A stretch of DNA of 64,000 bases from Chaetoceros tenuissimus (Eukaryota; Bacillariophyta; Thalassiosirophyceae; Chaetocerotales; Chaetocerotaceae). This document shows, in pieces, positions 1 to 64,000 of this stretch. The number at the start of each line of letters is the position of its first letter. The stretch's first letter is position 1. The notes below the pieces were generated by a model. The model saw only the letters and a list, made by a program, of their open reading frames with translations, did no database searches and was not told the origin of the DNA. The position numbers and the translations under genes were made by a program. The stretch lies in contig BLLK01000069.1 of assembly GCA_021927905.1 (NCBI GenBank), positions 1,860,001-1,924,000 on the forward strand, written 5' to 3'.

Positions 1-95
1 ACACGAACGAAATCACAGAGTGAAAGTATTTAAAAGCGATAGATTTAGGATAGAAATATCGTAGTATATAAATGTATATAAATTATTCAATAATT

Positions 96-1126
96 TTATT
101 TCTCAATGACGATATCAGGTGCATCTTTCTCTAAACGCTTTAGCAAATTTGTTTTCACATCCTCCTTAATGACAGATGATCGCAATAGTGTATCCAACCT
201 AGAAATTGGTTTCATTCCATTCTTTCCATCAGAGTATCTGTACTTTTGTTCATATACGATCTTTCCGTCAGTGTAAAGCCCAGGCGTGAGTCTACGTTCT
301 CTCCAGAATGCACCAGATGAATCAGTGAAGAAGTGCTTTGCATTGAAATTCCAAAGATTACTTTTGAAGAAATATCGTCAGTAATGTATCTCAAACGCGC
401 GTAAATATAAAGACATTTCGTTCGTACTTACAATGGAGATTTCTTCTTGATGCTGTATTCTGCTTGAATTAAAGGTCTACTTGGTGCTGATGGATCCTCG
501 CCTTCTTGAAGTGCATCTCTACGACTTCCAGTGTTGACATATTTTCCAAAAACATCTACTTTCCCATGTACAAACATGTCTCTTACAATTGCATCTCTAT
601 TTGCATGCAATAGACGTACATTCCATTTTGAGTCTGCAGGTCTCTTTCTCGCAAACCATTTAACTTTCTTTTCAGCATCAGGGGGCTGTACAACTCCTAC
701 AAATTGATACTTGGATGCATTCTTCTTTGAGATTTTGGATGGGCAAACTTGATCAAATCCAGCAACAGCTGCATCATACGCCTTTTCGACCAATTCCTCT
801 TCCTTCTCAGATCGCATCTTTTCCAATTGAGCATTCTTCGCACCAAAATCCTTTCCAACATAGTCATCACTGTCAACAGCATCTCTTTGTGTAACGATTC
901 TTTCCCTTACATCTTTTTCTGCAGCAAGCCCCGCTTTGAATTTAGGAAGAAACTCCTCTCTTGGAGTTGTTGATGGTACATCCTTTGGGAAAATTGTAAG
1001 GGACTGTAATGGCGAAACAAACTTCAAAGTTGGACTAACTTTTCTTCCAAATGCATCTCCAGATTGACCCTGAATGAGTGATGGTGCTGAAAGCAGAATG
1101 AGTAGAATATTGTTGCTTGTCTTCAT
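96..1126 (-). CDS. Unidentified secreted or organelle-targeted protein, 2 exons
   Basis: The product is not recognised. Exon 1 (1126-432) opens with a hydrophobic signal peptide (MKTSNNILLILLSAPSLIQG). A charged, partly helical region follows, rich in Lys/Glu. A splice donor GTAAGT lies at 431 and an acceptor AG at 361, giving a 71-bp intron (361-431). Exon 2 (360-96) continues in frame through a Trp/Phe/Tyr-rich stretch (FFTDSSGAFWRERR, then LTPGLYTDGKIVYEQKYRY) and ends DAPDIVIEK. The joined product is about 319 aa. It has no membrane span after the signal and no catalytic motif I can name. A plastid role is possible, but the AFAP-type cleavage motif of the neighbouring genes is absent, so secretion is equally likely. 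The gene structure is well supported; the function is unknown. Confidence 0.75.
361..431 (-). other. Spliceosomal intron (71 bp)
   Basis: GTAAGT donor and AAAAG acceptor on the minus strand. Removing it joins two open frames. It is typical of the 60-100 bp introns found throughout this window. Confidence 0.75.
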
Positions 1127-1550
1127 ATTTCAGTTCGTGTCTATGATCTCAACCGTTCAGTGTTTTGGATTTATGAGATAGAGTCTAGGTTTGGATCTCT
1201 CGCCTTGGTTGAATGGAAAATAAAGAAGAATATTTTGTCGATATTATTTTGGGTTGATTGACTGCTTTTGATGTTGTTTGAGTGTGTCGCTTGTGGAGAA
1301 GATACGCGTGTAAGGACAACAATGTATCGATCTAGAGACCTAGCTATCTACTGAAACAAAGAACAACACAATCTAATGATTGTCTTTTGAAGCAAGAGCG
1401 ATGGTACAACGAGTACCTGACGCACTTTACTTTGCAACTAATTGTTCATGAACTAAGAGAATTCAAATTCAAATCTAGTATGGAAAATATGGAAGACGAC
1501 TGGTACTTTTTCATGCAATTTGGATTTTAGTATCCTACTACTTATTATCT
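1127..1550. other. Intergenic, no gene seen
   Basis: Lies between the start of the minus-strand secreted-protein gene and the 3' end of the first Cpn20 gene. It should hold the promoter of the former. I see no ORF, repeat or RNA gene. Confidence 0.5.
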
Positions 1551-2346
1551 TTAGAACTTTGCAAGAACCTCCGGCATCTTTACAACTGAGTATTCCTTGT
1601 CGCCTATCTTGATTTCGTTTCCTGCGAAATCCATGAATTTTACATTGTCCCCAACTGCTACATTCATTGGCATAAGTTCACCATTCTGCGCCATTTTTCC
1701 AGGTCCAACCTTAACAACTACTCCTGTTGATGGGCGTTGCGAATCATCCTTCGTTGCAGCCAATAGCAAACCCCCACTTGTTTCTTCTTCTCTTGTCTGA
1801 ACCTCTACAAGAAGCGAATCATTAACAACTTCAACATTTTCTTCGCTTAGTGGTCCGTCTTTGAATTTTACAAGAATATCTGTATCTCTAATGAGACTGT
1901 GCTTTTCTCCATCAAGAACAACTTCAGTTCCATCATATTTACCATATACTACACTATCTCCGGTTTCTACTGGCATAGGATAAAGTATTCCAGAATCTGG
2001 ATGTGGCTTTCCTGGTCCTACATCTGCAACAGTCCCCTCGGTCTTGACAATTTTTGCCTTTCCAAGAAAACATGAATATGAGAAAGCCTTCTAACACTAT
2101 TCAAAGAATACAACATTATTATCAACCTACCTGATTAGATAGAAGAATTCCACTGTCTGTCTCCTTTTGGTCTAGAGCTTTTTTTATCAAGATGAAGTTA
2201 TTTACTGGTTTGATGTTTCCTTTAATCTTCCATCCTTCCAATGTTTCTGCATTCAATGATGTGGATCTGACACCTTGAACAGATGGCGCGAAAGCACCAG
2301 CTTGGCATGCTAGTAATAAAGAAGTGGTAATTGCAAAAAATCTCAT
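1551..2346 (-). CDS. Plastid co-chaperonin Cpn20 (double GroES domain), copy A
   Basis: Co-chaperonin that caps the Cpn60/GroEL folding chamber in the plastid stroma. Exon 1 is 2346-2131 (72 codons) and exon 2 is 2057-1551; the intron 2058-2130 is 73 bp. The product is about 240 aa. A signal peptide ends at GAFAP, the diatom plastid-import signature. Two GroES/Cpn10 units follow. The first mobile loop reads KETDSGILLSNQ and is followed by GTVADVGPGKP. The second reads EEETSGGLLLAATKDDSQ and is followed by GVVVKVGPGKM. The tandem fold matches plant and algal Cpn20 rather than single-domain mitochondrial Cpn10. A paralogue (copy B) lies head-to-head 290 bp away with its intron at exactly the same codon, so the two come from one duplication and probably share a promoter. 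Confidence 0.92.
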
Positions 2347-2636
2347 TTTGTTTCTAAATATGTTCTCTAATATGTGTACCTAACAATTGTATGGTATTTC
2401 ATTACATTGTCCTGTGTGTACTTTCCATCGATTTTCTGGAATCGATTGATGTCTATCCGATTTTATCCGTGTCGGATCAAGTTCGTGCGTACACCCGAGG
2501 GTTATGAGCGCCCCACAAAGCTGCAGCCGACACTCTTGGGAAAGAAATCCAAAAGCCAAAACCACAACACGCATCAATCACCATCATGTGATAATAATTT
2601 AAAGCATCACTGACATAGTTGTATTTTACAGAAACA
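2347..2636. promoter_or_regulatory. Bidirectional promoter region between two Cpn20 genes
   Basis: The 290 bp between the ATG codons of the divergent Cpn20 genes must contain both 5' leaders and promoters. I see no clear TATA box. Co-regulation of the two paralogues is inferred from the arrangement only. Confidence 0.5.
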
Positions 2637-3438
2637 ATGAAATTTGCGGCACTATCTTCCCTTCTATTTGCCACACAGGTTTTGGGCTTTGCTCCATCAT
2701 CTTTCAGTGGTCGTTCTGATATTTCTTTATCTGCAAATGTTCTCGAAGGAAGAGAAATCGCAAGTGACTTTACTCCAATAAACAATATGTTGCTTGTCAA
2801 GAAGGTAGAAGTAAAGGATCAAACAGAAGGGGGTCTATTTCTTACAGGAAAGGTCAGTTTATATAATGTCTTTGGTTCTTATTCTCCCTCATGAAATATT
2901 CTTGCACTTACTGTATTGTGAATTTCAGCAAAAAATCGACAAGTCAGAAGGAGAAGTAACAGCTTGTGGAGACGGAAAAATCAATTCCGAAACAGGATTT
3001 CAAACACCTATGCCTGTATCAGTTGGTGATTCTGTTGCATTTGGAAAATTTAGTGGAGAAGCAGTAAAATATAATGGAGTTACACATACACTTATTAGGG
3101 ACGAGGATATCCTTGTAAAATATCCAGCTGGGGCAGACAAAACTATTGAAAATGTTGAAGTTGTTTGGGACAATGTATTAGTTAAAGTTGAAAAGAAGGA
3201 AATTGAAGAGACTGGAGGAATTCTTATTGCAGCAACAACAAAGAAGGCAAGCAAGTCTAGCGTAGGAGAAGTATTGAAGGTTGGCCCAGGCAGATATGCT
3301 TTCAATGGAGTATTGATGGAAAATGATGTTGTTCCTGGAGATATGGTTAAATTCCGTGATTTTGCAGCACAAGAGGTTGAAATTGACGATGAAGAATATG
3401 CTGTCGTAAGATTTGTAGACCTTCTTGCAAAGTTCTAA
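2637..3438 (+). CDS. Plastid co-chaperonin Cpn20 (double GroES domain), copy B
   Basis: Second co-chaperonin gene, divergent from copy A. Exon 1 is 2637-2852 (72 codons, same length as in copy A) and exon 2 is 2929-3438; the intron 2853-2928 has GTCAGT and TTTCAG borders. The product is about 241 aa. An in-frame ATG at 2619 is rejected as start because the signal peptide begins at 2637 (MKFAALSSLLFATQVLGFAP). Plastid motif GFAP. The mobile loops are TEGGLFLTGK and EETGGILIAATTKK. Central motifs THTLIRDEDILVKYPAG and GEVLKVGPGRYAFNGVLM align with copy A. The sequence has diverged clearly between copies, so this is an old duplication and the two may form hetero-oligomeric caps. A likely AATAAA poly(A) signal lies at 3459-3464. 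Confidence 0.92.
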
Positions 3439-3858
3439 TGGAACGAATTAGGGCGATCAATAAATCATCTATCTAGAGGCAAATGCATCTTGTAACTTGT
3501 AATATGCTATATTATCTAATCTTTTGTTCTTGACAGTTTGAATGAATATTTGTTTTGAATATTTTAATCATGAATATTATCATAGATGCAATGTTATGCC
3601 GGGTGTAACAAATGCCATCTTGCAAAGGTACTTTGATCTGATTTACTCATACCAAGCGATAGCGCTCGTACTCTGTACTCGTACGGTAGAAAGCAAAATG
3701 GATACTAGCCCTACGTTTACCTCCACGGCTGACTAGACCAACCCCAATGAGTTCGAAGGTCTTTATGAAAGAGGAAAATAAAATTTTAATAGTAGATATT
3801 CATAATTAGGATAGAAGGAAAAGAAGCTAGAACTTGTTTGCATAGTTAATTTATAGCT
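3439..3858. other. Intergenic between convergent genes
   Basis: Holds the 3' ends of Cpn20 copy B (AATAAA at 3459) and of the mS29 gene. Short ORFs here lack coding character. Nothing else seen. Confidence 0.5.
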
Positions 3859-5991
3859 TTAATGAACACATGCATCAAGTAATGGTTGTCCTAATCCACC
3901 TGAAACCATTCGTAAGTAGGCAACTTCTTGCTCATTCATTACAGTTTCACCTCTATCGAAACGGAGGCGTCCAATTCCAATAATCTCAAAGTTAGCCAAA
4001 ATATGATCTACCTCGATTTTTGAATAATGTGGAACTTCTACAACAACAGCACCGTTACTTTCAGCAGCACAAACAAGATCATTAGTAATTTGTTTGGCAA
4101 TTGCATGTGACTCGGAAATTCCAGCAACAACTCCTCCATTCTTCATTGGGACTGGTTCCTTGATATTAATACTTCCGTCGTCAGACTTGAATACTCCCAT
4201 CGCATCTAGGATTGGTTTGAACAAAGTGATTCTATTCAGAGGAATTGACTTTTCAACATTAGCATCATATTCTCCATGGAAGTAATGTCCTTGGTCAAAG
4301 AAGGTATTGAATTCATCTACAACAATTGTGAATGGTTTCGATGTTTGGTTCATCAGTGTATGCAGTACAGCATCATAACATGCTGCAGATAGAGCAACAT
4401 TTTCACTTCCAACCTTCAAAAGTTCAACAAGAGAAATTGGACCCTCTCCATCAAGACCAAGACTCTTCGCAACCTTGGACATTTGATCATTGTTCATGAC
4501 AGTGGAGAGAACTTCGACTGATGCTTCCATTCCACTCATATCTTTACCATGGATGTCTAGCAAATCTGCACAGACTTCTTGAGATAGGACTGGAAGATCA
4601 AATAGAGTACCTTCTTCGTCCTTTCTGTGAGGATTAACGTCAACATAAAAGCCATGTCTACGGAAACGGTTTGCGTCAGGCATAAAGAAAACGATGTGAC
4701 CTGACGCACGAGCTGATGCAACAGTAGAAAGGATGTCTGCAGTTTTCCCTGTTCCTTGTCTACCAGAGACAATAACTCTTGAACCGTCGCACTTCTTCAA
4801 TTCTCTCGCTATTTCTCTAGTACTTTGTCTAATCATTATCCTTTTCGTTTTTTCATTTGCAGAAAGTTCCCATTCTTCCAACATACGTCCTGGACCATCA
4901 TTCTTATGTGATTTAATTGGATGCACAGATTTCGGAACTCCATTTTCATCGACCACTGCACCCTCTGCTTGATTCAAATCCATAAAAATTGGAACGGCTG
5001 ATTCGTCTGCATCAACTCCATCATTCTCTGCTTTTTTACCTTCAAAAGATAGCTTTTCATCCTCAACCACCTTTTGCAAGTATTGTTCCAAAACCTTTTC
5101 TACAAGAATTGGAAAGTTCTTTTGATTTCCGAGCACAACACTGACATAATCATCACCAGAACTTTTCTTTAGTGCATCATGTACATCTTCAAACAATTTA
5201 TCAATAGCATCTTGTTTTGCATTCCAATCTTCCAATGATAAAATTCTCTCCATTTGTGGCTTTGCAAATTCTTCCACTGCATCATAAATACCTTGAAAAA
5301 TCACATCTTTGCGATGCTTAACATATTTCTTTGCCTCTCCAAGGGCAGGATGTTTTGGTGCTGAGTTAGGCAAAGCTATTTCAGACATTTTCTCTAAAGT
5401 TGGTACGCCATCTAAAATAATACATGTGTTAATATATGCGCTAAACATTTCATATGCCAAGTTGAGGTCTATTCCTTGAATTGACTTACCTGGATGAACT
5501 TGTACTCTTTCACGGCTCACTCTGCTACAGAGTTTTTCAGTCCAATCTGGCAAATCATCATATGCTTTTCCAGAGCTCCAATCTTCATCTGTAAGCTCCA
5601 ATCTATCCTCCCAAAGTCTTCCTGTTCTTCCATCGATTTCATCTCGGATAGCCTGTCTTTTCGCCTCTTCTATTTCCTCAGAAACTTTCAAATCTTCTTC
5701 TGGGAAAAAATCCTCTGTTAGTGGATCATAGAATTCCATATCTCCAGCAGTCTTGATATCATTAATCTCGTCCATTTCATCAATAATATCTACATCATCT
5801 ACATCATCAATAGGTGCCCGTGTCTTATTTAGATAACGACGACCAGTTACAGAATCGTGATTCTGAGAAAAAGATGGAGCTTGAAAGCTACTCAATGTTC
5901 TGGCAGAAATATTAGCAGCCGCATTGGTCCTCACTGATTTCTGACCAACTTGACGTAATACACTATTCAAAGCCACTTTGGAAAGCAACAT
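3859..5991 (-). CDS. Mitochondrial small-ribosomal-subunit GTPase mS29 (DAP3 family)
   Basis: Single exon, 710 aa. The N-terminus is rich in Arg, Ser and Ala and lacks acidic residues (MLLSKVALNSVLRQVGQKS), as in a mitochondrial presequence. The P-loop reads GRQGTGKTADIL at about residues 411-422. It is followed by the DAP3-type segment GHIVFFMPDANRFRRHGFYV. A hydrophobic Walker-B-like strand FTIVVDEFNTF follows near residue 558. DAP3/mS29 binds GTP and sits in the head of the mitochondrial small subunit. The protein is much longer than animal homologues (about 400 aa): an acidic 170-residue N-terminal extension (repeated Asp/Glu near residues 60-130) precedes the conserved part. Assignment rests on the P-loop context and the PDAxRFRRHGF block. 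Another STAND/AAA ATPase is possible but less likely. Confidence 0.8.
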   Translation of the reverse strand: MLLSKVALNSVLRQVGQKSVRTNAAANISARTLSSFQAPSFSQNHDSVTGRRYLNKTRAPIDDVDDVDIIDEMDEINDIKTAGDMEFYDPLTEDFFPEEDLKVSEEIEEAKRQAIRDEIDGRTGRLWEDRLELTDEDWSSGKAYDDLPDWTEKLCSRVSRERVQVHPGKSIQGIDLNLAYEMFSAYINTCIILDGVPTLEKMSEIALPNSAPKHPALGEAKKYVKHRKDVIFQGIYDAVEEFAKPQMERILSLEDWNAKQDAIDKLFEDVHDALKKSSGDDYVSVVLGNQKNFPILVEKVLEQYLQKVVEDEKLSFEGKKAENDGVDADESAVPIFMDLNQAEGAVVDENGVPKSVHPIKSHKNDGPGRMLEEWELSANEKTKRIMIRQSTREIARELKKCDGSRVIVSGRQGTGKTADILSTVASARASGHIVFFMPDANRFRRHGFYVDVNPHRKDEEGTLFDLPVLSQEVCADLLDIHGKDMSGMEASVEVLSTVMNNDQMSKVAKSLGLDGEGPISLVELLKVGSENVALSAACYDAVLHTLMNQTSKPFTIVVDEFNTFFDQGHYFHGEYDANVEKSIPLNRITLFKPILDAMGVFKSDDGSINIKEPVPMKNGGVVAGISESHAIAKQITNDLVCAAESNGAVVVEVPHYSKIEVDHILANFEIIGIGRLRFDRGETVMNEQEVAYLRMVSGGLGQPLLDACVH

Positions 5992-6415
5992 ATTCTCTTT
6001 GTTGTATTTGAATTGACTGATAAAATCTACAAGATTTCCATTTCAAATACATTAGTAGCACGACGGTTTGTACGGGATGGATGATGAACGAAAGGAGCGG
6101 TCGAAACGTAGCTCAGAGCGGACGCATGACGGACGAAGAGATGTGTTAGTCCTGAAAGGAAAGTCGTAATCAGACTCTATCCATCCTCCTTTTCTTCGTG
6201 CACCTCACAAATTAAAATGTAATTCCGACTTTGGACATCGAGCACCTTTTAAATGTGAGTACCATATTACTTATATCAAGTATCAAATAACACTAATCAA
6301 ACATCACATTACCAAAATACGAGCACTACAAAGTGACTTATCGTAATTTGAAACAATTGGTACTTTCCACGAAAAGAAAACAACTCAGCTGCGACTTGAA
6401 ATTATCTACACAACC
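5992..6415. other. Divergent promoter region
   Basis: Separates the minus-strand mS29 gene from the plus-strand secreted Ser/Pro-repeat gene, so it should carry both promoters. No ORF or repeat recognised. Confidence 0.45.
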
Positions 6416-7540
6416 ATGAAACTGGCATCAACATTGCTGCTTCTTTCTTTTTTGACATCCACAGCGGAGGCACAGTGCGTGGATAGTAGTGAGAAGTTTT
6501 ACTTGGCAAAGAAAAATAAAACCAGAAGGTGGTGCAAATGGGCTAGAAAGAAAAACACCTCAAAGAGATGTGCAAAAAATGCAGAGGTTGCAAGCAACTG
6601 CCCAGCTGCATGCGATTATGACTGCCTTCGACCACCTCTTTCCCCAGTTGGGTGCATTGACTCACCGTACATGTATCAACTGTTGAACGACAAATGGGTA
6701 GATTGCGCTTGGGTTACTTTTAATAGCAGTAAGAGATGCAAAAGATATCCTTCAAAGTTGTATTGTCCAGTCACTTGCAATACTTGTGGGTCAGAACCTA
6801 GTGCCTCACCAACAATTTCTTCAAAACCTTCGCTCCAAGAATCCTCAAATCCTTCAAAAGTTCCTTCTTCTGCTCCATCTGGTCTGCCTTCTTTGAGCCC
6901 GTCATCGGCACCGTCGTCTCTACCATCATCTGTGCCTTCTAGTGTTCCATCCAACTTGTTATCGTTATTGCCATCAGCACTTCCTAGCGATTTGCCTTCA
7001 GATATTCCATCGGAAGTACCCAGTAATTTGCCTTCTATAAGTCCAAGTTTACTTCCTTCATCTTCTCCAAGCGACGCACCGTCTCGTATCCCAAGTGACT
7101 CACCGTCCCAAGTTCCAACAGCGTGTGTTAATTCGCCATGGTCTGTACAAGCTAGCACCCCAAGTGGTACTCTCACAGTAGATTGTGATTCGCTACTTGT
7201 AGGCCTGTGCACAGATCCTACTGTTGGTGGTCTTTTGAGTAATGACAAAACAGCAAGTGAAGCTTGCTGTATTTGTGGTGGTACACAGGAAAAAACCATC
7301 ACTCCAAGTTCTGCGCCATCATTGATTCCATCAGAAGAACCTTCTGCATGTGTTGATTACGTTGGGACTGGTGGAGCTTGGACTGTAACTCAAAGCAGTG
7401 TAGTTTATACATGTGATAGCTTTAGCCCTGGAAGTGCATGTGGATTGGTATACACAGCTGGAACTGATGGTTACACTGCGAGCCAAGCATGTTGCGATTG
7501 CGGTGGGGGAACTCACGTAATCAACGCGTTAGCACCTTAG
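6416..7540 (+). CDS. Secreted Cys-rich protein with Ser/Pro (PSxxPS) repeats
   Basis: 374 aa, single exon. A signal peptide of about 19 residues ends before QCVDS. Two Cys-rich modules follow (residues about 20-71 and 79-126), each with six Cys and a CVDS/CIDS start, a W-C-xW pattern and a closing NCPAAC or YCPVTC. They resemble the short ShKT-like disulfide domains common in diatom secretomes. Residues about 127-238 are a low-complexity tract of PSxxPS units (PSSAPSSLPSSVPSSVPS). Two further Cys modules carry W-V/T-V..DC/TC..ACCxCGG motifs (ACCICGG, ACCDCGG). Diatom proteins of this layout are extracellular or cell-wall associated, and the Ser/Pro stretches are expected to be O-glycosylated. 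No enzymatic domain is present. The exact function is unknown. Confidence 0.85.
   Translation: MKLASTLLLLSFLTSTAEAQCVDSSEKFYLAKKNKTRRWCKWARKKNTSKRCAKNAEVASNCPAACDYDCLRPPLSPVGCIDSPYMYQLLNDKWVDCAWVTFNSSKRCKRYPSKLYCPVTCNTCGSEPSASPTISSKPSLQESSNPSKVPSSAPSGLPSLSPSSAPSSLPSSVPSSVPSNLLSLLPSALPSDLPSDIPSEVPSNLPSISPSLLPSSSPSDAPSRIPSDSPSQVPTACVNSPWSVQASTPSGTLTVDCDSLLVGLCTDPTVGGLLSNDKTASEACCICGGTQEKTITPSSAPSLIPSEEPSACVDYVGTGGAWTVTQSSVVYTCDSFSPGSACGLVYTAGTDGYTASQACCDCGGGTHVINALAP
6830..7130 (+). repeat. PSxxPS-encoding low-complexity tract
   Basis: In-frame 12-nt-type degenerate repeat encoding P-S-x-x units inside the secreted-protein gene. Units differ by synonymous codons, so it is a protein-level repeat and not a recent microsatellite expansion. 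Confidence 0.8.
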
Positions 7541-7957
7541 GATGAATGATAGTTTTGTTACAATATTACAAGTTAGAAGGATGACGTTGCTGCTCAATTT
7601 TGTATACTTGTTTTGTGTTTTATAGTTTTGAAATAATTTAAACGTTTTAGATTGATTCATAGGGAGTGATTTATTAAAATATAAGATCTTCAAAAACAAA
7701 CCAATGCCGAGAGGACATTGATGACGTATTGTTTGATACTAGAGGTACGTCATTGGCGCTCAATAGACAGTTAGTAGTAGTCTCGAGCCATTTACGGAGG
7801 TCTAGCACTCCGTCCGTCCTCCTCCTACACTACGTACAACAACACAACAACAAAACAGAAGAACTAAAAACTAAACCAAAGAGGTTCGATTCTTTGATTC
7901 ATTCCAAAAACTAGCCATCAAGCACAACCGCACCTACAACAATTTCAATTCTTCATC
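7541..7957. other. Intergenic/5' leader, CAA-rich
   Basis: Between two plus-strand genes. A CAA-rich stretch near 7836-7860 (acaacaacacaacaacaaaa) probably lies in the CWC15 5' untranslated leader. A GGTTCGATTC word at 7881 resembles a tRNA B box, but no tRNA fold surrounds it. Confidence 0.45.
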
Positions 7958-8728
7958 ATGACCACAGCACATAGACCAACGTGGAAGGCAGCAGTCGGAA
8001 AAGCAAACGAAGGAGGATGGACAGCAGGTGGAGCTCAATCACACCAAAGAAGTGCTCTTTCTCTTCCTGGCCATACCAAACTCAAGACTCGTCGTGATCA
8101 AGATGTAATTTCCAAGGAGCGTGAAGAGATTTTGAAAAAGAGTTTGCAAAAGCTTAGAGATATGGAGGATAAAAAGGTCGGTCCTAGAATTTTAGATGAG
8201 AAAGCAGAGGAGGAGTCGAAAAGAAAACTTCTCTTGGCTACTGCTGATATTGATGAAGAAAAAATACAAAATAAATACGATGATGCTGATGATGATAATA
8301 TTGGTCAGAAAAATGGTGATAGGGATGGAATGAGTGAAATTGAAGATATTCTTGATGATGAGAGTGATTTGGATTCAAGTTCAGATGAAGACAGTGATAG
8401 TGATGATGATAGTGATGATGAAGATGAAGAAGAAGCACTACAGGCGGAACTAGCGAAAATTAGAGCTGAACGGGAGGCTGCAAAAGCCAAGGAGCAGGCA
8501 GAACAGGAAGCCGAGGAACAAAGTAGAATGGAAGAAGCAGTATTGATTGGTAATCCATTACTGAACTCAAATGATCAAGAGGTTTCTGGAAAGATGAAGA
8601 GGAGGTGGAATGAAGATGTTGTCTTTAGAAATCAAGCAAAGGGAGAACCTGAACAAAAAAAGAGATTTATCAATGACACGATTCGCAATGATTTCCACAA
8701 GAGGTTTCTCAACAAGTTCATTAGATAG
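7958..8728 (+). CDS. CWC15: Spliceosome-associated protein CWC15 (Cwf15/AD002 family)
   Basis: 256 aa, single exon. The family N-terminus is present: [20 protein letters not shown], then a Ser-rich [10 protein letters not shown] block (family pattern LPSHTKIKYR). The middle is acidic ([13 protein letters not shown]) and followed by a coiled-coil-like [21 protein letters not shown]. The C-terminus [20 protein letters not shown] then [16 protein letters not shown] is the hallmark of CWC15. In yeast and human this intrinsically disordered protein belongs to the Prp19/CDC5L-associated core of the activated spliceosome and threads through the RNA active site. The Asp/Ser-rich middle is longer than average. 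Intact and confidently assigned. Confidence 0.95.
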
Positions 8729-8755
8729 ATATCGGTGCTTCTAAACACAAATTAT

Positions 8756-9954
8756 TTACAACGCCGGATTTCGATGTTTAAATGGCAGCTTGTTGAGATT
8801 CTTTGTTTCCTTAATTCTTGTCCCGTTATCTTCTTGATGTACAACTTCTAAAGGAAGTTTCAAGTTTTTTTCTCCACTCTCTGATATGCTTTCAAGTTTT
8901 GTGTCGCTTTGGATCTTTTTGGTTGAAAGCTTGTCCTTCTCACGAGCCACTAATGCATTTAATGAGTTGCGAGAATGAATGCTCAATATACTAGAATTAC
9001 CTTCACTCTTGATTGAGTCTGCAATCGATTGTATCTCATTCCCTTCTATACATGTTCGATCATTGCTACCCTTTGGAATATTTTCAATAAAAGTACTCGA
9101 ATTATAAACCTCATTTCGAGCAGAAGCGATTTCACTCTACAAGACAGATATAGAAAAAATCGAATTAGATTCGACAAAAAACACATTCTCTCTCCCAAAT
9201 CTGCATTCTATGAACTCACCTCCAAGACTCTTTTGAGCTTATTTTCATCAGCGCCCTTTTCTCTTTCAAGCACTCGGATTCTCTCCTTCACTTGCTCCAT
9301 GAGTACTTTTAATTCCATGTCATCATAGTACTTGTCACAATCTTCATCTAGATCATCCACATATTCCATGAGCTCATTTTCTTCTTGCTCATGCAGATCT
9401 TGTACATCTTCTTCCATCAAAGACCATGCTGGTCTTGATCTTTTGTCGCCTACATTCGACTTTGGTCCCTCAATTTCGATTTCATTCTCAATGTTTTCAT
9501 CTTCTTGGTCTGTTTCCCGAGCCTTTTGCCTTTTTTCAGCCTGCCTTTTCATAAACTGCTGTTTCTGATCCTCTTTTTGTTGCTTCTCCTCTTCCTTGAT
9601 GCGATACTTTTCATCCCGTTTCTCTTTCATCTCCTTGAGCCATTGTTTATGTTTACGCAATACACCAGAATTTCGATTGAGTCTTTTGCCCAATTGTCTC
9701 TTTTTGGTCTCTGTGGTCGTGGAAGAATTTGGGGGCTTCCAGAAGTTGTTTGTACTTTTTTCTTTCAGTTTCATTGGAGTTGTTCTACAAATACTTGGCT
9801 TTTTGATAATTGTCTCCCCATTTAGGGGACGTTTACAAAGCATAATACCATTGTAACTATTCATTTCTTTATTGATGTTGTGTCTTGATGTCTGCCGTTT
9901 GTGTGAAAGCGATGTGGTGTGATCACTTCCTTCTTTGCGGAAAATATTTTTCAT
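8756..9954 (-). CDS. Unknown basic/coiled-coil protein, 2 exons
   Basis: Not recognised. The first in-frame ATG is 9954. Exon 1 is 9954-9220 and exon 2 is 9136-8756, with an 83-bp GT-AG intron at 9137-9219. The product is about 371 aa. The N-terminal 70 residues are basic. Residues about 85-165 form a Lys/Glu/Gln-rich helix (KEMKEKRDEKYRIKEEEK) predicted to be a coiled coil. It is followed by an acidic segment (ENELMEYVDDLDEDCDKYYDD) and a second helix (KVLMEQVKERIRVLEREKG). The rest is Ser/Asn-rich and probably disordered. The composition suggests a cytoskeletal, centrosomal or nuclear scaffold; this is inference. It converges tail-to-tail with CWC15, only 27 bp apart. Confidence 0.65.
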
Positions 9955-10219
9955 CTTGGTGGTGTCACAGTGAGCATCATCTGGTGTAAATATTGTGTAA
10001 ATAAGTACTTTCAATTGACCAGTGCAGATGCAATTTCAATATTTTTAATGATATTCTAGAAGCACAAAAAAATATATATTTCATTCTTGCTAATGATTAC
10101 TTTTACAGTATAATCTATTGAATAAAGAGACTAGTGATTGGTGCTGTCCCAATTTTCAATTCAACACCAATCATTTAGTTCACACCTATGAACGTGAAAA
10201 TATTACAACACTATTAAAA

Positions 10220-11632
10220 TTATTCTCCAGTGAAAAACTTGACCGCTTTCTTAATCAAGGAACGTTTCTTACCTGCAGCTTTCTCCTTCACAGTGTCAAC
10301 ATCATCGGTGAGCAAGTCTTTTGGATCGGAAGCTGGCTGGAATCCAGCTGGAAATACATCCATTGGAAGAATTTCACAGTTCATTGGATCAGAGCAGTAG
10401 ATTGACTCAACAATTTCCTTAAATGATACCCATCTGTTTTCTTCAGCAGACTTGTCAGCGGCCAATGCCATGATAAGAGCTGCCAAACCATCCTGTCCTG
10501 TACATGGAACTGGTGTATCATTTACAAGAGACTCACAGAATGCAACAGTCTCGGTGACATATGCCTCAGTGTAACGGCTCAAAAAGAAATCATATGGCAT
10601 ATCAGCATTTCCAGTGAAAGAAGTTTTGTAAATCTTTGCAGTATTTGGGTATACATTGTCAGTTGCAATCATTCCTGAGGTTCCCAAAACCTCAGCACGC
10701 TGATCGTATCCATAAGATGACTGACGGCATACATCAACCATAGCCTGAACTCCGTTAGGGTATCTTACAATACAAGAAGCAGTGTCGAATTTCTCAGATC
10801 CATCCAATACTTCGATAGATTTGTCAATGTGGCATGATCCAACAGCAAGGATATCAATTGGGTCTTCTCCTGCAAGGAAACGACTCATATCCAAGTCATG
10901 GACAGCCATATCAGCGAAGATTCCTCCACCACCCTTAACATATTCAAATGGAGGAGGAGAAGGATCACGAGAACACAATTTGATCATGATGGTGTCTCCA
11001 ACTTCTTTCTCATCAATAGCGGTTCTTACACGCTTGAAGTTAGGATCGAAACGACGCTGCAATCCAGTCATTAGCTTAACACCAGCCTCATTACATGCAT
11101 TAATTGCTTCCACAGTCTCTGCCAAATCAGTAGCAAGAGGCTTCTCGCAAAAGACATGCTTTCCATTAGCAGCACATGCCTTAATTTGTTCTGCATGGAA
11201 AGAACTTGGAGAACAAATCCAAACCGCATCTACATCTGGATCAGTGATTACATCCATTGCATCGGAAGTGAACTTTGGTACACCAAATTGTGCAGCAGCT
11301 GTCAATCAATAATATGGTCAGTATTGGTCATTGAAGAAGAAAGATACAAAGATATGTTGATACATGTGTCCATGGGTCTTACCTGCTTCAGCCTTGGAAA
11401 CAGTTGGGTTGGAAACAATAACTGGGGTCACATTTGGTGCCTTGGTGATTGCTCCAAGATGCACAATACCGATACGTCCACATCCAATAACTCCAACACG
11501 AATTTCCTTCGCCTCTTTCTCTTCAACAGCCATTCTCAAAGCGGTACGCTGAGCAACTCCGCTTGGAGCCATGGTGAAAGCCTGTACATTGGAGGCTGCA
11601 AGAGCGGCAAGTGCTACGATGGAAAGCTTCAT
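10220..11632 (-). CDS. Plastid-targeted Gfo/Idh/MocA oxidoreductase (myo-inositol 2-dehydrogenase-like)
   Basis: NAD(P)-dependent dehydrogenase of cyclitols or sugars. Exon 1 is 11632-11383, the intron 11299-11382 is 84 bp, exon 2 is 11298-10220; the product is about 442 aa. The signal peptide ends VQAFTMAPSG, a diatom plastid-import motif. The Rossmann fingerprint VGVIGCGRIGIVH starts near residue 47. The family catalytic motif EKP lies in HVFCEKPLATD. The IolG-like block TGLQRRFDPNFKRVRTAI follows, then GGIFADMAVHDLDMSRFL with the conserved HDxD. These features point to inositol 2-dehydrogenase or a scyllo-inositol-type relative. The C-terminus extends about 60 residues beyond bacterial IolG. 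Substrate cannot be read from sequence. Location in the plastid would be unusual for inositol oxidation. Confidence 0.85.
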
Positions 11633-12182
11633 TTTTCAAGTTCAATGCAAATACAATAATGAGTGGAGGATACAGGGATTAGAATTAGCATAGTTGAGAC
11701 GCTTTCTTTCCTCCTCAAGATTTCAAAGAGCAGAGAGCAGAGATCTAGCTACGACGAGGTGTCAACTGATCGTGTCTTTGGCTCTATGACGTAGCGTTTG
11801 CTCGAATTTGCCTCGACAGGTTGGGCTAAAAGGATTTGTTTCAACTTGGACCAAAACCTATGATTTGACAACAGCTATGTATTTATATAAAAATTCGAAG
11901 AATTTTTTCAAAAGATTTCATAAGCTCATTTGAGCTATAAACGAAAGTATTGGTTGCAATGTTCAATTGTTTCACCTATTATTAAATTTTCATTATAATT
12001 AGATAGAAATAGGCGCATGTTTGTTTTCGATCAATCATTAACCTAAAAATATAATCATTCTTGTTTTAAAATTTACCAGCAATGACAATTATTGATTTGG
12101 AAGCTTCTTTGCTAGCTCGTAATGAAGTAATTTTCCAATGGTCATTTACCTATGCCGATCATACTAATTGCTGCTACAAAGA
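11633..12182. other. Intergenic, AT-rich
   Basis: Promoter side of the Gfo/Idh/MocA gene and 3' flank of the HAD gene. Strongly AT-rich from 11880 to 12080. I see no ORF, repeat or RNA gene. Confidence 0.45.
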
Positions 12183-13198
12183 TTAAAACTTCAATAGTGG
12201 TGCAACATGAGTAGGAACTTGCTTTTCTTTCTCAAACAAAGATTTTAATGACGATTCGTTTGGCATATCTCCAATACTGACATCAAATTCGTCACAGTGA
12301 ATTCCTCCTGTAATGAATACACTGGATATTTTTGCATCATTTGCACCAGCTACATCATGATGCAAGGAGTCACCTACATGAGCTACCTTATTTGCATCCA
12401 GTCCCAATTCACGCAGGCATGCTTGAAAATGTTCTGCATGTGGTTTTCCAAAATATTTACATGATCCACCTAGCGCTTCATACTTTTGTGCAATTTTACC
12501 CTGAAGTAGGATCCCGTGTTAGTATATTTATTCTTTCATATGAGATACAACATCAGGAACAAAAACATCTCATGACTCACCGGCATATTAGCTGTTACAT
12601 CGCCTGGAAGCTTACAAATAAGATCTGGATTAGCACAAACCATAGGTAGACCTTTCTTGATGCACTTTTCCAAAACCGAATCAATCACAGTGAAGTCTCC
12701 ACCTTTCATGTAGTCCCCCAATGAAACATTGCCATTACCATCAGCAGATCTCAATACATCGCATCCATGAGTAATCACAAAATCTGCCTCATCTACATTG
12801 GTAGTGGCTTCAACATTTCCACATTTGGAAATAAATGCTGTAGGAACAGCAGGATCTGCCCAAGTAAACCATATACACTTCTTAACTGCGTCTCCGTCTT
12901 TGGTACTTCCATATGTTTCACGAATGTGTCTTCCTGCTTCTTCACCCGATGTGACTGCCCCTACAAAGCAATCAGGATTGAAACCTAGCTTTGGTAGCTT
13001 CTTGAGTGCAGTCTCAGACGGAGAAGAGGTATTGGAAAGAATAATGAGCTTCTTTCCCATCTCAGCTAATTTTTCAACACATTCTACTGATCCAGGAAGA
13101 CTGTGCGATCCATTGTGCATAACTCCATACTGATCCAAAATGAAGCCATCATATCTAGATGCTATTTCCGCAAAGGAAGAAATGGTTGTAAAGGTCAT
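12183..13198 (-). CDS. HAD-superfamily class IIA hydrolase (TIGR01459-like)
   Basis: Small-molecule phosphatase of the HAD-IIA group. Exon 1 is 13198-12581, the intron 12501-12580 is 80 bp, exon 2 is 12500-12183; the product is about 311 aa. Motif I is DGFILDQYGVMHNG, with the second family Asp replaced by Gln-Tyr-Gly (DxYGV is the usual IIA form). Motif II is LIILSNTSS. The conserved Lys is in KYFGKPHAEHF and motif III, which binds Mg2+, is HVGDSLHHDVAGAND. The C2 cap sits between motifs II and III. Start 13198 is preferred because homologues begin just before the DQYGV strand. In-frame upstream ATGs at 13273 and 13285 would add about 25-29 residues, possibly a targeting sequence. Substrate unknown. 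Confidence 0.85.
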
Positions 13199-13626
13199 TT
13201 TTCTGAGTGAATTAATGGTGGAATAGAGTTTTGGAAGAGTTAAGTCGATTATGACCACAATTTCATTTCTCATTGGAGCATGCATTGCATTCCAATGTCG
13301 TCAGCAGGGAACTTGTTCTTTCGAACATCTTCGAACAAATGTGCATGATTAGGGTATCCCTATGAGTAATTGAGGTGAATGGATGGACAGACATCTCTCA
13401 GCGATGGTATAGTAAGTACATACGACTTCAATCTCCTGCATTCATTCAACAAAGCAAACATCAAAACATCAAAACGCTGTCACTACTTTGAGATCGCATT
13501 GCATACCTATCATTCTACCATCCCTGTAACATTACAAATCAATCTATTGAATTCAAGTAGATAGATCAATCATTCAAGTACAAATTCACTACCCAATTCC
13601 TAATCTTGTGCAAGAGGAGAGTAAAG
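13199..13626. other. Divergent intergenic region
   Basis: Promoter side of the HAD gene and of a small plus-strand ORF. A short direct repeat (aaacatcaaaacatcaaaac) is at 13457-13475. Nothing else seen. Confidence 0.4.
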
Positions 13627-13950
13627 ATGAACAACCCAGGCTCCACTAGTACTCTAAATCAAAGTGCATCCATGCAAAAAGATACGGGAGGCTTGACAGA
13701 CTACGAAATCTATCGTGCTCAGAATGTAGAGAGAAATCAAACTCGACTCTGCCAGCTAGGTCTAATCACCGAAGCAGAAGCTCAATCTGTCATAGATGCA
13801 GCTTGGAAAAGGAATGAGACTCAGGCTCATAATCAGAAGAAACCTGCAGCAGCCTCGAAAGTAATGGCAAGAGAGAAAAATTACGAAATCAAAGTATACA
13901 CTGAAGTCGAGGGAAGTGTGACCAAGAGATACAAAACTTGCTGGGTGTAA
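13627..13950 (+). CDS. Small hypothetical protein (about 107 aa)
   Basis: Not recognised. The ORF opens at ATG 13606 or, better, 13627 (MNNPGSTSTLNQSASMQ). It encodes a soluble protein with a helical middle (YEIYRAQNVERNQTRLCQLG, then LITEAEAQSVIDAAWKR) and a Lys-rich end finishing TKRYKTCWV. The YxxxRxxNVERNxxRLxxLGL pattern looks like a real helical module, in line with a genuine gene. No signal peptide or membrane span. A downstream exon cannot be excluded. Confidence 0.5.
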   Translation: MNNPGSTSTLNQSASMQKDTGGLTDYEIYRAQNVERNQTRLCQLGLITEAEAQSVIDAAWKRNETQAHNQKKPAAASKVMAREKNYEIKVYTEVEGSVTKRYKTCWV

Positions 13951-14096
13951 ATGCGTCACTTAGATATTTTATGGGTACATGGGTTTTATATTATCGGCTC
14001 TCTTGAAAGCAAGCTACCACCACCATCTGTACTTGTTGCTAATCCAGAGCTATTGTATGAGTAAATGAAAATGCTAATATGTATAAATTGAAAAAT

Positions 14097-14636
14097 TCAA
14101 CCATGTGTCTTGCGCATGAGAATAGCTGCAAACATTGCTGCGATGGAGGCGGCAACAATTGGAACTAATTCTGTAGTCATCCAATCATCATCTTGAGATA
14201 CTAGAGAACTGACAATGCGTTCATATTCAATTCCTGATATACCCTCCACACCACCTGTGTTTTCCTCACTCTTTTCATCTACAGCATAGGTGTAGTTATC
14301 AACCTCTTTGTTACTGAGCTCCTCTTCCTGGTCAAGGTTCACTTGAATTCCAACATTTTTCATGAGTGGTCTATTCTCTTGAATTTCAGAAGTTGGCATA
14401 GGCTGATCATCAATGACGGCAGAAATGGTATCATTTGAAGCAGTGGGAGCTTCAACTTGTTGTGCAGGAAGGTCAGATTCCTCTAATGCGTTCGACATCA
14501 CACGCAAATAAGATATATCATCAGATCCAAAGTCATCATCTGCATTTCGTTCTTCTGCAATTGCAGATTCTGCATCAGAGTCTGTACAATGAGCATGTGT
14601 AAAAAGATCATACAAAGTATTGAGAGTTTTCTTCAT
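14097..14636 (-). CDS. Small acidic tail-anchored membrane protein, unknown
   Basis: About 179 aa from ATG 14636. The first 150 residues are acidic and Ser/Glu-rich with no fold I can name. The last 25 form one hydrophobic helix, LVPIVAASIAAMFAAILMRK, followed by THG. That is the layout of a tail-anchored protein of the ER, mitochondrial outer membrane or peroxisome; the basic RK after the helix fits. No paralogue in the window. Function unknown. Confidence 0.55.
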   Translation of the reverse strand: MKKTLNTLYDLFTHAHCTDSDAESAIAEERNADDDFGSDDISYLRVMSNALEESDLPAQQVEAPTASNDTISAVIDDQPMPTSEIQENRPLMKNVGIQVNLDQEEELSNKEVDNYTYAVDEKSEENTGGVEGISGIEYERIVSSLVSQDDDWMTTELVPIVAASIAAMFAAILMRKTHG

Positions 14637-14879
14637 TCTTTGGTTTGCTTTCAATGATAAATTATGAGAGCTCCACTTTCCTTCGGACCCATGATTCAGA
14701 GAAAAGCATGTCAGAATTTGTCATTTCATTCAAATTTCGACGGAATAGACTGCTGTATGGAATAGATGGAAATGGACTGGATCTTTACATCTGTCGCATT
14801 TCTTCATTCATGTCTACGACTAATGTATAGACAGATATTTTACGTCTGATAGTAATACATAATCTATATATTGATTAAT

Positions 14880-17870
14880 CTAGCGTCCTCCATCCTCGAT
14901 ACTTTCAGTCAATAGTTCCAACAATTTATCAACGCCAATTGCTCTCCACATTGCTTGCCATGAGTTGTCGATTTCACCTGGAGGTTTTCTTGCAACGGTA
15001 TGCATTTGTTCTGGGCTTGCACCATATGGATACATCCCTGCATTCTTTGCACGTTGATGCATTGCGTCTAACTCAGCATCTGACATCCTTTCATTTCTAC
15101 TCATGAAATTGATGCCTTCGAAAACTCGAACACCTCCTCTCTCTAAGCATTGGAATTGAATCGCCTCCTTGTACTCCCCAGTCTCAGGATCCTTCAACAC
15201 ATCTACAATGTAATTTGGAAACTCAACACCAAAACCGCTCTCGCGCAAAACCCCTACAGGATCATTCTCGTCTACTCTTCCAAACAAGAAGTAATGTGCT
15301 CCATTTGCAACAGGAGACTTATCCCATGACAATGGTGCTGCATCAGGAGCTGGTCCCTTCACCGCAAAATCATCAATCCATCCTTTTCCATCTTCAGTCA
15401 ACTTAATACCAAGTGATGTATCATATACTTCCTTGAACTGAGTCCAGTCATGAAATTTGTGTTCGTACCATAAACCTTGATACTTCTCCAGGTCAAAATC
15501 ATCCATACTCTTCTGTCTCACTTCCTCATATGATGGACATCCCTTAACAACTTTTCCGGCATATGGATCGTCAAGAGCCAAGTTAAAGTCTCCAAGCCCT
15601 GCTTGTCCGTCCAAACCAGCGCCTACATATGATATAAAAGCAGAAAGTGCGAAAATGTTGACAGCATTTCGAATTTCTTTCGAAGCTGAAACTGCATAGA
15701 TTACAGCAGCATTTCCTGCCAAAAACAGTGCAGGTACCAAATCACCAATGACAGGACCAGGAGTTCCATGTAGAACATCACTAATCCATAATATAGGCTG
15801 AAGAATTGGGTGACCAACTGCGAAGAAAATCCAGAAGTTAAGAGCAGCTGAGAAGTCTGCTGGATCTGCTGCTGCCTTCATTTCCATAACTGAGTTGTAA
15901 AAGTTTGACCATGCTGTAGCATGGGATACAATACCATACACGCCATAAAGGGACGCTGCTAGAACAGGAACTTTTTTCACACTTGCTACAAGAGACTCGA
16001 TGCCTGATTCGTCAGAATTTCCTGATGGAGTTCTAACACCACTTACAATTTCGAGTAACTCAATGAAAGCATCCGCAAATTCTTCATTTGTCGTTTCACT
16101 AACAATTGGCATTGCAGGGTGGAAAGTGCATTGAAGTTGGTCATTAATAGTGAGGCATGATGCTTGATAGAGACAACCGGATCTTGCATGAGAAGTTGCA
16201 AAATATAATTCATCGATATTGTACTTTCCATGAGATGCAGAAAGCGAATCTCTTTCATCGTCTCCTTCCCTTCTAACTGCATTTTGACGCTCAAACACAC
16301 CTGCATTCACGATTCCAGCACTATATGCTCTACCTTGGCTATCTTTAGACTTTGCTGATAGATTCACCAAATTATTCATATCTGAAATTGTCATTGCAAA
16401 GTCAAATACTCTTGTTGCTTGCTGTGGCCCGCCGCCATCGATAAAATCTAATGTTTGCTTCTTACATTCCTTTGCATAATCCCAGAATTGATTTGAAATG
16501 GAAGAGTCCTGTGATGAACGAAGCTTTTTCCCAAACCTATCTGGTAAAGGTCCAATCATAAGATCATGACTACCTGCCATACAAGCAACTGACTCACAAC
16601 TATCGAGTGAAGCTCCAAATCTTCTCATATCCAGAGATTGTAAAACTTTATAGTTTCTCTTTTCACCAACTAACTTTCCATTATCAATGAAATCACTAGA
16701 GGTGATAGCCATAGCTGCTGATAAAACATTTGAAACACTTAGTCCATTCTCTTTACACTTTTTCAAGAGAGCAGATGTTGCATCCTTTGACAATGATCTA
16801 AATTGAGCAGTTGACTTTCTGTCAATTTCATCTTCTCCTCCTGGTGCGTTACCAGAAATAATTGTTAGTGCCCCCAACAAACCGCTTCCATCATCTTTAT
16901 CTTTAGAATCTGGGTCATCTGGTAAAATGACTGGACTTTTGAAACCTTCTGCCGCCTTTCCTGCAACATACTTCACAGTATCTGATGAGAAATCCTCGGC
17001 TTTAACATCAGAAAAAGTCTTTCCTAAACCTAATACAGACTCTTCCATTGAAACAGGAATTTCATTTCGAACTGCATTTTTCTTCACCTTGCCACTTTTT
17101 TCAACATCAACGATATCTGATACAATTTGTTCTGTTAACATATTTGCTGCTGATTGATCAGAAATGGCATGATTGAAAGTAAACATTAAAGCACAAGGAG
17201 AATCACTATTTCCGTCTTTTAGGCGAAACAACTCTGCTTTCCACAATGGACCCTTTTCAACGTTGCACCAATCTGCACCACTATCAAGATTTGTTGTGAA
17301 TTTACTCTTCCAGCTTGAATCAAGTGCGTCTCTCGAGTCACCGTCAACATCAATAACTGTCAATACATCACCTGATGACAATGTTGATTCTTCTACCGGT
17401 GGACATGTAAATGTACATGGATTTGGCTCTCCTTCTCTGACCATTTGGAATAAATCAATTCTTTTTTCTGGTTCTCCATCACCTTCAATGTGACAACGAA
17501 GAAGTGGATGAGAAGCCATTGCCTCATCAATGGCTATTTGAAGTGACTCAATAGATGGTGTAGCCGATAAAATTGCTGTGCTGACGTGAGACATCTGTGG
17601 AAAAGGATCATCACCTTTGTCCAAAGCAACTTTATATTGGCGTGGAAGCATCAATAGCTCCTGAGAGCCCAAAGCACGGGTTTGAGTCTGAGATGAAACA
17701 GAATTCGATCCCACAACATCTGTTGATGTGATTATTTCAGAGCTCTGATGAAGTTTTGTACGTGAAATCACTGCCTGTCGGATGGGTGATTGTGGAGCGA
17801 AACCAGATGCAGGGAATAGTGAGAAAGCATATGTGATAAGAGCAGCTTTCCACATTTGAGAAAACTTCAT
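14880..17870 (-). CDS. Plastid HXXXD-type acyltransferase fused to membrane segments and a lipocalin domain
   Basis: Single exon, 996 aa. The signal peptide ends PASGFAPQSP, a diatom plastid motif. Residues about 70-600 form a condensation/BAHD/wax-ester-synthase-like acyltransferase: SHPLLRCHIEGDGEP near 117-130 and the catalytic HXXXD motif in FNHAISDQSA near 231-240. Residues about 650-790 hold several hydrophobic segments (ALNFWIFFAVGHPILQPILW, LVPALFLAGNAAVIYAVSA, NIFALSAFISYVGAGLDG), so this part is probably membrane-embedded. Residues about 795-960 resemble a lipocalin of the Blc/ApoD/chloroplastic-lipocalin type: FDLEKYQGLWYEHKFHDW carries the GxW-like start, NYIVDVLKDP a core strand, and FMSRNERMSDAELDAMHQRA the end seen in Blc proteins. 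The family reaction would be acyl transfer from CoA to a hydroxyl; the lipocalin barrel could present a hydrophobic substrate such as a carotenoid. That substrate is inference. Confidence 0.8.
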   Translation of the reverse strand: MKFSQMWKAALITYAFSLFPASGFAPQSPIRQAVISRTKLHQSSEIITSTDVVGSNSVSSQTQTRALGSQELLMLPRQYKVALDKGDDPFPQMSHVSTAILSATPSIESLQIAIDEAMASHPLLRCHIEGDGEPEKRIDLFQMVREGEPNPCTFTCPPVEESTLSSGDVLTVIDVDGDSRDALDSSWKSKFTTNLDSGADWCNVEKGPLWKAELFRLKDGNSDSPCALMFTFNHAISDQSAANMLTEQIVSDIVDVEKSGKVKKNAVRNEIPVSMEESVLGLGKTFSDVKAEDFSSDTVKYVAGKAAEGFKSPVILPDDPDSKDKDDGSGLLGALTIISGNAPGGEDEIDRKSTAQFRSLSKDATSALLKKCKENGLSVSNVLSAAMAITSSDFIDNGKLVGEKRNYKVLQSLDMRRFGASLDSCESVACMAGSHDLMIGPLPDRFGKKLRSSQDSSISNQFWDYAKECKKQTLDFIDGGGPQQATRVFDFAMTISDMNNLVNLSAKSKDSQGRAYSAGIVNAGVFERQNAVRREGDDERDSLSASHGKYNIDELYFATSHARSGCLYQASCLTINDQLQCTFHPAMPIVSETTNEEFADAFIELLEIVSGVRTPSGNSDESGIESLVASVKKVPVLAASLYGVYGIVSHATAWSNFYNSVMEMKAAADPADFSAALNFWIFFAVGHPILQPILWISDVLHGTPGPVIGDLVPALFLAGNAAVIYAVSASKEIRNAVNIFALSAFISYVGAGLDGQAGLGDFNLALDDPYAGKVVKGCPSYEEVRQKSMDDFDLEKYQGLWYEHKFHDWTQFKEVYDTSLGIKLTEDGKGWIDDFAVKGPAPDAAPLSWDKSPVANGAHYFLFGRVDENDPVGVLRESGFGVEFPNYIVDVLKDPETGEYKEAIQFQCLERGGVRVFEGINFMSRNERMSDAELDAMHQRAKNAGMYPYGASPEQMHTVARKPPGEIDNSWQAMWRAIGVDKLLELLTESIEDGGR

Positions 17871-18177
17871 TTTTAACTAGGCCTACAAAACCTATGAAAC
17901 ACTAAGCTGAATATCTGATTGAAAGGAAAGCTATGAGATGTTTCCTTTGCCACTATGGCTGTTGAATTAATAGGGAAATTGAAGATGAAGTAAAATAGAG
18001 CAAAATCCGGGTGCTCTGCAGGAAAACGTCACAAAGTTCAAGTTGCGGTGAGAGGTTAGTCCCATCTTTAACGCTTGAAGATCCGATGTCTTTTCTTTTC
18101 TTATTATTACCATTCTGTTTCAATATATATATATAATACCTACAATAGATTTCAAGGTACTCAAATCTATAATAATC
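17871..18177. other. Intergenic with short (AT)n tract
   Basis: Between two minus-strand genes. A short TA dinucleotide run (atatatatatata) is at about 18124-18136. No gene seen. Confidence 0.5.
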
Positions 18178-19152
18178 TTACAAACTAGCAGCACGAATAA
18201 TTGCATTCATGTCTGCCAGAAATTCTTTGCTTTTGGAATTATGAATGCTGTGTGTAGCACCTTTGTATCGATGCATAGCCATGAATCTTTCATACTCTTT
18301 CATAATCTTTTTCATTTCCCAAATGCTCTCCTCATCACAAACAGTCATTGTACTATCTGCAACCATGACATGAATAGGAAACTTGAACTCTGTTTGTTTT
18401 GCCAAGTTCTTCCAGCAATCCTCCCCATGATTTGTTATAAAAAATTGCTCATAGCACAATAAACGAAAAGCAGGATTTACTTGACTGTAAAAGGATCCAT
18501 CATCTTTCTTTTCAATACGGCCTTCTTTTAACCATTTCTCTACACTATTACGAGGATAGCCTTCTTTCTCAAACAATGTTACTATATCATCTACTTCCAT
18601 TTCCCCCAAATCCTTATCAAATTGAATTGTTTGATCTCTATTCCCTGATTGAAACGCATTCATTGTCATTGGTCTGGTACGAATATCCATATCTTCAATC
18701 ACTAGTGCTTTGATTAAATGCGGATATGCCTCTGCAAAACTCATTGCAACACGACCTCCCATCGAATGACCAACAATCACAAATGGTTCAATGACCTTTT
18801 CATCAGTAGACTCATTATTGCATGAGAAGTAAGGGTGGGTACAGAGAAATTCGTGTATATCTGCAACAATTGTATCAGGTGAGAATTCTTCAAAATTTCC
18901 TAACGGAGAATGACCACAGCTGCGCAAGTCCAAAGCAACAGCTCGAGAGTCAAGACTTGCTAATGTATTTCTCCATGTTTGCGAAGATGAGTCTAAGCCA
19001 TGGAGCAGTAACGTAGGTCGAAGTTTGGTATCACTGTATTCATTTTCTTTGTAGCTTAGTTTGACTGGAGTAGGCATTGTTGGATTTGATGAAAAGCTTG
19101 ATGAAATTGTTGAAAGAAACGAAGTTATAATTACAAAAAGCAGCCTTTTCAT
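18178..19152 (-). CDS. Alpha/beta-hydrolase (ABHD11/YbfF-like esterase)
   Basis: Single exon, 324 aa. A signal peptide or membrane anchor (MKRLLFVIITSFLSTISSSF) precedes the fold. The oxyanion-hole strand is LLLHGLDSSSQTW. VALDLRSCGHSP is the typical second strand, and the nucleophile elbow is VIVGHSMGGRVA with Ser as nucleophile. The catalytic His is probably in KGATHSIHNSKSKEF near the C-terminus, with the acid in VMVADSTMTV. This order matches the ABHD11/YbfF group of soluble esterases. The substrate is unknown; a lipid or thioester is plausible. The N-terminus suggests secretory-route or organelle entry, but no AFAP motif is visible. Confidence 0.85.
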   Translation of the reverse strand: MKRLLFVIITSFLSTISSSFSSNPTMPTPVKLSYKENEYSDTKLRPTLLLHGLDSSSQTWRNTLASLDSRAVALDLRSCGHSPLGNFEEFSPDTIVADIHEFLCTHPYFSCNNESTDEKVIEPFVIVGHSMGGRVAMSFAEAYPHLIKALVIEDMDIRTRPMTMNAFQSGNRDQTIQFDKDLGEMEVDDIVTLFEKEGYPRNSVEKWLKEGRIEKKDDGSFYSQVNPAFRLLCYEQFFITNHGEDCWKNLAKQTEFKFPIHVMVADSTMTVCDEESIWEMKKIMKEYERFMAMHRYKGATHSIHNSKSKEFLADMNAIIRAASL

Positions 19153-19412
19153 TGCTATTTCAGGGGGCAGGAGGCGACTTTAGTTTGTTGTAGAATTGAG
19201 ATTTAGCTGGTAACTCCTATCTAAGAGTAGATGAGATATAATCAAACTCGGAAATGAACATTATAAACAAGTAGACCAGTAGACCACGAGACGAGGCGGC
19301 ACTTTGGCACAAAAAGAAAATATCCAATGCGTTGCTATTTCTCTCCTTCTTATCTTTTTCACATTTTTACGATTGAATGACAGACGAAAGAGATCAACAA
19401 CATAATTCCTCC
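19153..19412. other. Intergenic, left flank of transposon
   Basis: Promoter side of the alpha/beta-hydrolase gene up to the transposon target-site duplication. An ORF reading through this stretch crosses into the transposon and is treated as spurious. Confidence 0.4.
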
Positions 19413-19421
19413 CTTTCAAAT
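19413..19421 (+). repeat. 9-bp target-site duplication, left copy
   Basis: CTTTCAAAT directly abuts the left TIR; the same 9-mer directly abuts the right TIR. Confidence 0.92.
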
Positions 19422-19477
19422 GAGCTAGAGTCGTTACCATCTCATTTCGCGAGTGCCGGTTCATTACCATCTCATTT
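19422..19477 (+). repeat. Left terminal inverted repeat (56 bp)
   Basis: Exact reverse complement of 20045-20100. Contains two direct copies of TTACCATCTCATTT separated by a GC-rich spacer (cgcgagtgccggttca). Confidence 0.97.
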
Positions 19478-20044
19478 ACATGGCTAGGGAAAATGCATGA
19501 CCCGCGCACTTTTTCTCTGAATATGTACGGTGGTATGTACGTAAAGTAAGTTTGGAAAATCCCTGAAATCATCTGAGCTCAGACTTCTAATCCAAGTTTG
19601 GCTCCTTACTTTTTGGCAGGTTTGGAATGTACTTTCAATCATCTACCTTGCTTTCAATTTCAGCTTAGCTCAAATATAAACCTACTGGGAAATAATAATA
19701 TAATCTATTTAGCCTAGTAAAAGAGTGAACATCCAACTTCTTCCCTTTTCTCTCCCTTCAGAAGTAAGTCAATGTTAATTTTTATAAGAATATTGGATAT
19801 ACTCAAGGGAGAGTAATAAATATATTGAATATAGTAGTTCTGAAAACACTGATTTTTTGTTAAAAGTATATATGATAAGATTTTTGATAAAGTATATAAA
19901 TAATGAGATTCTTCCTTGATGTAGATTAGAAATATTGGGGATGATTCGATTGACTCAGATACAATGTCTCATTTTCTTATTTGTGGGAATGAATTTATTG
20001 TGACATTTATTTTTGTCTGGGTCATTTGTCGCACATGCCAGCTA

Positions 20045-20100
20045 AAATGAGATGGTAATGAACCGGCACTCGCGAAATGAGATGGTAACGACTCTAGCTC
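20045..20100 (-). repeat. Right terminal inverted repeat (56 bp)
   Basis: Exact reverse complement of 19422-19477. Confidence 0.97.
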
Positions 20101-20109
20101 CTTTCAAAT
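20101..20109 (+). repeat. 9-bp target-site duplication, right copy
   Basis: CTTTCAAAT, identical to 19413-19421. The unoccupied site can therefore be inferred exactly. Confidence 0.92.
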
Positions 20110-20231
20110 ATGAGATTTTGATGAGTTTCATGTGGTCATGGCATTTAGTGTACACTTCGAGTATTCATATATCAGAGGTTTGATCATCCCACTATTTAGA
20201 TCATAGTGCAGAATAAAACCGTCTTATCATA

Positions 20232-22885
20232 ATGTCTTCGGGATGCGCAGCATCGGTGCTGGCAAATGCACTTACCTTTATCACAATGTCGCTTGGATCA
20301 ATTTGTACTCTATTGCCAACAAATGTGATTGATTATTTGTCAAACAATAAGGATCACCAAAGTACCGATGATGCCATTGCGAATACCCTTTGCAAATTAC
20401 TCGGTGCTCTCCTGGTAGCTTACTCGAGTGCTTTCCTATTGCATTCCATAAAAGCAAGACTAGTATCACAAGCAATTTTGGGACTTTCTATTCTTTTGAT
20501 TGGATTATTGGATAGTGATTCTATCGAACTTTATACGATCGTATTTGTTGGCATTGGTTCTGTGGTGGTATTGATTGCGTGTATTGGTTTGATGTGCATT
20601 TTCTATCCAATGAGCAGTAATATTCAGGAGCAGGAGGAAGATTCCAGGCCTGAAAATACAGTCCCACTTTTGGAACATGATTCTTTAGTAACTGATGAAG
20701 CCGATCGGACTGACGAAGTGGAAGAAGGGATTCATCCCGATGAAAGTCGAATCACAGGAACCAAGAGATTGTTGAAACTAGCTGGTCCACATACTTTCTA
20801 TCTTTATGCTGGATGTATTGTTCTTCTCATCAGATTGCCGTTTTCCTTGAGTATTCCACATTTTGTAAGTGAGACCTTGGGCGCGTTAGCTCGGACAGAC
20901 TATGGTGAAGCAAAGACAAGTATCTTCTTACTCTTTGCACTGGGAACTGTCGATGCTGCATTGGATTTTTGGTGCGTATTTTTGTTTGGAAAATGTAATT
21001 TGGGTATAACACGAGGAGTGAGGATTGATACCTTTGCTGCAATTTTGAAGCAGGAAATTGGATTCCACGATATGACAGGAAGTGGTGATTTAGCTTCTCG
21101 ATTGAATTCAGACGCAGGTGAGCAACAGATTTATGTATGGTTATGATTAGATTTCTAGTTGCAGTATGTTTCTAATTCATATTCTTTGAAGGCGAAATGG
21201 GATACGACTTGACATGGTTTTTCAGATTCTCCATCGAGTCAGTTGTACGCATTGTCTCTATTGTTACTTACATGATGTGGAGAAGTCCAAGTCTTGGTGC
21301 ATGTGCAGTATCAGTTGTTCCCATTGTTGCAGTCATCAACAAGGTAAGCATATCATTATTTTGAATAGGGACCACCCTTAACCTATGTGATGCAATACCA
21401 TGCTAACAGTGTTCTCAAAGCGTTATGGAGATTGGTTGAATAAGAATGCAAAGGAAGTACAGAATGCACTTGCACAGGCAAATAGTGTTGCACAAGAGGC
21501 CTTCTCATGTATTAGAACAGTGATCGCATTTGCATCTGAAGATGAGGAGAATAAAAAGTATCAGGAAAAGATCAATCATCACTATGATCTCAATGTGGAA
21601 CAATTATATAAACAAGGCCTATACTACATGATTATCAGCACATTTTTAATCAACACGGTGGTGCAAGCACTTCTTCTTTATGTTGGGATGTATTTGATCC
21701 GCAACGACCGACTGTCTCCGGAGGTATTGCTTGCATTCATGCTTTATCAGTCAAAGCTGCAAAATGAAGTGATGAATTTATTCAATTCCTACACTTCATT
21801 AATCAAAAGTTCCGGTGCAGGTATGTAAAGTCGTTCACTTATTTTATTTGTTCATAAATTTTGTAGGAGCTCATGCGAAAACCTTTTTGGGTGCAGGTGA
21901 TAAAGTGTTTGAGATTCTTGATCGTCAAATTCCTGAACCAGGAACAGGAAACGAAAATGTAAATTGTGGAGATAACATTGGTATCTCACAAGTAGATATC
22001 ACTTTTCAAAATGTGTCTTTCACCTATCCATCTAGACCTAATCAACAAATTTTGAAAAGATTGGATTTGAAGATACCTGCAGGTAAGTACCTTTATGATT
22101 CAAATTCATTAGATGAATAAAACTCTGATACAAATCTTTTCTAAATATTTAGGGAAAACTGTGGCTATTGTCGGGAAAAGTGGGTCAGGAAAGTCTACGA
22201 TTGTTGGTTTATTGCAAAGATTTTATGATCCAAATACAGGATCGATATTTATTAACGAAAAGCGCCTGAAGGAAATCGATTTAAAGTCTCATAGAAAGCG
22301 GATTGGAGTTGTTACTCAGGATCCTGTCCTTTTCACTGGCACAATCAAGGAGAATATTATGTATGGGTCTGAAAATATCAGCGAAGAAGACATCGTAAAT
22401 GCTTCGAAACTATCAAATGCGCACAACTTCATCACCGAGTTCCCTGATGGATACAATACGCAAGTTGGGGAGAGAGGTTGCAAACTAAGCTGTGGGCAAC
22501 GTCAGAGAATTTCGATAGCTAGGGCAGTGATTTCAAAACCGACGCTTCTTCTACTGGGTATGTATCTAGAGATTAACACTGTATGACATCTGTTCTACAC
22601 TTTCTAACATCATTTCTACTTGCAGATGAAGCCACAAGTGCACTTGACAATGAAAGTGAAAGCCTCGTACAGGAAGCTCTTGACAAATTACTCAATTCTG
22701 ATAATCAAATGACTACTATTGTGATTGCTCACAGACTACAAACAGTCCGCAATGCGGACAAAATTGTGGTTTTAGACAAGGGTACAATCGCAGAAGAAGG
22801 TTCACATGACGAGCTCCAGAAACTTGGGGGTTTATACAGTGATATGGTACAAAAGGCTAACAACGGATCGTTTTCAGAAGACTAA
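20232..22885 (+). CDS. ABCB-type (TAP/TAPL-like) ABC half-transporter, 6 exons
   Basis: Membrane exporter of peptides, lipids or small molecules; a half-transporter that must dimerise. Exons are 20232-21117, 21192-21343, 21421-21820, 21867-22082, 22153-22557 and 22626-22885; summed they give 772 aa in one frame. Four N-terminal hydrophobic helices (residues about 10-130) form a TMD0-like extension as in TAP/TAPL. An acidic linker and the six-helix core follow ([37 protein letters not shown] is the coupling region). NBD motifs: Walker [10 protein letters not shown]-loop [16 protein letters not shown], signature [15 protein letters not shown], Walker [14 protein letters not shown]-loop IVIAHRL. 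The signature reads LSCGQ instead of LSGGQ; the codons at 22488-22502 are unambiguous. This may weaken one ATP site. The MULE-like element ends 131 bp upstream of the ATG, so it may alter expression. Confidence 0.9.
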
Positions 22886-22934
22886 TCATGATAAATATAC
22901 GCTAAAAGTATACAACTAAGTTATGATACAATAA

Positions 22935-25760
22935 TTATTCATTTTCTTCAATCACCTGCACCTGTTGGTTATCAATGTAGATCCCAACGATGTCTAGTTT
23001 TTCCTTGGCCCAAGAGTCAAATAGTTGTCTTGGCGGGACGAGATTGACACAATCATGTGCCCAGAGAGCATTCGCAATAGTTTGCGAAGTTGCTTTGTCA
23101 AGTGATCCCATCAGGACACTATTCATACAATCGAATGTTTTCTTATCACGAATATGCATTTTTCCCAAGGCATATAATACATTTGCTGCTTCCTGGGGAG
23201 TGGTGGTTTCCAATATCCATGGTTCACAAATTTCCTGAGTGAAACAAGAAATTATTGCTTCATTTTCGAAATCTGTTTTACTCAAAGCCCAGATTATGTT
23301 TGCAAGTTCTTGCGAATTGAACATTTCATTTTGAGCCATGAAAAGAGCCTTGGAAATAAGCGGGGAAAACTTGTCGTCGGAGATACAAATTTGCATCCTT
23401 CCCATACTCCAAATTGTTTGGCTAATATCCTTGGTAGACATTTTATCGCATTCAGTAGCAAGGTAAGACGCGAATATCTCAGCTCGAGAAACATAAGGAG
23501 CCTCTGTTACTTCTCCAGTTAGAGTCAGTTCACGAAGTGGATCCTCGTAAGCATGCATTTTTCCGCAAGCCCAGGTCGCTTCTGATATTTGCTGAATAGT
23601 CGCCCTTTCAAGCATGAATGGAACTGCAAGAACCTCACTCAAATGATCAAAGATTCCCATATCAAGGCTATAGCTAGATTTTGCCATTGCCCACATAGCA
23701 GAAGATGAATCCACTGGAGTGAGTTGCGCAGAAAGCAAGATTCCTCCGAGACCCTGAAACATTTCATACAAAATCTCTTTCATTTCAAGATCCATACGAT
23801 TTCCCTCCACAAGTTTGGTAAATGACCATAAATATCTGCTTGTAGAGCTTGGAGTAAGCGTAGACAAGATGTCCTCTTTTCGCATTCTTATCGAAAGCAG
23901 TTTAATGAGTGACTTATCATACTGGTTCGCAATAGCAAAGCACCACATGACGTTACTACATTCGAACTCATTCAGCGATTCCAAGTAGCCTTCATCGTGT
24001 AACAAGTTTGAAATTGTCTCGAAAAAATAAGGATGGCTTTTATTATGATCTGGCGAAAGCATTGTCATAGATCTCATGATTATTGTCAGACTCTTTCCAT
24101 CACACATTTTACCTCCATTTGATTCCAATTCCTCAATAAAATGAGTGACAATTAGAGATAATCTCTCCTCATCAAAATTGACACGAAGTCGTTGAAAAGA
24201 TCTCAAAATACGAGCAAGTATAGCCGGCTGGAGATGCCTTCCCTTTAAAAGATGATCCGAAATGTGCTCACTGATTGCTTCAAAGATAGCATGATTTGAG
24301 TCGAATTCAAAGAATACAAAAGACTCCAGTATATCAGCAATTTGGTTCATCCCGAGGGAATGTAATTTCAATACATCAGGTCTATTCTTGTTTTTTGGTT
24401 GTAGCAATTCCCCAGATAAAGTAAATACCATAATGGCAGAATCTTCTCTTGCTGCAGCAACATCCTCATCTGTAAATAAATTTTGGGTTGAGTGAATCTC
24501 TGTCTCTGCAATCATATCAATCTGCTTCATAAGTTGACCAATAGACCAAATAGCTTTTGAGATATCTCCTGAATCAAGCTCATGACGAATATTTGCTTTT
24601 CGAAGCCTTCGACTGAAACTTTTCATTATGCCAAGGTGTGGTCTTTCCAAGGAAGCAAATGTCCATAGCCCAAGCGAAAGTTGTCTTGAGTTCAATTTTC
24701 CCGTCGCATCGCCTTGTTTTAAGCGGTCGCCTATAGTAGCGAGTAGTTCACTTTCATCTTTCATTCCAAATGTTGCCAAAGAGGAAAGGGCTTCTGAAAG
24801 TAAAGTAGGATTAAGTCGTTTGACAAACGCAACCACCCCTTGATTGTTCTGTTTGATATTCAGGCATGTCTTTTGAATCAATGGCTTCAAAGTAGCCTCA
24901 TCATTATATCTACCTTTCTTTTTTTGCAACAACTTTACTTTTGCAAGGGAATGCATAAAATTCGCATTTGAAACATGAGTCATGCCGATGTCAACTATGT
25001 CATCAGATGCACTACTTGATCCAACCAACTGGTTCATACTCATCACTAAGTTATTAAATGAGTAAAATTCGTCATTTTGAAATTGCCTCATCTTGATTTG
25101 TTCAGATTCTGCATGGACTACTTCACGTGCGACGATTTGTAGCAAGGAAGGAATCAATTTTTTAGCAATTTGTACATCTTGATCTGATCCTATTCTACCA
25201 TTCAAGTCTGGCCTCAGATCTATAACACGCCTTAATGCTGCCGCTGCAATATTTGGACCGATTATTTGCAAATCTTTAATGACTGTCTTGGAGGTTTTAT
25301 CTACTACAGATGGTCCAACGGATTTGTGTATTATATCTCTAGCAGTATTTACAAACTGAAATAGGACTTTGTAGACATCTGTGACAGTTCGACTTGACCA
25401 GATCGCATTATATATATTTGAATTAAATGATTGAAAAACTTCTCTCTCTATAGATGCTTGACCATTGCTGTGTAAAGGTCCATAACTCAAGTTTGTTAAT
25501 TTTTCCAGTTGTTCATTCAAGTCAAATTGAATCTCGTTCCTAGTTTTCTTTTGTTTCTTCCTATATTTTCTAGGTTCATTTTGACTTGCTGGATTTTCAG
25601 CTTTATTCAATAGGGTTTGATATCTTGAATTAATTAAAGGCGTCGGTTGTATTGGGGGAGAGAATGCTCTCATAGCTGCCGGCATTAGCAGTACTAGAGT
25701 GCAGATCAGAATTTGACCTGGTTGCCGTATTCTTTTACTTTTTCCATAATGTTCCAGCAT
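22935..25760 (-). CDS. Plastid-type helical-repeat protein (OPR/RAP-like, organellar RNA metabolism)
   Basis: Single exon, 941 aa from ATG 25760. The start at 25769 would be GTG, so 25760 is preferred. The N-terminal hydrophobic stretch ends PAAMRAFSPPIQ, a plastid-import motif. The body is a chain of about 38-residue helical repeats with a conserved Ala-Asn/Ser-x-x-Trp-Ala pattern: LSLGLWTFASLERP, ISKAIWSIGQL, CSNVMWCFAIANQ, SSAMWAMAKSS, ISEATWACGKM, ISQTIWSMGRM, LANIIWALSKT, AANVLYALGKM, IANALWAHDC. Such repeats occur in OPR, RAP-domain and related proteins that bind specific organellar RNAs and control splicing, stability or translation. A C-terminal RAP endonuclease-like domain is not evident. 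Target RNA unknown. Confidence 0.75.
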   Translation of the reverse strand: MLEHYGKSKRIRQPGQILICTLVLLMPAAMRAFSPPIQPTPLINSRYQTLLNKAENPASQNEPRKYRKKQKKTRNEIQFDLNEQLEKLTNLSYGPLHSNGQASIEREVFQSFNSNIYNAIWSSRTVTDVYKVLFQFVNTARDIIHKSVGPSVVDKTSKTVIKDLQIIGPNIAAAALRRVIDLRPDLNGRIGSDQDVQIAKKLIPSLLQIVAREVVHAESEQIKMRQFQNDEFYSFNNLVMSMNQLVGSSSASDDIVDIGMTHVSNANFMHSLAKVKLLQKKKGRYNDEATLKPLIQKTCLNIKQNNQGVVAFVKRLNPTLLSEALSSLATFGMKDESELLATIGDRLKQGDATGKLNSRQLSLGLWTFASLERPHLGIMKSFSRRLRKANIRHELDSGDISKAIWSIGQLMKQIDMIAETEIHSTQNLFTDEDVAAAREDSAIMVFTLSGELLQPKNKNRPDVLKLHSLGMNQIADILESFVFFEFDSNHAIFEAISEHISDHLLKGRHLQPAILARILRSFQRLRVNFDEERLSLIVTHFIEELESNGGKMCDGKSLTIIMRSMTMLSPDHNKSHPYFFETISNLLHDEGYLESLNEFECSNVMWCFAIANQYDKSLIKLLSIRMRKEDILSTLTPSSTSRYLWSFTKLVEGNRMDLEMKEILYEMFQGLGGILLSAQLTPVDSSSAMWAMAKSSYSLDMGIFDHLSEVLAVPFMLERATIQQISEATWACGKMHAYEDPLRELTLTGEVTEAPYVSRAEIFASYLATECDKMSTKDISQTIWSMGRMQICISDDKFSPLISKALFMAQNEMFNSQELANIIWALSKTDFENEAIISCFTQEICEPWILETTTPQEAANVLYALGKMHIRDKKTFDCMNSVLMGSLDKATSQTIANALWAHDCVNLVPPRQLFDSWAKEKLDIVGIYIDNQQVQVIEENE

Positions 25761-26243
25761 CTTTCGCACTCTTCTCTTTCAATTATGCAAATATTGGGAA
25801 GGTGCAAGTCTCCTATTTCAATTTGGAGAGACTATGCTTGCTTTTGGATGGTATTTATCTAATAGAATTGTTTTAAATTCTTTTGCATTATTGATTGTTG
25901 ATGACGATGTGAAAATGATGTGTGGACACTTTCACTGTTCGGTTTCAAACAATGAGTGGCTGGCTGTGATGCGGAAAAATGCGCGGGAAAATTACCCGTT
26001 TTGTGCTGAAGACTAAATCTAACCCCTTTTACAACCCCCTTAAGAACTGGTCAAAAGGCGGCTGCATTGTACGTAGTATCTTATGCATCATCACTGTATC
26101 GTTTAGTAGTTGCATCTCGATCATCAATCGTCTTCAAATTACGAGTTAGTACGGCAGCCTTTACCATAAGATACTCATATATCTAACGTATTTCACTTTA
26201 GAAGGAAGATAGATTTTTCCAGGCACGAGCTAGTTGATTAGCA
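25761..26243. other. Intergenic, no convincing gene
   Basis: Promoter side of the repeat-protein gene. A 60-codon ORF at 25834-26016 lacks recognisable features. Nothing else seen. Confidence 0.4.
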
Positions 26244-26552
26244 ATGGAGATAGTCACAAAACTTCCTGCACCTGCAAAAAATGCGTTACTTCCTTTCATC
26301 GCAAAAATTGTCATAGTTTGTATTTTAGTCTTTATTAATATCGAGTTCAAGGCTCTAGATGAAATATGTCGACACGAAGAATACGATGCAAAGAAATGCA
26401 AGCTTATTGACTTGGAAAGATTCCTAGAAGTTCTTGCTCGATTTTGCAACTATATTATACCACATTTGGTTTCATCTGGACTTTTGTTCTATCTCGGCAT
26501 TTGCTGTGGTTACATAGGTTTTGTGCAACTTGGTTGGATCAAACCAAAATGA
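26244..26552 (+). CDS. Possible small two-span membrane protein (102 aa)
   Basis: Not recognised. The ORF has two hydrophobic segments, FIAKIVIVCILVFINIEF (about 18-35) and HLVSSGLLFYLGICCGYIGF (about 74-93), separated by a charged, Cys-containing loop (ICRHEEYDAKKCKLIDLERF). This order is plausible for a small membrane protein and unlike random AT-rich translation. No homologous context helps. Could be a pseudogene or spurious. Confidence 0.4.
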   Translation: MEIVTKLPAPAKNALLPFIAKIVIVCILVFINIEFKALDEICRHEEYDAKKCKLIDLERFLEVLARFCNYIIPHLVSSGLLFYLGICCGYIGFVQLGWIKPK

Positions 26553-27154
26553 ATGGAAGATATTTGATATTGAATATTCAATATGAACACTTTCTCGGCT
26601 CGGAAAAGTGGAGTAGACTTTTCACATTTTTGGCACACGACTTTACGCTAAGAAAACTATTTTTGACAATCAAGGTTTGTTCGGAACAAATCTTTGCACT
26701 CTCGAGAGAATTTTAGAAGATGAACTTGTCAGTTACTTATCAGGTTGATGAATATATCATGGAAAAAAGAATTGTCCTCTGTTTTTATGATACATTTGCT
26801 AATGCTACGTACTAAAAATGATAGAGGGAGCACATTAGGCATTCGTGATGGCCTATGCAACTATTGTTATGAAAAAAGATATCGCACGAATATTAGTAAA
26901 AATCCGTATTATTCAAATGAAGAATAGTATGAAGAGGAAGAATCAAATTGATGAGACTGCAGAAAAATAGAATTGTGAGGGTACCAATGGTCGTTATTTG
27001 ATGGTTATTTAACCGTCACAACTAGGGCGTTTGAAGTAGAGGAAAACTTCCAACTCACCAACTCAACTCCAACACTCCAACACCCATCATCATGAAATCT
27101 ATCTATTCTTTCCTTTTACACAAGTGTATGATTCATTCTCAGTAATAGAAAGAC
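26553..27154. other. Intergenic, AT-rich
   Basis: Small ORFs here (26444-26716, 26745-26927) show no signal, domain or repeat and are not accepted. Contains the promoter and leader of MenB, including a short upstream ORF beginning ATG 27091. Confidence 0.4.
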
Positions 27155-28126
27155 ATGAGTTCCACAAAAGAGTCAAAGAAAAACTTTGCCTCGATGGAGG
27201 CAGCGAGGAATCCATCAAAAACGGCTCCTCCAACAAAAACACGTGATGGGTTTCATCTCATTCCAAATCATCCCATTACCTATGATATTGATCTCACTCA
27301 AAAACAAGGTTTCAAAGATATAACATTAAGGATATCCACCTCAGATAGATGTGCTAGAATTGCATTTAATAGACCAAATGTGCTTCATGCTTTCCGCCCA
27401 AATACAATCAATGAATTTCGCAAAGCACTGGAGATAGCAACAGATGATGTGCTAGTATCTGTCATTCTCTTTGCATCTGAGTTGGTTGAAGATAGAACAC
27501 CATCGTTTTGTGCAGGTGGTGATCAAGTAGTGAGAAGTTCTGGGGGAGGATATGATGATGGTACTGAAGATGTTCCACGATTACGTGTATTAGATCTCCA
27601 GGTTCAAATGCGAAGATGTCCGAAGCCAATCATTGCTGTTGTCAGAGGCTACGCTATTGGTGGGGGACATATTTTGCATATGATGTGTGATCTCACCATT
27701 GCTGGAGACGATGCCGTTTTCGGGCAGACTGGACCAAGAATGGGATCATTTGACGCCGGTTATGGAAGTGTCCACATGGCTAGACTTGTTGGGCAGAAAA
27801 AGGCGAGAGAAATGTGGTTCACCTGTAATTTCTATAATGCAGATGACGCTGTGAAAATGGGGTTGATTAATGCAGCATATCCAAAAGAAGAGCTAGAAGG
27901 TGAAGTTGCAAGATGGGTTCGAAGAATTTCGTACAACAGTCCAACTGCGATTGCTTGTACTAAAGCAGCCTTGAACGCTGATGAAGACGGACAAGCTGGA
28001 ATTGCATTGATGGGTGGTCATTTGACAAGGCTATTTTACATGAGTGAAGAAGGTAGAGAAGGAAGACAAAGTTATCTCGAGAGAAGAGCACCAGAATTTC
28101 ACAAGCTACCATCAAGTAGACTATAA
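27155..28126 (+). CDS. menB: 1,4-dihydroxy-2-naphthoyl-CoA synthase (MenB), C-terminal PTS1
   Basis: Crotonase-family enzyme that closes the second ring of naphthoquinone in phylloquinone/menaquinone synthesis (o-succinylbenzoyl-CoA to DHNA-CoA). 323 aa, single exon. The MenB fingerprint runs through the protein: FNRPNVLHAFRPNTINEF, FCAGGDQ, VVRGYAIGGGHILHMMCDL, FGQTGPRMGSFDAGYGS and a KKAREMWFTCNFYNADDAV block. The Asp in SFDAGYG and the GGDQ loop are catalytic elements of MenB and separate it from enoyl-CoA hydratases. There is no signal peptide or AFAP motif. The C-terminus is PSSRL, so the last three residues SRL form a peroxisomal PTS1. Plants also carry out this step in peroxisomes (with a PTS2). 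The first 45 residues are Lys/Pro/Ser-rich and variable. Confidence 0.93.
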   Translation: MSSTKESKKNFASMEAARNPSKTAPPTKTRDGFHLIPNHPITYDIDLTQKQGFKDITLRISTSDRCARIAFNRPNVLHAFRPNTINEFRKALEIATDDVLVSVILFASELVEDRTPSFCAGGDQVVRSSGGGYDDGTEDVPRLRVLDLQVQMRRCPKPIIAVVRGYAIGGGHILHMMCDLTIAGDDAVFGQTGPRMGSFDAGYGSVHMARLVGQKKAREMWFTCNFYNADDAVKMGLINAAYPKEELEGEVARWVRRISYNSPTAIACTKAALNADEDGQAGIALMGGHLTRLFYMSEEGREGRQSYLERRAPEFHKLPSSRL

Positions 28127-28575
28127 TGATTTTAAGCTCTTGAAACGAATCGAATGTTGAATTTTTCTTGAGACCATCACTATTTTTACATACAAAGACT
28201 AATATCTTTGAATATGAAGAAATAAATGCAATGCAATAGAAAATGAAGTTATAATATATCTAGTATATTTGTATAGAAGATACTCTTGTCTGGTGAACAG
28301 AGTGTAACGTCATTGTGAAGAGTAAATACCAATAACCTATTTATTAAAAAATGACAAAATCCATAAATGTGTACGTACTTATTCATGTCAGAACTTCGTG
28401 ATGTCATTCATCTTTCAAATTCTCATCTTTATTTCTATTGGTCATCTTGCTTGTGTTCAAATTCTAAATTCTGTTCTATTTTTTCTGGTGAATACCTCTT
28501 TCACTAGACTACAATATTGTGTGTATTAGGATCAGAGTTTCCAGAATATAATAATTACTTTGAACCACTTTTATA
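28127..28575. other. Intergenic, AT-rich
   Basis: 3' flank of MenB and promoter region of the RNase T2 gene, both on plus. No ORF or repeat recognised. Confidence 0.4.
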
Positions 28576-29507
28576 ATGAGAATTTCAATGGGTTATGCAG
28601 TATGCCTTCTGGTTCAAGTTGTAGGCGCCAAGAAAAACTTGCGAGCTGTAGTAAACAATGATTTGGATGTCAGTAGTGTTGAATCCATTAAATCTCCTTC
28701 AAAAATTGAGAAAGCGAAAAGTTTTGACTTCTACGTTTTATCGATGAGTTATCAGCCAGAATTTTGCCATATGAAGAGAAAGTTTTCATATGCGGGTTGT
28801 GAAAAGCCTCAAGATTTCTGGAGAAAAAATTTAACTATCCATGGCATGTGGCCGGAAGACGAGGACGGATCATGGCCGAGCAACTGCTCGAATGAAAAGT
28901 TTAATCCACAGACTGTAAGTAATTCATCATATTTTGCAATTTCACAATCTTTCGTTCTTCTCTAATCTCCACATTTGTAGGTAGATGATCTAGGAGAAGA
29001 TAGGTTTTATCATTTTTGGCCAGATGTGAAGTTGAATCCAAAGCATTCTTTGGAATACACCTTTTATGAGCACGAATGGTGAGATTTCTTGAGTTTGTGT
29101 TGTATTTCTTCTTGGTCAGATCTTACTTATTGTCTAATAGGGAAAAGCACGGGACCTGTACGGGCTTATCTCAAGATGATTATTTTGATACTGCATTGCG
29201 TCATTTCTTGCCAACTCCAGAGGTAGTACATGAAAACTACGGATCGTCCATTCCTAAAGATACCTTGTTGTCTACATACAGGGATGAAAACTATGATGAA
29301 GTGGGTGATGTGGTATTAGTTTGTTCAGGCGGAAAGTATCTAAGTGAAGTAAGAATTTGTGTTGCCAAAAGTCGTGCAGACAATAGTGGGTCCAAAAGAA
29401 TCAAGTGTATTCATGAAGTTGAAGATGAGGGATCTTGTGGAGAAGTTGTACATATCGCAAAGTTCTATGTTGACGAAGAAGAAGTTGTTGAGTTGAAAGA
29501 GAAGTAA
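28576..29507 (+). CDS. Secreted RNase T2-family ribonuclease, 3 exons
   Basis: Acid endoribonuclease that cleaves RNA through 2',3'-cyclic phosphate in the secretory/vacuolar system or outside the cell. Exons are 28576-28914, 28981-29078 and 29141-29507; together 267 aa. A short N-terminal signal is present (MGYAVCLLVQVVGA). The fold starts FDFYVLSMSYQPEFC. Catalytic segment CAS I is NLTIHGMWP with its His; CAS II is assembled across the second intron as EHEW plus EKHGTCTG, holding the catalytic Glu and His. Conserved Cys pairs are present (FCHMKRKF..GC; CTG; KCIHEVEDEGSC). Intron 2 splits the Trp codon inside CAS II (EHE-W-EKHG), so correct splicing is required to form the active site. Confidence 0.9.
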
Positions 29508-29597
29508 GATCAGGTATCCTACATTTATTGAAAGACTGTAAAAATTCAAATTGACATGGTACACAAAGTAATAATTATAGCTAAAGTTGTTCATTGA

Positions 29598-30950
29598 TTA
29601 CTTGTCCTCCTTGTTGTCTTCGCCATCAGTATTTGCAGATGCATCTTCTGCTGGAGTTTCCTCCTCATTTTCATTTGCAACTTCTTCCTCAACCTCTTCC
29701 TCCATCTTCACCTTCATGTTTTCAGGTACACGACCCCATCCATACTGTTCTTTCTTCTCTTTTCTATTCAACCAAGCAGTCTTTACACCTCTATAAATCT
29801 TTTCGTTGACACACATCTCTGGACCCCATGGAGTTTGAGACACCTCCTCTACGGTCGCTAGACGAAGTTCTCCATCCTCTTCAACAAGAGTGTTATCCTT
29901 CATCTGGTGCTTCTGTAGCTTTGCACCTCGACGACTCTTCTTTCCAACTTTCTTTTGTTCCCTTACATTCACCGTTTGAGCCACAAACTTCCATCTAGGT
30001 CTTCTCTCTGCTTCTGTTGTAGTTCCCTCCTCATCTTCAATAACACCGTTATCAGGGAGTGCATATTCTAAGCTATCAGCATTTCGTTGGATAGCTTCCT
30101 TCACTTCCTTAAGTTCACTGTTGGCCTTTTCAATGAGCTTCAATGTATCTGAATTGGCCTTGGATGTGATGGTTGCATTGTTAACATCTTCAATATAGAT
30201 CTTTTCATCGATCAATAATTGAGCTTCTCCTTTTTCTCTCAAAATAGCCTTTTGAGTCAAATCGTCGACATCATACAAATCTTCTACTCTCACATAGTCA
30301 TTTGATTCACCTCCGATATCAGCAACAGCTGTAGGACTTTCAACATATTGATTTGGATTAACTTCACCATAAGCCATATAAGCGTTTGCAATATGTTCCT
30401 TGATTTTCGCATCTACATATTTGGCCATCTTGTCATCACAAAGTTTTCCATCTTTCGCAGCCTGTTCTTCATCATGACAATTTTGTACAACTGCAGCAAC
30501 ACGTTCTGGAGTCAGATTGAATTTCTCTGCAATTACTCTCATAACATATTCATGACTTGTAGTCTTGAATTCTTTTTCTTGTTCCATCATCAGGGTCAAG
30601 TATGCCTGATAGATGTCTTGTCTTTGATTTTCATCTAGCCAACTCAGCACAACCATAGCATCATGCATCGAGTCAAACTGTTCATCAAAGGACACCTTTG
30701 GTCTAGCTGCAAAATCCTCTGCTGAAATAATTTGAGCGTTATTTCTCCATTTTGGACGATAAAGTGGATTCTCTGGCTTTTTGTATATTTTAGAGAGAGG
30801 ATCTGATTCTCCTGGTTGTAGACGGACCTTCACAAATGGCTGAGGGTTTGGAGGCGTGTTTGAGTTTTGGCTCTTCTTCAGATCAATCTTTGAAGAAAAT
30901 TGACGCGTCAATCGCGAACCTTTAGGAATTTTTGCATATGTTTTTATCAT
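29598..30950 (-). CDS. Mitochondrial-type protein of unknown family (ribosome-associated candidate)
   Basis: Single exon, 450 aa. The N-terminus MIKTYAKIPKGSRLTRQFSS is basic, hydroxylated and free of acids, matching a mitochondrial presequence with an RQFSS cleavage site. A Pro-rich block (NPLYRPKWRNN) is followed by a helical domain (residues about 75-185) with a winged-helix-like piece: EYVMRVIAEKFNLTPERVAAVVQN, reminiscent of the neugrin/mitoribosome-regulator helix-turn-helix. A second conserved-looking block is RRPRWKFVAQTVNVREQKK near residue 318. The last 40 residues are strongly acidic. The layout fits a mitochondrial ribosomal or gene-expression factor; I cannot name it with confidence. 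Confidence 0.6.
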   Translation of the reverse strand: MIKTYAKIPKGSRLTRQFSSKIDLKKSQNSNTPPNPQPFVKVRLQPGESDPLSKIYKKPENPLYRPKWRNNAQIISAEDFAARPKVSFDEQFDSMHDAMVVLSWLDENQRQDIYQAYLTLMMEQEKEFKTTSHEYVMRVIAEKFNLTPERVAAVVQNCHDEEQAAKDGKLCDDKMAKYVDAKIKEHIANAYMAYGEVNPNQYVESPTAVADIGGESNDYVRVEDLYDVDDLTQKAILREKGEAQLLIDEKIYIEDVNNATITSKANSDTLKLIEKANSELKEVKEAIQRNADSLEYALPDNGVIEDEEGTTTEAERRPRWKFVAQTVNVREQKKVGKKSRRGAKLQKHQMKDNTLVEEDGELRLATVEEVSQTPWGPEMCVNEKIYRGVKTAWLNRKEKKEQYGWGRVPENMKVKMEEEVEEEVANENEEETPAEDASANTDGEDNKEDK

Positions 30951-31263
30951 TTCTACTTTGAATATATAAGTGCAGTGGAGGTAAATAGATAGGAGTTATG
31001 GTATTACTCAAACTCTCATCGAAGAAATTTGCGGCTGTGTTTATCGATAAACAACCCTATTGGACTAAGGAGTTTATCTTTTTAGTACTTTGATAAAAAT
31101 CTTCCCCCTTATAAATGGGGGACATTAAGAGATAAACGACGTCATTGGTGTTTTTGGTTTGTGCGATGTACCATATTTGTTGTTTATTCGACTAGTACAC
31201 ACTGTCAGATACACAACACACGATATCAAAAAACGCTAGTGTTATACAGCCGAAAATAAAAGG
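30951..31263. other. Divergent promoter region
   Basis: Between a minus-strand mitochondrial-type gene and the plus-strand polyprenol reductase gene. Holds both promoters; no motif stands out. Confidence 0.4.
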
Positions 31264-32148
31264 ATGGATTTACAACAGAAGGAGAGATTTCTGGAGATAG
31301 GGGCATGTCTTGCTGTGTCATTGTATTTGACATTGACGATGGTTGCTGTAATTTCCACCATATCACCTTTTCTCAATAGATTGGCATCTCATGGTAAAAC
31401 GAGAATAAATAATCAAGAGGAACAAAAAATGGCAACGAAATCATTCCTATACAAATTGAGTGAACATCCTATTTTCATGATCAGCAAGGCTAGGTTTTCA
31501 GACTTTTACTCAATAGGCATTGTTTGGACCACATTTTGTTTATGGAACCAGCCCAAGGGCATTTTACCTACTTTACTTTGCATTCATTTAACACGAAGGT
31601 TTCTGGAATGTAACTTTGTTCATATATGGAACGGGAAAATGCACATCGCTGGATATGTATTGGGTCTTTTGCATTATGTATTACTGCCATTCATTTTCCA
31701 TTGTCAAGCTGACAAAGGCCCATTCACAATATTCAACATCATTGGAGTTGTAATGAATATTTATGGACAACATCATCAATTTAGGCATCATCAAATCTTG
31801 GCAAGTTATCGATCAAATACTAGGATAGGCCTAAAATATACAATTCCGAATGGGCGATGGTTTAAATATGTCAGCTGCCCTCATTATTTAGCGGAAATAA
31901 TGATATATGCGTCTTTTGCATCATTATTGCATCCAATAGTTCTTTCGGAGGAAATATCTACATGCAACATTGCCGGTATTCGTATTGAATTCTTTGGAAC
32001 GAATCTGAAGCATTACAGGCATTTGATTCTATTCCTGTGGGTACTGGTGAATCTATCAGTTTCTGCAAAATCTTCTCATCAATGGTACAAGAAAACATTT
32101 ACATCATATCCAAAAGATAGATGTGCATTGATTCCCTACATATGGTAA
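31264..32148 (+). CDS. Polyprenol reductase (SRD5A3/DFG10 family)
   Basis: ER membrane enzyme of the steroid 5-alpha-reductase superfamily that saturates the alpha-isoprene of polyprenol to give dolichol for N-glycosylation. 294 aa, single exon, five to seven hydrophobic segments. Family markers: LLCIHLTRRFLECNFVHIW (residues about 105-123), QHHQFRHHQILA near 175, IPNGRWFKYVSCPHYLAEIM (NADPH-binding Pro-His-Tyr-Glu block) near 204, and the C-terminal QWYKKTFTSYPKDRCALIPY. The SCPHYLAEI segment and the YPxxRxALIPxI ending are diagnostic of the family, and the HxxRR/LE run distinguishes SRD5A3-like from fatty-enoyl reductases. Intact. Confidence 0.9.
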   Translation: MDLQQKERFLEIGACLAVSLYLTLTMVAVISTISPFLNRLASHGKTRINNQEEQKMATKSFLYKLSEHPIFMISKARFSDFYSIGIVWTTFCLWNQPKGILPTLLCIHLTRRFLECNFVHIWNGKMHIAGYVLGLLHYVLLPFIFHCQADKGPFTIFNIIGVVMNIYGQHHQFRHHQILASYRSNTRIGLKYTIPNGRWFKYVSCPHYLAEIMIYASFASLLHPIVLSEEISTCNIAGIRIEFFGTNLKHYRHLILFLWVLVNLSVSAKSSHQWYKKTFTSYPKDRCALIPYIW

Positions 32149-32190
32149 TAATAAAGTTAAAACTATATTCCAAAGCATGAAATTAATTCC

Positions 32191-33456
32191 TTAATATCTT
32201 CTACCATTGTATCCCCTATCATCATGATGTCTTGGAGGAGGTCCTCTTCTATCGTTATGATGATTGTAACCACCTCGTCTATCATCATGGTTGTGCCCTC
32301 CTCTTCTATCATCATGCTGTCTTCTATGATCGTTATGATGATGGCGACGATCATCTCTTCTTCCATTGTGTCTCCCACCACCTCTATGATTGTGATGTCT
32401 ACCCTTATTGGCATGGGGTCCACGACCATCTGAACCAAGCAATGGTGGGCTGCCATCTTCTTCGATAGCCTTGGAAGCAAGACCCCAAAGAATGATACTA
32501 ATTCTACCTTTTCCATCCTGTTCATCTGGTGGCAATGCATTTACTCCATGCTTCCACAAAATATTTGCATCTCTTCCAAAAGAAAAGACTCCATTATTCA
32601 CTTGTGGGAAATACAATTTGCACTTCTCTCCATTGTCATACTCCTTGGCGCGAATAAAAGCAAGCTCCCTAGTTGCTCCGAAAGAAGCTCCGATCGTAAT
32701 GTTCTGATTACGAGCTCTCTGTGGGTTAAATGCTGCACTATCATGATGAAATGGTTTCCAGTCCGAACTATCACGATACCAATTGAATCTAGTCCCGACA
32801 TCCTTCGATTTATCGATACTAAAGTATTCACAAAGACGATCAATAATCATATTGTAGGTTGGAGAACCTTTTGGATTCTTTGAAATGAGATGTGCCCCCT
32901 CATGCCACGAAATCCATTCTGATCCCTTATTCTCCTTCTTATCACTTTCTTGCTGGATCTCTCTCATCTCTTCTACAAGCTTGTAATAAAGGTCCCAATT
33001 TTCTTCTGGACCGAACAGCTCTGGAACGATGACCACATCATCGTGCTTAAGAGGTTTGTTGTAGGTTTCGAGAGCTGGACTACCGATTTGAATGCGCAAG
33101 TCTGGTCGTACGAGAGTGGAAGCAGGATCGAAGGATTCAGTATTGCGACCATGTCCACGGCCAGTAGCCTTTTTTGTGATTCTAGTGGTTGGATCATTTC
33201 CGCGTGGGTCATCTTTTACATCGCCAAGTTTCTCATCAGGTGGTGCTTTTACAACTTCATAGTATTTGAACGCTCCAGTAGTAGACTTGTTGGCAGCATT
33301 GTGTCGATCGTTGCGCCTATCTTGCTCTTGACGATCACGAGATCTCGAACGCTCTCTTCTGCTTTTTACTGGTTCGTTCTCAGATCTATCACGTGGTGCA
33401 GATAGAGGTTGATTCAACAGATTCTCTTTATCGGTTTGGGTAGGACTAGACGACAT
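32191..33456 (-). CDS. AlkB-like 2-oxoglutarate/Fe(II) dioxygenase with His/Arg-rich tail
   Basis: Single exon, 421 aa. Residues 1-60 are an Arg/Ser/Asp-rich disordered segment (KSRRERSRSRDRQEQDRR) reminiscent of RNA-associated RS-like proteins. The dioxygenase core spans about 130-340: FNWYRDSSDWKPFHHDSAAF provides the HxD iron ligands, WKHGVNALPP the distal His, and GRISIILWG the Arg that holds 2-oxoglutarate. The DIxIGASFGATRELAF-like strand (ITIGASFGATRELAFIRAK) is typical of AlkB homologues. The final 75 residues are a low-complexity tract of His, Arg, Asp and Gly (GRHNGRRDDRRHHHNDHRRQ), probably nucleic-acid or metal binding. A role in RNA or DNA demethylation is likely; the substrate is unknown. 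Confidence 0.85.
   Translation of the reverse strand: MSSSPTQTDKENLLNQPLSAPRDRSENEPVKSRRERSRSRDRQEQDRRNDRHNAANKSTTGAFKYYEVVKAPPDEKLGDVKDDPRGNDPTTRITKKATGRGHGRNTESFDPASTLVRPDLRIQIGSPALETYNKPLKHDDVVIVPELFGPEENWDLYYKLVEEMREIQQESDKKENKGSEWISWHEGAHLISKNPKGSPTYNMIIDRLCEYFSIDKSKDVGTRFNWYRDSSDWKPFHHDSAAFNPQRARNQNITIGASFGATRELAFIRAKEYDNGEKCKLYFPQVNNGVFSFGRDANILWKHGVNALPPDEQDGKGRISIILWGLASKAIEEDGSPPLLGSDGRGPHANKGRHHNHRGGGRHNGRRDDRRHHHNDHRRQHDDRRGGHNHDDRRGGYNHHNDRRGPPPRHHDDRGYNGRRY
32194..32420 (-). repeat. Low-complexity coding tract (His/Arg/Asp/Gly)
   Basis: Imperfect codon-level repeat at the end of the AlkB-like gene, with units like DDRRGG(H/Y)NH and NDRRGPPP. Its antisense strand shows spurious Ser/Met/Ile-rich ORFs. 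Confidence 0.7.
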
Positions 33457-33771
33457 TGTTAATTGTGTGGGTATTGATGGTGATGAACATCACTTCCATA
33501 TTCATTTTGGCGGCAAAAAAAAAAGAAAAATGAAACTACCAGTCTTGCCAAGCAACGATTTTTATTTGGCTAAATTGTACAGTGTCAACATTTAAAAATG
33601 TCGAAAAATGAGACGCAAAACCTGTTGAAGCCAACATATTCCATCACAACTGCGATGCTATGTAATAAGTGAAAAAGTGTTCAGTTGGGCGAGATGAGGA
33701 GAGAAAATAGAGACAATATGCCAACTATATATACTCTTTATGTGCAATAGAACATAAAAGTAGGTAGAACC
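33457..33771. other. Divergent promoter region
   Basis: Between the AlkB-like gene and the acidic nuclear-protein gene. Contains an A-rich run near 33515-33532. No gene seen. Confidence 0.4.
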
Positions 33772-36277
33772 ATGGCAAAGAGATCGAGAGAAGAGAAGAA
33801 GAGAGCCAAAAAGGAGCGTAAGAAGCTCAAGAAGGAAAGAAAAAAGGAGAAGAAATCAAAGTCCAAAAAGGAATCTTCTGAGTCTATGGATAGTAGCGAT
33901 GAAGATGTGTCTTCTCAGGAGGACAACGTCAAGGTACCAGCTTATAGTACAGTAACAAAGGATGACTCGTCTGAAGATGAAGAAATTGTTATGCGGAAAA
34001 ATGTTGCGAGAAAATCTCGAAGTACTCATTCAGACTCGTCTGATGAGTCATCGATCGATCTTTCTCCATTGAAAAATAAAGATATGAAATCTAGAGCAGC
34101 ACTTCAAGATTCATCGGATGAAGAAGATGATGTATCCACTGCTTCTCCAAACAACAATACCACTCGTACTGAAACTACCATTGACAATGATTCGCCTATA
34201 CGGCACTCACCGCGGAAATCTATAAATGCAACCAGGCGAAAAATTGCTTCTCAAACCAAATCATCTGATGACGACGATGATGATGCAATGTATAGTGATC
34301 AAGATGAAGACGAAATGATTCAAGAATTCAAATTAAAGAGGAAACAGAAAGACGATGACGACTCTTATGTCGAAGATGATTCAGAAGATGATGAAAATGT
34401 TGACGATGATAGTGAAGGAAATTTAATGAATGGTGATATGTTTGTAGGTGATGTAGAAAGTAGTGATGATGAAGAGGAGGAGGAAGAGACGCCGATGAGG
34501 AGAAATATAAATGACGATGATATCTTTGATAAGGATGATGATGATTTTCCAAAATCACCTGAAAAAAGTGTAGCTCTGACTCCTTTGAAAGTTAAAACTC
34601 GTGGTCAATTTGAGTATGAAGAGCCCGAACAAGATACAGAAATTTTGAATTCTCAAGAAATAGATGATGAAGCTTCTGATGTAATCACGTCTCCTCGTAT
34701 GTTGTTTTGTACATCTGAATTTGACGAAATCACGCAGGCAGCATTGCCCAAGATTCATGTATGTTATTTGGCACCAGACAAACGAACTAGACATTGCTTT
34801 TGTCTTGATACAATCTATCTTGCATCAATCATGAGTGGTACAAAAAAGACAGATTCTCAGGGCCGACTCAAGTTTTTACAGCCGCCACATTTTCGAACTG
34901 TCATGGAAGATACCCTTGTAGATCAGATTGCATCACGCTTTGGAAGGAAAGCACTAATTATTGAAGAAAGTGATGTTTATAAAAAGAAACAAGGACCAGG
35001 CGCGAAAACATTTGATGCAAATCAGACATTAATAGAACTGGATGGTGATGATGATGGAATTACTTTTTCATTTGAGGAATATTTTAGTAATTATTTGCAA
35101 GATCAAATGGGATCTGGGGATATCTATTGTTGTCCACTTTGTTATTGTGAAGCCCAGCACCGATGCCGTGATGGGTCTGAAGAAGATGACGAAAGTAGCG
35201 ATGTGGAAGACGATGACTTTGAATATAACATGGAGAATATAACGAGTTATTCCAGGCTTGACCCTATGTCAATTCTCGGATCCCTTGATCATGATGAATT
35301 CAAAGTGGCTGCAACATTTTGCTCTACGAGACTTGCGACGGTAAAGAAACATATTCAGAATGTCCACAATATGGATACATCTGAAGTTGAGATCAATGAC
35401 TTTCTGAAGCGTTTCATGGTAAGTGTCTTCCTTCCTTCTGTGTGGGATATTCACTCGATCTAAGAATTTGCTCACTATGTATCATTAGATTCGTGCACAA
35501 GATGGTTTATTGCAAAGTTTTTTGAAAGCATTTTGGAATAGTAGAGTATTTGATGGTGCTATGAGAAAGTATTGGAATGAAGGGCATAATCAAAGTTTTA
35601 TTCTTCTCAGATTACTTACTGAACGTTACAAATTTGATACCAATTTAAACCCTGAAAGTATTGATAATAGTTTCTGTACTTCATTTCCAGTTAGGGCAAG
35701 AAAGATGTGGCAACAACTATCTGGCCCTTACTGGAAAGGCGATGAATCTGACTTCATTGCAGATGATGATGAAGAGATCACAGACGAAGTTCACCCAATG
35801 TTTGAGAAGCCAGAGGATATGGAAGAAAACTTTGCCCAACATCTAAGGAATAAGATTGCAAGCACAAAAGGGAAAAAGCATGGCTACGACAGTAGTTCTT
35901 CCGGTTCGAGTGAATCTGAGCTTGAAGATGAAGACGAAGAAGAAGATGTAGTCATTGATGTTAATGACTCAGATGGCGAAGGTGATGTATATATAGAAGA
36001 ATCTTCAGAAGATGAGTGGGTTCATAAGAGACGAACAAAAGCAAAAAGGAAAAAGTTTATGAACCGCCTCAAAAGAGTGCGTCAAGATAGCGACGACGAC
36101 GATGATCAAGATGCCGACGACCTATTCCAACCTGCGAAGAAAAAGAATCACAAATCAAAGGCACTTTCGTTAGATGATAGCAGTGAAGAATCTAATGCAT
36201 CTGACAGTGAAGATGACATTCCAAAGAAGCGTCCGACCCCAAGGAAGCAATTATTGGTTGATTCTGATGATGAATGA
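33772..36277 (+). CDS. Highly charged nuclear protein with a C2H2-like zinc finger, 2 exons
   Basis: Exon 1 is 33772-35418 and exon 2 is 35489-36277, with a 70-bp intron; 811 aa. The N-terminus is a Lys/Arg block (KKRAKKERKKLKKERKKEKK), a strong nuclear/nucleolar signal. It is followed by about 250 residues of SSDEDD acidic patches typical of histone- or ribosome-assembly-linked proteins and CK2 targets. From about 310 there is an ordered domain: IYCCPLCYCEAQHRC then, after an acidic insert, RLATVKKHIQNVHNMD. This is a C-x2-C ... H-x4-H zinc-finger arrangement with a long insertion. After the intron a helical, aromatic region follows (LQSFLKAFWNSRVFDGAMRK). The end is again acidic and ends DSDDE. 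Family not identified. Confidence 0.75.
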
Positions 36278-36601
36278 TGGTACATCAACTTCAAAAATAA
36301 GGTTGAATTCATATCACTAAAAAGCAATTGTGAATTCGGCATGATTTCTATTCTCTGAGATCGTCCGTATCTTCCCAAGTTTAGATATCCAACTATGACA
36401 ATTAAAAACTTGGAAAGATTAAATTAGTTTATTAGTAATGTGTCGTAAAAACTTCCAAACCACGACTGCCTCGCGCACTCCAAAGTACCACAACTACCAC
36501 CTTTGAACTCATCACCAAAAACTGTCATTGAAGAAAAGCTTATGTATTCCAAAACATATTCGCATACATACCTGCAAAAAATATAATTAACAAAGGCCAC
36601 A
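36278..36601. other. Intergenic
   Basis: Between two plus-strand genes. 3' flank of the acidic nuclear gene and promoter of the surface propeller gene. Nothing else seen. Confidence 0.4.
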
Positions 36602-38038
36602 ATGCATAGAGTAGTTAGCTTATGCGTCCTACTTGTTTTAGTAGCTAAAGGAGAGAAGTTGGAAGAGAAAAAGCTACGAGCAATATCTTCTACTAGAAGA
36701 AAAGTTCTTAGTCCAGACGTAGACTATTCCTACAATCAACTAGGTGATGACTTGGATGGTGAGGATATAGGAGAAAAATTTGCATCATCTATGGCGATAT
36801 CTGGTGATGGAAACCGTTTAGCTATTGGTGCAGAAGCCAAACAGGGCAAGGGAGGGTTTTACATATTTGATTGGGAAAATGATGTTTGGACTCTCCAAAG
36901 TAAACAAGTGCTTGGAGGTCCCAATTCTATGTTTGGAAATTCCATAGCTATGTCCGATGATGGAAATACGCTCGTTGTTGGATCTCCGAATGATTTCGGC
37001 GGGGGAGGAAGTATACAAATTTTTGCATTTGATCCAGCCTCGAAAGATTGGATTTCCTCTGCTAAATTTATTGGCGAAGGAGTTGATAGTGCTGGGACTG
37101 CAGTGACAATCTCTGGAGATGCCAAGACAGTAGCATATAGCTTACCAAGTTTAAATAATTTCGGTGGCGTGAAAACACTTGTTATGAATGGCTCGTGGGT
37201 TGAAAGTGGGACTATCAATTCTGACGCCTACACTTTTTTTGGAGGCTCTCTTGCACTGACTTTTGATGGTCAGAGACTTGCAGTTGGTGAACGTCTAAGG
37301 TCTCAATCTACTGGAGGAGTAAAAGTCTATGATTACAACTCTGACCAAAGTGAGTGGATTCAAAATGGACAGACTTTAATAGGAAATATCGCGGGTGGCC
37401 GTTTTGGAAGTGATATAGACATTTCTGGTGATGGATCTCGCCTCGTCGTTGCAGCTATGACTGCTAATACACAAAAAGGTCAAATTCGTGTTTTTGATGA
37501 AGATGCATCACTTGCACTCGGGTGGTCGGAGACTTTTTTTGTAGACGGAGAAGCGGCACATGATAGATTCGGTGCAGGGGCTAGGATTTCTAATGACGGA
37601 TCTATCATCGTGATTGGTGCTCCTGAAAGTGATGACATTGGCACAAATGGAGGGGAGGTTGAAGTATACCAATATGACGCTAACGCTAGTGGTAACAACA
37701 AATTTAAACAAGTTGGAATTGATATTGGAGGAGAGTGTAGCAATGATGAATTTGGAAGTGCAGTTGTCGTCAATGGTGATGGCACCCGTATTGTGGCTGC
37801 ATCAAAGAAAAGTGCTGCAGAAGCTGGTATGGTGAGGGCGTTTGAAGCAGTTTTGAAGGGAACTGGAACAGTCGTTAAAAACAGATGCCCTACCGCCTCA
37901 CCTATGCCATCTCATTCACCTACGATATCTATGGCTCCTTCTATCACTCCGACGGAGTCTGGAGCAAACTCGAAATATGTATCAATAGTTTCGATATCAT
38001 GCAGTCTTATGTTACCAATCTTTATGATTTTATTCTAA
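36602..38038 (+). CDS. Secreted/GPI-type beta-propeller surface protein (FG-GAP-like repeats)
   Basis: 478 aa, single exon. The signal peptide is MHRVVSLCVLLVLVAKGEK. Seven or so blades follow (residues about 55-410) with the pattern (A/D)ISGDGxxLAIGAE ... GxVxVYxxD: MAISGDGNRLAIGA, IAMSDDGNTLVVGSP, VTISGDAKTVAYS, LALTFDGQRLAVGE, IDISGDGSRLVVAAM, RISNDGSIIVIGAPE, VVVNGDGTRIVAAS. These are FG-GAP-like propeller repeats common in diatom surface proteins. A short Ser/Thr/Pro stalk (PTASPMPSHSPTISMAPS) leads to a C-terminal hydrophobic tail (SIVSISCSLMLPIFMILF), which fits a GPI-anchor signal or a membrane anchor. A role in adhesion or cell-surface recognition is likely. No catalytic motif. Confidence 0.85.
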   Translation: MHRVVSLCVLLVLVAKGEKLEEKKLRAISSTRRKVLSPDVDYSYNQLGDDLDGEDIGEKFASSMAISGDGNRLAIGAEAKQGKGGFYIFDWENDVWTLQSKQVLGGPNSMFGNSIAMSDDGNTLVVGSPNDFGGGGSIQIFAFDPASKDWISSAKFIGEGVDSAGTAVTISGDAKTVAYSLPSLNNFGGVKTLVMNGSWVESGTINSDAYTFFGGSLALTFDGQRLAVGERLRSQSTGGVKVYDYNSDQSEWIQNGQTLIGNIAGGRFGSDIDISGDGSRLVVAAMTANTQKGQIRVFDEDASLALGWSETFFVDGEAAHDRFGAGARISNDGSIIVIGAPESDDIGTNGGEVEVYQYDANASGNNKFKQVGIDIGGECSNDEFGSAVVVNGDGTRIVAASKKSAAEAGMVRAFEAVLKGTGTVVKNRCPTASPMPSHSPTISMAPSITPTESGANSKYVSIVSISCSLMLPIFMILF

Positions 38039-38099
38039 TTATGAACTGTCGAATAAAAAAGTGGCTTTTCAAATATATTTTAATGCCTAAAGTTTAATT

Positions 38100-41000
38100 T
38101 TATTTTTTTATTATCCTTCGTTTAGGAATAGACACGTAATCAATAACATGTGGTTCTTGAGATTTCACTGACTGATGGGGGAAAGGAATCCATTTGCTTG
38201 GGCTTTCCTGAGCCCAAGAAGGGCTGATACATTTTGTTTTTGATCGCTCATCTTTATACTCTGGATTCTTTTGCCAATCAGTAGGAACTTTGCGAAGTCC
38301 AATTGCAAACACTTGTAAATCACCATCAGTTCCAATACGCATCCTCACAAAATTCTTGTAATGTTCAATGTGTAGACTTGAAAAAGCCAAATCACATTGT
38401 GATTTGAACACATTCAAAGTCAGGGTGAGCCAAGTTCCAAAAATAGTCCCAGCGATGGGGATTGCGATGAATATGTAATACAGACTCAGGGCAATTGAGT
38501 ATGGTAGATACGATGCGCGTGATATGCTATAGAACTTTCCAGAATCATGTGCAAATAGACACTCTACACCATCATTACACAATTGAGAGCACATATCGTT
38601 GTGATTTTTTGCTACAAGGGATGGCAAATCAAATAAACGAAGGGTTGTCTTGAGAAGCGGAAAATTACTGAAGAGAAAATCCCAGCATGAATTACCGAGA
38701 TCGACAAGCGACTTGAGGTGTTTTGCTAATATTGTAATATATGCAGTTTTGTATTCTCCTTGCAGTGCCGAAGAATCGGTGTGAGTCATATTTCTCAGAA
38801 ACGGATAAAAATGTTCTTTGTATTCGTCATAGATTGAAACGGCAAGATTTGTTTGTAGCCCTTGAGAGTGATCATAGCTGGAGTTCAAAGAAACTATGTT
38901 CTCCTTAACTGCCCATTCCGATACAACTTGTAGAAATAGAAGACAACTTATTGCAGTAAAAATGTGTGCAAGACCGTCTTTGGAAATCAGAATGTGAGTG
39001 AAAGATAAGCAAGGAACTAATTTGAAAGCAAGTGCGAAAGAAGTATGGGTTACTTACGGAAAATTACAAGAGTATAGCGTTGGATGGGCTTGATGTGGCG
39101 CCCAGGCGGTTGGAGCAAAAAGGTAACCATGAAACAAAACACCACAGCGAGTAAAGAGACACGTTCTTGTGAAAAAATCCTCATGACTAGATATCCCACG
39201 GATTTGAACAGCCACATTATTGCCAATAATATCTCATGCTGTGGATTGAACTTTTCGTAGTCATCATAGATTCCACAAAGAGGAAATAAGCTCCAAATGA
39301 TACTGAAATACGTTGCCATGAAGATAAGATCACACCTCCAACCTCGTTCTCGAAAATTGAAACAATTGAACCACCCAAAATAAGCTGATACGATTTCGTT
39401 TGGAAAGGCGGCAACCCTTTTGTAGTCATAGTCATTAGGTCCAACCTTAATATTTCTATCGAAAGCATTTGTACCATGCAAAAACGCTCCTCCACCGCCC
39501 GATACTATCAATTCTGGCTTGTTATCCTCAAAAAAAGGTTTAATAATTTCCCTCTTTCTTCCCCGTCCTATGCGTTGGTGAGATGGATCATTCAAAGAAC
39601 GAGATTCGTGGTTGCTCTTGCTAACCCGACTCAATGAAAGTGATCGTAAGGAACCTGCCGATTTCTTTTTTGGGGAAACTGGGACATGTCTTGTGTAATG
39701 ATGAAGATCACCAGCTAACCTACAGCGAACTTTTCCACGTAGATGATGCTCGCATAGTTCATGAACATTTTGTTCTGAGGAATCTTTGCCTGATTTTCCA
39801 AATTCAAAGTCTGTTACCCAATGCGGTTCATGATTCACGAGGATGACTGAGTCTTCGTCACCTATAATGTTATCAGCGATATCAACGAAGAATTTATATT
39901 GTTCAATATCGATATCACTTGACAATCCATAATCGAGCCCAAAAATCCACCATCCCTGTGGAAGATGGATTGCAAAATAACTACGCTGTTGAGGCATCAA
40001 CCACCCACCAAGGAAATCTCTATGAAGAATGAATCTAGTGAAAGTACAAAGACCATCTATTGGAACAGAAAAGTAAGCATTGTTGAAAACTCGAAAGGTA
40101 AATAAATGCCTCTATTAACTTACCATACCAGTCATGGTTACCTATTTTTGAGTTGAGAAGGTAAGAAAACATACAGGATTGAAGCATACATCGAAATAAA
40201 AACAGCAGAAATGGGACATACCTGGAACAATAAATGTCGAAGGACCTTTGTAGATATCATGTATCTCATCCGCATCTCTGTCTTCATCAAAGCATTCAGA
40301 TTCATCCCACCCTTTAATCAGTGATGAAATATTTTGCTTATCAGTTGCAATCTTTTTACGCCGATATGAAGGTGGTGGACTCATCGCATCTTCGAAGGTC
40401 CTAAACAGTCTTTTCTCAAAGGACTCCTCAGTTGGAGAAGGGTATGCTAAATCACCACCAATAACAAGGAACTCGCCGCGAGGAAGCAGCAGCTTTTGGT
40501 CATTCTTTGTTACAGCAATATCAGGCTGAGCCAATAGCCTAGATATTTGGTACGAAGAATTGAACCCATCTCCGCAATCAGCCATAAAATCAAACCAAAA
40601 TTCACCTTTTTCTCCCTTAGACGAATAGTCATAAATGCATCCTGGATATTTTTTACGAAGGAAACTCATACTTTTCTTTGAGCCATTCTCTTTCCCTGTT
40701 GAGTAATCCACAAGCGTCTGTTTCACTCCAACTTGAGTAACACGAGCATCCACTCGCCCCAAAAAGAATTTAAATGAAATAATTATATCCAGTAGGGAAT
40801 GTGCTGCAAAAAGAGATAGCCATGGCACCATTGCCTCAGTGTCTTTTGGTTTCTCAACACACGGTGCCGACCTTTTGAAAAATCCATTCTCCTTGGTAGC
40901 ATTTTTGAAATCATTTGCAATAGGTTTACTCCCACTTAGTATGCTATCGTCTGAAGAGTAGTCAATATCTTCATCTGTTATACTCTTCTTTCTGGGGCTT

Positions 41001-41946
41001 TTGTTATTACGAAATGGTATACCTCTTGTAACAAAACCTGTGTTTTCCGCCTGACAGTGCAACCCATTCACTTCATCCTGCGCAAATGATCCGACTAATA
41101 TAAGAATAAAGAATGCCCATATTATCCATATACTAATCTCATCTGCCCCACCATTATTATTCCTACTAAATGGTGTGAAGAAAACTCTACAAATTGCACC
41201 AGCTTTATCCTCTTTTCGGATTCTGAATAATTCTAATGTTCTCGACCAGCAGTGTGCATAAAGGATTGAAATTGCTATTGACAAAAATGCAGAGGATTTT
41301 GCCATTTTCCGAAATGGTTTGTAAAATGGAATCATTTTTGGAATCTTCTTTTTCACATTTGCTTTGTCGCCTTCATCTCTTGACATGTAGAATCCACCTT
41401 TTAATAAGCAATAGAAAAAGCTCCTAATTATGAATCTTCCACATAGTTGGGTTCCTATCGATGCAAAAAACATTGGAAAGAAAAGTGCAGCAGCAGTTAC
41501 TCCATTATTGTAATGAGCACTGAAATGAGGTAGAATCGTCAAAAGAGTTGATGCAATCACCCAAATATATAGTGTACATGATAGACCAAAGTAAAAGGAT
41601 GAAGCTGCCGCTTTTCGTGCTTCGCTCTATGATAGGAGTAGAATGAGTCAAATGCAAAGCAGACAAATATGTCTAGAAACGTAATACGTCTTTATCAAGA
41701 ACTTACCCTAGGATTTAGAAAAGGACTTGCACTACTTCGAAGCATTAGAAAGAAATACAGCAGCATAATTATTGAAATCCCAGAAATGAAAGAGTCACCT
41801 GTTGGTGATCCTGTAGGAGGTAGGATAACTCTTCTCCCATTGTTCTTGTAGAGGTGATTTGATATTACTGTAGGTTCCTCACACATGTGACCAGATGCTT
41901 CTAGTGTGAGAGACGAATTCTTGCAATGTTGAGTTGTATCCATCAT
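38100..41946 (-). CDS. Multi-span membrane metallophosphoesterase, 5 exons
   Basis: Calcineurin-like phosphoesterase embedded in a polytopic membrane protein. Exons: 41946-41707, 41626-40222, 40141-40124 (18 nt), 40056-39058, 39016-38100; summed they give 1192 aa in one frame. Six or more hydrophobic helices precede the catalytic domain and several follow it. Metal-binding motifs in order: FLVIGGDLAYPSP (GDLxY) in exon 2; GNHDWYDG, which is built from the end of exon 2, the 18-nt mini-exon and the start of exon 4; ILVNHEPHW; and LAGDLHHYTRH (GDxHH). The final intron would be only 41 bp and is the least certain. The 5' end may include an upstream leader intron: a polypyrimidine tract plus GCAG lies at about 41992-42003. 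Substrate unknown; distantly like membrane phosphodiesterases or GPI-processing Mn2+ phosphatases. Confidence 0.8.
40124..40141 (-). other. 18-nt micro-exon encoding part of the GNHDWY metal site
   Basis: Flanked by AATAG and GTAAGT. It encodes N-H-D-W-Y with split codons at both ends. Skipping it would keep the frame but remove the catalytic His-Asp pair. Confidence 0.8.
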
Positions 41947-42400
41947 ATCAGATTGGATTTGAACCTATCAATTGTGTCTTTTATATTTCAGCTGCAAAAA
42001 AAAATGAATATAAGACTGTATCATATGAGCATCATGCAGAAAAACAAACTGACGATGCAGGAAACGCTATCAATGAGAAAGCTGAAAGTAGTAGTAAGAA
42101 TCGAATCGAATCAAATGATGAAGAAGAGAAATCGAATCAAATGAATCCAACGCACGAGTCAAATGTCAGCAAAGAATTAGAGTGTCCGCTTATAATCTAA
42201 AAGCAATAGGTTATGTTAACCAATGATATCTTTTTCAAAGAAAGTTCAATACGAAAAATTCACTCGTACGTACTGAGATGACATTTAGACATCGAGCTAT
42301 GAGAACCACACAATCGATGCTCAACAATCACAAGAAAACAAAAAGACTTTCCTCATAAAATCCAGTACAAAGGACCTTTACCTTTCTACCTTTGAATTGG
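41947..42400. other. Divergent intergenic region
   Basis: Promoter side of the metallophosphoesterase gene (minus) and of inverted-repeat copy 1 (plus). A plus-strand open stretch to 42200 is Lys/Asn/Glu-rich and unsupported. The minus strand has a T-run followed by GCAG near 41992, a possible leader-intron acceptor. Confidence 0.45.
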
Positions 42401-44273
42401 ATGTGGCGCCTATCTACCGCCACTTTGCGAGAAAGGAGAACCTCTTATACTACCAAAATCGTAGCTAACAAGAGGTTCCATCATGCTCTAGCTCTTCAAC
42501 TTGATTACTACATGTCACCACAATTTGCAGGTGTTGCTTCTGCTCTCGTGAACAACAACTATGCAAACAAAGGTATTGACATCAAGTTCCTTCCAACATG
42601 TCCAGTAGGTCATGAGCAGGCAAACGTGAGAAAGTATCAAGATGCCAATCCTAGCAGTGTTACAATGGGTACTGTGGAGCAAAACATCTTCACTCCGACA
42701 TTGGCTGCAGACCCTACATTGAAGACCACTGCTGTTGCTTCAATGTTTTCCAAGTCTCCCTTGTGCATTGCATCTTTGAAGGATCCACAATCAGAATCAC
42801 TCAAGATTGGTGCACATGAAGATACTGTAGAGTTGATGAAGCGTATCTTTCCATCACATGAAGTGGTTGCATCTCCTCGTGCGACAAAGAATACAGATCT
42901 ATTGTCAAACAATGATGGTATCAGTGCTATCCAGGCGTATACCACCACTGAGGTCCCAGCATTGCGTCGTGTACTCAAAGAAGACCCAGTTGTGACGACA
43001 CTTGAAGGCTTGAATGGCACAAAGCTAGGATACAGTCAGTTGATCTTTACTGCAGATGAATGTTTGAAGGGAGATCAACGTGCGGTTGTGCAGGCGTTTT
43101 GCGAGGCGACTTTTGAGGGTTGGGCAAATGCTATTCGCAATCCAGAGGAAGCTATGCAGATGGTGAATGAGGCGAAGAAGATGCTAGGGCTTGATGATGA
43201 GTCCAATGACCACTGGCACCCATCTTCTGAGTTTGACTTGGAGATGTTGAAGAGTTGTGATGACTTTGTGAAGGGGACATATGAAGGAGATCGCTATGGT
43301 GTGATCAATGCTGATCGTTGGAACGAGGCAAATACTTGGTTGATGAAGGGCAAGGTATCAAAAGACTTTGGCTTTGATCGTGAGGTATGGCAGCCACCAA
43401 AGAACTTGCTCCCAGGAAACAATCTAGCTCGTACTATTTTGGATGATGCGAAGAACTCGGCAACATTCTTTGAACAGACTTATGGACGCAAGCCATCACT
43501 TGCAGTGATTACGGTTGGTGACTTGAAGCGCTATCAGCACGGTGAACGTCGTCTTCAGATCTATAGCAATACATCTAGCAGTTGGTTTTCCAAGACTAGC
43601 ACAGGTGCTGCGAATGGGTTTGATGTGGAAGAGATCAATCTTGATTCATCAACTACTACTGATGAGTTGCTGAGTCAGATCTATGCGCTACGCGACGTGG
43701 ATGGTATTCAGTTGATGTGGCCACTACCAGATCATATCGACACTGCACGTGTATATTCGGCGATTGATGTTGCAAAGGATGTGGACGGCATTCATTACAT
43801 TGGACAGATGGAGATTGGGAACAAGGATGCTTATCCACCAGTGACACCAGCAGCAGCATTGGCATTGATGGATCAGCATGGAGTGGATGTATCAGGGAAG
43901 CGTGTGTTGGTGATTGGACGTAGTCCTATTGTAGGGTCTCCAATCGCACATATGGTTCGTGAGAAAGGTGGAGCAGTGACAGTGGCACATTCTGGTGTGA
44001 ATGAGGATGACTTGAAGACTCTAGTGGGAGAAGCAGATGTAGTGATCACTTGTGTAGGAGAGCCAGGACTAGTGAAGGCTGAATGGATCAAGGGCGCAGA
44101 TGTTGTGAATGTTGGTACAACTTTTGTAGAGGAGTTGGACTCATTGGTATCTGATGTTGAGGGAGATATTGGGAAGTATGCGAGTCGTTATAGTCCAGTA
44201 CCAGGAGGAATTGGTCCGTTGTCAGCACCAATGTTGTTCAAGAATGTAGCGAAGGCGGCTTGGGATCAAATGA
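42361..44273 (+). repeat. Left arm (1913 bp) of a large inverted duplication
   Basis: Near-identical reverse complement of 47644-49556, with arms of equal length (no net indel). It spans the 5' leader and the THI5-FolD coding region. Differences cluster at the two ends; long internal stretches look identical. Confidence 0.93.
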
Positions 44274-44278
44274 AGTAG
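42401..44278 (+). CDS. THI5/NMT1-like domain fused to FolD-type MTHF dehydrogenase/cyclohydrolase (inverted copy 1)
   Basis: 625 aa from ATG 42401. The N-terminus MWRLSTATLRERRTSYTTK is Arg/Ser/Thr-rich and acid-poor before its first Glu, suggesting mitochondrial targeting. Residues about 30-330 resemble the SsuA/THI5 (NMT1) substrate-binding fold: LALQLDYYMSPQFAGVASAL, GIDIKFLPTCPVGHEQANVR, and FCEATFEGWANAIRNPEEA. The Cys-rich catalytic motif of fungal THI5 is not seen. Residues about 345-625 are FolD: PSLAVITVGDL, IQLMWPLPDHID, AKDVDGIHYIGQMEIG, VLVIGRSPIVGSPIAH and the C-terminal YSPVPGGIGPLSAPMLFKN. FolD interconverts methylene-, methenyl- and formyl-THF. The Tyr-x3-Lys active-site motif is not in canonical form. 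The gene ends ATG-AAG-TAG exactly where the other copy continues into further domains. Confidence 0.88.
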   Translation: MWRLSTATLRERRTSYTTKIVANKRFHHALALQLDYYMSPQFAGVASALVNNNYANKGIDIKFLPTCPVGHEQANVRKYQDANPSSVTMGTVEQNIFTPTLAADPTLKTTAVASMFSKSPLCIASLKDPQSESLKIGAHEDTVELMKRIFPSHEVVASPRATKNTDLLSNNDGISAIQAYTTTEVPALRRVLKEDPVVTTLEGLNGTKLGYSQLIFTADECLKGDQRAVVQAFCEATFEGWANAIRNPEEAMQMVNEAKKMLGLDDESNDHWHPSSEFDLEMLKSCDDFVKGTYEGDRYGVINADRWNEANTWLMKGKVSKDFGFDREVWQPPKNLLPGNNLARTILDDAKNSATFFEQTYGRKPSLAVITVGDLKRYQHGERRLQIYSNTSSSWFSKTSTGAANGFDVEEINLDSSTTTDELLSQIYALRDVDGIQLMWPLPDHIDTARVYSAIDVAKDVDGIHYIGQMEIGNKDAYPPVTPAAALALMDQHGVDVSGKRVLVIGRSPIVGSPIAHMVREKGGAVTVAHSGVNEDDLKTLVGEADVVITCVGEPGLVKAEWIKGADVVNVGTTFVEELDSLVSDVEGDIGKYASRYSPVPGGIGPLSAPMLFKNVAKAAWDQMK

Positions 44279-44666
44279 GAGATGTTCATTTATGCTCTTC
44301 TTTCATTTTTTTTGAAAAAATGAAGGGTATAAGGAACTGAATGACCATACCTTAGACTTGGACCTAATTTAAATGTCTCATTTTGAAACATACTCAACTC
44401 AATCTCTTCTCTCTTTTTACCAAGATGAATTACTCTTCCGAGTACATAAATATGAAGCATTACCATGTCATCAAAAGTAAGTAGAAAAATGAAGTTGGGG
44501 ACGTTTCCATGTTCATGTTATATTTTGATTATGATTCATTTATTTGGAGTCATAAATTTATGAAAGAATTATGTGAATTCCAATGCTGAAGCAAAGTTGT
44601 CTACTGGCCATAATAGATGAATGACTTTGAAAAGCACGATTCGCTCGGCTCCAAATTTTCTGCGCA
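44279..44666. other. Intergenic
   Basis: 3' flank of copy 1 and promoter of the rhomboid gene. Has no counterpart near copy 2, so homology stops at the end of the FolD domain. Confidence 0.45.
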
Positions 44667-45824
44667 TTGGCTTGCTCAAAAAATACTCGAAAAAGAACAA
44701 CATCAAATAATGTGTTAGTAGATAGAACTTTACCCACAATTATAAAATCCTTGACTTCTTCTCTAAGTGCAAAAATGCCGTTACCAATGTTCAGAAAGCA
44801 ACCCATATCGATAATAAAACGATATTTTTCTTTCGTGAGGAATGTTACAATTCGCAATGTGCACAGCAGAAAGAAGAACCAGTTTCGTCCTCTGGCAAAA
44901 AGTAAAACTTCGACACCTACACTTGGATATTCGCATACATCGTGGGGGAAAACGTTTCTAGACTTTCCATTTCCAAGCAGCATTTACTTACGACATGAAA
45001 GTACCATTTTGAAACCCAGGTATTCAGGATTTTCGGCTTGGGTTGGATTATTATCATTTAGTGCAGTCAATACTGGAGTATTTATTCTTTGGCAGAATGA
45101 TGATGAAGCATGGCAAGAAAAAATGAATGACCATTTTACTTGTTCGCTACGAAATACGAAAGAAAGGCCGTGGACTCTATTCAATGCGTGTATATCTCAT
45201 CAATCTTTTGCGCATTACTTTGGAAATATGGCAGCTTTGTGGATATTTGGGTTCAGTACCTTTCGTGTTATTGGTCCTGCTAGTTTTATATCGTTGTATT
45301 GCTATGGTGGTATCATTTCATCTATGACACATGTAGGTCACAATGCTTTCACTGGAAGGACTGGGCCTACGTTAACAAAGGAAGAAATAGCCTTACTCGA
45401 AAAATCGATTCATGGAAAACAAGATGAGGAAGGTCACGTAGATTTCGAAAAGTATGTTCCACCAGATCTTTTAAGAAAATTTAGAGCGAGTGACATGCCT
45501 AGTCTCGGGGCATCCGGAAGTATCATGGCGGTTTCAGCAGTATGTGCAACATTATTTCCTCTTGATAAGATTAGGCTCCCAAATCCTAGAGTTAGAGTCC
45601 CTGTCAACATTCCCGTAGCTGTTGGTATTTATGTTTTCTCGGATTTGATAGGAATTACTGCTGGACAAGATGGTGATAATGTTGGACATTCTGCACATTT
45701 AGGAGGTGTTGCTTTGGGTTCCTTATTCTCATACAGAAATTGGTATAAAGGAGCTTGGAAAACGACTGGAGATTTGCCCTTACTATATAGATTAGGACAG
45801 TGGAGACTGTCAAGAAAGAAGTAG
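44667..45824 (+). CDS. Mitochondrial rhomboid protease (PARL/Pcp1-like)
   Basis: Intramembrane serine protease, 385 aa (start 44667) or 349 aa (start 44775, MPLPMFRKQ). The N-terminus is basic and Ser-rich, in line with mitochondrial import. Hydrophobic helices include SAWVGLLSFSAVNTGVFILW. The rhomboid markers are all present: the WTLFNACISHQSFAHYFGNM block (HxxxHxxxNM), the nucleophile SLGASGSIMAVSAVCA (GASG Ser) and the catalytic His in GHSAHLGGVALGSLF. A 40-residue charged insertion (TKEEIALLEKSIHGKQDEEG) lies before the GASG helix, as in PARL-type proteins. The gene sits in the 3.4-kb spacer of the inverted duplication. Confidence 0.9.
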   Translation: MACSKNTRKRTTSNNVLVDRTLPTIIKSLTSSLSAKMPLPMFRKQPISIIKRYFSFVRNVTIRNVHSRKKNQFRPLAKSKTSTPTLGYSHTSWGKTFLDFPFPSSIYLRHESTILKPRYSGFSAWVGLLSFSAVNTGVFILWQNDDEAWQEKMNDHFTCSLRNTKERPWTLFNACISHQSFAHYFGNMAALWIFGFSTFRVIGPASFISLYCYGGIISSMTHVGHNAFTGRTGPTLTKEEIALLEKSIHGKQDEEGHVDFEKYVPPDLLRKFRASDMPSLGASGSIMAVSAVCATLFPLDKIRLPNPRVRVPVNIPVAVGIYVFSDLIGITAGQDGDNVGHSAHLGGVALGSLFSYRNWYKGAWKTTGDLPLLYRLGQWRLSRKK

Positions 45825-46043
45825 GCATTTCCCCTCGGTAATAGCTTTGTTAATATTGAAAATTAGCCGTATCTATATTTGCTATACGTATTACTCATTC
45901 GTTGTATTTATTGCCTCTTTCTTCTCGTCTTCGTGCCGAGTTGTCAAAGATTTCTCTACTTAGGTGAAACACATTCCGTCAACTTTTTCAAGCAATGTTG
46001 CACTATTTGCCTTTAATTGATGAAACATATCTTTAGGTCAGAA

Positions 46044-49000
46044 TTAGCGGATAGTGCCTGATAATCCAGGGCGGGAAAACATGCAAACATCACCAAATGA
46101 TAAAAATCTGTAGCCATTGGCCTGGGCATCTTCATAAATTTGAGGAATTTTGCTCCCAGCTGAATCTTTGATTAACGCAGAAACTAGCAACATCAGAGTA
46201 GAATCAGGGGCATGGAAGTTTGTAACTAAGTGATCCACAACTTTGAATTCATAGATAGGTGGTGAAATCATCAATGATGTTTGTCCGTGGATATATTCAG
46301 AGTCATCAAGTCCGTCAATTAAAGCTTCGAAAGCAGCAATTCTAGATACGTTGCGTCCTTCACCAACTTTCAAAGGTACCCAGTCAAATTGCCCGAGTGA
46401 AAGCGATGGAGACCCATCGTCAAGACCTCTAATACGCTTTACTCCACACCAAAATAGACTTTCCAATGTTCTACTCGATGTAGTTCCAACAACTATCAAT
46501 GGTTTGTTTTGTTTCAATGCACTAATGATAGACTTCAACTCTTTCACTGATACTGCAAATGTTTCTGCATGCATTTCGTGATCCCTTGCATCTTTTACCA
46601 TAACTGGTTTGAATGTACCTGCTCCAACATGAAGAGATAAATAGCTGCAGTTCTCAGGTCCAATTTCGTTCAAAACTTCCTCTGTGAAGTGGAGACCAGC
46701 TGTAGGAGCTGCAACTGAACCAGCATTTGCAGCATAAGTATTGTTATAAGATTCATGGTCCTTTTCCTCGGAATCTCTATGAAGATATGGTGGAATTGGA
46801 ACAGAACCTGCTTTTCCGAGATACTCTTCCACAGAAGATTCACTGTTGATGGTTACAAAACACTCAGTTCCATTTCCATCACTCTTCTCATCCTCCTCCC
46901 AAATTCTGTCATGAAATCAAAGTTAAAAAACGCCCCAATTCCAAGAAATGACGAAATTAAGATTGCCATGACTTACCCTTTGATGCCAACAACTTCAATT
47001 GTACCATTTCCACCATATTCGTCAAAAGTATCTCCAACTTGGATATTTTCAGCACGAATCATAGCTTGGAGCGAAGTAGTATTACATGATTTAGAAACGT
47101 TGATGGAACCAAGGTCGAGAATCATCAGTTCAACTTTAGATCCGTTTGAACCCTTCACAAAGAGTCTGGCATCTAGTACCCGACTGTCATTGAAAACGAG
47201 ATGACACCCTTTTGCCAGGGAAGGAAAAACTTCAGAGAAGTTGTCATAGTATGTAATATTTCCTGGACCATCACATCTCAATAGTTTTGAGCTTCCTCTT
47301 GGATTTGCTGGATATTTTGCAATACTTTCTTCATTCAAGTTGTAAGAATATTTATCCATTTCAACTGTATCCTTAGACAGGATCATATCCACAGCTTGTG
47401 CTGCATCATAATCTTTTTCCGTAATTTGCTTTGCTTCGAATGTAAAAAATTCGAGTTCCATCTCACATCCATGCACGCATTTATGAGTAAGCTTCATGTT
47501 AGCATGGTGATCCATAATTGTACTTAATTCATCAACTTTTTTCGCAGCTTCAAGAGCTTCAGTATAGCTATCAAAATGATAAGTTTTTGTAAGCGTTGCA
47601 GGATGTCTATCCCAGCCATTGTCAACAACGATTCCAGTTCTACTCATTTGATCCCAAGCCGCCTTCGCTACATTCTTGAACAGCATTGGTGCTGACAACG
47701 GACCAATTCCTCCTGGTACTGGACTATAACGACCCGCATACTTCCCAATGTCTCCCTCAACATCAGATACCAATGAATCCAACTCCTCTACAAAGGTTGT
47801 ACCAACATTCACAACATCTGCACCCTTGACCCATTCAGCCTTCACTAGTCCTGGCTCTCCTGCACAAGTGATCACTACATCTGCTTCTCCCACTAGAGTC
47901 TTCAAGTCATCCTCACTCACACCAGAATGTGCAACTGTCACTGCTCCACCTTTCTCACGAACCATGTGTGCGATTGGAGACCCTACAATAGGACTACGTC
48001 CAATCACCAACACACGCTTCCCTGATACATCCACTCCATGCTGATCCATCAATGCCAATGCTGCTGCTGGTGTCACTGGTGGATAAGCATCCTTGTTCCC
48101 AATCTCCATCTGTCCAATGTAATGAATGCCGTCCACATCCTTTGCAACATCAATCGCCGAATATACACGTGCAGTGTCGATATGATCTGGTAGTGGCCAC
48201 ATCAACTGAATACCATCCACGTCGCGTAGCGCATAGATCTGACTCAGCAACTCATCAGTAGTAGTTGATGAATCAAGATTGATCTCTTCCACATCAAACC
48301 CATTCGCAGCACCTGTGCTAGTCTTGGAAAACCAACTGCTAGATGTATTGCTATAGATCTGAAGACGACGTTCACCGTGCTGATAGCGCTTCAAGTCACC
48401 AACCGTAATCACTGCAAGTGATGGCTTGCGTCCATAAGTCTGTTCAAAGAATGTTGCCGAGTTCTTCGCATCATCCAAAATAGTACGAGCTAGATTGTTT
48501 CCTGGGAGCAAGTTCTTTGGTGGCTGCCATACCTCACGATCAAAGCCAAAGTCTTTTGATACCTTGCCCTTCATCAACCAAGTATTTGCCTCGTTCCAAC
48601 GATCAGCATTGATCACACCATAGCGATCTCCTTCATATGTCCCCTTCACAAAGTCATCACAACTCTTCAACATCTCCAAGTCAAACTCAGAAGATGGGTG
48701 CCAGTGGTCATTGGACTCATCATCAAGCCCTAGCATCTTCTTCGCCTCATTCACCATCTGCATAGCTTCCTCTGGATTGCGAATAGCATTTGCCCAACCC
48801 TCAAAAGTCGCCTCGCAAAACGCCTGCACAACCGCACGTTGATCTCCCTTCAAACATTCATCTGCAGTAAAGATCAACTGACTGTATCCTAGCTTTGTGC
48901 CATTCAAGCCTTCAAGTGTCGTCACAACTGGGTCTTCTTTGAGTACACGACGCAATGCTGGGACCTCAGTGGTGGTATACGCCTGGATAGCACTGATACC

Positions 49001-49516
49001 ATCATTGTTTGACAATAGATCTGTATTCTTTGTCGCACGAGGAGATGCAACCACTTCATGTGATGGAAAGATACGCTTCATCAACTCTACAGTATCTTCA
49101 TGTGCACCAATCTTGAGTGATTCTGATTGTGGATCCTTCAAAGATGCAATGCACAAGGGAGACTTGGAAAACATTGAAGCAACAGCAGTGGTCTTCAATG
49201 TAGGGTCTGCAGCCAATGTCGGAGTGAAGATGTTTTGCTCCACAGTACCCATTGTAACACTGCTAGGATTGGCATCTTGATACTTTCTCACGTTTGCCTG
49301 CTCATGGCCTACTGGACATGTTGGAAGGAACTTGATGTCAATACCTTTGTTTGCATAGTTGTTGTTCACGAGGGCAGAAGCAACACCTGCAAATTGTGGT
49401 GACATGTAGTAATCAAGTTGAAGAGCTAGAGCATGTTGGAACCTCTTGTTAGCTACGATTTTGGTAGTATAAGAGGTTCTCCTTTCTCGCAAAGTGGCGG
49501 TAGATAGGCGCCACAT
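46044..49516 (-). CDS. Four-domain fusion: THI5-like, FolD, pterin carbinolamine dehydratase, QueA (inverted copy 2)
   Basis: 1133 aa. Exon 1 is 49516-46977, exon 2 is 46905-46044, with a 71-bp intron. Residues 1-624 nearly equal copy 1 (THI5/NMT1-like plus FolD, with an N-terminal presequence). Past the junction WDQM-SRTGIVVDNGW comes a PCD/DCoH-like unit (about 630-705): TYHFDSYTEALEAAKKV, then the dehydratase DHHANMKLT motif. Residues about 745-1133 are a complete S-adenosylmethionine:tRNA ribosyltransferase-isomerase (QueA): LVFNDSRVLDARLF, GKVEVMI-like SKVELMILDL, SVAAPTAGLHFTEEVL, LSLHVGAGTFKPV, MHAE, VGTTSSRTLES, VTNFHAPDSTLMLLVSAL and a RFLSFGDVCMF end. QueA adds an epoxycyclopentane ring to preQ1 in tRNA. 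All domains appear intact. Its presence in a eukaryotic nuclear gene is unexpected. Confidence 0.9.
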
Positions 49517-49556
49517 CCAATTCAAAGGTAGAAAGGTAAAGGTCCTCTGCACTGGA
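47644..49556 (-). repeat. Right arm (1913 bp) of a large inverted duplication
   Basis: Reverse complement of 42361-44273. The spacer between arms is 3370 bp. The arm ends at the last codon of FolD on one side and in the 5' leader on the other. Confidence 0.93.
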
Positions 49557-49790
49557 ATTTAATATGCACAAGATGACAGAGAGGTGAGTTGATGCCATGG
49601 TGAAAGTGTGGTGAAAAAATAAAATGATGGGCAGGATTATGTCGCTCACAAGTAGTGATGTCACTGCAAATACGCCAACATGATAGGGACAACATTAAAT
49701 GGGACTAAATTACATAATTTTCAATATTGACACCGACACACTCGCTGTCATTGGAGTTAAGAGATTTTTACGCTCTTGTCCTATGTGCAC

Positions 49791-52700
49791 TCATTTATCT
49801 AGAATGACAACAAAAGTTCTCACTTCCATAGGTTTAATAATAATGATTCCTTGTTCCTCTTTTCTAGTCATAACAAGTTCCTCTTTTATTGAATTCTGGA
49901 GGTGCTTCTGATTCCAATTCATTTTGATTGTATCCCAAGCAATCTTGTCTTGATTTGCGGTTAGAGTTTTTTCTGTCACTTTAACAACTCTGGATTCTGG
50001 AAATACTGCTGCCATGTTTAGGTGAACAGGCTTAGATCTCATGGCACACTCATTTCCTCCATATGCATGTGCAATTCTGATAAGAAGAGCTTTGTTTTCG
50101 TCATCGTATCCGATCAATTTTGTTGTCACGAGTTGAAGATTGTCAGGAAGATGTATTGCAGTCTTGAATTGGTTGAAATCTTCGAAGGGAGAGGTTGAAG
50201 CAAAAACAAAAGGAGGTGAAAACATTTTGTCCATTCCTTCTCTTGCCATCACTGCTCCAGATTTTTTTCCGCCAATGTAGAGACGATGAGTCCCTGAAAT
50301 GATTAATCCATCACCTATTCTACTAGCATCACCAAAAGGTGGATATGCCTCGATTGACTCTGTCTCATTAAGAGCCTCTCCCACTCCTCTACTATCGTCT
50401 TCAATGATGCGGCGATGGACCATTAACTCCAAGGTACCATCTTTAATGCTTCCTCCGCCTTTCGAACGATCTGTCAAGACTGAAATTGAAGAGTCGTCAT
50501 CTTCCATGTAGATAGCAGCATTAATGGGATAATAATTTCCAGCAACTGGTTCAAATTCCTCAAGATCCCAGGTTGGTCTAGAAGATCTCTGTCGTCGAAG
50601 AAATTCTCGCCCATTAGAATCAGTGAAGAAAACTCCTTTGTTTTGAATACTTGTCCTGAAGCGATTGACTACTTCCTTTCCAATCCCATCATGAATTGGG
50701 ATGGGACCAACAGTAAAATCTATATCAATGTAATTTTCATTATGGTATACTTTTGTCACCTGATGAATCCATTTTCCTTCAAAAGATGTATGAACTTCAG
50801 TCAATATATCACTTTCAAAAACACGAGTTTCGGCTGGGATAGGTTTCAAGGTCTGCAAAGTGGAATCTGGTATATCCGGTCGAAAGATGTACGCTCCAGA
50901 GCTTGGATGACCCCGATCCTCTTCATGAATAGCATTTTCATGTACCCAAGATTTGTAGTAACCCCATTCACTAATAACACCAGTCTCTCCGTACTCATTA
51001 ACAACCCTTGACAAATGCCCCCTATGAAAAATGTGACTATGGTGAGCAACTTCAAGTGAAAATCTCATAAAACAATTTAAAAATCTACCTACCCTTCAAA
51101 GTGAATTTGCGTGTTGCCTTGATGTAAGACAAACGGCTTTGAGTCTTTTGATCGCAAGTTTCTTGATTCTTGGAGAATAGATTTAACTGGTGTATGTAGC
51201 GCTTGTGATTCGGATGATATTTTAAGAATAGCGACCATTGGTGAAGATGGAATATCTTGAGCATCAATCATCAAATTGTATGGAGCTGCATCTTCGACTT
51301 TTGCATAATTAAAGTTTGGAACCACTGTTGAGTTCACTTGAACCCAATCATCATCACCTGTAGTACCGCTCTCGAATATTCTCTCGACAACATAAGTTGC
51401 ATTTTGTGAAACAGGGATGGAAATCACTTCTGATCTCGGTTGACCCAAAGCATTGTATAGATACAAATAAAAAGTACTACCAGTCGAGCTAGATGTCTGT
51501 GAAGTTTCGCATATTGACTCATTTCTGAGTTGACAAAATTTTATGTTGCCGTGTTGGCCAAAAATAGACTCTTTTTCCAATGATGCAATCACTATATCTA
51601 TGCCCGCCTGGACCTTTTTTGCGTAGTCATACGCCACATGCTGTTTGCTTGTGCCAGAGACACCGTCATGGTGTTGGACGACTGCCATTGCCTTCTCTAA
51701 GGTTAAGATGGCATCTTTATCAACTCTATTTCCACGGCGATATAATGCTTGGATCTGACGAACAGCCTGTAGAAATGATGATCCTACACGCTCTAACCTT
51801 TTCAAAGCTGCTCGTGAAGTAAAGTACCCAGTCCAAAAGCTTCAAAAATAATTCAGGCATATAAGTAAAAAAGAAACCTGGGTCGTTTTATCTTTTTCAT
51901 TGATATCACTTACCAGTGATCGCAATCAGAGTATGGAAAGAAATCATCTTCCTTCACATCCAAGTTGCTGATGGAATTTGTATCTTCGATAGATGAATCT
52001 TGATCATATTGATATTCTTTGTACTTATAAGATGTGTAAATTTCAGGATTAGAGTAAAATGCATGAACGTTTTCGAAATTCGGAAATAATTTTCTTGTTT
52101 CGTCTTGCATAGAATTGATTTTATCAATCAAAAGGTCTAAACTACGAAAGTTCACCATCGCATTTTCGTACTTCAGTTATCAACGGGTTAGATATTTGAT
52201 GAATGAACATTAACAGTCAGCAACCCTGTCTTTACTCACCTGAAAATCAGAACCCATTGTCAACATTACATTGTTTCCTCGTGTCCTCTCCGTTTGAGTC
52301 TTTACCTGACTTAGAAAGTTCATCATTCTCATATACAGATCGTCTTCTTGCATTCCATAAAGGGGGTCATCATCACAAAGTATATCAAAACAAAATCCTT
52401 CAGGAGCACCATAATTCCCAGAGAAGGATCCTGTCAATCCCCAAAAGATGGCATTATCTTTTAGATTTGTTGAAGATGCATTCCAAATACCTTCACAGCT
52501 TGCTTCGTTATAACGTTTTTCCAGATCTTGATAATCAATTCGACCGAGATAAAGAGCGTTGAATCCTGCCGCGCTTGATAACAGAGATGCCTGCGTAGAC
52601 GAATGACCGAATGGATCCAATTGCCATCCAATAGAAGGAACGTAATTAAACTCCTTTTTTAGAAAATCGTGACCCAAAGTTGTTTGATCAATCATACCAA

Positions 52701-53115
52701 CGTAGTGAGTGGTTGCTTCATCATGCATGGACCATCCACCATTTACGAAACTGAGTTGCCCATTTCTCACAAATTCACGAGTCTTGTCTTTGATTTCATC
52801 AGACTGTTCAACCCACCACATTGTGAAAAAAGCCATCTCAACATATGTAAATGTACGTTTTGGATTCATCTCAAGTGCATAAACAAGTGAGTCAAGAATA
52901 CAGCTGACACATGCATGGCGAATTGTATTGTTCTGACCATAATAATATTGCTCGACAGTTTTCAACCAACCTACATCATCGTGGGTATGAGGAACAATAT
53001 GAATATTGAGAACGTTGTCAGATGGATCATAGTCGTCAACAGATCTGATAGATCCTACAACATTTGAAGCCTGACTGAACCAAAAAGATAATGACAGTAG
53101 TAGAGCAAGGTTCAT
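49791..53115 (-). CDS. Lysosomal-type alpha-mannosidase (GH38), 4 exons
   Basis: Glycoside hydrolase family 38 enzyme that trims mannose from N-glycans, in the vacuole/lysosome. Exons: 53115-52240, 52170-51914, 51839-51093, 51021-49791; 1036 aa. The signal peptide is MNLALLLSLSFWFSQASNVVG. Zinc and catalytic motifs: HIVPHTHDDVGWLKT near residue 38, GWQLDPFGHSSTQA with the nucleophile Asp near 173, and HHDGVSGTSKQHVA. Family blocks SDFQYENAMVNFRSLD and FWTGYFTSRAALKR span introns 1 and 2. The C-terminal beta-sandwich follows (GHLSRVVNEYGETGVISEWG, HHRRIIEDDSRGVGEALNE-like MVHRRIIEDDSRGVGEALNE). Each exon join keeps the frame and restores family sequence. Length matches lysosomal MAN2B1 enzymes (about 1000 aa). 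Confidence 0.95.
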
Positions 53116-53673
53116 ATTTGCTTAAAATTTGCTTTTGGTTTTCTAGATTTGATGCGTGAATTAAGCTACGTAGCTACCAAGAATAATAATTTTCGAATGT
53201 AGATACTGGCTGTCAGTGGAGATGATTGCCTTGGCGTTCAAGCTTTTGTTGCTCCAGAAAATGAGTAAAGATTTTGCGAAGCTATCAGAAATACCCAATT
53301 TACCTTCTCTATTATCTCGAAAAGTGTTCGGATGTTGGAGAAGTATACCGTGAGAGAGAAATATAAGAGAATTAATCTGCCCTAACTAAAGAGAGTATGT
53401 CAGCTGTACCACTGTACCTTATTGTAGAGGGTGAGATCTTTGCTCTCATCGCTCGTCGTCGACATTGGACTGACATCTTCCTTGCCATTTATCGAAGATT
53501 AACTAGCTACAAAAGGGGAGAGGAGGTTTTCTCAGGTACTTCTACGTATGTGTGAATGGGTGAAGATGGTCCGAATTGAAATTTCTTTTTCATCTAGTAA
53601 TTGAAAAGGATATTATTATACAAATTAAAGTATGATGGGACCCTAGTCATGTCTTTTCACAAAAATTATATTA
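53116..53673. other. Intergenic, no gene seen
   Basis: Promoter side of the mannosidase gene and 3' flank of the next minus-strand gene. No ORF, repeat or RNA gene recognised. Confidence 0.4.
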
Positions 53674-53988
53674 TTAGATATAATTTTCTAAATGCTCAGC
53701 TTTGAACATTTTAAAATTGAGATCTTTAGATGGAATTGAAAAGTCATCCATATTGGCTACTGGGGTTGCACCCTGCTGAAATAATCCTGGATTCCAAAGT
53801 GAAGAAGCATGAATGTATTCGTTCCATTGTTTGTTCTTCCTTTGCCATGTAAGTATCTGTATTTGGAGGTTTTCGTGAGAATTACGGAAAAAGCGAACAA
53901 GAAAGCTTTTCGGTGCCGGTTCCAGAGAGGTTTGCCAGTATTTAAACATTCTTAGCCTGAGTTCTCTGGCATCATTAGCGGTATTCAT
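53674..53988 (-). CDS. Small hypothetical protein (104 aa)
   Basis: Not recognised. The ORF encodes an aromatic-rich basic N-terminal half (LRMFKYWQTSLEPAPKSFLV, NLQIQILTWQRKNKQWNEY). It begins 26 bp after the stop of the acidic gene 54015-55037 on the same strand. The two could be one gene split by an unrecognised intron, a dicistronic message, or independent. The Trp/Phe content argues for coding. Confidence 0.45.
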   Translation of the reverse strand: MNTANDARELRLRMFKYWQTSLEPAPKSFLVRFFRNSHENLQIQILTWQRKNKQWNEYIHASSLWNPGLFQQGATPVANMDDFSIPSKDLNFKMFKAEHLENYI

Positions 53989-54014
53989 ATTGAGTTCATT
54001 TACATCCTCTTATT

Positions 54015-55037
54015 TCATCGTACTTTCAGACTTTCTTCCAGAGTGAGGAGTGACAGACCTATTTGTAATTTCTCATGTTCATGGTACTTTGTATTCATCC
54101 CTTGTGAAGAAGATGACTCTGAATCTCTGCTTTTCGAAATTATATGGGAAGTGCCATTGCTTTTACATTGCGCTACAGATTTCGGACTGTACTCACTTTC
54201 CTTCAATGAAGCTTCAAGGTTTGAAATCAAGCATTCAATATCTGTAATATATTCATCGGTATCTTCTTCTATCTTTGTATCTTCCCTATAACTTGAAACA
54301 GAGTATTGGACTGATATTCTTTCTACCGCTGGTTTTGTTTGAGAAGCATTTGCTATGTTCTCCGCGTGTTCGAGTTCTGGTTCTTCTGATATCGTAAAGA
54401 GAGTCAAGTCTTCTTCAATATTGGTCATAAGAGGGCTATTTACCTGATGAATTGTAAACACAAGTTCCTCTTCGTAACAATAGTCACTACAACCATAATA
54501 TGAACAATCGTATTCATCAAAGTGGATGCTACTGTAGTCTTCTTTTTCTTGGGTATTGCCTCCATACAAATCACTTTCTTCGACACTGAGTTCCTCCTTT
54601 CCTTCAGCAAACGATGATGTGTATATTTCCCCATCGCAATCTTCGTAGTCTTCAACTATATCACTATCGGAAGTAATAGATGAGGTATCGAGTCGGGAAT
54701 TGAATGCCTCTATTAGCCTAAGGTCATATCCTAGACTCTCTTCATCACTGCCATAACTTATTTCTTCGTCACTAAATGTAGGTCCCCCTATTATATGAGT
54801 GAAGTTGTTGGTCTGTCTACAATCATATTCTTCATCGTAACTATTGACACTCCCTTCATCACTACCATAACTAATGTCATCATCAGATAGTTCACTTGTA
54901 GAAAAGGAACTAGAAATTGGCTTCATATTTCTCGAACTTTGAGATTCTTCGCAATTTACCATCTCTTCACTCTCGAGTATTTGATCCATTGCGATGTTTC
55001 TTGATTTTAGTTGCACAATATTGGTGGTGGTGGTCAT
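54015..55037 (-). CDS. Acidic Ser-rich protein with repeated SDxxISYGSDE motif
   Basis: Not recognised. 340 aa, single exon, strongly acidic, no signal or membrane span. It carries two copies of a motif, ELSDDDISYGSDEGSVNSYD (about 49-68) and TFSDEEISYGSDEESLGYD (about 87-105). Tyr/Asp-rich pieces follow (DCSYYGCSDYCYEEEL). Numerous Ser-Asp-Glu sites would suit casein-kinase phosphorylation. Probably disordered and nuclear or cytosolic, which is inference from composition only. Directly upstream of the 104-aa ORF on the same strand. Confidence 0.55.
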   Translation of the reverse strand: MTTTTNIVQLKSRNIAMDQILESEEMVNCEESQSSRNMKPISSSFSTSELSDDDISYGSDEGSVNSYDEEYDCRQTNNFTHIIGGPTFSDEEISYGSDEESLGYDLRLIEAFNSRLDTSSITSDSDIVEDYEDCDGEIYTSSFAEGKEELSVEESDLYGGNTQEKEDYSSIHFDEYDCSYYGCSDYCYEEELVFTIHQVNSPLMTNIEEDLTLFTISEEPELEHAENIANASQTKPAVERISVQYSVSSYREDTKIEEDTDEYITDIECLISNLEASLKESEYSPKSVAQCKSNGTSHIISKSRDSESSSSQGMNTKYHEHEKLQIGLSLLTLEESLKVR

Positions 55038-55580
55038 AGTCTTCCTAATCCTTCATATTAAACCCAAGTTGTATTTATTCTCAAATTCACCAAGTGACCA
55101 CACAACCAGTAAAAAAATTTCATCACTTTTTTCGAGCACCTCCGCAAGACTGATGATAAACTTCTCTGTTGCAGAATTTCCCGAGGAGGCCAAGATAGTA
55201 CTCTAGGGGGCGAAAGAGAATTCATAATCTACCCCCTTCTTTCGGCAGAACAGTCCTTTTACTTTATTTTTGAGGAAGAGAAGCCATGAACAGAAAAGCA
55301 GAAAAAACAGCTGTCGATGTTTCTAATGGGTCTCAATATAAGATGTCATAAGGCCTTTCTAGCTTTCTCGTTCGTATGTTTGTGAAACATCGGTTGAACT
55401 CCATCTGTTCCCCGCTCATTTTTTGGAAAACATCTTGTGCATCATCTGCTTTTTGACATATGCTGTCGCCGTGTTCACATAACGGCATGCAAAGAACACT
55501 TGGGCGTCAACTTGAAGAACTCGATATGTACATCGCCTTGAGCACATCACCTTGATTACAAAAGAAAAGAAATTACAGAT
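55038..55580. other. Divergent intergenic region
   Basis: Between the acidic gene (minus) and the unknown plus-strand gene. Carries both promoters. Nothing recognised. Confidence 0.4.
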
Positions 55581-56614
55581 ATGAATATTGCATCCAAGAG
55601 AAATTCCATCGCCATGAACAATAGAAACGAGTGCCCACAAACATTTGAGAGTGGTTTGAATAATAATTCGAAGTTGATTGTTCAAAAAATCAATGACCTA
55701 GAAATGCCTTACAAATCATCCAACTCGCAGAAGAACCCTCATGTCAATAAAGATGTGACACAAAACATTGAGTCTATATCTGAACCGATGGTTGTGGATA
55801 ACTCTGCAGATTTCGATAACTCAATGGAAGTGGAGCAGCAATCCATGGTTACAGGCATAGTAGTCAATGGATTCCACCCTCAACTTATGCAGTGGAGGGA
55901 CAATGAAAAGTTACATGCACCAGTTCCTTTGAATGAGAATATGGAACTTGATAAGGTTATATCCAAAAAAGTAAATACATGCAGAACAGAGGAAAGTGAA
56001 AATGTTCGTGACATTGTTCGTACTAAAACAATGGCTAGACAGAAGCCCGAACGAAGATTCTCAAACGATACTCCTATTGGTGATATCTTCAGTGAAGTAT
56101 TTGAAAAGTCAAACGTAGGACAAATAATCGCTACACCTGGTGGAAGGTTTGGAGCTTGTAAGTAGAATTGATTATATTGCAGAAATTTAAATCTTATCTC
56201 CACAGTTTTCTAATGAATTCCTTTCTCTGTACAGGGAATAGCAAGTTTCTTGAAGTCTGTGCCTTTGCTCCAGCAGGCCCATATGCGTCATTGACTATTT
56301 TTGACCTAGTTCTTCCGTCCGCTTTTCCTTTGCTTCATCAGATCTTCCTGTCTTCACTCTTTGATGAATTTCCTGAAGGAAAGTATAAGACACAAGGAAA
56401 AGATGTTTATATGGCTTTGACAGTACCATGTATTGATTTCGGGAAAGATAATGAAGCTGAAGTCTATATTACGTTATCTCTCATGTACGATAGAGACCCT
56501 GACAAAAGGTGTTTTCACTGTATCTTGACGAAAAACCCAAAGGGAAAGGTAGGAGAAATCCATTTCATTTCACAGCAAGAACTGATGAGTATGCTTTTCG
56601 ATGAAACCTGCTGA
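55581..56614 (+). CDS. Unknown soluble protein, 2 exons (318 aa)
   Basis: Not recognised. Exon 1 is 55581-56157 and exon 2 is 56235-56614; the 77-bp intron has GTAAGT and TACAG borders and splits a Trp codon. The first 190 residues are Asn/Ser/Lys-rich and disordered (KRNSIAMNNRNECPQTFESG). The exon junction region and exon 2 form a globular part: QIIATPGGRFGAWNSKFLEV, FPLLHQIFLSSLFDEFPEGK, VYITLSLMYDRDPDKRCFHC. Hydrophobic and Cys content suggest a folded domain of about 150 residues. No family, signal or membrane span can be named. Confidence 0.6.
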
Positions 56615-56839
56615 AATTTATGGTATGTTTCACAGCTGGGAATGTTTTAAACTGTTTTTGTATCATATATCTCTTTGTAAACCAGTGGGTAAAAGACGGA
56701 GATTCCGGGCTTTTTCGTGATCAATTATTGAATCATTGACATAACTTGTAATTATAATATGTATAACTCTAGATTGACTTTTCAAAAATACTATTTGGTA
56801 GTTCAGGAACGAGAAGTACGCTCCTTCTTAAATCCATGA

Positions 56840-58123
56840 TTAAATATCAACCTCCTCGACACCTTCATCAACGGAAGCAAGCTGAGGTCCTCGCATTTCA
56901 ACAGTTCTCAATGATGGTCTATTTGATGAATGTCTTTGTTGCTCCATGATGATTTGTGCTTCCACATAGTCTTCGTAACAAGCTTTTCCAATTCCAAGAG
57001 TCAACAAAAATGATCCCCAACTTGTATAGTACAGGTTTCCTAATGCTTCGCCTGAAAGAATGTTAGACAAGGGTATGTATCAACGTAGAGCTAAAGAAGT
57101 TGAGTAATTTACCTGGTCCTTCAATGTCAGTGACATATGCAATCTCGACAATATACATTATAAAAAGAAGGAATCCCAATCCGATCTCAATCAAAAATGG
57201 TGCTGCTCCCAAAGTAATTTTCATCCCAATAATGGCAAAAGACATGATAACAGCTAAAGTGCCAATGACGACTGCAATTACAGATCTGGAACAAAATGGT
57301 TGCCGCTTCTCCTCATTTGGAACATCACAATTTCTATTATAGATATCTGCTGAAGTGGCAAGCACGATAATTGAAGAAACAAGCAAGCCAGTCCAGTATG
57401 TAAAAGAAGATGATCTTGTTCTCATGTTATAAGCCACATCTAAACCATACGCACTCTCCAAGAAACTTGACAAAATAGCAACACCAGTGACAAATCCTAA
57501 CCATGAACCATAATACATGTTGCCTATAAAAACTGCACCATCTTTATCTACTGCAAGTCCGCGTTCAGGTCCTGAAACAATCGCCACGATCCCCGCAGAC
57601 ATTGCAATTAGAATGCAAATAATAATGCCTTCTGCTTTATGATCGATTATTTTCGATCGAAGACTTTGTATGAGATGAGCGAAAAGTACAAATAATATTG
57701 TAAGAAATGAAAGTATGGCTAATGCTAAGCCCCATGCTTTATCTTGTGCTCCATGTTCGTCGTCGATATTCTCATTAGCCTGGTGTATTAGTCAAATTGT
57801 ATAGATTAGAGAATCAATCGATGCATATGGAAACAGAGAAAAGAGGTCGTGAAGAATATCTTGATTCGTACTTACATCTGTGTCAACTTGACCTATTGAT
57901 ATTGATAGAACTAGAGAGAGCACTGCATAGAATGTCCATAGCTAAAAGGTCAAACAAAGGCAGTGAGATTGAGTTTATGGTATTGGTGAAAAGTATATCA
58001 AAAGAAGACGTCTTTCTTCTTCTCTGTGACATAGTGCATCAGTGTTTTGGCCCTTACTCCATATAATGATATGGCAAATATTTGCCTTTCAAAACTTACC
58101 CGAAATCTTGGTGTTTTACCCAT
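56840..58123 (-). CDS. Multi-span membrane protein, GNxYYxSW family (paralogue 1), 4 exons
   Basis: Family not identified. Exons: 58123-58100 (8 codons), 57941-57876, 57779-57113, 57051-56840; 322 aa in one frame. About seven hydrophobic helices are visible, such as LWTFYAVLSLVLSISIGQV, WGLALAILSFLTILFVLFAH, GLLVSSIIVLATSADIY and FLLFIMYIVEIAYVTD. A motif occurs twice within the protein, before a membrane span each time: FIGNMYYGSWLGF (after LAVDKDGAV) and ALGNLYYTSWGSF. Both halves therefore look like an ancient internal repeat. Head-to-head paralogue 2 at 58502 shares the layout and most motifs. A transport or sensory role is possible; nothing decides it. Confidence 0.75.
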
Positions 58124-58501
58124 TTTGTATTTGGAAGATGATTATAGGAAGAGTGTCAATATGTATGTGTCCGCCTCTCCTAGGAATTCATTCAATGGTT
58201 CATTGCACAGTTTGCAGTTGGAAAGTATCAGACTGCGCGTGCATGTGAGTGGAGAGCAAGAACCCTCATTTTTGGTGCCCAAAAGAGTGTCTGTAAAAAG
58301 GTTTTGAGCTGAGAAAAACGAAGAAAACAACATTGAAAATCATTGTGAAGACACTCTTTTCTTTACTCTCCCCCGAACTCAATACGAAACAAGAGCAAAT
58401 ATGAGATACACGATTTGATGTACAAATAGTAAATAGTTCACTGCATCTGTGCTAGATTGAGAATTACATTTATAGCATATCGGTACCATAGAAAGAAAAC
58501 C
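58124..58501. promoter_or_regulatory. Bidirectional promoter region between membrane-protein paralogues
   Basis: 378 bp between the two start codons. Must hold both leaders and promoters. No motif stands out. Confidence 0.45.
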
Positions 58502-59580
58502 ATGCCTGAAAATACACGATTGTCGAAATGGGTTGCATCCCTTGTTTTCTCAATCATCACTTTGGCTTCCTTGGTAAATGTGGTAAGTGGCATTAATGAC
58601 TGATCAAAGTTCCAAGTCTTTCAATGGAATAAGTACAAGCAAAAGGTGATATCCATGTATAGTGGTACAAACTTGATGCATTTGACGTTATCCTCTTCCT
58701 ATTTTTGTATTGTAACATATGGAATTCCACAAGTACTCACTCTCATCTTTTCTCGTTCATGGCTGGATTTCAGGTCAGAGATAAGAATTTCGAACCCGAA
58801 AATATTGCTGCTGAAAGATGGAGTCTAATTTCAGCATCCATAAAAGTTGTGCTCAATATAGTAGTTGTAGCTATGAATATACATTCTGCGGGCTCGTATC
58901 TTATTGTAGGAACTCGACTCGAGGGAGTCGTGACATTTTTATTAACCATTTTGTGGATAGTTACAGTAGCGATCGTTACTGATTCGAGACATGGTATCGC
59001 AGTTGATGAATTTGGTGCGGTTGATAATGGTAATTTGTATTATGCTGCCTGGGCTGGTTTTATTCTCAGCGTGACTCTTATGGTATCGTATCTTCAGTTT
59101 GTATTCGGCGTTGATCTGGCAAATGAAATTAGATCGAGAAGTGCTAGACTTATGCTTTGGTCAACCTTTTTGGCTACATCGCTCGTGGTGATGGGTTCAA
59201 GTGCAAATTATTACGACACGACTTGCGGAGGAGATGATCAGGTTGGGAAATGTAAAAGAGCTGTGTTTGGAATTGTTCTTGGAGCTTTGACTACGTTAGG
59301 ATCGGTCGCTATTGTTGGCATGAAAATTGCAACTAGTAAAGCGCCATTTTTGTTGGAGGCAGGAGGAAGTTTTATCATGTGCCTATTATACTTGTTTGGA
59401 GTATTGGTAATCACAACTCCAAAGGGACCTGGAGCCGCCCTGGGTAATCTTTACTATAGTACCTGGGCATGCTTTTTACTTTCATTCATGATTATGTCAA
59501 GTTGTGTGGAAGACTACAACATCGCAGCAACATCAACTCCAAATTCTGAAGAAAACACTAGTCTTGATGATCAAATCTAA
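58502..59580 (+). CDS. Multi-span membrane protein, GNxYYxSW family (paralogue 2), 2 exons
   Basis: Exon 1 is 58502-58582 and exon 2 is 58774-59580; the intron is 191 bp, the longest assigned in the window. 295 aa. N-terminus MPENTRLSKWVASLVFSIIT is a first span. The repeated motif appears as AVDNGNLYYAAWAGF (after HGIAVDEFG) and ALGNLYYSTWACF, in the same places as in paralogue 1. Both proteins share a charged RSRSA/RTRSS loop after VDLANEI / LDVAYNM and a GMKI segment (VGMKIATSKAPFLLEAG versus IGMKITLGAAPFLIEIG). The C-terminus is acidic and soluble. Intron positions differ in part from paralogue 1, so one copy has gained or lost introns. Confidence 0.78.
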
Positions 59581-59673
59581 GCAACAGTAGATTTTCTCTG
59601 AAAGAAGATAAACAAGTATTCATAAATAGAATCTAAACATGTACTAACGGCAAGGTTTCATTAGATAAGATTG

Positions 59674-62600
59674 TTAAGTCATCATCTTAGTTTGAATCGA
59701 TGTAATAACAGAAGCAGATATTCCATTTACAATGGTTCTATTGACCATTGGATGATTTGTTGCTTCAGCTCCAAAGTCAGAATCTGGATGGAAGGCTATG
59801 ACGTCTAGAGTAGAATCTTCTGTCTCAAATGCATGTGGAGCATTTGTTGGAATTACAAAAACTGTTCCCGGTGTGAGCTTCGTTCTTGTTACTGATTTGT
59901 CTCCGTGTACCACAACACAATTTCCCTCTCCTGCGATGACCATGCCTGCTCTACCAGATGGGTGAGTATGTTGTGTCTGTTTAATGTGTGTTGGAAAATG
60001 CAAATGATTCAAGCATGGATCTCCTTTAATGGGTGGTGAAATGAGTAAGGAATCTGTGCATCCATCTATGTAGGGAAGTGCACCAACCAACTCTCCGTCT
60101 TTATCCTCTTCTATTGGTCCGCCCATCGAAAAAAGAAACCTATTTTTATTCCCATGTATTGGCACAGTGATTGCAATTCCACTGCCCCTCTCAAGTACCA
60201 CATTCCCCGGTTGGCAAAAGAACATTCCACTACATAAGGTCATTTTGGGACGACGTGGATGACCAGAAAGTGTCGAATTCCCCTCAAAGATGTATCCATA
60301 TGTAACATGATCTTCACTAATATTTCGGAATGTCCTTTTCCCAGAGTTTTTACCCCATGCATGAAGAGAATATGGAAACAGATCATTAGATGCATCAAAC
60401 GAAATCTCAGATGCTTGAGTGTGAATATCCTGCCATGATATGAATGAGTTTGGCATGGAAATATCCATACTCGTCGATACTACAATGTCATTTTGCTCCT
60501 TCTTTTCTTCGATATTGTCCTTGTCAAATCCCTCGAAGCTAGTCCACATGTGAGATTTTGTGTCTTCCCATTTATGAACATTGCCTTTACCTGACATCAC
60601 TACATTCTCAAGCGTTGGACTATTTTTCACATTGTGAGTACGGTAGCAACGGAGAAAGAACCTTAAAGGCGACGATTCAAAAGCCTTATTTTCACAGTAT
60701 GATGCTACATCAACCGCCGTTCCTGGTTCGGAAGACAATATGGTATCTGTTACAGTAAAGCCTAGGCTTGTTACCAATGACGTGACTAATTCCTTGGTGG
60801 GAATAGCTGCACTTCCTGAAAAGGAAGCATCTTCGCCCGCTTTGTTGACTGCAGCATTTGGAGAAAATTCGATGATGTTGGAGAAGAGACCAGGTGACTG
60901 TACTCCTTTTCGTCTGAGCATTGTATGTACTGATTCAATGACGACAGCTTTTTTAGAGACACGGCAAATCTCTCTCAAAATTGCAGTAGGATCAGAGAAG
61001 CAATGCAGAACACCAGCAGCAATGACTACATCAAAGGAATCATCTTCGCACTTGGACAGATAGGCCTTCGCGTCTAAGCAAACAACGCTATATCTTTCCT
61101 GAGGGTGACTTGAACAAGATTCTGCTCTTGGCCAGCTGTGTTTACTTCTTTCCAGGAGATTCGTCATTCTTTCGCAAAATTGAATTTGTGGTTCTAATGC
61201 AATTGCTTCTTTCGCTCCATGAAATAAACACCAATGAACCATTGCCCCAGTGCATGCACCAAGGTCTAGAATGCGGTTACCTTTTACAATATCAGGTGGT
61301 AGTAATGCAGAGCACTTTGCCTTTAGAGTAGTCAATGTAACTGGATTGAAATGTCGTCGCTGACGTTCGTCGTCACTCGCAAAATATGGTGCTGCATCAA
61401 ATGCGTCATTTGTATTTGTATTCCAATCATTGACTGTTACTTGTTCTTGTCCAGTTTTCCTGAGAATCCACTTATTTAAATGCTCATATACTCCCTCTTG
61501 CAAAGGGTCAAGTTCTAAACGATCGAGGGTATTTGTTTCGGTCTCGATTATAGCTATAATTGAGTCTATTCTCTCCTCTTTCTCTTTTTCTATTTGTAAA
61601 GCTAGTGATCCGACCTTTTCTTTTTCGTTGTAATAGGTGGTATCTGGGTGAAAGTCGAGAATGAATTTTTTCAATGGTTCTTTGTAAGTTTGCCAAATGT
61701 TTAGATCTTTAAATTTCACTGCATGGAAATCAGGTACGCAAGCCCAGCACTCTAGGTTACGATCGTCGTAGAAATGGAGAATGGAGATGTCTGAATGAAC
61801 CGGTTTGTAGTCGCCGCCATCATGCATGAATCGCAGTGATACGTTCTGCCATTTCATGGAGAAATTTAGCCACCACAACATATCGGCCAAGGTGATTATA
61901 GGGAAAGGAGCCTTGTTTATTTGTGGTGTGATCCAGGTTACCCAGTCTATTGTATTACCTGCCAATAGGCCTTTTTTGTGAAGCCATTCTAGAAGAACTA
62001 CTCTCCATGGCTGATCGAGAGTATATTCAATAGTGTTATCATTGAGAAGTCCAAGTTTCTTCAAGACTTCATCGTCGCTCTTAGGTACGTCAAACGAATC
62101 AACTTGAAAGATCTCCTTCATTTTATCTGATCCAAATAATTGGTCTCCCAACTCTCCTGTGATTATTAATGCCTTTGGATATGCCTTTGCTATCTCAGAA
62201 ACTGTTCGCCCATCGCGGTATATCTCTCGAATCTTTGAATTCTTTTTTATGCAAGATTCGTAGAACAACCTATTCTCTGAAATTGATTCGTCATCATAAG
62301 TAACTGCAAGTTTAGAATTTGCTATATCCTCCATTGTCCGAATAAGTGCAACTGATAAAGCGGTTGAGTCAATTCCACCCGAGAAACAGACAATGACCTC
62401 CCTTCCATTTGCTTTGTTCCATATGTCTTTAGCACGAAGTAGCATTGTTTTCTCAAGAGCTTCATGTGCATCTTGTGGGAAATCTTGTCTATAATTGTTA
62501 ATCTCATCTTTAGTTGGTACGCTTCTTACTAATGTTTTCATACAAAGTGCCCCTTGTAATGTATTGGTTCTATCTATCAGAGGAACGCCAAAGAAAAGAC

Positions 62601-63399
62601 TTAGGCAAAATAAACGATCATGGGAGATGAGTAAGGTGGCTGCAGTTCTTAATGCGTCAATCGTACTCGTTTCTTTAAATGCTATGTTTCCGCCAGCAAG
62701 CTCGTATTTCTTTTCATCTGGTAATAGCAAAAACTGGGCCAATGCCAGAACTGGGAGAGCTGGTCCAAAAGATACCAGATCATATTTCTTGGGTGTATCT
62801 TTCGACTTTTTCGTCTTTTTCAATTTATTCTGCCATGCTTTTTGCAGTAACAAGTCTCTTCTGTGCCATAATTCGCCACGGGATATACGATGCATCTCAC
62901 TTATTCTCGATGGATTTGCTTTATCTCTAAATAAACGAATAGATTGTATTTTCCGTGGATAGATAGCCAAAGACTTGATGTTGGCATCTGTTGTGACTTC
63001 TTCATGGAGTACAGGGGTGATATAGTTTGTATGTGGACCGCATATCAAGCCTTTGGCACTTTTCCAATGAAACTGATCAGAAGGTAAGAAAACGTCCAAG
63101 CCTGCTGTTGGCCACGATGCCGACACGATCATTACTTTCCCAATTTCTATTGCATCTCCTCGCTTCTTTTCGCTGGTGGAAGTTGCTGCTTTCGCAATCT
63201 CTTTAATAAGGGGATGATTTACATTCAATACAAGCCTTCTTTTACCTCCAGGACAGAAGGGTTCCACTGTTACAAGCGACGACGGAATTCTTTTGGCTTG
63301 TTCATATCCAGCGTTGTATAGAGCGCATGCATCACAAGTGACATTCAATTCAGTTTGAAGCAGATTCGCATATGCTCTTACTGACTCAAACTTCGACAT
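59674..63399 (-). CDS. Three-domain enzyme: AsnB-like amidotransferase, SAM methyltransferase, cupin
   Basis: Single exon, 1241 aa, no targeting peptide. Residues 1-300 are not recognised and include CDACALYNAGYEQAKR. Residues about 330-560 are an asparagine-synthetase/beta-lactam-synthetase-like ATP-pyrophosphatase: PP-loop VIVCFSGGIDSTALSVAL at about 335-352 and GELGDQLFGSDK near 416 (AsnB GGDELFGGY position). There is no N-terminal Cys glutaminase, so it would use ammonia or form another amide or lactam by adenylation. Residues about 705-830 are a class I methyltransferase: NRILDLGACTGAMVHW, acidic end of beta-2 AIALEPQIQF, and DSFDVVIAAGVLHCF. Residues about 1040-1230 are cupin-like: TQHTHPSGRAGMVIAGEGNC supplies HxH and PTNAPHAFET the third His; an upstream GYIFEGNSTLSG half could make it a bicupin. 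Probably makes or modifies a small metabolite. Substrate unknown. Confidence 0.82.
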   Translation of the reverse strand: MSKFESVRAYANLLQTELNVTCDACALYNAGYEQAKRIPSSLVTVEPFCPGGKRRLVLNVNHPLIKEIAKAATSTSEKKRGDAIEIGKVMIVSASWPTAGLDVFLPSDQFHWKSAKGLICGPHTNYITPVLHEEVTTDANIKSLAIYPRKIQSIRLFRDKANPSRISEMHRISRGELWHRRDLLLQKAWQNKLKKTKKSKDTPKKYDLVSFGPALPVLALAQFLLLPDEKKYELAGGNIAFKETSTIDALRTAATLLISHDRLFCLSLFFGVPLIDRTNTLQGALCMKTLVRSVPTKDEINNYRQDFPQDAHEALEKTMLLRAKDIWNKANGREVIVCFSGGIDSTALSVALIRTMEDIANSKLAVTYDDESISENRLFYESCIKKNSKIREIYRDGRTVSEIAKAYPKALIITGELGDQLFGSDKMKEIFQVDSFDVPKSDDEVLKKLGLLNDNTIEYTLDQPWRVVLLEWLHKKGLLAGNTIDWVTWITPQINKAPFPIITLADMLWWLNFSMKWQNVSLRFMHDGGDYKPVHSDISILHFYDDRNLECWACVPDFHAVKFKDLNIWQTYKEPLKKFILDFHPDTTYYNEKEKVGSLALQIEKEKEERIDSIIAIIETETNTLDRLELDPLQEGVYEHLNKWILRKTGQEQVTVNDWNTNTNDAFDAAPYFASDDERQRRHFNPVTLTTLKAKCSALLPPDIVKGNRILDLGACTGAMVHWCLFHGAKEAIALEPQIQFCERMTNLLERSKHSWPRAESCSSHPQERYSVVCLDAKAYLSKCEDDSFDVVIAAGVLHCFSDPTAILREICRVSKKAVVIESVHTMLRRKGVQSPGLFSNIIEFSPNAAVNKAGEDASFSGSAAIPTKELVTSLVTSLGFTVTDTILSSEPGTAVDVASYCENKAFESSPLRFFLRCYRTHNVKNSPTLENVVMSGKGNVHKWEDTKSHMWTSFEGFDKDNIEEKKEQNDIVVSTSMDISMPNSFISWQDIHTQASEISFDASNDLFPYSLHAWGKNSGKRTFRNISEDHVTYGYIFEGNSTLSGHPRRPKMTLCSGMFFCQPGNVVLERGSGIAITVPIHGNKNRFLFSMGGPIEEDKDGELVGALPYIDGCTDSLLISPPIKGDPCLNHLHFPTHIKQTQHTHPSGRAGMVIAGEGNCVVVHGDKSVTRTKLTPGTVFVIPTNAPHAFETEDSTLDVIAFHPDSDFGAEATNHPMVNRTIVNGISASVITSIQTKMMT

Positions 63400-64000
63400 G
63401 ACTTTGTCAAAAGATTTAATAGATGATGATATGTATGTGTTGATCTGATCAAAAAACCAATGAGAAGTGAAAGTGAGAGAAGGGTTCCAGTTTCAAGATT
63501 AAGATTTATTCCGAATCAATTAGCTACTATGACGTCATACCAGGAATGACAATGACGTGAAATGTTGTTATTTTAAATTACTCCACTGTTCTTTGATAAG
63601 TTATGCCATTTTCCATATAGCACATTCATCTTTTATACATGAAAAGATGATGGCCGAGTTTGTATGTAGATATTGAATCAGGTGCATTCTCTGGAATTAG
63701 GATGACTATCTACTTTGAAACAACCTCGAGGAAGAGAAATTTCGAGTAAGTGAGGAGGGAGGAGGGATCAATATGATCCTTCTTGAAGGTGGTAGAGGAA
63801 TCGAAAGGATTGACAATCATAGAATAGGGATGATGCCTTAGAGACTGTTGTTTGGATGCCTGATAACAAGCGAGAAGAATCAGATTGTAAGAATTTGGGA
63901 ATCGAGTCGAATAGTTCGAATGTAGTACTTACCTAATCGGTGCCGGTATTGTTGCACTCACATTGATTACAAATCGCCAATAGACTTCAATTGTATTAGT
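63400..64000. other. 5' flank of the three-domain gene
   Basis: No coding ORF accepted. Contains a probable leader intron (listed separately). The window ends here. Confidence 0.4.
63860..63932 (-). other. Possible 5'-leader intron (73 bp)
   Basis: On the minus strand GATTAG is followed by GTAAGTACT at 63932, and TTATCAG ends at 63860. The 73-bp length matches other introns here. Reading frames across the joint contain stops before any start, so it would lie in the untranslated leader of the 1241-aa gene. It could instead belong to another transcript. Confidence 0.35.

Follow-up and report, generated by a model that had tools for sequence, protein, structure and literature searches.

The minus strand of the Chaetoceros tenuissimus window (i.e. 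the whole 64-kb stretch of DNA that was analysed) carries a chimeric gene, which encodes a predicted protein of 1133 amino acids with a basic presequence followed by an NMT1-like, a FolD-like, a PCD-like and a complete QueA domain (Pfam; Table 1). The start ATG lies at position 49516, and the coding sequence is divided into exon 1 (49516-46977) and exon 2 (46905-46044, including the stop codon). Of 16 donor/acceptor pairs tried for the intron, an open frame through QueA was kept by two, and the alternative frame-keeping pair results in the loss of eight QueA residues. A sequence-only reading of this DNA had placed one frame with one intron here and had named the domains in the same order; coordinates, intron and order were all right, and the six peptides it quoted are present in the translation. 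The N-terminus, which it called Arg-rich, is basic and of mitochondrial type as judged by eye. The adjoining plus strand harbors an unfused NMT1-FolD gene and a rhomboid-family ORF, the latter of which is not taken to belong to the queuosine pathway. The G+C content of the window is 39.2%.

Table 1. Features of the chimeric gene and its surroundings (positions in the window).
Feature	Position	Strand	Basis
Unfused NMT1-FolD gene, 625 aa, other copy	42401..44278	+	
Inverted-repeat arm 1, 1918 nt	42356..44273	+	
Rhomboid-family ORF (stop to stop), spacer between the repeat arms	44631..45824	+	Pfam
Chimeric gene NMT1-like/FolD-like/PCD-like/QueA, 1133 aa, one intron	46044..49516	-	ORF, Pfam
Complete QueA domain, intron-split, with an insert of ~40-45 residues as in Bacteroidota	46044..47359	-	
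Intron, 71 nt, GT-AG (GTAAGT...ACAG), within the QueA domain	46906..46976	-	
PCD-like domain, without the catalytic motif	47384..47620	-	PF01329
Junction GATCAAATGAGTAGAACTGG... (D Q M S R T G); neighbour copy GATCAAATGAAGTAG (D Q M K stop)	47633..47653	-	
Inverted-repeat arm 2, 1918 nt (17 differences between the arms)	47644..49561	-	
FolD-like domain	47654..48505	-	PF00763 and PF02882; also in the neighbour copy
NMT1-like domain, boundaries approximate	48506..49450	-	PF09084 E 2.8e-8, partial; weak matches 4nmy and FAMP-binding protein 3ix1
Basic N-terminus, mitochondrial type, MWRLSTATLRERRTSYTTK...	49400..49516	-	judged by eye

Bacterial contamination, which the sequence-only reading had tied to a loss of intron and presequence, can be rejected: an intron interrupts the gene, the contig measures 3.3 Mb and the surrounding ORFs look eukaryotic by eye. 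A presequence is, as judged by eye, likewise present, and introns are found in the chimera, in QueH and in one bacterial-like TGT (see below).

The NMT1-FolD half of the chimera is a copy of the adjoining plus-strand gene. This inverted copy had been missed in the sequence-only reading. The two arms of the repeat are 99% identical, and arm 2 (49561-47644) comprises the first 1873 nt of the chimera together with the 45 nt that precede its ATG. The neighbour gene ends with ...WDQMK-stop; at the same site the chimera reads ...WDQMSRTG, after which the PCD domain follows. Three of the 17 differences between the arms are located before the ATG and 14 in the coding sequence (nine synonymous, five nonsynonymous). 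They leave a run of 1340 nt untouched, consistent with gene conversion between the arms (if the differences were evenly spread, a run of this length would have a probability of ~2.5e-8 by formula; it was seen in 0 of 200,000 simulations). The 3370-nt spacer is unique and the outer flanks of the arms differ, with no homology outside the arms beyond that of shuffled sequences (scores as high in 190 and 420 of 500 shuffles upstream and in 244 of 500 downstream). The copied unit therefore consisted of the coding sequence and a few bases. A single tblastn match to QueA behind the unfused copy (E 1.1) was taken as chance, and a single-sequence query with the NMT1-FolD protein, which reaches close relatives only, confirmed no relatives in viral contigs. 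A third NMT1-like protein in the genome stands alone, is 62% identical and ends at the NMT1/FolD boundary.

The chimera looks like the product of duplication and fusion rather than like a designed folate-pterin-deazaguanine enzyme, because its NMT1-FolD half is a 99% identical inverted copy of the neighbour and its PCD domain has no catalytic motif. As to the order of events, we infer that the copied NMT1-FolD was fused to a PCD-QueA gene, since the junction holds an in-frame ATG, the PCD profile is truncated at its start and there is no linker; in a possible alternative order, copy 1 lost its tail. GC at third codon positions (GC3) is 261/623 codons before the junction and only 149/510 after it (Fisher p 1.0e-5). 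This shift weighs little, because the best single breakpoint is codon 504 and not codon 624, where the junction lies, and C-ending pyrimidine codons are alike on both sides (41/129 vs 41/122).

A joint function linking folate, pterin and 7-deazaguanine chemistry, as the sequence-only reading had envisaged, is not supported by the domains in front of QueA, since NMT1-FolD was copied, the PCD motif is missing and the Gln of FolD is replaced by Met. The NMT1-like domain matches PF09084 at profile positions 163-216 of 216 only, and among solved chains two solute-binding proteins come nearest (E 0.043 and 0.058), which it may weakly resemble. THI5 (HMP-P synthase) is marked by a CCCFC motif. By eye, this motif is absent from the 1133-aa translation, and with a weak and partial PF09084 match the earlier label ‘THI5’ was overstated. 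A single-sequence AlphaFold model of the domain reached a mean pLDDT of 33.9 and was set aside.

FolD enzymes are characterized by the conserved Gln of VQLPLP and a catalytic Lys. Like FolD, the chimera has both FolD Pfam domains (PF00763, E 1.3e-14; PF02882, E 1.1e-36); unlike FolD, it carries Met in place of the Gln of VQLPLP (in each of the five alignments compared, out of 26 matches). Assignment of the catalytic Lys depends on the alignment: of the two alignments that cover the site, one shows Tyr, and one shows Lys when read across insertions. The FolD-like domain may still be active. The genome contains a better FolD match elsewhere (contig C16, L010; E 8.1e-44). PCD, in turn, is recognized by the catalytic motif [EDKH]x3H[HN][PCS]x5-6[YWF]x9[HW]x8-15D. 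The fused domain resembles PCD/DCoH in matching PF01329 at positions 16-90 of 91 (E 2.5e-9), but neither it nor L017 has the motif, in contrast to the genome's PCD at contig C27 (L014). We consider the fused PCD part as probably a non-catalytic remnant or a dimerising piece. A further PCD match is located at contig C32.

The QueA domain itself matches PF02547 over nearly its full length, with E 1.9e-16 in exon 1 and 2.9e-61 in exon 2 (profile positions 2-105 and 105-321 of 322). These two exon matches are the sole PF02547 matches in the 41.03-Mb genome (41,027,912 bases in 68 contigs searched). The domain narrowly passes the TIGR00113 equivalog cut-off (269 vs 267.45 bits) and stays below the stricter NF001140 cut-off (285.6 vs 324). 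In 83 bacterial rows, 67 columns are conserved at a level of 95% or more, of which the domain keeps 65; at the 90% level it keeps 76 of 82. The two exceptions at the 95% level are Q182N and T183N, at positions where Q182 is found in 83/83 and T183 in 82/83 bacterial rows; in a leave-one-out control, bacterial rows departed at up to five conserved columns (median 0). The conserved residues, the known functions of the family and the presence of QueH in the same genome suggest that the domain works as QueA (EC 2.4.99.17).

For QueA trees, the best 80 of at least 592 confirmed genome loci and 7 of 53 matching plasmid records were used. Four of the genome loci, without a single long open frame (L027, L034, L101, L103), were dropped, leaving 83 rows plus the 1133-aa protein. 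In these quick trees, with SH-aLRT values as their sole support measure, the diatom QueA falls on the Bacteroidota/Kapabacteria side with a support of 99, and of 98.6 after removal of 204 insert or gappy columns. Without the diatom QueA, the Bacteroidota/Kapabacteria group has a support of 87 in the trimmed tree. The diatom domain may nest within or beside this group, a placement that is loose owing to a long end branch (2.55 and 1.96 changes per column in the two trees). The sequence-only reading had looked to such a tree for the donor; the tree indicates the side and, with this branch length, does not reach below phylum level. Between the GTTxxR and NFH blocks lie 80 residues in the diatom QueA and 70-90 in the 54 measurable of the 62 Bacteroidota/Kapabacteria-side rows; of the 21 other rows, 19 have 32-41. 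Bacteroidota do not stand out by plain identity, with 35 and 38% to two Bacteroidota and 36-39% to five others. The highest identity among the 83 rows is 40% to a Bacillota row (L085) in the alignment of the first tree and 42% to a Bacteroidota row (L040) in the gappy-column-trimmed tree. The QueA of Parabacteroides (WP_010182051.1, L018) is like the diatom domain in its whole-length domain, the insert before the TNFH block and the side of the tree. Unlike the latter, it stands alone in a gene annotated with 404 aa and has YQT where the diatom has YNN; the identity of the two is 35% (at most 42% for any row). Viral contigs yielded another 67 QueA loci (best E 4e-53 vs 1e-70 in the genome set), which were left out of the tree. 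Based on the tree side and the common insert, we regard the domain as QueA of Bacteroidota/Kapabacteria type, presumably transferred from bacteria into a nuclear, intron-bearing gene. It may share its origin with red algal and Chloropicon QueA, the rows compared here being all bacterial.

Other queuosine genes were searched in the genome with profiles exon by exon, an approach by which a split gene could be missed, such that no match does not equal proven absence. The TGT family yielded five matches, which represent four genes. The gene on contig C17 is taken as QTRT1 (top score, GGLAGG loop by eye) and that at C48:618455 as QTRT2 from a weak match (85.4 bits against TIGR00430, below the cut-off). 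The other two (C48:1486205 and contig C46) are bacterial-like TGTs; in a scan of these two and the QTRT2 candidate, L004 and L005/L007 reached 358.3 and 373.4 bits against TIGR00430 (cut-off 306.75). For L004, the one so compared, bacterial TGTs score higher (up to 247.9 bits) than animal QTRT1 (up to 206.1), and a single-sequence query with it, reaching close relatives only, confirmed no relatives in viral contigs. The pocket loop reads GGSLGK, unlike the loop of bacterial TGT. By eye, one bacterial-like TGT has a basic N-terminus of mitochondrial type, and the other has a signal-peptide-like stretch with SQAF, which we take to resemble diatom plastid presequences. QueH is full-length over two exons and intron-bearing (Pfam; 191.9 bits, profile 1-174 of 175). 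Its nearest solved chains are QueH, NCBIfam named no family for the spliced protein, and the best plasmid match among the matches listed has 50.6% identity over 74% of the query. No presequence is visible. QueH is cobalamin-independent, and we know of no job of this enzyme other than the step after QueA. QNG1 is present as well.

No genome match was obtained for QueC (PF06508; one first-look candidate scored and failed; the profile matched 12/14 control genomes), QueF (PF14489; two first-look candidates scored and failed; 8/14), QueG (PF08331; 7/14) or YhhQ (PF02592; 9/14). The latter was the one family tried as a preQ1 transporter, and no transporter was found. One PTPS-family gene is present, which could serve pterin metabolism and is not assignable as QueD. 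Of the genes that the sequence-only reading had listed for a search, bacterial-like TGTs and, by Pfam, QueH were found, QueG, QueC and QueF were not matched, and the PTPS match leaves QueD unassigned. The genome thus has further queuosine genes (four of the TGT family, QueH and QNG1), as that reading had expected, but its idea of partial de novo queuosine synthesis is not supported, with QueC and QueF unmatched.

In our best reading, these genes would complete queuosine on tRNA from salvaged preQ1 with the help of QueH, and would not synthesize it de novo. The NMT1-FolD gene, still kept as the neighbour, would have given rise to an inverted copy that became fused, in frame, with the coding sequence of PCD-QueA, the NMT1-FolD part mainly supplying expression and the mitochondrial presequence. 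PreQ1 would be taken from outside the cell, a source suggested by the missing matches to QueC and QueF. A bacterial-like TGT would insert it into position 34 of tRNAs with GUN anticodon, QueA would transfer the ribosyl part of S-adenosylmethionine to the tRNA-bound preQ1 to give epoxyqueuosine, and QueH would reduce epoxyqueuosine to queuosine; family functions and the co-occurrence of the genes point to these three steps. The QueA and QueH steps may take place in different compartments, because QueH has no visible presequence and the chimera has one. For the joint scenario, a chimera made by duplication together with QueA acting on tRNA preQ1 and completion by QueH from outside preQ1, we see an even chance. 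The more specific version, in which a B12-free late pathway combines bacterial preQ1, a mitochondrial four-domain QueA polyprotein on a duplicated carrier and a eukaryotic QueH, is tentative and somewhat doubtful. Weak points of the mechanism are Q182N/T183N, the TGT loop GGSLGK and the lack of a match to the one transporter family tried.

It appears unlikely that QueA is made separately, i.e. from a second transcript or from the junction ATG (M S R T G ...), as a cytosolic PCD-QueA protein that would lack a presequence, like QueH. Such a product would agree with the in-frame ATG directly before the PCD domain, with the drop in GC3 across the junction and with a QueH that likewise shows no visible presequence, but its PCD domain would miss the first 15 profile positions, and the GC3 break fits codon 504 better than codon 624 while C-ending pyrimidine codons remain alike. 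The loss of preQ1-tRNA activity in favor of a new substrate or role of the QueA domain has a still slighter claim. Q182N and T183N change a block that is otherwise practically constant in the bacterial rows, the end branch is long, the NF001140 cut-off is not reached and the TGT loop is unlike that of bacterial TGT. In contrast, the domain retains 65 of the 67 conserved columns, and the enzyme of the next step, QueH, is encoded in the same genome.

An assembly artefact, with the inverted copy or the junction misjoined and the real QueA N-terminus being a different one, is improbable. The genome of C. tenuissimus NIES-3715 is described as based on Nanopore and Illumina reads, with a heterozygosity of 1.56% (PMC8613185), which, if this is the genome analysed here, exceeds the arm divergence (17/1918). 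However, the arms have different outer flanks and enclose a unique spacer, the 17 differences with their untouched run fit two real loci with gene conversion, and with one extra base at the junction the PCD-QueA frame would have no start at this site. Full de novo synthesis of queuosine in the alga can be considered highly improbable: the single PTPS-family gene and the chance of missing a split gene in an exon-by-exon search speak for it, yet neither QueC nor QueF was matched.

The preferred reading, completion of queuosine from salvaged preQ1, departs from what is, to our knowledge, the common view, that eukaryotes salvage finished queuine only. The premise of the sequence-only reading that eukaryotes are without such enzymes is not supported, given that Chloropicon and some red algae are reported to have bacterial-like TGT, QueA and QueG (Genome Biol Evol 2025, PMC12301720). 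For Chloropicon mitochondria, that paper proposes preQ1 salvage by bacterial-like TGT, QueA, QueG and YhhQ, including preQ1 import and mitochondrial location; it reports red algal sequences as the closest relatives of Chloropicon QueA and YhhQ as missing in some strains (PMC12301720). Like Chloropicon, as characterized there, the diatom is an alga with QueA, bacterial-like TGT, QTRT1, QTRT2 and QNG1. Unlike Chloropicon, it has QueH, with QueG and YhhQ unmatched, as well as two bacterial-like TGTs and a QueA placed behind NMT1-FolD-PCD. QueH does not occur in the main text of PMC12301720, whose supplementary trees are mentioned as holding further eukaryotic homologues, among which a diatom QueA may be. 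Besides this paper, nothing to the point on diatom QueA or eukaryotic QueH turned up among the papers listed. Chlamydial TGTs, the presumed relatives of the bacterial-like TGTs, take queuine (PMC12301720), and by analogy the diatom enzymes may prefer queuine, too.

Measured against the Chloropicon and red algal system as set out in PMC12301720, the diatom genes are of a known kind and, in our best reading, make up a new, QueH-based version of algal preQ1 salvage in another algal group, with QueA residing in a chimera. Domain accretion also seems to be preserved in this genome in three stages side by side, i.e. NMT1 alone, NMT1-FolD and NMT1-FolD-PCD-QueA. Our results suggest that the alga does not build queuosine from scratch but completes it from a precursor made by bacteria, because the other late-step genes seem present and two early ones (QueC and QueF) were not matched. 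If true, preQ1 salvage would reach into a further major group of algae, where another enzyme takes the last step, and the modification of algal tRNA would be linked to bacteria in the surroundings of the cell.

The first domain of the chimera is 62% identical to a stand-alone NMT1-like paralogue, and the end point of this paralogue coincides with the NMT1/FolD boundary. Two bacterial-like TGTs (loci L004 and L005/L007) possess N-termini unlike each other, one mitochondrial-type and the other plastid-type as judged by eye. The same eukaryotic genome carries an intron-bearing QueH gene.

In the 1272-aa ORF of the window the SGGIDST motif appears PP-loop-like by eye; a methyltransferase domain is present and a cupin forms the C-terminal end. 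The 998-aa ORF starts acyltransferase/condensation-like (HAISDQ) and ends lipocalin-like, both by eye, and its sole Pfam match, PapA_C, is sub-threshold.

Features in the searched genome (G000) and in the window
Feature	Location	Strand
NMT1-like paralogue, stand-alone	L177:649-1737 (G000:C21:743648-744736)	
QueH (epoxyqueuosine reductase)	L009:1354-2365 (G000:C18)	
ORF, 1272 aa	59674-63492	-
ORF, 998 aa	14880-17876	-

The inverted-repeat arms (42356-44273 and 47644-49561) show 17 differences and a 1340-nt run without any, a pattern that fits gene conversion between them. Inversion of the 3370-nt spacer would switch the fused copy between arms.
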